Origin: Candidatus Altimarinota bacterium
GTDB lineage: Bacteria; Patescibacteriota; Gracilibacteria; BD1-5; JAGOOR01
DNA: 35,252 bases
Direction of reading: 5' to 3'
NCBI GenBank assembly: GCA_023268615.1
Contig: JALQUC010000008.1
Span: 1 to 35,252, forward strand
The notes under the pieces are model-generated. The model worked only from the letters and a program-made list of their open reading frames with translations, did no database searches and was not told where the DNA came from. A program made the translations under genes and the position numbers. This document shows, piece by piece, positions 1 to 35,252 of the stretch. Numbering within the stretch: the first letter of the stretch is position 1; every line of letters starts with the position of its first letter.

Positions 1-1
1 A

Positions 2-289
2 AGTGGTGTGAGCTTTGAGGAAATCTATGAGCTACACAAAGATATACTTGCTCCAGAACTTACCATCGTCCTCATGATATCTGTGGAGACTATGCTCGCC
101 CGACTCTGAAATAGAACTGAGGCACGAGAAATTTACGAGCAAGAAGACTTCCTCAGAAAATGCCATGCAGGCTATCTCAGTGCCATAGAATTCCTGAAAT
201 CTAAAGGCAGAAATATCGTCGTCATCGACGGAGAGGGAAGTGTGGAAGATGTAGCAGAGAGGGTGAAAAATTCTTTTCCGATAAACTAA
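2..289 (+). CDS. tmk: thymidylate kinase, C-terminal part (5' truncated by window edge)
   Basis: Code 25 translation ...HKDILAPELTIVLMISVETMLARLGNRTEAREIYEQEDFLRKCHAGYLSAIEFL...IVVIDGEGSVEDVAERV; dTMP kinase-like LID and C-terminal pattern; ends TAA. Confidence 0.6.
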
Positions 290-909
290 ATCTGTCTCAT
301 CTGTTCTCGCAAAGCAAGAAGTATTCTTTTATACGGTTCGCTAATAAGCTTGCGTAAGTATTTATCATCATCTTTTGATGTGAGGTTGAGAAGTGTCTCA
401 ATGCTGACCTCTTCGAAATCGAGGCCACTTTCACGCTCAGTATTTCTGAGTATATCATCTAGAGCCATGCGTCGATCGAGGACGTAGGCTATGACAGTTC
501 CATTATTCCATGATTTTGATACTGGATGGGGCTCATCATAGAATTCTGATATATTTCATAGAGGTATGATATCGCTTTCGGTGAAGATTGTTCCAGTTTC
601 CTCTCTTCATTCCTTGACTGCAACTCTTGGTGCAAGTTCGACTATGTTTTTTCCTTGTAAATCTGCTAAAGCATCTGGTGCACAATTAATATGCCCTCAT
701 ATAGTCGCATCGCGTCTTCCGTGACTTTTTGTTTTTATTTGTGTGAAAACTGAACCAGGTTTTTTTCCAGGTATCCATACATTCACATGACCATGACAGA
801 GTCATTTTTCATGCGCTACCCTTCGGAGGGCAATATCAACTATAGTACCATTTTTTGGTTCAAATATGGGCAGATGTTCATCTTCCGGATAGTAGGGGGT
901 GGTATTCAT
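286..909 (-). CDS. Nudix hydrolase family protein
   Basis: Rejoined across TGA codons: MNTTPYYPEDEHLPIFEPKNG...RDATIGGHINCAPDALADLQGKNIVELAPRVAVKEGREETGTIF; Nudix-box-like GGH...REETG; TAG stop. Confidence 0.7.
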
Positions 910-921
910 AGATAAATATTG

Positions 922-1938
922 TTATAGAGTATTTGTTCTGATATTGTGACCACTTAGATGCCATTGATTTCAGAGATATGCCAATGCTGTGAGAGAGCAG
1001 TTTTTTGGTGAGACTATATGTTCTAATTGTTCCGCAGCTCTGGCACTATCTTTTCAGTTTTCGCCGAGTACATAACTCACTTGCTGTCTGATAAAATCAC
1101 AGTGATTAAATGCCATTATGTGAGCATGTGGAGATGTAGTGATTGTGTCTAAAAAAGCTGATCATCGAGCTTTTGCTTCACCGAGAGATTCATAGACAAT
1201 ATCCCCTTCAATTCTTTCTAAAATTTCATCCCAGGTCGTACCTTCTGGCGATTCTCAGTTGAGAGATAGTTGTTTTACCCAGGGTATAAACTTGTCTCTC
1301 TCATGGAGAAATATTTCCCGCATTTTTGAGGGCAAGGGTAGTGAGAGATAACCATCTATTTCTGCTGTGTTATTATTCACCTGAATAGTTGTCTCTCATT
1401 CATATCATTTCCAGGGTACAACTAGCTGATCATCCCCACTCATATCGAGTATATCATCCATATTTTCATAGTCGAGCAGTCTTCCTATAGATCTGATGAG
1501 AGTCTGTCTGGTTCTCCTAAATGGAGAGATAATAATTTGAGTCGGCATATTTTGACTATTCTTGTTCCAGGCTGATTCAAAGCTCATTCATAGATTATCG
1601 GCCTGTTCTTCTCATTCTAGATCTATATGTGGGCCATGTTCTCAGGTTTGTTTGTGTATTTCTATTAATCTCACAATGATATCGAGAAGTATTTGGTAAT
1701 CGTCTTTTTCACGAGGATTCTTCGCGAGTTCTCCTCATGCAATCCTGTTGGCTGCATTGGAGAATGTCTTACCATGCCTGATATGAATAAGAGTTTTATC
1801 TCCTAGGAGTCCTTCCTGTTTTTTTCATAGGGCATGAGAGAGCCATCGAGGCATATGTGAAAATTGAGTAGGGTGTAGGGCTCAACCTTTTATCACAGGG
1901 GCGTTTTCTTCAGTTACAAAAGGGGGTGATGAATTCAT
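922..1938 (-). CDS. histidine phosphatase (phosphoglycerate mutase-like) superfamily protein
   Basis: LIHIRHGKTFSNAANRIAGGE motif, later ISPFRRTRQT and AFNHCDF; rejoined across TGA; TAA stop. Confidence 0.7.
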
Positions 1939-1993
1939 AAAATAATTAAGTTAAATTCAGAAGGGGTTGCTAGCCCCTTCTTTGAAATATTTT

Positions 1994-2131
1994 TTAGATA
2001 TTCCTGAGTGCTGCTTCTACTTGGTCAGCTATTTGCTGACGGACTATTCTCTCAAGTCCTGTTGATCTTCACTCATCCATGTCGTCTATAGGAGAGTCTG
2101 TACCGCCGAATGATTCTTTTGGAGTTTTCAT
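1994..2131 (-). CDS. small hypothetical protein (45 aa)
   Basis: MKTPKESFGGTDSPIDDMDEGRSTGLERIVRQQIADQVEAALRNI, one in-frame TGA, TAA stop. Confidence 0.4.
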
Positions 2132-2212
2132 AAAAATAAGATAAAGAATAAATATGTCTCTCAATGCAGTAATACTGAGTTTTAGTTAGGGAGGCTCCAG
2201 AGGAAAATAGGG

Positions 2213-2239
2213 TACAAAAAAGCGCTCAATTGAGCGCTT
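2213..2239 (-). terminator. Rho-independent terminator
   Basis: Perfect palindrome aagcgctcaattgagcgctt (2220-2239) followed on the minus strand by a T-run. Confidence 0.7.
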
Positions 2240-2337
2240 GTATATAGATATGATATGCGTGATAGTCCGCAGTGTTCTTCGCGGTTTTCCCGGTCAGTGT
2301 CATCCAGGTGATCAAAGGAGCTTTTTAATCATCTTGT
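2213..2337 (-). ncRNA. candidate small non-coding RNA
   Basis: Minus-strand TTGACA-N16-TAATAT about 7 nt upstream, and a perfect 20-bp palindrome plus T-run (aagcgctcaattgagcgcttttttg) at the 3' end; inner hairpin ccgc-gaagaacact-gcgg; no convincing ORF. Confidence 0.35.
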
Positions 2338-2342
2338 AAACC

Positions 2343-2370
2343 ATATTAAAATAATTGATTTATTTGTCAA
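2343..2370 (-). promoter_or_regulatory. sigma70-type promoter TTGACA-N16-TAATAT
   Basis: Reverse complement of tgtcaa (2365-2370) and atatta (2343-2348). Confidence 0.5.
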
Positions 2371-2386
2371 ATTATTTTCTCAGGAA

Positions 2387-2410
2387 TAAAAAAGCACCCA
2401 TGAGGGTGCT
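2387..2410 (-). terminator. Rho-independent terminator
   Basis: Minus strand agcaccc-tcat-gggtgct followed by TTTTTT, just downstream of the 2430-2543 ORF. Confidence 0.7.
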
Positions 2411-2429
2411 CTTTGAAAAGGAGAGAAAA

Positions 2430-2543
2430 TTATTCAGCAGATGCTGGAGTTTCTTCTTCAGCAGGAGTTTCTGTTTCAGGAGTTTCAACAGCAGGTGTTG
2501 TTGTCTCTTCTTCTTCTACTGCTGTAGTTGTATCATCAGACAT
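2430..2543 (-). CDS. small acidic low-complexity protein (37 aa, E/T/P/A-rich)
   Basis: MSDDTTTAVEEEETTTPAVETPETETPAEEETPASAE; own terminator downstream. Confidence 0.5.
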   Translation of the reverse strand: MSDDTTTAVEEEETTTPAVETPETETPAEEETPASAE

Positions 2544-2648
2544 AATAGAATGGCTAGGAAATAAGTAAGGGGAGTATAGTGACTTCTCCAATTATCCTAT
2601 TTATTATACCAGACATCCCTCAGATATGAGCTATCGCCATGTTTTATA

Positions 2649-2954
2649 TTATTTCTTCTTCGGTAATCCCCACTGCCAGCGAGGTTTTTCACCTGTTTTG
2701 TACGCGATGAAAATGAGAAGAAGGGTGAGTATGATGATTGGTCCAGCGAAAGTCAGAAAATTGCTTCCTGAATCGGGATTGCCCGGAATAGGCTCTTCTA
2801 CCATAAATGCGAGACTCAATACGAGTACGATGTAGAGGAGTGTCACGAGCCATCCCTGCCATGTCGCAGGTGTCCATCCCCAGCCGTAGATCTTGTTTTT
2901 GAACCAGAGTTTTTGAGGATTATCGTTGATGTAGTCGCGGTATTTTTGGAGCAT
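2649..2954 (-). CDS. small membrane protein with two predicted TM segments
   Basis: MLQKYRDYINDNPQKLWFKNKIYGWGWTPATWQGWLVTLLYIVLVLSLAF...LTFAGPIIILTLLLIFIAYKTGEKPRW. Confidence 0.7.
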   Translation of the reverse strand: MLQKYRDYINDNPQKLWFKNKIYGWGWTPATWQGWLVTLLYIVLVLSLAFMVEEPIPGNPDSGSNFLTFAGPIIILTLLLIFIAYKTGEKPRWQWGLPKKK

Positions 2955-2974
2955 GTATTTATTATATAGAAAAA

Positions 2975-3616
2975 TTACTTTTTGCACTCCCCACACCCAC
3001 ACCACTTCGCAAGAGGAGTCTCTGAACATTTGCATTTTTTCGCTGTGCAGATATATCTGCCGAAGAGTACGATAGCATGATGCATCGTGCGTTTCTGTTC
3101 TTCACTCAGGAGCTTTTCGAGTTTTTTATCTGTCTCTTCTGGCGTGCGAGTTTTCACAATCCCCATACGATTCATCACGCGATGGATATGCGTATCGACC
3201 CCTATAAAGGGCATATCATAGAGATGGGAGAGGACGACTTTTGCCGTCTTCACTCCGACTCCTGGGAGCGTGCGGATGGTTTCGAGGGTGTGTGGGATTT
3301 TCCCATGAAATTCTGAGACGAGTTTCTCTGCTGTCATGAAGAGATGCTTCGTCTTCACGCGATAATAGTTCACGCCTCGGAGCATGATTTCGACTTTCTC
3401 GGGTTCGAGCCTGAGGAGATCGGCAGGAGTTTTCACCAGCTGGAAGAGTCTCTTTGTTGCTTTATTGACGCCTTTGTCTGTCATCTGAGCTGAGAGCATG
3501 ACCGCTGTGAGGAGCTGAAATGGAGTCTCGAAATCCAGCTCAATCGTTTTTGTTGGATAGAGCTTGAAAATTTCAGTGAGTATTTCATCTCGCTCAGATT
3601 TTGTGCGGAGTTTCAT
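2975..3616 (-). CDS. nth: endonuclease III
   Basis: LLTAVMLSAQMTDKGVNKAT, HhH LPGVGVKTAKVVLS, VDTHIHRVMNRMG, C-terminal Cys cluster C-X6-C-X-C...C-X-C-X3-C region. Confidence 0.9.
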   Translation of the reverse strand: MKLRTKSERDEILTEIFKLYPTKTIELDFETPFQLLTAVMLSAQMTDKGVNKATKRLFQLVKTPADLLRLEPEKVEIMLRGVNYYRVKTKHLFMTAEKLVSEFHGKIPHTLETIRTLPGVGVKTAKVVLSHLYDMPFIGVDTHIHRVMNRMGIVKTRTPEETDKKLEKLLSEEQKRTMHHAIVLFGRYICTAKKCKCSETPLAKWCGCGECKK

Positions 3617-3654
3617 AAAAATAGTATATTTAAAAACGCAGAAAAGGCACAGCA

Positions 3655-3815
3655 TCCTTTTGTACTTTTTATGAAAAAAGTACCAAAATCATTCAGGACA
3701 ACAAAACTCGCTATAAACTGTATTCGTTTTTATTTCTGTATTCATCCCGCTCAAACTGTGCACTTTGCCATTCAAGGCAAATCTCCTGTCCCGAAACCCC
3801 TTTTCTGTTTTTCTC
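3655..3815. repeat. diverged copy of intergenic dispersed repeat (see 34131-34310)
   Basis: gtactttttatgaaaaaagtac hairpin, then aggacaacaaaactcgc ... gtattcat ... tgtcccgaaaccc; same order of blocks as 34190-34295. Confidence 0.45.
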
Positions 3816-3869
3816 CATAAATATCTTTTATTTGTAAAATCATTGCAAAAAATCGTCCTGCCTGCTATA

Positions 3870-5135
3870 ATGAAAACAATGAAGAAAAAAATACAGCATC
3901 TTTTCTCTCACGAGAAATGAATCGCGTATACTCTGGTAGGGGTATTTTTTTTATTGCTGTGCCACACTTTACTCTTCTTCGGTCATCAATTTCTCGCATA
4001 CCGCTATGATGTCCTCCATGAAGAAGCGACCAAAGAGGGGACACTTGTGACGATGTCGGCTGATTTTCAGATGATGCAGATGGCTGCGAGCAAGAGGAGT
4101 TTTCTCACGAGACCTGATGTGCTCATCCGTGAAATAGCGACACTGCATAACGGGGTACAGTCTCTGATGGGGCAATATCGTAATGATTTTTATCGTATGC
4201 ACGATGCCATTGCTTCCAATATTCAGTCCCTGCGTACCATTCTCGAACTCGGCGAAGAGATAGTCTTCCCAGAGAGAGAAGAGGTCAGCCGTCGTGCCAA
4301 CTATCTCGAGGGTCGTCTCAATATGAACAAGGATGAACGAGAGGAATCTCTCGAGGATCTCGTGAAGCTCTCGGGTGAGTATGTAGAAAAAGCATCCGAA
4401 GATATCGAACGAGCCAAAAAAATCCTGGTCATGGAGGATATCACATCACTCAAACATGAGATTACTTTTCTCGATTCTATCTATCGTGTGAGTGGTGATA
4501 CCACACTTGTATTTGACGCGAAAACTTTTAACAAGCTCTATCAGGAATCATTTTCCGAGAATAAATTAACACAAAAAGCAGATGAGCTCAGAGCTGCGTG
4601 GACGACTCTCTCAAATCTCCTCGATCCCTATCGCATAGAGTCTCGCGAGATTCGTCGTATTGCACGAGAAAAACGAGCAGATATCGTCGCTGAGGAAGCA
4701 AAAAAATGGATAGATAAGGAGCCACCAGAGCCACCATTTTTTGATATTTATAATCAGATATTTGTCTCACTCAAAGAGCAGATGATGTATGTCTACGAGG
4801 ATGGCGATCTCATCATGTCCACACCGATTACTAGTGGTCGTCAAAATTATGAGACTGTTCGAGGGACATTTAAAATCTATACAAAACAGCGAAACAAACT
4901 CATGAAGTCTCCATTTCCTGATGAGGAGTATGAGCTATGGGTGGATTATTGGATGGGATTCTACGGTGCCTATGGTATCCATGACACCTGTAATTCGCGT
5001 GATTGCTGGAGGACGAAATATGGGTGACCAAGCTATATCTATAATGGTAGTCATGGATGTATCAATACTCCGTACAATGCTGTGAGATTTATCTACAATT
5101 GGGCAAAAATTGGGACAACAGTGCATGTGAAATAA
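3870..5135 (+). CDS. L,D-transpeptidase (YkuD) with N-terminal TM and coiled-coil region
   Basis: Code 25: MKTMKKKIQHLFSHEKGIAYTLVGVFFLLLCH... C-term YGAYGIHDTCNSRDCWRTKYGGPSYIYNGSHGCINTPYNAVRFIYNWAKIGTTVHVK; catalytic SHGCIN lies beyond an in-frame TGA. Confidence 0.85.
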
Positions 5136-5150
5136 TGCAAAGCATTATTT
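5130..5150 (+). terminator. hairpin at 3' end of the L,D-transpeptidase gene
   Basis: aaataatgc-aaa-gcattattt perfect inverted repeat. Confidence 0.5.
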
Positions 5151-5156
5151 AATGAA

Positions 5157-5852
5157 GGCTCTAGACTAGCAAACATTACTTCATACAATGTTTGCATATG
5201 ATTAAATACAGTAAATTGAGTCAATACAAAGTTGAAAGAATTTTTTACAATTTTTTTCATGATTTTACAGCCACTCAAACATCCTTAATTTTGTCTCTGA
5301 ATCGTAATACAATCAATCTGTGGTACAGGAGATTCAGAGAGGCAATTGTTCGTTCGAGTATCCTTGAATCAAAAGAGTATGGAGAGTTTGAAGTTGATGA
5401 GAGTTACTTTGGAGCTAAGAGAGTACGATGAAAGAGAGGAAGATGAGCAGCAGGAAAGACTCCAGTATTCTGATTACTGAAGAGAGATGGGAGAGTACAT
5501 GTGAGTATTGTTCCTGATTGTAGTCGTGAATCACTTTTGCCCATCATACAAGGGAAAATACTTGAATGATCCACCATACATTCTGATGGTTGGAGAAGCT
5601 ATGATGGTCTGATTCTGAACGGATATGATCATTACAGAGTATTTCATTCAGAGAATGAATTTGTACGAGGCAAGAGTCATGTGAATTGAATAGAAGCCTT
5701 CTGGAGTTTTGCTAAAAGAAGAATGAATAAATTCAATGGTATTTCACAAGAGACATTTCACCTCCACTTGAAAGAATGTGAATTTCGGTATAATTACAAA
5801 AATTATCGTGATGCTAAAGTGATAGTTTTTAAGAATTTGCTAGTCTAGAGCC
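5157..5852 (+). mobile_element. IS1595-family (ISXO2-like) insertion sequence, apparently complete
   Basis: 17-bp terminal inverted repeats ggctctagactagcaaa (5157-5173) / tttgctagtctagagcc (5836-5852); flanking direct repeat taatgaa (5150-5156 and 5853-5859). Confidence 0.85.
5192..5848 (+). CDS. IS1595-family transposase with in-frame UGA-Gly codons
   Basis: FEVDESYFGAKRVRGKRGRGAAGKTPVFGLLKRDGRVHVSIVPDCSRESLLPIIQGKILEGSTIHSDGWRSYDGLILNGYDHYRVFHSENEFVRGKSHVNGIEAFWSFAKRRMNKFNG. Confidence 0.9.
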
Positions 5853-5929
5853 TAATGAAAAATTAATAATGAATAATGAAAAATGATGGACTCATGTAAA
5901 GTAAATTCCATCTAATTTTTGTATTGTAT

Positions 5930-6304
5930 TTAGAGTCCGGCAATCAGGAGCTCCTGTTCTATAACTCGTGCTAGATCAATAGTGGCATCGTGCGAATTGA
6001 TGTATTCTATATCGTCTGTGTCTTTTTCACTTTTCTTGAGATGAAATTCACGAGAGATATTATCGAGATTAATTATTTTATCCTCTATTCCTTCACTTGG
6101 TATAGTGATAGTAGTTGTGATTTTCTGGAGTAGGCAATTAATCCCATAGTCCTCGCGTATCAGCTTCACTGACATGATGAGACTCTCCGTGCAGACGAGG
6201 TCTTCCCAGATATCCTCGGGGATATCCTGCTCAAATTCAAATTCGAGCATACTTCACACTGGCTGAGGGAGGAGAGAGGAGATGTCTATCGTGAAGAGTG
6301 ACAT
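5930..6304 (-). CDS. hypothetical protein, possibly DUF177/YceD-like
   Basis: MSLFTIDISSLLPQPVGSMLEFEFEQDIPEDIW...DIEYINSHDATIDLARVIEQELLIAGL; C-terminal pattern resembles DUF177 but no CxxC seen. Confidence 0.45.
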
Positions 6305-6306
6305 GC

Positions 6307-7740
6307 CTAAAAGAAATACTTAATCTTATCACTCGCAGGGTGGTTTCGGAGTTTTTGCAGTGTCTTTGCTTCAATCTGTCGAACACGCTCACGGGTGACA
6401 CCGAATTCTTTTCCGACTTCTTCGAGAGTGTGGACTTCACCACCATCGAGACCGAAACGCATGATAACAATTTTTCTCTCACGAGGCGTGAGGAAATCGA
6501 GCATGTCATAGAGGTTGCTTTTGACCATGTGCATATTCGCCGCATCATCCGGTTTTTCATATTTATCATCCTGGATGAAGTCGCCGAGCGTTGTATCTTC
6601 TTCTTTTCCAACGGGTGTATCAATAGAGAGGATATCTTGGCTAATACGCATAATCTGTCTCACCTTCCTGACATCCATCTCGAGTTCAGTTGCGAGCTCT
6701 TCGATGAGGGGCTCACGATTGAGCTCCTGCGTCATCATACGATAGGTGTAGTTGAATCGGTTGATTGTCTCGGTCATGTGGACAGGGACACGAATAGTCC
6801 TCGATTGGTCAGCGATAGCTCGTGTGACACCTTGTCGAATCCACCAGGTTGCATAAGTCGAGAATTTGAATCCTTTTTCTGGATCAAATTTATCAACTGC
6901 ACGGAAGAGACCAACATTTCATTCCTGAATCAAGTCGAGGAGACCGAGACCGCGACCCATATATTTCTTTGCAATAGAGACAACGAGACGGAGATTTGAT
7001 TCTGCGAGTTTTTTTCGAGAAGCTTGGTCACCCTTTTTGATGAGACGACCGAGTCGGACTTCTTCATCACCATCGATGAGAGGGTATCGACCAATTTCAT
7101 TGAGATACATGCGGATAGAGTCATCAGAAATCTCAGAGAGATCGATGAGTTCTTGTTTGTCTTCTTTGGTTGTTTCAAACAGATTTTCACGATCGAGATT
7201 ATCCACGAGCTCTATCTCCATCTGCATCAGGACATTATATATCCTATCGAGGAGCTCGATATCTTCTTCTGCTTTTGGGAGGACGCCCATGAGTTCATCC
7301 TGACTGATTTTTCCTTCGACTTTTCCTTTTTTGAGGAGGTCTTTGACCAGTTCTGGGAGATCCTTCACGAGCTCTTCGGGGAGACTCGTATCGATAAAGG
7401 TATTAAATCATTTTCCTACACGACGGCCGTCTTTTTCTCGGTCGACATTGAGTCGAGAACCCTGAGATTTTGGTCCCTTCTCACGGAAAAATGGCTCACC
7501 ATCTTCTATTTCTTCTTCCTCTTCTTCCTCTGCTTCTTTTATATCCCCATCAAAATCATCATCGTCATACGAATTCTTATTTTTCTTTGGACTCTCATCC
7601 CAACCCATATCATCTTCATCGTGAAATGTTGGTGTTCTGGGGATGACTTTTTTGGGCTCATCGACAATGAGATTATCGAGCTGCACCTCCTCGACTATAT
7701 TTTTTTTGTCGGATTGTTTTGTTTTTTTTGGTGAAGGCAT
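6307..7740 (-). CDS. rpoD: RNA polymerase sigma factor RpoD (sigma70)
   Basis: [16 protein letters not shown]...[26 protein letters not shown](TGA)[35 protein letters not shown]...[12 protein letters not shown]...[27 protein letters not shown]. Confidence 0.95.
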
Positions 7741-7745
7741 AGGAC

Positions 7746-9395
7746 TTAGATGAGTTTATGTTCTCGTGCGAGCTTCAGGAGTTCCTGGAGTTTTGGGAGA
7801 TCGCTCGCGTATTTTTTTTGGAGTTTACGAAAATTTGTCTGGTTTATTCCCCAGATGAGTTCACGGAATTCGAGGAAGAGTTTTTCAGTGGTTTTGCCAT
7901 GAGAGAGCTCTTCGAATCTGAGTTCGTGACTTTTGATACTATCGCTATCGAGCGTTCCTGCTAAGAGAGCAGCTATTTGTCATGCATGTTCATCAGAGAG
8001 TACTTCGTCCTGGAACAGGCATTCACGGAGAAAAATCTCACGGCCTTCTCGTAGACCAATAATATAGGTGACGAGGTATTCAGGTCCAGACGGTAGAAGT
8101 GATGGAGACACATCAACAGGTGGTCTCTTCTGACCACGAACAGCTCTATTGTATTCAGAGTAGAGAGTTTGCAAGCTCATATCGAGTTTTTTTGAGAGGA
8201 GTCTGAGAGCTTGATCTATTTCGACATTTCCATGAAGTGCGAGGATGTGTTTTATGACTTCATCGAGGAGTCATTTTTTCCCTTGATTCGTGCTGATATC
8301 ATGTTTTGATGCACCTTCTTCGATGATAAAAGAAATCGCCGGGACGGCATCACGAATACTCGCAGAAAAGTCTCAACCAGACTTCAAAAATTCATCAGGG
8401 TCCTTTGCCTCTCAGATATTTATGACATAGATGTCGACGGGTTCATTTTGGAGATTTTCTATCGAGCGAAATATCGCTTGTTTCCCAGCACTGTCACGAT
8501 CGAGACAGAGATAGACCTGGTTTGTGAGTCGGCGTATGAGTCGTATGTGGGATTCTGTGAGAGCTGTGCCACTGATGCCGACGACGAATTCATAGCCGCT
8601 CTGATGGAGACTAATAACATCCATTTGTCATTCGACGACGATGACCTTTTTTTCTTTTTGAATCGGATTTTTGGCATGATTGATGCCGAACAGGACATCA
8701 GATTTATGAAAAATAAGTGTCTCAGGAGAGTTCACATATTTTGCTTCATCACTTCCATTCTTCAATGTCCTCCCAGAAAATGCTATAACCTCTCCACGAT
8801 AATTGGTAATAGGAAAAATCACCCTCCCAAAAAATCTATCCTTGTATTGAGAGACAAATATACCACTATCCATGATGATTTTTTCTGTGAATCATTTTTT
8901 CTTCATCGACTCAAACATTTCTCTCGGGTCAGAGCTATAGCCGATTCACCACTTTTCCACTGTCTCGGGTGTGATTCATCGCTTCGCGAGATAATTTCTC
9001 GCCTCGAGTCATTCTGGTTTTTGGAGTTCTTGTTTGTACCACTCGGTCGCTGCTGCGTAGAGCTTTACGAGCATGGATTTCTCATCTGCTTTTCCATCCT
9101 GAATTGTATCTGTTTTGAGTTCGACACCGGCTCTCTTCGCCAGTATCTGCAGTGCTTCACGGAATTCTATTTTTTCGAGGAGCATCAGCATGGTGAGTGG
9201 TCCTCCTCACTGATTTGTCGCGAAGCAGTAGGCTATTTGTTTTGCAGGGGAGACGACGAACGACGGTGTCTTCTCGGGCTTGAAAGGGGAGAGTCATTTC
9301 CAGTTTGCACCAGATTTTTTTAACGGTACATATTCTCGTATCAGTTCTACGATATCGATGCGTGATTCTATGTCAGCAACGAGAGTGTTATTCAT
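7746..9395 (-). CDS. dnaG: DNA primase DnaG with degenerate zinc-binding motif
   Basis: MNNTLVADIESRIDIVELIREYVPLKKSGANWKGLSPFKPEKTPSFVVSPAKQIAYCFATNQGGGPLTMLM...; TOPRIM region RVIFPITNYRGEVIAFSGRTL...KYVNSPETLIFHKSDVLFG. Confidence 0.9.
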
Positions 9396-12165
9396 AGATG
9401 ATTTGGAAAAAGAGCGATCCTAGAGTTGGTAGAGTAATAGTGACGACGAGGAGGAACCAGATGAGCGTGTCAGTATTGACCCCATATCGGAAGAGAATCG
9501 ACGCAGAGAGTATAATCATTGCGAGATTGATAGCAACGAGTCCTATAAATCCAGGGTGTGCCCGGAGCCATGACATTTTTCCTGAAGCAACATGAATACC
9601 TCATTTATTGGTTTTTTTGAATCCAAAATTATTCCAAAATATCGCGAGGAAAACAGCCCTAAAGATTGTGACTGTGAGTGAGGCAGAGGCGAGTACCGCG
9701 AGCCATGCTTCTTTTAATGTAATATGCATCCTATCACGGTAGATAGAGATAGTCGAGAACATCAAGAAGAGGACATAAAAGAGCGTCAGAAGAGCAAAGT
9801 CATACGGCGCTTCAAAACTATATGACTCGTAGATAAAATAGCTCCCAAACAAGAGAATCAAGAGGTAGAAAGGGTAGAGAATCATCTGTCCCCATCCTAT
9901 CCAGCCAAACAGGTATTCAAATCGTTGCATCGGTGTGAGATGAGAGCGAAAAAATATCTTTTTCCAGTGCGTCTTGAATATCATCATCGCTCCATACGCC
10001 CAGCGGAATCGTTGCTTCTTGTACTCTTCGAAATTTCTCGGAGGGAGTCATTCACCAAATATATGATCTACATAGATAATTGTTCGGCCATGGGCAAGTA
10101 TTCTCAGACCCAGTTCAGAGTCTTCACAGATAAAACCATTACACCATTTCTCTGATTCGAGGACATCGCGTCGTAGGAGACACATTGTCCCGTTCATGAT
10201 GACGGCATTTGAGGCATTTCTGATAATCATGCCCTGTTTGTAGAAGAGATCGAGCTCGTAGCACATGATTTTCTGAAAAGCTGTTGCCCCATCACGATTA
10301 TTTGCTTGAGGGCACTGAATAGCTGCTATTTTTTCCTCGTCAAAGAGTGATATAGTCATACGCAGCCAGTCCGGATGGACACAATAATCAGCATCGAGGA
10401 GTCCGATGATTTCTGCTCGAGGATCAGTGAGCTCGAGAGCCTTGTTCAGAGCTCCTGATTTATATCACTCGAGAGAATCAAAATGATAAAAACGAATGCG
10501 AGGATCACCGAGTTCTTGGACAAATTTCTCAACTGGTCTCCATATATTTTCATCGCGTGTATTATTTTCTATGATGACGAGTTCATAATTTTTGTAGTCG
10601 AGATTTGTCACACTTTTTATCGTGCGAATGAGCATCTCAGGTTCTTCGTTATAGCTGGGTATATGGAGAGAGACAAATGGCTCTTCACGAGAAAAAGGAG
10701 AGAGATTTTTGTAAGTGATATGATGCTGTATATGCCCACGGCCTATGATCTTGAGATAATCTCTGAGCTGATAGAGTATGCCCATTATAGGCAGGAGCAT
10801 GAGAGGCACATTTATCCAGAATTGGGGGAGATAGAGATAGTGTCCTATCCACGCTTTGTAGGCTATCATCACGAGAATATTTATCAATCCCAGGAGCGTG
10901 AGAGACCCCCAGAAGAATGCTCGAAATCTCAGGTGTCCACCGAACCATCCGAATATGATACTGACTGTCAGAAATATCAAACTCGTCGCGAGCCCAATAT
11001 CAGAATCTATATTGAGAAATTTTGTCAGACGATAGACCATATCTCCCGAAATAATATCGTCTATTTTTGTAGCATATTTTTCTGGGATTTTATTGACAAC
11101 AGCATCAACACTATTGGCTATACCACGAACCATGAACGAGCTGCCGTAGAGCGAGAGAGGTCCTGAGAGGGAGAATTTTTCTCGTCATTTGTCATCAAAG
11201 ACACCAAATGATCCACCAGCATGTTTCTCGCTCCCAAATATTTTCCATGGTTGATCAAATGCTTCGATGATATTGTATCGGATTTTTCGACCTTCTAAGT
11301 ATTTTGTGATAGTTCTGACATAGGTTGCTTGTGTCAGGAGATTTGCTTCTGCTCATCCACGATTGACACCATTTGATGGCCAGCCTGTTTCAGCGACGAT
11401 AATTTCCTTATCGGGGAAGAGTGTTTGCATAAAATTATAATCACCCTCTAGGTATTCGACTCATTTTTCTACTGGTACATTGTTCCAGTATGGGAAGACA
11501 TGTATTGCGATAAAATCTGAGAGTTCAGCGAGTTTTCTCTGTTCATTCCAAGTAGAGACGATTTCTCCTGTTGAGACAGGTTTACTCGTTTTGGTTTTTG
11601 CGTATTTCAGATAGAGATACAGATATTTCGGCGAAATAGTTTCAAAAAAGAGTGCCTCGTTTCCTATGAGTAGATGTGTGACAGAAGGGTATTTTTCTGC
11701 GACAGTCAGTGCGAGCTCTAGGTCCTCCATGTTTTCCATGAGATCTGGGCTAATCCAGACACCGACGATGACTGTGAGTCAGTATTTCTGTGCTATTTCT
11801 GGGACACGATCCATACCATGAAGAGTTGTATAGATGCGTACACAGCGAAATCGTTCTGCTATGATAGCGAGGTCGGCATCAATAGTTTCTGGTGTGACAA
11901 ATGTTTTATCATCATTGAGAGTGTATTCATCACGATAGGCACTATAGCTCACACAGTCGAGACTCTCAGAAGTAGGCTTGACGGTATGTGGACGATCGAG
12001 ATATCCCCACCAGCTCGTGTTGGCTATGAGTAGGGCTAGGAGAAGTATGTATTTTGAGAAGCGTTTGTTGAGCACGGGATAGATGAACTGAGAGAGTATA
12101 ATTTGAGTTTTTCTAGAAAGTATGCGAATTATAGTAATTTTATTTTTATTTCCAGAAGACTTCAC
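9388..12165 (-). CDS. GH17 (beta-1,3-glucanase-like) plus family 2 glycosyltransferase fusion, membrane protein
   Basis: N-term CVSYSAYRDEYTLND...LLIGNEALF...EIIVAETGWPSNG (GH17-like); C-term VSLHIPSYNEEPEMLIRTIKSV, LLDADYCV, EDSELGLRILAHG, KKQRFRWAYGA (GT2 QxxRW) with TM helices; GTG start assumed. Confidence 0.85.
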
Positions 12166-12194
12166 TTCCCGCTAATTTATCTATACTCATCTCT

Positions 12195-12908
12195 ATGTAC
12201 AGAACAAATATTCGCAAAATTCTCAACGCTCTTATTACCACACTTCATGTGATTCTCTTCACAGCTATGGTGGCCATTGGTCTCTTATCTCTGTTTCGTC
12301 CTGACATAATGAGAGAGATTATTGACTGGATGTGAGTACAGATCAAGTCTTGGTGAAACTGGAATTATATCATATTGTTTTTCGTAGCCATGATAGAATC
12401 CTTTCCATTTGTCGGCGTTGTTGTTCCTGGTATGAATCTCATGATTTTAGTTGGTGGTTTCTTTGTAGCAAAACAGTGGGATATATTTCCTCTCGCAGCA
12501 TTTCTCGCGATGACCGGAGCCTGTCTCGGCAACGCTCTAGGCTATTTCATGGGACGATATGGACATCCTGATACGATGAAAAAATATGGAGCATTCTTCT
12601 GAGCTGGACCGAGAGAGCTCGCTTGGCTCGAGAAGCAAATACACAAAAATTGATTCTGGTTTATCGTGGGTGGCAAATTTCACAATCTCCTCCGAGCATT
12701 TATTCCCTATATTGCCTGAGCACACAAGATGGCATGAGTCCGTTTTTGGTTTGCAAATATTTTTGGATCTTCACTTTGGGCTGTCTCTATTCTCTTGGTG
12801 TGAGTTTTTGCCGTCGAAAATTACGAGGTCATTCTCCAATACCTCAGTTACATCATTCTCGCGATTATAGCGGGAGCAATTATTATATATTATTCTAAGA
12901 AAAAATAA
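12195..12908 (+). CDS. DedA/SNARE-associated family membrane protein
   Basis: Code 25: FFVAMIESFPFVGVVVPGMNLMILVGGFF...GACLGNALGYFMGRYGHPDTMKKYGAFFGAGPRELAWLEKQIHKNGFWFIVGGKFHNLLRAFIPYIAGAHKMAGVRFWFANIFGSSLWAVSILLVGVFA. Confidence 0.85.
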
Positions 12909-14014
12909 TGCAGAATATTCTGAACTACATAGTTGTGTTATGAGGTTCTGGACTGACGATGTTGATTTTGACCTATAGTATTTTCTGGCTATTTCGTCGC
13001 TGGTGAATAGTCGACAAGCCCCACCTCTATCCACATGAAGAGGGGAGAGGTCCTCTCCCATATCCAGGAGGAATTGTCCTCATCATCAATCTCCTCCTCT
13101 GGTCTCCCTGGATTCTGCAGTCTGTTTCTGACGGTGATGTCAAAAAGACTATATATGTCCTCATTGCAGGACTTCTGACGAGTCTCATCATGGCATGGGA
13201 TGATCAGAAGCGTTCATTGCATCCACTTTTTCGATTGATATTTCAGATTGCTTTGTGAGCCTTCTTCGGCCTCACTGCTATCAAGATAGGTTATGTCAGC
13301 AATATATTTGGAGGTATTATTTCTCTCGATACCTTTGAGGCGCTTCAGTGGACTATCGGTGCAAAAACTGTCTATCTCATCCCACTTGTTGCGACTATCA
13401 TCTGGTATGTTCTCGTTATGAATGCTATTAACTGGAGTGATAATGGTCGCGCGATGACCTCGAGTGTGAGTCTGGTAACACTTGTTATTTTAGCTGGACT
13501 TTCTCTCAAGCTCTACCTCACTGATACGACGATTGCTTCGCAGAACAATTCTCTCTTTGTATTGTCATTTCTCACGATTCTCATTCCAACTCTCTTTGTA
13601 TTCTGGCGTTTTGATGTCCGACGAGCCTGTATAGTAGGAGATGCGGGGTCCATGTTTCTCGGATTTATGATAGCAACACTCTCCATCGTCTCAGGGGGCA
13701 AGATAGCGACAGCGTCCATCGTACTCGGCATATACTTCATCGATGCTTTTTATGTCATCCTCGGACGGATACGAGCTGGTAAAAATCCTATGAAGGGAGA
13801 TCTCACTCATCTGCACCACCGGATGGCAGAGCAGGGGATAGACTACCGTCATCAGCGGTATATCGTTATGATACTTTCTTTTTTCTTCGGTGTTGGTGCT
13901 ATTTTTCTCGATACTTGGTGAAAAATCATCCTCTTCGGTAGCATCATCACTATAGTTATCTATATATCACAAATTGCCAAAACACTCGAGACGATGATGA
14001 GGAAAGATAAATAA
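12908..14014 (+). CDS. WecA/MraY-like phospho-sugar transferase (glycosyltransferase family 4)
   Basis: DKPHLYPHEEGRGPLPYPGGIVLIINL, MAWDDQKRSLHPLFRLIFQIAL, GDAGSMFLGFMIATLSI, HLHHRM; TAATG overlap with upstream DedA. Confidence 0.8.
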
Positions 14015-14017
14015 TTA

Positions 14018-14455
14018 TTAGAGGAGATATTTCTCGATAAATTTTCTCTCACTCTCGTGTTTCATTTTTTGTGGGGACTTTTCGAGCTCGACCCACATAA
14101 TTGCTTCATCACGAATATTCGTCATGGTTTCACCATGCTTCATCGAGAAGAACAGTATCTTCTTTCGTCTGATTCTGTCTCTGATGGTGGCTATTTGTTC
14201 TCAGAGCGCTACATTTTGTATACCAGTCTCTTCACGAAATTCCCGCAGTGCGGCATCTGCGAATGATTCTCATCGCTTTACTTGTCACTTTGGGAGCATA
14301 TAGCTCCCATCTCTGTGAAGGACGCAGAGGATCTCTCGTTTTCATTTTCTCTCTCGTATAGATATACCACCAGCACAATCATCGAGCCAGAAAAATGATG
14401 CAATTTTTTTCTTCCAGACTTCGAGTGTTTTCTGTCTTTTTTTGATTGTTTTCAT
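14018..14455 (-). CDS. Nudix hydrolase
   Basis: DDCAGGISIRERKGKREILCVLHRDGSYMLPKGQVKRGESFADAALREFREETGIQNVAL; both Gly of LPKGQVKRGES are TGA. Confidence 0.88.
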
Positions 14456-14547
14456 GGTCCTCATTATAGGTGTTTTAGGGAAAAATGAAAAAAATTTGCA
14501 TAACGACATATTTTATTTATACTCCCGTCACTTTCGTCATATTGCGA

Positions 14548-14624
14548 GGGGGCGTAGCTCAGCTGGTTAGAGCGCCTCCCTGTCACGGAGGAGGTCGCGG
14601 GTTCGAGTCCCGTCGCTCCCGCCA
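14548..14624 (+). tRNA. tRNA-Asp (GTC), CCA encoded
   Basis: gggggcgtagctcagctggttagagcgcctccctgtcacggaggaggtcgcgggttcgagtcccgtcgctcccgcca; cloverleaf folds. Confidence 0.95.
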
Positions 14625-14805
14625 GATTTGCTCTTGAGCAAATTAGAAAAAGAGAATAGTAAAGAAAAACAATGGTATTCTTTTCATTCTCCGGGCGTAC
14701 TCCCTCATCAATTGATAAAAGTAATTGTGAGAGTCGAAGGATAAGTTTAAAATGATTTTAATAATCCATTCTTTTACTTTTTCTTCTACTTCTTACTTCC
14801 CCCTT

Positions 14806-14882
14806 GGGGTCTTAGCTCAGTTGGCTAGAGCGCCTCGCTTGCACCGAGGAGGTCAAGGGTTCGACTCCCTTAGACTCCACCA
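14806..14882 (+). tRNA. tRNA-Ala (TGC), CCA encoded
   Basis: ggggtcttagctcagttggctagagcgcctcgcttgcaccgaggaggtcaagggttcgactcccttagactccacca; G3:U70 identity pair present. Confidence 0.95.
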
Positions 14883-14997
14883 AATTCGCTTTTAGCGAAC
14901 AGAAAAAGGTAATAGAAAAAGAAAAACAGTGGAATTGTTTTTTTATAAATCCTCTCTTTTTACTTTTACTTTTACTTTTACTTTGTAATTTTTTTTT

Positions 14998-15213
14998 ATG
15001 ACAGGCTCAGGAAAAAGACCCAGAAATAAAATCTACATAGTCAGTAAACGCCGTGCGATTACTGGTGACAAGATTACAAATGCAAAAAAGACTTACGAAA
15101 AACTCGTTCGTCGCGAAGCACATGAAGGTAAAACTGCATGGCTCGTTGATGCTATGTCAAAAGCTGTCGCTCGTCTCAAAAAGATGGGTCTTGCAAATTA
15201 TATCAAAAACTAA
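14998..15213 (+). CDS. small basic protein upstream of tuf (71 aa), unknown
   Basis: MTGSGKRPRNKIYIVSKRRAITGDKITNAKKTYEKLVRREAHEGKTAWLVDAMSKAVARLKKMGLANYIKN. Confidence 0.75.
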   Translation: MTGSGKRPRNKIYIVSKRRAITGDKITNAKKTYEKLVRREAHEGKTAWLVDAMSKAVARLKKMGLANYIKN

Positions 15214-15224
15214 TTTCTACTCCT

Positions 15225-15317
15225 ATGGTACGCCTCTCATGATCACGACATCGGAAACTTCGCGCAGCGCTCGTACGCATCGAGAAAAAAGTCCGAAAAG
15301 CAAAAAAGAAGAAGTAA
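15225..15317 (+). CDS. very small highly basic protein (30 aa), unknown
   Basis: MVRLSGSRHRKLRAALVRIEKKVRKAKKKK with one in-frame TGA; sits between the 71-aa ORF and tuf. Confidence 0.45.
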
Positions 15318-15389
15318 TCAAAAAATCATTTGAAATATACTTCTTTTCCCTATAATACCCCTACTTTTTAATTCCTTTATTTTTCTCTT

Positions 15390-16565
15390 ATGGCTGATTT
15401 TCAAAGAACAAAGCCACATGTTAATGTTGGTACTATTGGTCATATCGACCACGGTAAGACAACTCTTACTGCTGCCCTCACCGCTGTAGGTGGTTCAGGC
15501 GTATCATATGCTGACATCGCAAAAGGTGGTACAGCTCGTGCTGGTTCTGATAAGATTATTACAATCTCAACTTCTCATGTAGAATACGAATCTCCTCTCC
15601 GTCACTACGCTCATGTTGACTGTCCTGGTCATGCTGACTATGTCAAAAACATGATTACTGGTGCTGCTCAGATGGACGGTGCTATTCTCGTAGTTTCTGC
15701 TGTTGATGGTGTCATGCCTCAGACTCGTGAGCATGTTCTCCTTGCTTCTCAGGTTGGTGTTGCTCGTATCGTCGTATTCCTCAACAAGTGTGATATCGCT
15801 GATCCAGAGCTCACAGACCTCGTTGAAATGGAAGTTCGTGAACTCCTCTCAAAATATGGTTTCGATGGTGACAACGCTCCAGTCGTTCGTGGTTCTGCTT
15901 TCACAGCTCTCCAGAATCCTACTGATCCAGAAGCTTCAAAAGGTGTTCGTGAACTCCTCGATGCTCTCGATAGCTATATCCCTGAGCCTACACGAGAACT
16001 CGACAAGCCATTCCTTATGTCTATCGAAGATGTATTCTCAATCAAAGGTCGTGGTACTGTCGCTACAGGTCGTATCGAACAAGGTATCGTCAAGGTCAAT
16101 GATGAAGTAGAAATCGTCGGTATCCGTGATACACAGAAATCTATCGTCACTGGTGTTGAGATGTTCAAAAAATCACTCAATCAAGGTCAAGCAGGTGATA
16201 ACGCAGGTCTCCTCCTCCGAGGTATCGAGCGTGAACAGATCGAGCGAGGTCAGGTCATGGCGAAGCCAGGATCTATCAAACCACACAAGAAATTTGAAGC
16301 TGAAGTCTATGTCCTCAAGAAAGAGGAAGGTGGACGACACACTCCTTTCTTCAAGGGTTACAAACCACAATTCTATTTCCGAACAACTGATGTGACTGGT
16401 TCTATCGAACTCCCAGCAGGTGTAGAGATGGTTATGCCTGGTGACAATATCAAATTTGTTGTTGAACTCGGTTGTGGTATCGCTATGGAAAATCAACTCC
16501 GATTTGCTATCCGTGAAGGTGGTAAGACTGTTGGTTCTGGTATTATTACAAAAATCCTCGACTAA
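15390..16565 (+). CDS. tuf: elongation factor Tu
   Basis: [30 protein letters not shown]...[30 protein letters not shown]...NKCD; no in-frame TGA. Confidence 0.98.
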
Positions 16566-16567
16566 TT

Positions 16568-17002
16568 ATGACTGCTACTCGCGCCAAAGCAAAAACTGCT
16601 CCGAAGAAAAATGCTGCTCCCAAAGCTGCTAAAACTACATCTAAGAAAGCTCCTCTCAAAGAAGCAAAAGTATCAAATACTTCTCGAAAGGAAACTCTCA
16701 AGATTTCTGTGAAGGCTTTTGAACACCGTGTTGTTGATGAGGCTGTGAAAAAAATCGTCAGTGCTGCAAAGGATACAGGCTCTCAAACTGTGGGCCCTAT
16801 TCCTCTCCCAACAAAGATTGAAAAATTCACACTCAACCGCTCAACATTCGTCAACAAAAATGCTCGTGAACAGTTTGAGATTCGTCGTCACCGACGACTC
16901 CTGCTCATCAACGAGCCTACTCCAGAGACTCTTGAAACTCTTCAGAAGCTCAATCTCCCTTCAGGAGTTGGTGTAGATATTGCTATCGTAGCAGCTGCCT
17001 AA
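16568..17002 (+). CDS. rpsJ: 30S ribosomal protein S10 with Lys/Ala-rich N-terminal extension
   Basis: ISVKAFEHRVVDEAVKKIVSAAKDTGSQTVGPIPLPTKIEKFTLNRSTFVNKNAREQFEIRRHRRLLLINEPTPETLETLQKLNLPSGVGVDIAI. Confidence 0.95.
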   Translation: MTATRAKAKTAPKKNAAPKAAKTTSKKAPLKEAKVSNTSRKETLKISVKAFEHRVVDEAVKKIVSAAKDTGSQTVGPIPLPTKIEKFTLNRSTFVNKNAREQFEIRRHRRLLLINEPTPETLETLQKLNLPSGVGVDIAIVAAA

Positions 17003-17020
17003 TTTATTACCTTTCTCACT

Positions 17021-17242
17021 ATGCCACGCGTTTGTGTTTATACATGAAAAATTACCGGAACTGGTAATAAAGTTTCTCACTCTGTCCGCCGTACAAAGCG
17101 TAATTTTATGGTGAATCTTCACTACAAAAATATCAGAGATCCTCGAGATGGTATGATATACCGTCTTCGTCTCTCAGCTGCTGCTATCAGGACTATGAGC
17201 AAAAAAGGTGTTGTTGCCTTTCTTCAAGACTTTGGTCTCTAG
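17021..17242 (+). CDS. rpmB: 50S ribosomal protein L28
   Basis: Code 25: MPRVCVYTGKITGTGNKVSHSVRRTKRNFMVNLHYKNI...YRLRLSAAAIRTMSKKGVVAFL; TGA encodes the Gly of the TGK motif. Confidence 0.88.
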
Positions 17243-17253
17243 AAAAATTTCAT

Positions 17254-17281
17254 AAAAAACGCTCCGAAAGGGGCGTTTTTT
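17254..17281 (+). terminator. Rho-independent terminator after rpmB
   Basis: aaaaaacgctccgaaaggggcgtttttt. Confidence 0.8.
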
Positions 17282-17328
17282 CTTGCGCGAATACAAATAC
17301 TCCTATAATCACCTTGCTCCCTGTATGT

Positions 17329-17403
17329 GCCCGCGTAGCTCAGTGGAAGAGCAGTAGCCTTCTAAGCTAAAGGTCGTAGGTTCGATCCCTACCGCGGGTA
17401 CCA
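17329..17403 (+). tRNA. tRNA-Arg (TCT), CCA encoded
   Basis: gcccgcgtagctcagtggaagagcagtagccttctaagctaaaggtcgtaggttcgatccctaccgcgggtacca. Confidence 0.92.
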
Positions 17404-17503
17404 GTTTTTGCGAAGCAAAAACAGTAAAAGAAAGAAGAAAAAGTAAAAAGAGCGGATTTTTATAATTCCATCCTTGTACTTATACTGTCGACTTCGTCGA
17501 CTC

Positions 17504-17587
17504 GCCCAGGTGGTGAAATGGTAGACACGCAGGTTTCAGAAGCCTGTTCCGCAAGGTGTGAGGGTTCGAGTCCCTCCTTGGGCACCA
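17504..17587 (+). tRNA. tRNA-Leu (CAG), CCA encoded
   Basis: gcccaggtggtgaaatggtagacacgcaggtttcagaagcctgttccgcaaggtgtgagggttcgagtccctccttgggcacca; variable arm present. Confidence 0.95.
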
Positions 17588-17664
17588 TAAAACATAAGAC
17601 GAACCCGTTGCCACTCACTTCGTTTTACTGTATCCTCGCTTGCTCGGAGTAAAACTTGTTCCGA

Positions 17665-17687
17665 TTCGAGTCCCTCCTTGGGCACCA
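17665..17687 (+). repeat. duplicate of the 3' 23 nt of tRNA-Leu
   Basis: ttcgagtccctccttgggcacca, identical to 17565-17587, offset exactly 100 bp. Confidence 0.9.
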
Positions 17688-17729
17688 AATTGAGAGATTC
17701 TAAAAAATAATATTGAGACCACATTATCA

Positions 17730-18290
17730 ATGAAAAAGGTATTTATCATTCATGGTTTTGAGGGGAGTCCAAATGGGGGTTGGAGACCTTGGCTCATGGG
17801 AGAATTGGAGAAGCATGATATTTATGCATGTGCTCTCTCAATGCCAAATCCAGAAAATCCTGTATGTCCTGAATGGATAGCAGAAATTTCACGACATGTA
17901 GATCAAAATAATAATGATGAGGTATATCTCATTGGTCATTCGCTTGGCTGACCAGCTATTTTGAGATACCTCGAAATAACTAATGCAACAAACATTTCTG
18001 GCGTTATTCTAGTCTCTTCTCCTTCAGAAAAAAATAATAATCCTAAAATAGATGGTTTTCTGCAGAGCGAATTTGATTTTGAAACAATACGGTCTCATTG
18101 CCCAGTCTTTACAATTATTCATTGAGATAATGATCCACTTGTTCCTCTCCAGAATGCCATATTTTTATGAGAAAAGTTGTGATGTGATGTTATAGTTGTT
18201 GAGAATGGAGGTCATCTCAATGGATCAGCTGGATGGTTCACTCTGCCACAGTGCCTCCAATCTCTCCTTCAGATGATACAAAGAGACTAA
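17730..18290 (+). CDS. RBBP9/YdeN-like alpha/beta hydrolase
   Basis: MKKVFIIHGFEGSPNGGWRPWL...EVYLIGHSLGGPAILRYL...VFTIIHGDNDPLVPLQNA...NGGHLNGSAG; several TGA-Gly. Confidence 0.88.
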
Positions 18291-18296
18291 AATATT

Positions 18297-19442
18297 ATGC
18301 AAAAATACCAGTCACTCCATGCTCTAGCTACTGAACAGATTTCTAGAAATATTGTTCAGCTCGAGGAGGGATATTTATTACAAGCGGGAGGTCATCAATT
18401 TGCGAGTTTTTGGACACGAGATTTTTGTTGGAGTGTGCCGGGGCTTCTCTCTATCTGACAGGATGTTGTCGTGCGAGATCATCTTTCAGTACTTTTGAGA
18501 TACATTCATCCAGAGAAATATATCATTCCGAGACTTCTCGATACAGGGTCGGGACAGTGAAGAGTGGTAGCTCACACAGTTGGTCGCTTTTTGGGTTTGC
18601 CGTATTTTTATTCCAAACAAAAACATTCATCAGTACGCCCAGAATATACCGGCGAACATGGAACAGGGACGATAGATGCCAATATCCTCACGCTCATAGC
18701 TAGTGCCGAGTATATCACTCATTCTCATGACTCTGCTTGGCTCGAGAAACATCGCGAGACTCTTGCTCAGTCCTACGAGTATTATCGGGATAAGATGGAC
18801 AGTAGGAGACTCATTATACAGCCCTCATACAGCGACTGGCAGGATAGTCTGGCGCGATCAGGGTATACCAGCTATACAAACCTCCTACACCTCTTGTTTC
18901 TCCTGAAATATGCTCATATACTTGGTGTCGAACCACTAATTCAATGAGATATACTCAGAGACAATATTCTCAAGACTTTTTATGATGATAGCTCGGGACT
19001 TCTCTATGCTCGAGAAGGTGATGTATTTCATGATCTCGATAGTCAGCTCATAGCTCTCAAAATAGAGGATATAATAGAATGGGATGATTTCGTTCAGAGC
19101 TCCTTGTTCAATCAGTCTATACCTGGTCGAGTCTCCCTGTGAAATGCTTCTCCTGTGAGTTGGACTTGTCGACTTGTATGACTTGGTTCGTATCACAAAC
19201 AACTTCGCTGGAGCTGGATCATGGGAGAGACTGCTCGAGCATGTGTCACCAATAATCAGAGAGAAAGGGCAGAGGAAATACTCTCACTTCTTGAGCAAAT
19301 GGCTCTCAGGGATGGAACAATAGGTGAGGTATATGATAACCAGGGGAGACTCTTTGAGAATCTCCTGTATCGTTCTGAGACACCCTTCTCTTGGTGATGT
19401 GCAAAGATTTTAGAAGCTCTTCAGTCCTATCACAACAACTAG
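18297..19442 (+). CDS. six-hairpin glycosidase-like protein (amylo-1,6-glucosidase/GH15-like fold)
   Basis: GGHQFASFWTRDFCWSVPGLLSIG...TGSGQGRVVAHTVGRFLG...TIDANILTLIASAEYI...PSYSDWQDSLARSGYTSYTNLLHLLFLLKYAHILG...SWIMGETARACVTNNQ. Confidence 0.6.
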
Positions 19443-21112
19443 TCGAGATATCCTCGGCGTATCATGATAAAGGCTATACCAGAGGCGATAAAGAGTGCGA
19501 AGAATATAATCATTTCAGGACCAGTGGGTACTGCTACGCTATCAGAGAAAGCACCTTCACCAGTGAAATCACCATTCTTACAGATACCTCGTACTTTGAA
19601 ATCAGCATAAGTCACTTCTTTTGAGCTTAAATTAATATCAACACGGAATTCAGTTCGAGTGATTTCGTCTATCATGGCAAATTCACCAGAAGAATCTTTT
19701 CTGTATACCTGGTAGGCCACTGCCTCCTTGAGATTATCCCATCGTATCATAGAGTAGGATTCATTGACCCTGTCGACGCGTATGCCACTGACTTTATCAA
19801 TAAAACAGGTTGGAGCCGCATCGAGAGCAATAGTGAATGTCTGCTCATCAGAATTGACCGGAGTTTCTTTTTTCTCTTCATCGAGAGCAATAATAGTTGA
19901 GAAGTACTCACCAGCTTCTACATTTGGTATATACCAAGTATAGGTGATGCCTTCTTTGATTTCACTTTTTTCAAAGGTTATGACTTCTTTTGTGTATTTG
20001 CCAGTTTCTGTACCATATTTGATTTTGAAGTATTTGATTTGATCGAGGTCGGGTTTGAGTTCGAAAGTGAATTTTACTTTCTTGTCAGGAGTAGTTTCTA
20101 TTTTGATGTTTTCAAATGCAGCAGTAATCGTTCGAAATTTTGTCATGTCTTTTTGTTCAGCCTTCACCCCGAGCTGTGTTTCGAGGACAGCTGTAGCCTT
20201 GAATTCTCATTCAAATTCTGAAGTCTTCATGACCCCAGTATAGGTTCAGAGCTTGTTTTTGTCTTCTTGAAGAGTAGCAGTCTGATCACCGACTTTGACT
20301 TGTACGACTTTGAGATTTGGGTCACCGACAGCAACAAAGGTGATACTACTTCCTGCGAAAAATTCATCTCCTTCCTTGATAGTGAGAGAGGTAAGTTTTG
20401 GAACCTCTGTACTGAATTTGATTGTCACAGGTGCTGAGGTACCAATAACTGCACCAGTACCATCGAGGACTTCTGCCACGAGGACATTATCACCAGCTTT
20501 GAGGTTATCTACAACGACCGAGAAGTTTCCACTTACATCAGTCTGAGCTGTTTTTACTTTAGTTCCATTGAGCTTGATATTGATAGAGCTCGTTGGTTTT
20601 GATGTACCATTTACAGGCACTGTTTTTGTTGAAACAGTAGTATTTGTTGCGGGCTCTTTGATGACGATATCGGATTTTGCAGGTGGATTCGCATCTTTGG
20701 GTACTGCTGTCACTTCTACTATTTTTTCTATACCACCGCCAGGACCATCGAGCTCAAAGACGACAAGCTCATATTTACCCGCTTTTTTGAGCGTGAATCA
20801 TTTTTGAAAAGTATGTGTACCCTGATCAGAGAGAGTGAACTGATATTCTCCATCCTCAAAAGGCAGAACGACATCAGCAGGGTTACTATTTGTATCAAAA
20901 AAGATAGTTCCTTCGTATTTATCATATTTTTTGCCAGCTTCATTGAGCGCAGTGACAGTCATATCAAATGCTTCATTGACGATGACTTGTGATGGAACAG
21001 TGATTTCAAAATCATTGAGCTCTGTTTCTGTAGCCTGAGCCACAGCTACTATTGGCGATAATTGCGCGAAAAATATGGCAATGAGAGTGAGGTAGGAGAG
21101 AATGCGATTCAT
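19439..21112 (-). CDS. secreted/surface protein with Ig-like/FnIII-like repeats and C-terminal TM anchor
   Basis: Signal peptide MNRILSYLTLIAIFFAQLSPIVAVAQA; NGTSKPTSSINIKLNG... beta-sandwich-like segments; C-term PTGPEMIIFFALFIASGIAFIMIRRGYLD. Confidence 0.75.
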
Positions 21113-21215
21113 AGAGTACTATTTCTACTCTCTAGACTATCCGATTTAGCCCATAAATACAATATATTTTACCATTATTGCACTTGACGAAAACATGTAT
21201 ATTGCATGATTATAC

Positions 21216-22628
21216 CTAGAGGCAACGGAGTATTTCTCCTGACATCAATTCGAGAGAATTTTTGAGAGTCATAGTTTGTGCCTTTTGTTGGATAGTATGA
21301 GCTTCTATTATTGCTCCGATTTGCCTATCGAGAGCTGTCAGAGGCTTCTTATCTGACATGAGAAAGAGCATATCTTCATTGAGAATGGCAGACTGGATTG
21401 GTTTGATCTCGTCAGGTGATGCGAATTGTTCGAGGATCTTTGTATAGGCTTTCTGCATTTTTATGAGATAGTCACCTTGGGAAAATCCCCCGAAACATGT
21501 GATTTGGTAATAACCAGAAAGAATCGTATAGACGAGCATTCATGAGGGGATGAGTCGTCATGCTGTGAGATGTTCTGTGAGAGAGGATGCTCGGAGTTGC
21601 ACCACGAAATGTTTATCTACGGTGATGAGTGTCTCACCTTCCCGCCAGAGTGCGTGACGATTATTCTCCTCATCGAGATGCCAGAAGAGATAGGTTCAAC
21701 GGCTGCTTTTTCTCTCAAAACAACAAGAGATACCATTGAAATATTCTTCTATAAATGGTTGAATCTCAATACCTGTCAGGAGTTCTGTGATGATTGTATT
21801 TCTGCCGAGATGATCTATCAGTATCTCTCGTACCAATTCTTCTACGCCAAGAGGTATAAACGGGGGTGAATCTGGGAACATATGAGACCACCAGATATGA
21901 TTGAGTCGAGTGATTTGAGATGAATAGAATTCTTCTCAGAGTACATCCTCGCGCAGGACAAAATCATTCAGAAAAAGTTGGACCTGTGAATACTGTTCTC
22001 TGGTTATCATCTCGTCATGGAGATATGTATCTATGCGAGGAAAAGCATGATGTTTAATGTCTTCTCTTGTGTAGCCTGATAGGCCAAAAACCGGACACAT
22101 CCTCTTATTCGATCAGAAAAAGGGGATATGGAGATAAGACTGTGAAGCATTCGCTCCATCGCCATGAAATACGAGTCCACGAGGATATGAAGAATTATTG
22201 AGACTGACATGGCTCGTACAGAGATTGATAATCGCTTCACTCGGATTCACGAGTCCTCTCAGAATCGTTGATTGCCAAAAAAATGGATGACCCATTGGTC
22301 CATGATGTTCTGCAGTCGATGCAGAGTAGTTCTCAGAGAGGCTTGCGACGACCGCATCGGCCATATTTTTATCAAATCTTCATGATACATATTTTCGGAC
22401 AATTTCGAGAAATTCCTTTTTTCGTTCAATAAAAAGAGGATTTTCATTAGGAGATACTCTGTAGTGAGCATGAGCATAGTCAAACAAACTCGTGTCGCCA
22501 TGCGTATCTATGAGATACTTTAAATAGGGGAGTTTTTGTAAAAGGGAATCGAGCGTGAGTGAATTCATGATTGGGCTTATCGTATGAGTATCGTACGAGT
22601 TTTCAATATTGAAATATACATTCTCCAA
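21216..22628 (-). CDS. uncharacterised protein (about 470 aa)
   Basis: Rejoined across TGA: MENVYFNIENSYDTHTISPIMNSLTLDSLLQKLPYLKYLID...ASTAEHHGPMGHPFFWQSTILRGLVNPSEAIINLCTSHVSLNNSSYPRGLVFHGDGANASQSYLHIPFFGSNKRMCPVFGLSGYTREDI... Confidence 0.7.
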
Positions 22629-22680
22629 AAATCCACCTCTTTTATCTTTTAACTTTTATTTTTTCGCATAGAGTGAGTGT

Positions 22681-22908
22681 ATGACACCAATTACTACTCT
22701 CGATGTTCTCATCATCGTCTCGACTGTCGTTATCGCCTGAGTCGGTGTGTATCTGATTATCATTCTTCGTCGATTTGCACATATGTCTCGTGTTGCTGAT
22801 CGATTTGCACACACAGTCGAGAAATTCCAAGATGCTTTTGCTATCATAGATCGTATCCCGACTGAGATGATACGACGCGTGACTGACAAACTCCCAAGAA
22901 AAAAATAA
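22681..22908 (+). CDS. small single-TM membrane protein
   Basis: MTPITTLDVLIIVSTVVIAGVGVYLIIILRRFAHMSRVADRFAHTVEKFQDAFAIIDRIPTEMIRRVTDKLPRKK. Confidence 0.65.
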
Positions 22909-22926
22909 TTTCTTAACCCCTTTTTT

Positions 22927-23538
22927 ATGAAAAATGCCCCTCAATATGTTGTTCTCGCTTTCATCATCCTCGGATGATTCTGGATCGGTATGGAATGGTG
23001 ATCACAGGCTCGTCCTGCCTCGCAGAATCCTATTATTCCCGAGGCTCCTCAGTCACCTGTCATTGTTCCTGTTATTGTCCCTGCTGCAGAAGTAGACGAG
23101 TCATCTGATCCATCAGAGGAAGCTGAGACTCCTGCTACGACTCCTGAGCCTGTTGTCACGAATACGACAGTAGATCCAAATCTCCCAAAGAAAATATCTG
23201 AGACAATGAATCACTATTCTAATAGCAATTTCCGTTACGAATTTGATATACCAGCAAATGTATACTACGCAGGATTTGGTGCTGCAGAAGGTGCTCGTCA
23301 CACAGTTGGTATCGGTAAAGAAGATCCAGAGACGCTCGATGATGCAGCTATCCGTGTCTATTTTTATGGTAAAAAAGTAGTTCCAGAGCTTCAAAATGCT
23401 GAAAATAATAAATATGAGGATCCAGCAGGAACCTATGTGTATCTCCTCTTAAACGGAGCATATTCTGTCAAAATAGAAGCTCTCAACATCAATCATCCTA
23501 TTGTTCAAAAGATAATAGAAACAATAAAAGTATTCTAA
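22927..23538 (+). CDS. membrane-anchored secreted protein, Pro/Glu-rich linker plus globular domain
   Basis: MKNAPQYVVLAFIILGGFWIGMEWGSQARPASQNPIIPEAPQSPVIVPVIVPAAEVDESS...MNHYSNSNFRYEFDIPANVYYAGFG... Confidence 0.65.
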
Positions 23539-23547
23539 TATACATAC

Positions 23548-23583
23548 AAAAAAACTCTCCCTGAGAAATGGGAGAGTTTTTTT
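23548..23583 (+). terminator. Rho-independent terminator
   Basis: aaactctccc-tgagaaat-gggagagttttttt. Confidence 0.8.
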
Positions 23584-23597
23584 AAAAGAGATATAGA

Positions 23598-25289
23598 TTA
23601 TCCGATCTTATTTCTGAGCCAGATGGTGAGAGGATTACAGACATGCTTCACGACGAGGAGACTCACGACGATACCGAGTACAGTCATCTGTCCGAAGCCC
23701 TTTACGAGGCTGACACCCATCCACCAGAGGATGAGACCGACAAAGAGGCCAGTGAGATTACTATCCCATACTGCTGACCATGCTTCCTGAAATCAGAGTT
23801 TGAGAGATGTCTTCATATCCTTGCCCTGTTCTCGAAAGTCTCGTACTCGCTCGAGGAGGAGGATATTACTATCAATAGCAATACCAATAGAGAGGACGAT
23901 ACCAGCAACGCCAGAGAGAGTGAGTGTCACGCCCATCAGACGGACAGTACCGAGCAGGACCACGATGTAGATGATGAGGCTCGCTCCAGCAACTATACCC
24001 GAGCTCCCATATCTCCACAGGAGAAATGCACATATGATGACGAGTCAGAGTATACCACTTATGATGAGCTGCTTGAGAGATGTCTTACCGAGATTAGGCC
24101 CAATAGTCTGCTCACTGTGTTCGTAAATACCAACTGGCACTATACCTTCATTGATGTTTTTGCTGAGTTCTGTTGCCCATTTTTTACTATCTTGTTCTCC
24201 GCCTGGAGTGATAATAGCTTCACCATCAATTCTTTGGCTTACGGTTGGTGCTGTTAATTGGTTATTACCTAAATAAATAGCAATTATGTTATCAGGGTAA
24301 GACCTTTGGCTAGCCTTTTCGGTTATATCCCCAAACATTCCCTGGCCCACTCCATCGAAGACCAGTCTGACGACATATTGCCCTGTTGTCGGATCAGGAG
24401 TTGCGATTGTGTTAATCAGATGCTTCTCGTCGAGAATCTGCTTATTGTCTCCGAGAGCAGGTTTGAATTTTAGAGGCTCTTTATCAATAAAAAGCACCTT
24501 GATATCAATAGGACTTGAGAGGGTAAGAGGCTTACTATCAAAGCTCTCAATCAAGACAAAGCCACTTCATTCTCTTCCGCCAATTTTCATTGACTGTATC
24601 TTGCCAGTGAATTCTTTTTTACCAAGTGGTAGAGAATCGACTGAGAAGAGAGGGGAGAGGTCAGAGAGTACGAGAGATTCTTTACCGAGGAGAGACTGTA
24701 TTTCTGGTCCCTTGAAAGAAAACACATTTTCATACGAATCTGCGATTTTCTGAGCCCAGGCGTCAAAAGGTATTGTCTTGGTATTAAATGATGTAGTAAT
24801 AGCATCAACTATTTTTCATCGCTGTGCTAGGAGCGTATTAAATTCTTCTGTTGGGCGTGGTTCCTTGAATTGTATTTTTACGACTTGTCCGATGACTCTC
24901 TTTGCTTCACTGATGAATTCTTCATCTTTTTTCTTTCGTTCTTCGGGACTGAGCTTGTCGTGACTGCTCGGAGTCGGGATTTGCACGACAATGTGTGTCT
25001 CATCACCATAGTAGGCAGTATTGAGAGATGGTTCTGTGGTTCCTATTCTCCTGACACGGCCATCGAGAATAGTTTTCATATCTTCTATGATCTGTATTTT
25101 TCTCTCTGGAGTGATGTCGGGTGTTGAATTAAAATCAACCAGATAATCAAGCTCGACTCATCCATGTAGATCGAGCCCGAGTTTATAATCTCAGAGCTTT
25201 GCATCCACAGCTGGTAGACCAATAGATGACCAGGGTATAGCAGCCCAAGTTGTGATGAGAATCACGAGCGTAACAATAATTTTTTTCAT
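23598..25289 (-). CDS. secD: protein translocase subunit SecD
   Basis: LGLDLHGGVELDYLV (second Gly is TGA), ILDGRVRRIGTTEPS, GNNQLTAPTVSQRIDGEAIITPG, GIVLSIGIAIDSNILLLERVRD. Confidence 0.93.
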
Positions 25290-25295
25290 AGTATG

Positions 25296-25862
25296 TTAGA
25301 TATTAGTTCCTTCTAAATCAAGTGAGGCGAGATCAGCTGTTGTATCTGATTTTCTCGAAGATGATTCGTGCACAACTGGTTCTCCTGTTGGTACTATACC
25401 TTCCTTGAGCATGACATGGAGTTCTCGTCCTTTTTCGCCGTCTATACTTTTTGTAGCAATATCAGTATATTTTTCACTGATATAGGCATGTACTTGCTTT
25501 CTCTCATATCCAGAGAGGTCATAGATGACCTGATCTATACCATTTCTACGGGTGAGATCTACTTTTCTATCAACAATAGACATGAGCCTTTTTTGTTTTT
25601 CTGCGAGATAGTCATTGATTTCCAGATGGATGATGCAGTGAGACTTTATCAACTGTTCTGCCATCTGTACGAGCAGAGCCTGGGTTTCCTCGAGTGTGCG
25701 ACCGTGAGGACCTATGAGAAGAGGTGAGTCATCTGATGATATCTTTACTGTATAGATATGATTTTCTGCATCTTGTTCGATGACCTGTAGATCTGAGAAT
25801 TGGATACCAAGTGCCTCAAAGAATCATTGAGCGAGGGAAGTAAGCGAATCGAGAGTAGTCAT
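25296..25862 (-). CDS. khpB: KhpB/Jag-like RNA-binding protein (KH + R3H)
   Basis: SSDDSPLLIGPHGRTLEETQALL...RRNGIDQVIYDLSGYERKQVHAYISEKY. Confidence 0.75.
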
Positions 25863-25872
25863 AGAGTGAAAA

Positions 25873-26826
25873 TTAGTGATGATGTGAATTGTGATGAGAG
25901 CTGTGTGTGGTATCACTGTGCATGAGATTTTCACGGAACACGGAGTACCAGAGTGTTTCGACAAAAAGTTCTATGGTCGAATTCATCGCAGAGACTATAA
26001 TCAAAAAGAGTAAATATACCAGACCTATTATCACAAATACACCCTGTAAAAACACAGGACCAAGTCCAAGAGCTACCAATCAACTCATAACAAAGGGGAG
26101 TGTGAATATACCAACGAGCAGTATAATTTCACGAACATAGACCAGAATAAGCGAGACGAATATGCGAGCTGTAGTGCTGATATTTTCCAGCGTCATCGTG
26201 AGAGAGAGTCCGAGTGATTCAAATACCCCTTTATTTTCTGCAATTATGTAATAACGAGCGTATTCAAAAATAAAGCGCGTTACAAATAGAGCAATGAGAA
26301 ATATACCAGCTATTATACTGATAAGCGTCCAGTTTGCTTCGAGGAATTGGTATCCCCAGAAAAAGATATAGACGATATAGACAGGTTTTGACCAGAAAAG
26401 CAGAGAATGGTACTCTGCGAGTTTCACAGACTTTCTCCATCCGAAAGCAAATGCACGCATACCCCGATATTCTCTCTCATTTTGATTGTTGTAGGCTCGT
26501 ATGAGATAGATGAGACCAGCATTAAATATATTTTTTATCAAAAAATTTATCAAAAAATAGCTTATTCCAATGATGAGAACACTTGATATGAGCGTCATAC
26601 GATGATCACCGAAGAAGCTTGTCGTATTTTCTCGGAGCCATGAGAAAAATTCTGATTCCCGACCCATCACATCCAGAGATATATGTCCAATCTGGTAGAT
26701 AAGGGTAATCGAGAGTATAATTGTGTCTATGAGTGATCACCAGAAATTAAACCAGCGAATTTTTTGTCCGTTGAGAGTGACCTTCCACGCCTCACTGAGA
26801 TGATTATGTAGACGAGAAGAGCTCAT
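25873..26826 (-). CDS. polytopic membrane protein with His-rich C-terminus
   Basis: MSSSRLHNHLSEAWKVTLNGQKIRWFNFWWSLIDTIILSI... several TM segments; ends HSDTTHSSHHNSHHH. Confidence 0.7.
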
Positions 26827-28870
26827 TTTTTAACCATGCAAAAAATCAAATAACACTCTTTGGCTCTGAAGAGAGTTTGTAGCCTTCCTTGAAATATCAT
26901 CGTGACATGATATCAATAAGCATTTCACGACCAGCGAGGAATTCGGGGATCTTGATACCACGGAGAGTGTTCTTGGTACCCATAAATTCATAAGGAGAAC
27001 CAAAGGTATAGATGACAAATTCTCGCTCGAGGATTTTCTGTATGTTTATCTGAATGTCTCTCAGTCTATCTGGTGCATCATAATAGAGTCTATCTGTGAG
27101 TCTTGAGAGAAGGGTATCAAGTGCTGAATCCTTTATTCGTGCCATGTTATATCCATTTTTGATTTGATTGGAGTGCAAGAAAGAGCCTACATCATAATAA
27201 AATAATCCGAGATTGACTCCAGTGAGGACGATATCATAGGCGAAATCCGGCTTGCTCATATTCGACTGTATGTCATTCACCGAGAGTTCTTCTATGACAG
27301 CTTCGGCACCCAATTCTTCGATTTTCTTTTTTGCTTCATCAGCTATCCTCCTGAGATAGGGGCTCTCTGATTGTACTATGATTTTGAGAGATAGTGCTCT
27401 TCCTTCACGATTATAGAGTTTTTTTGGATCGAGATTAGTTTGTACTACAACAGGCGCAGCAGGTGCAGTTGTATTTTCTTTTTCCCAGGTGGTCTTCATT
27501 TTTTCCAAACCAGCCTGATCAGTATCATGGTATATTGTGACAGATTCTTCTGCGAGGAGCTTTGTCCCACCATAAAAAGAAACTCGATAGATATTTTGAC
27601 CAGTTGTTAGATTAGTAAATTCTTTCTTTGCTGTATAGACAAATGTCCTCTTCTTTGCTACAAAATTACGAAGCGTATAATCATTGATGATGACCTTGGT
27701 CGTACCAGCAGGTGCAGTTCATCTGATGTCTATGGTAGGATTTGCGACAAAAAGAGGAGAGACATTGCCGGGGTTTGTGATGTAGGAAAGAGGTTTCTTT
27801 GGAGTGGTGGTTGGTTTATTTTCTGGAGCCTGGAATGTCCCACCATAGCTATATCCGAGAGCAGAAACTGCTTGAAAAAAGGTACTCTGATTCGTAGTTC
27901 GAGGAGAATTTGGGATATCTCAGAGAAATACATTTTCTTCTGGCATGAGAGAAGTATCTTTTGTATCGATAGTTCCAAATATATCCTGATAGAGACTCTT
28001 TCTGAGACTGAGTGGTACTCGTGCAGCGTTGATAAAAGCACCCTGGAAGGCTGGGCGGATATAGCTATTCCATTGAGTATTTTTCCCATCTGTATTTGCA
28101 TCTGAGAGTATTATGTCGGGAGTGATAACCTTGTAGATCTCACTATTTTTTGTTCCAAAGCCAAATCTCACCTGATCGAAGAAAAATGGTCTATTTGTAT
28201 GAGTATAGTAGGGATTACGAGCGAGAAATATTGATTTTTTCTGATCTTCTTTGTTTGTGAATACATAGGGGCCGCTAAATGAGAGTGTATCATTGATGTC
28301 ACCATTCCATCATTCTACGATATCTTTTTCTCGAATAATTGGTAAGAAGAGGACTTGTAGTGCAGTAACATCACGAGTTTTGAATCTGAATACGATATCT
28401 CCTTCATTTTCCGATACATCAATGAGAGAGATTTGAGATTTAGTGTGTTCATTGAGTGCTTTTTCTCGGAAGAAGGCGTAGGTTTTTATGACATCTTCTT
28501 TTGTCATGGCTGTACCATCATTCCAGAGTGCATTTTGACTCAGACGGCAGCGTACAGCAGGGAAGTTCTCTATATCACAGCTTGCCAAATCTCCCACCAT
28601 TTTCTTATCTGTAGGTGAAAAACGGACGAGTCATCGGTATATAAATCGGAGAACCGTATCATTGGGATCATTTTCTATTTTTGTGTCAAAATTGAGCACA
28701 TTGAGTTTTGGTTTTTCTCAGAGGATACCAACATTGACTGTACCACCAGGGAGAGGGTATTCTATAGCATCACTATAGAAATAGAGGACGATAATATGTC
28801 CTACCAAAAGAAGGCAGAAAAACCCCACTAGGAAAAGGAGGTATTTTTTTATTTCAGAATAAATACTCAT
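26804..28870 (-). CDS. ABC transporter family 5 (peptide-type) substrate-binding protein with extra inserted domain
   Basis: LNFDTKIENDPNDTVLRFIYRGLVRFSPTDKK...LSQNALWNDGTAMTKEDVIKTYAFF...FSGPYVFTNKE...; later FAYDIVLTGVNLG...; N-terminal TM. Confidence 0.8.
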
Positions 28871-28892
28871 AAGTATGAGGTAAAAGTAGTAT

Positions 28893-29096
28893 TTATGCTA
28901 AAAATGAAGCAATACAAGCACCAACAAAGACAAGAGAAGTGAGAATAGTGGCAGTATGGAGTGTTTTTGCTGGACCGCGTCGCTCGACAGGGGTCTGAAG
29001 TGTACTGGTTGTAGCCACATTGAGTCCGCCATCACGCACCTGGAGAAGTATGAGTGCTATCAATAAAACCGCTGAGATAAGTATAATGAGATTCAT
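28893..29096 (-). CDS. secG: preprotein translocase subunit SecG
   Basis: MNLIILISAVLLIALILLQVRDGGLNVATTSTLQTPVERRGPAKTLHTATILTSLVFVGACIASFLA. Confidence 0.8.
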   Translation of the reverse strand: MNLIILISAVLLIALILLQVRDGGLNVATTSTLQTPVERRGPAKTLHTATILTSLVFVGACIASFLA

Positions 29097-29190
29097 AGTC
29101 AAAATTAAGGACCCCGAGAGTGTAGCGAAAAGTCGTCTTTTTGCAATCATTTTTTTTGCAATCTAGAGCATTGTATGGCAATATGACTCC

Positions 29191-29568
29191 ATGAAACAAA
29201 CTTTGTTCTTCATTCTGTGATATCTGACCACTCTTCGGGCTCATGGTTTTACCCAGGATATCGGGAGTACGAGCTATACATTTGGTGTAGAGAGTATATT
29301 TCCTGCGCCCCAGCGTGTCGCTGGAAACAGGGGAATCGACAATGTCATCGAATATATCGTCTCTATGATTCCACTTCTGACCACCCTGATGGCTGTCGGA
29401 GCTGTCCTCATGGTCATACTTTGAGGATTTCAGATGGTTCTCGGATGAGCAAATTCAGAACAAACAGAAAAAGGTAAGAGTATAGTCAAGGATGCCCTCA
29501 TGGGTCTCCTATTTGGACTCCTTGCCTATGTCATAATCACTACTCTATGAAATATACTGGATATATAA
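29191..29568 (+). CDS. T4SS pilin-like membrane protein 1
   Basis: MKQTLFFILGYLTTLRAHGFTQDIGS...VIEYIVSMIPLLTTLMAVGAVLMVILGGFQMVLGGANSEQTEKGKSIVKDALMGLLFGLLAYVIITTLGNILDI. Confidence 0.75.
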
Positions 29569-29909
29569 TACTTGCCTGGTCCCTCTCTGCTTTTGCTGAT
29601 TTGAGCATGATATTTCCATGATGAAGTGAGGGGCTTCCGTGAAGTACGATTAGACCAGGAACGGGAGAATCTGGTATTACACGATTTTTCTCCTCTATTG
29701 TCTCGATGCTTCAGGATATCACTGCTATTGTCAGTGTACTAGGTATTTGTATCGTAGGTATCATGTATATCATGTCTCGATGAGACGAAGAAAAGACCGA
29801 AAGTGCTAAAAAATATATGATTGCCATTCTCATAGGACTCGTCCTTGCGCTGAGTGCCTGGGCAATCATTGCTATGGTGGACCTGATTCCTACTTCTATT
29901 CGATTATAA
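29547..29909 (+). CDS. T4SS pilin-like membrane protein 2
   Basis: MKYTGYIILAWSLSAFADLSMIFPGGSEGLPGSTIRPGTGESGITRFFSSIVSMLQDITAIVSVLGICIVGIMYIMSRGDEEKTESAKKYMIAILIGLVLALSAWAIIAMVDLI. Confidence 0.7.
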
Positions 29910-29912
29910 TCT

Positions 29913-30272
29913 ATGTTTTCTCGATTTTTCATAACCTGTACTTGCATACTTTTATCGTTTTCATCAGGTGTGTTTTGACTCCAGAGGGATCTGACAAACA
30001 CTGTTGAGAGACTCATACCAACCGTCCAGAGTGATAATCGTGTCGATTATGTGAATATCGCTCGAGAGATCCAGTTTTGGCTCTTTGTCTTTGTCGGTAT
30101 CATCGCAGTTGCCTATATCATCTACATCGGTGCGAAACTCCTCTGGGCTCCTGGAAATACCGAAGAAATGACCTCGGCGATGAAATCCATTGCCTATATC
30201 GTTATTGGCCTCGCATTGATACCGTTTGCCTACTTTATCGTCCAGCTTATTGCTAATATTCGTTTATGATAA
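29913..30272 (+). CDS. T4SS pilin-like membrane protein 3
   Basis: MFSRFFITCTCILLSFSSGVFGLQRDLTNTVERLIP...FWLFVFVGIIAVAYIIYIGAKLLWAPGNTEEMTSAMKSIAYIVIGLALIPFAYFIVQLIANIRLG; TGA read as Gly, then TAA. Confidence 0.7.
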
Positions 30273-30691
30273 AAATTTTTCAATCTATTTTTCTCACTCT
30301 GTGTATCGCGATTATAGGTTTTCTCATACCAGAAGCACAGGCAGCTGATTGTGTTTTTGGCTGAGGTGATATACGGAGTGAATTCAAAAACTGTAATACA
30401 AGTATCGGTCCGCGTTCTGAATCAAATATAGATCTCGCTGTTACTGAGCAAAATTCTGATTTTCGTAGCATTATTGCCGCGGTTATCCGTCGAGTACAGA
30501 TCGTCACAGGCGTGATAGCAATAGGTGTGATAGTCTGGATAGGTATGATTCTCGTTTTGCCTGTGAGTAGTGAAGCAAAAGAAAAAGCAAAATCCAAGGT
30601 TCTCTCTGTCGTTTTTGGCTTTCTCATAATGATTTCTGCCACCATAATAGTGAATGGAATTATCAATCTCCTCTATGAAATTTTTCGCTAA
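30266..30691 (+). CDS. T4SS pilin-like membrane protein 4
   Basis: MIKIFQSIFLTLCIAIIGFLIPEAQAADCVFGGGDIRSEFKNCNTSIGPRSESN...IIAAVIRRVQIVTGVIAIGVIVWIGMILVLPVSSEAKEKAKSKVLSVVFGFLIMISATIIVNGIINLLYEIFR. Confidence 0.7.
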
Positions 30692-31709
30692 AACATCATT
30701 TTTATCACTATTTCTCCTTGTTTTTTCTGCATCTTTGCTGATTCTGGGCTCTCTGCAGGCACTTTTTGGTACGCTGCGCTGGTATAATGCAAGTGAACAG
30801 AAACACGAAGAGCTCCAGAATTACCCTGTGTATAGTGCATGAGAAGACACAAAACCAAAAAGTACTATACGCGTTTTTATAGCTCCAAAACCTGCTGCAA
30901 CAGAGTCAAATGTGTATGTATTTATGCAAAATACGGCTCCGATGCGAGAAGAAGCCCTCTCCACTGTGAGTCCAGAAAAAGCCCAGATTATTCAGCAAAG
31001 AGTGGACGATATACAATACCCAACTCCCTACGAATCTTCTGCGGTGCCCGAGGTATTTCAGACGCCAGTTCAGCTGCGTCTCAAGCCTGAGAAATCAACG
31101 ATGCCCAAATGATACCCGGCTACCATAGATACTGTCCTCACAGGCACCTATTTCCGAGATGTATTATGGAGTTTCCCATTGACAGTCGACCTCAATCGTA
31201 TCAGTCCTCGAGGACAAATGAGTAATGAAAGTGTGACACTCTCAGGACGCATCAAATCAACTTCTGAAATGGCAAAAGTACTCGTTCATGAGCTTGCCCA
31301 TATGGTTGATATTTATTTCTTGCGACAGAGAGGCAAAACTCCAGATCCTTCAAAAGATTTTTACGCTATCTCGTGGTCCGAGCCAACAGTCATGCATTCT
31401 GGCATGGGTGCAAAGTCATTTGCTTCTGGGTATGCTGCGACAAATCAATACGAAGACTTTGCTGAGGCTTTTACCCTCTATGTATTCCACAATACGACTT
31501 TTGCTGAGAGGGCAAAAAATAACCCAATTCTTCAACAGAAATATGATTTTTTACGCTATCGTGTTTTTGGTGATTACTTTATTGGCACCAATTTTGAACA
31601 AAATCCTCTTCCAGAAAGTCTCTGGGATGTGACAAAAATCGTGATAAAATCAGATGCTCTCAGAGATATATTTGTCTCTCTCGGACGCATCATGCAAACT
31701 CTCACCTAA
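30675..31709 (+). CDS. membrane-anchored putative zinc metallopeptidase-like protein (HExxH)
   Basis: N-term TM; MAKVLVHELAHMVDIYFLRQRG ... YEDFAEAFTLYVFH. Confidence 0.7.
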
Positions 31710-32657
31710 TTAGTCGCCGTAGATGCGAGTGATATTTCGCGCACACTCTGATTCATCACGGGCACAGGTATAAATCCTCTTGGGGAGACGCATGTCAATA
31801 TAGTACTGACGACCAGTATTTATTTTTTCATTTTTGATCAGCTGAATAAGAGTATTTATCTGAGCTATTCCATCCCCGAGACCAAAAATATAGAGCGTAT
31901 CCTTGCTCACGATATGTATTTCTTTTTCCTGGTCATAGAATTTGAGAGCATTAATTGGGTATTCTGTGAGGTTTTGACGCCAGAGCTGGAGGAGCTCGCG
32001 GAGTACGGCCATATCTTCTATCAATATTGGCGTACTCTTCCCGAGACTCGGGTCCGATATGAGATGTCGTATTTCGAGAGCTGGGGCCTCTACTTCGGGA
32101 ATGTCGGCAATGAGCTGACCATTTTCTGTCAGGAGAAATACTTCTTCACCAATAAACGCACGGTATGATGGCGCAAAAGATGTCACCGTAACGCGTATCC
32201 CGTCGGGAAGAAGGATAGTCTTTTCTACAGAAGCAATATGACGAATACTTTCAGAGAGACTCTGAAATACTTCTTGCGTTGATATGGAAAAGACATTTTT
32301 ACCAGCAAAATCACCCAAAATAGAACGGATAGCATTTCTATCAAAAACAGGCTCAGGACGGAGAACTATATCTATATTATCAGGCTTGAGTTGGAAAAAT
32401 GGGGTCGTCGTGAGGATGAAGAAAAATAACCCAACAATACCTACCAGAAAGACCCATCCAATAGTTCTGACATAATTACGGACTCATTCGTATGCTGCTG
32501 CGACATAGTATGTCCACGGTTTTTTATTCTTTCGAGATTTTATAAGAGCAGACTCTTCCGTCGTCTTTATTTTTGTTGAAATCTTCCATAGCGGTCCATC
32601 GGAGGACTGCTTTTTTCGGAACGGGTTTTGTATCTTTGGAAGAGAAAACTTTTTCAC
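31710..32657 (-). CDS. ftsQ: FtsQ/DivIB-like cell division protein
   Basis: GTG start proposed; MKKFSLPKIQNPFRKK...YVRTIGWVFLVGIVGLFFFILTTTPFFQLKPDNIDIVLRPEPVFDRNAIRSILGDFAGKNVFSISTQEV...ILLPDGIRVTVTSFAPSYRAFIGEEVFLLTENGQLI. Confidence 0.65.
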
Positions 32658-32669
32658 CGCGATATCATA

Positions 32670-32706
32670 TAAAAAAGACCCTGGAACGCAAAAAGTTTCA
32701 GGGTCT
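32670..32706 (-). terminator. Rho-independent terminator
   Basis: Minus strand gaccctgaaac-tttttgc-gttccagggtcttttttat. Confidence 0.75.
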
Positions 32707-32724
32707 CGGGTGTCCCAGAAATAT

Positions 32725-33255
32725 TTATAAGGTTTTTACAACATTCTTGAGGAGAATTTCGCGATCAGCTGGGAATTTCATGTTCTCGAGGAGGGCCACA
32801 ACAGAAGCAAAAATCTGATATTGACCACCATCGTAGACGAAACTATTTCCCGTGAACTGCATAGGGTCAAATTGTGAAAACATACCCTTGAATGGTGTAT
32901 TTTTTGGGACAACAGGGATGATGCCAGCGAGGATGCACGCTGTGATGCGGGCAGGACTCGTATGACTGTCTGAGACGAGGAAATCACACCCCTCGAGGAA
33001 TTCTGTATCAAAATCATGTACACTCTTTATAAGAGGACTCTTGCTCGTAGTTTTTCCAGTGATAAACACCGCTACACCGAGATCAGCGAGACCCTGAATG
33101 ACGAAGTCACGGGTTTTGCTATCGTGCAAATCAATACAAGAAATATAGCGTGTACTCTTTGGGAGTTTATATTTCGCGAGGAGTTCCTTTTTAGCAGTGT
33201 TTTTGTGGGCTATGATTCGCTCATTGCGATCAGTAGAATAGTTGTTGGATGACAT
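32725..33255 (-). CDS. short GT-B/glycogen synthase C-terminal-domain-like protein
   Basis: NTAKKELLAKYKLPKSTRYISCIDLHDSK...SDSHTSPARITACILAGIIPVVPKNTPFKGMFSQFDPMQFTGNSFVYD... Confidence 0.55.
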   Translation of the reverse strand: MSSNNYSTDRNERIIAHKNTAKKELLAKYKLPKSTRYISCIDLHDSKTRDFVIQGLADLGVAVFITGKTTSKSPLIKSVHDFDTEFLEGCDFLVSDSHTSPARITACILAGIIPVVPKNTPFKGMFSQFDPMQFTGNSFVYDGGQYQIFASVVALLENMKFPADREILLKNVVKTL

Positions 33256-33352
33256 ATAGGTATATCCTACCATGCATTTTTTGTCTATGCAAAATAATTG
33301 AGGGGTCTATATGCTTGACAGACGCCATGTTTGAGCCCATTTCGAGGCTATT

Positions 33353-34090
33353 TTACTCTTTGAAACCTTTTTGCCGTATTTCTGAGGCGAGTTCTGCTCA
33401 TCCGCGACGCGTTATCACACCATTGTCCATGACGACTACCTGATCTACTGAAAAACTCTCTAATATCTCGAAATAATGGGTAATAATGATGATGCTTGTG
33501 TCGGGACCACTACACTCAGAGAGCATCTTCGCAACCAGCTTAAATGCATCGAGATCAAGTCCAGAATCTATCTCATCGAGGATTATGTAGGTTGGTTTGA
33601 GGAGTTTCAGTTGTAATACTTCGAGCTTCCGCTTCTCACCACCAGAAAATCCGACATTGAGATCACGCTCCATAAATGATTCAGGGATATCACAGCTGGT
33701 GAGAATAGGCTTCAAGAAGCGAGAGAAGAGCATAGGGGAGAGAGGATTTGTCCCTGGTGCGATTCGCGGGAGGTGGAGATTGTAGATAGTTCTCAGGTAT
33801 TCACTGACCTGGATACCCTTTATCTCTGTCACATTCTGAAATGAGAGAAATATACCGGCGAGAGAACGCTCTTCCGGACTCATAGCTAGGAGATTCACAT
33901 TATCCAGAGTAATAGTTCCATCAGTCATTTCATAGGCAGGATTACCCATGATGATGCTGGCAAGTGAAGACTTCCCAGAGCCATTTTTGCCGAGAATACA
34001 GGTGTTTTTTCCTTTTTCGAAACTGATATCGATACCGTGAAGTATTTTAGTATCAGCGACAGATGCGTGTAAATTCTTAATTTCTAACAT
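33353..34090 (-). CDS. sufC: SufC-like Fe-S assembly ABC ATPase
   Basis: MLEIKNLHASVADTKILHGIDISFEKGKNTCILGKNGSGKSSLASIIMGNPAYEMTDGTITLDNVNLLAMSPEERSLAGIFLSFQ...NVGFSGGEKRKLEVLQLKLLKPTYIILDEIDSGLDLDAFKLVA. Confidence 0.88.
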
Positions 34091-34130
34091 AGAGGTATAG
34101 TAAAAGAAAACAGGAGAAAGCAAGTTCCCA

Positions 34131-34310
34131 GTCATTGCGAGGCACGAAGCAATCCATAATTCCACAGTGAGTTTCCTTTCTTTTACTTTTTGTGCAAAAA
34201 GTAACAAAAGCATTTAGGGGACAAAAACTCGGCCAGTTTTATCATCTCACAGTTCTGCATTCATGGACCTTAAACAGTTTGTCCCCTAAAAACCCATTTC
34301 TGGATTGCTT
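34131..34310. repeat. composite palindromic intergenic repeat (REP/MITE-like)
   Basis: Nested inverted repeats: aagcaatcca (34147-34156)/tggattgctt (34301-34310); tttaggggacaaa (34213-34225)/tttgtcccctaaa (34278-34290); hairpin tactttttg-tg-caaaaagta. Confidence 0.7.
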
Positions 34311-34355
34311 GTATTAAAAATCCGCCTCTCTTCTTTTTTATCTTTTCTTTTTTCT

Positions 34356-34967
34356 CTAGAGTATTGCTTTCAAAGCTATCTTCGTCCATTCTTCCCAGAC
34401 AGTATCAGGATTTTGCATCATCGCATGGAGTTCATCGGGTGTATAGAATCATTCATTGACCACTTCTTCGCTTCCTTCTGCCGTGAGAGAATCGGTCGTG
34501 ATGACATAGAGTACGCCAATATGGACCTTGCTGACTTCATCTTTTTCACTATTGATATAGCCGATTGGATCGACTGAGAGGATTTTTCCGTGAAGTGTTA
34601 TCTCTTCTTCGAGTTCACGAATGAGGGAATCCGCGAGGATATCACCTGTTTCATCTTCTTTCTCTATATGTCCACCAATACCGCACGCCCATTTACCAGC
34701 GAGACGAGTCTCGTGTGCTTCTGTACGCTTATCTCCACGCTGATAGGCAAATATTTTCCCTTCAGTATTGCGGATAATCGCATAGGAAATAGGTTGCTTC
34801 AGAGTGAAATCCATCTCAGCATCCCCTCGGCGAGTGTAGCCATAGTTCTCGAGTATCACTCGACGCAGATCATTCTCTGCATGTGGAATGAAGCCCTCAG
34901 GATGCTCCCCAGTAGGGAACAGTACTGCATTGGGTACGGTCACAATCATGATATCGAATTTGTTCAT
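34356..34967 (-). CDS. Nudix hydrolase family protein
   Basis: YAIIRNTEGKIFAYQRG...LAGKWACGIGGHIEKEDETGDILADSLIRELEEEITLHGK; continues past TGA to FYTPDELHAMMQNPDTVWEEWTKIALKAIL. Confidence 0.85.
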
Positions 34968-35024
34968 GAAGGAAGTATAGTTTTTTCTCTTAAAAAGCTA
35001 ATGATTTAAAATATAAAAATAAAG

Positions 35025-35052
35025 TTGACAAAAGAGATAGAGAGTTTACAAT
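35025..35052 (+). promoter_or_regulatory. sigma70-type promoter TTGACA-N16-TACAAT
   Basis: ttgaca 35025-35030, tacaat 35047-35052, upstream of the ORF at 35079. Confidence 0.55.
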
Positions 35053-35078
35053 AATCTTGTTATTTTTTAAAATTATAT

Positions 35079-35252
35079 ATGCGAGATTTTGTTGAATTCC
35101 CTCCAGTCATGGAAGGACACCCATTGGTTGATTGGGCTAAAGTTGATAGATTTATCAGTGGTTCCGATCCGGATACATATAAACATATTATTTCACGACG
35201 ACAAGTTTTTTCATTTTTGAATGAACCAATTGATAGTCCTGAATATGAAGAA
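35079..35252 (+). CDS. hypothetical protein, 3' truncated by window edge
   Basis: MRDFVEFPPVMEGHPLVDWAKVDRFISGSDPDTYKHIISRRQVFSFLNEPIDSPEYEE open to the window end; promoter upstream. Confidence 0.6.
   Translation, partial: MRDFVEFPPVMEGHPLVDWAKVDRFISGSDPDTYKHIISRRQVFSFLNEPIDSPEYEE

Follow-up and report, generated by a model that had tools for sequence, protein, structure and literature searches.

Intergenic trans-acting small RNAs (sRNAs) of bacteria have their own promoter, stem-loops and an intrinsic terminator, and the unit described here shares with them these features, a length of about 120 nt and a narrow distribution, but it is a candidate known from sequence alone and matches no Rfam family. 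The 4.5S RNA (RF00169) is of similar length, has a stand-alone gene and carries a GC-rich hairpin, whereas the RF00169 model gave no match to the unit, whose apical loop varies. In attenuators and terminator-type riboswitches, as at this locus, promoter, conserved RNA and terminator are followed by an ORF of the same orientation at a fixed distance; the unit differs from them in having no visible antiterminator and no Rfam riboswitch match. Type III toxin-antitoxin loci consist of an RNA antitoxin, a terminator and a toxin gene. The order promoter, RNA, terminator, ORF is the same here, but no tandem repeats were seen in the RNA, and the ORF, of 45 codons, has no match in Pfam. No publication on sRNAs in Gracilibacteria turned up in the literature collection searched.

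The window, a stretch of 35,252 nt, belongs to a genome assembly of 966 kb in 44 contigs. The dnaG gene, with 11 internal TGA codons, and similar genes remain uninterrupted only if UGA encodes glycine, which fits a genome of the SR1/Gracilibacteria type (code 25). We are moderately confident in reading the unit, from its sequence, as the gene of a small RNA of about 120 nt, equipped with a housekeeping-type promoter and an intrinsic terminator of its own, whose product would most likely act in trans.

Promoter and terminator signals

A consensus scan of the minus strand placed a -35 box (TTGACA) at 2370-2365 and a -10 box (TAATAT) at 2348-2343, with a 16-nt spacer and a match of 10/12; this promoter (2343-2370) agrees with the near-consensus one of the first-pass annotation. 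The terminator scan returned, 104 nt from the -10 box, a perfect palindrome of 20 nt on the minus strand (AAGCGCTCAATTGAGCGCTT, 2239-2220), with an 8-bp stem and an AATT loop, followed by T6 to 2216; the perfect 20-bp palindrome and T-run (2216-2239) that had been placed about 100 nt past the promoter are indeed present. The short unit is thus framed by a promoter and a terminator of its own, as read from sequence signals. A further hairpin with a T-run, at about 2412-2391, follows the upstream 53-aa ORF, and the RNA unit is therefore bounded on both sides.

Within the first 6 kb, promoter-like sites were not commoner than in shuffled sequences (17 vs 15.7); terminator-like sites were commoner (12 vs 3.9), with the terminator of the RNA unit ranking top. 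Genome-wide, 31 terminators of the same grade were found, and one of them has a promoter of at least 10/12 lying 60-250 nt upstream. Since 0.8 such pairs are expected by chance, the promoter and terminator anatomy alone proves nothing.

Conservation and distribution of the unit

Real support for a putative RNA gene comes mainly from conservation in the congener (G001), not from the pairing of promoter and terminator. The congener is the sole other member of the genus that was compared; its assembly is 85% complete and its contig ends in rpoD. The unit is 93% identical in the two genomes, with no gaps, over 125 nt (2213-2337); for dnaG the nucleotide identity is 84% over the gene and drops to 64% at third codon positions (91% for the protein, with UGA as glycine), and for the 5' part of rpoD it is 72%. 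In the congener the -35 box is identical, the -10 box reads TAAAAT (one base different) at the same spacing and the terminator is also kept; the spacer and the sequence farther upstream have diverged. The upstream gene is an acidic 53-aa ORF here and a VIT1-family gene in the congener, and the promoter therefore travels with the RNA.

Among 147 related genomes, the unit was found in the congener only. When 353 genomes of the class were searched with a covariance model, 351 others proved to lack it, two weak extra matches resting on terminators; weak matches in G011, G019, G050, G174 and G333 were rejected as distant homologs, being mainly their terminators. The phage, plasmid and viral collections searched did not contain the unit, and two 17-nt matches in viral contigs were discarded, the remainder of the unit being missing there. 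The unit is single copy in both genomes, and its membership in a local interspersed repeat family was rejected on this ground.

Predicted RNA and its fold

The predicted small RNA, of about 120 nt, would extend over 2216-2337 of the minus strand, with a start deduced from the -10 box and an end from the T-run. Single-sequence folds of the two homologs have in common a 5' hairpin of 8 bp with a 7-nt loop (2309-2331), where the sole two changes lie in the loop, a GC-rich hairpin of 5 bp (2267-2284) and the terminator; the middle folds differently. The GC-rich hairpin, expected from the first-pass annotation, is predicted as CCGCG-8nt-UGCGG, and its variable loop is AAGAACAC here and TAACATCT in the congener. 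A 31-nt stretch (2287-2317) is invariant in the alignment; in just one of the two sequences it folds weakly into a hairpin (2308-2289).

The full unit has a fold z-score of -3.7, against -1.6 without the terminator, so the fold is then unremarkable. All 17 changes lie outside the predicted stems; P is 5e-4 when the three hairpins common to both sequences are considered and 4e-5 with the complete fold of the sequence from the window, both values being weakened by the bunching of the changes in about seven groups. Covariation in related genomes had been proposed as a check; in the two sequences compared the stems are unchanged, and they hold no compensatory change. The secondary structure is plausible, as modelled, and not proven.

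Comparison with known RNA families

An Rfam search of the unit gave nothing at gathering level and only weak sub-threshold matches to unrelated families, in line with the earlier failure to assign it to SRP RNA. The identification with 4.5S/SRP RNA was rejected: RF00169 had no match in the region or the genome, and 4.5S RNA is excluded because the relatives tested have no recognisable SRP proteins or SRP RNA. RF00169 was found in 0/99 related genomes, the Ffh M domain in 0/4 genomes and the SRP GTPase family above cut-off in 0/40 related genomes, with positive controls. That many CPR bacteria lack two SRP subunits has already been reported (PMC8080830). Likewise, tmRNA was rejected as the identity of the unit, since it sits elsewhere in the genome, which also indicates that known RNAs are detectable in this genome. 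The candidate is probably, on this sequence evidence, a genus-restricted sRNA of no known Rfam family.

Alternative explanations

The only ORF reported for the unit runs through the terminator, and under code 25 this is correct: a frame of 48 codons (2186-2332, minus strand) continues to a TAA at 2188-2186. Both genomes keep it open up to the same TAA, at which the conserved block stops as well, and its product is 77% identical in amino acids; the block could on these grounds be a protein gene, with a leaderless 48-aa ORF followed by the 45-aa ORF described below and a palindrome that is coincidental or regulatory. The genome has no Shine-Dalgarno signal at its starts, so the absence of one before the 48-aa ORF is no objection. 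However, the 20 changes in the frame are distributed 7/5/8 by codon position, against about three quarters at position three in dnaG (P about 0.001), the synonymous difference per site is 0.23 vs 0.54 in dnaG, and the codon usage scores among the lowest 2-3% when set against real coding segments of 48 codons and is wrong-frame-like in both genomes. A strong terminator also lies within the frame, convincing matches in protein searches came from the two genomes only, and Pfam gave no match. Protein-level conservation, named at the outset as an argument against an RNA, exists as amino-acid identity but not as a coding-like pattern of changes. We judge the frame non-coding by its codon-position pattern and codon usage, as the first-pass annotation had supposed in finding no convincing ORF; the predicted transcript would then have no protein-coding function, as judged from two genomes, and a protein gene appears improbable.

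The RNA might instead be the 5' leader of the 45-aa ORF (1994-2131, minus strand, code 25), acting in cis like an attenuator or riboswitch by stopping usually at the terminator and reading through conditionally. This ORF has a counterpart at the corresponding position in the congener and starts, in both genomes, 82-83 nt past the terminator in the orientation of the RNA; the two are 36% identical (1/5000 shuffles as good), and the ORF is fast-evolving with coding-like codon usage and has neither homologs elsewhere nor a Pfam match. Conservation reaches about 30 nt beyond the T-run (27/31 identical, 2185-2215, up to the TAA of the 48-codon frame), and the promoter scan, which is crude, lists none between the terminator and the 45-aa ORF. 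The small ORF at a fixed distance and the conserved nucleotides past the T-run mean that the term "stand-alone", originally given to the unit, is not supported and has to be treated as uncertain. Against a leader, a search for antiterminators among nested, protein-independent pairings found no structure competing with the terminator beyond a 3-bp pairing with a terminator arm; moreover, the ORF is 36% identical where the RNA is 93% identical. We regard a leader as rather doubtful. There is also a small chance that the 45-aa ORF belongs to the same module as the RNA, a lineage-specific one in which a strongly conserved RNA is joined to a fast-evolving protein that is made only by terminator read-through, perhaps binds this RNA, and moves with it as a unit between neighbourhoods in bacteria with UGA as glycine.

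Recent transfer of a DNA segment, or of the end of a mobile element, could explain the conservation without function. Apart from the RNA unit, nothing in window 1-6142 has a counterpart in the congener, genes from rpoD onward have one and the boundary is sharp; conversely, the protein genes of the congener contig have no clear counterpart in this genome. Apparent absences in the congener may nevertheless be missing data, given its completeness and the end of its contig in rpoD. The unit is moreover single copy in both genomes and absent from the phage, plasmid and viral collections, its promoter boxes are kept though the spacer diverged, and its changes are unevenly spread and outside the stems, all of which makes transfer very unlikely.

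Proposed function and minor observations

The candidate novel small RNA of the first-pass annotation is retained, with no Rfam family, nucleotide-level conservation, unchanged stems and an ORF that is not coding-like, and without the epithet "stand-alone". As an sRNA gene, the unit would be transcribed from its own promoter to the intrinsic terminator into an RNA of about 120 nt. Its fold would comprise a 5' hairpin, then a linker that is largely invariant, the GC-rich hairpin, whose loop varies, and lastly the hairpin of the terminator. The RNA would most likely act in trans, by using the invariant 31-nt stretch either to base-pair with other RNAs or to bind a protein. A duplex target scan over 209 shared gene starts, which are heuristic and represent a minority of the genes, performed no better than 30 shuffles. 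A role as anti-Shine-Dalgarno mimic (GAUCACCU) was dropped because SD-like motifs are no commoner before the heuristic starts (2.4%) than at control positions (2.9%). Taken alone, the candidate would be an ordinary kind of gene; as a well-delimited, conserved sRNA candidate, it offers a starting point for studying gene regulation in a reduced lineage with no recognisable SRP or Shine-Dalgarno signal.

For the neighbouring nth gene, the contig search gave distant homologs only. A transposase-like ORF (code 25) lies at 5192-5848 of the window, on the plus strand, close to the boundary of the non-shared region. Interspersed repeats at 3655-3815 and 34174-34302 of the window begin with GTACTTTTT-N4-AAAAAGTAC and end near CCCCTAAAAACC-TTTCTG; this family, present in about a dozen copies here and in four copies in the congener, is possibly a MITE-like element. 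Two short stretches, L060:1874-2006 and L104:5337-5437, are about 92-93% identical to the congener, with no codon periodicity and no Rfam match, and are possible further RNA genes.
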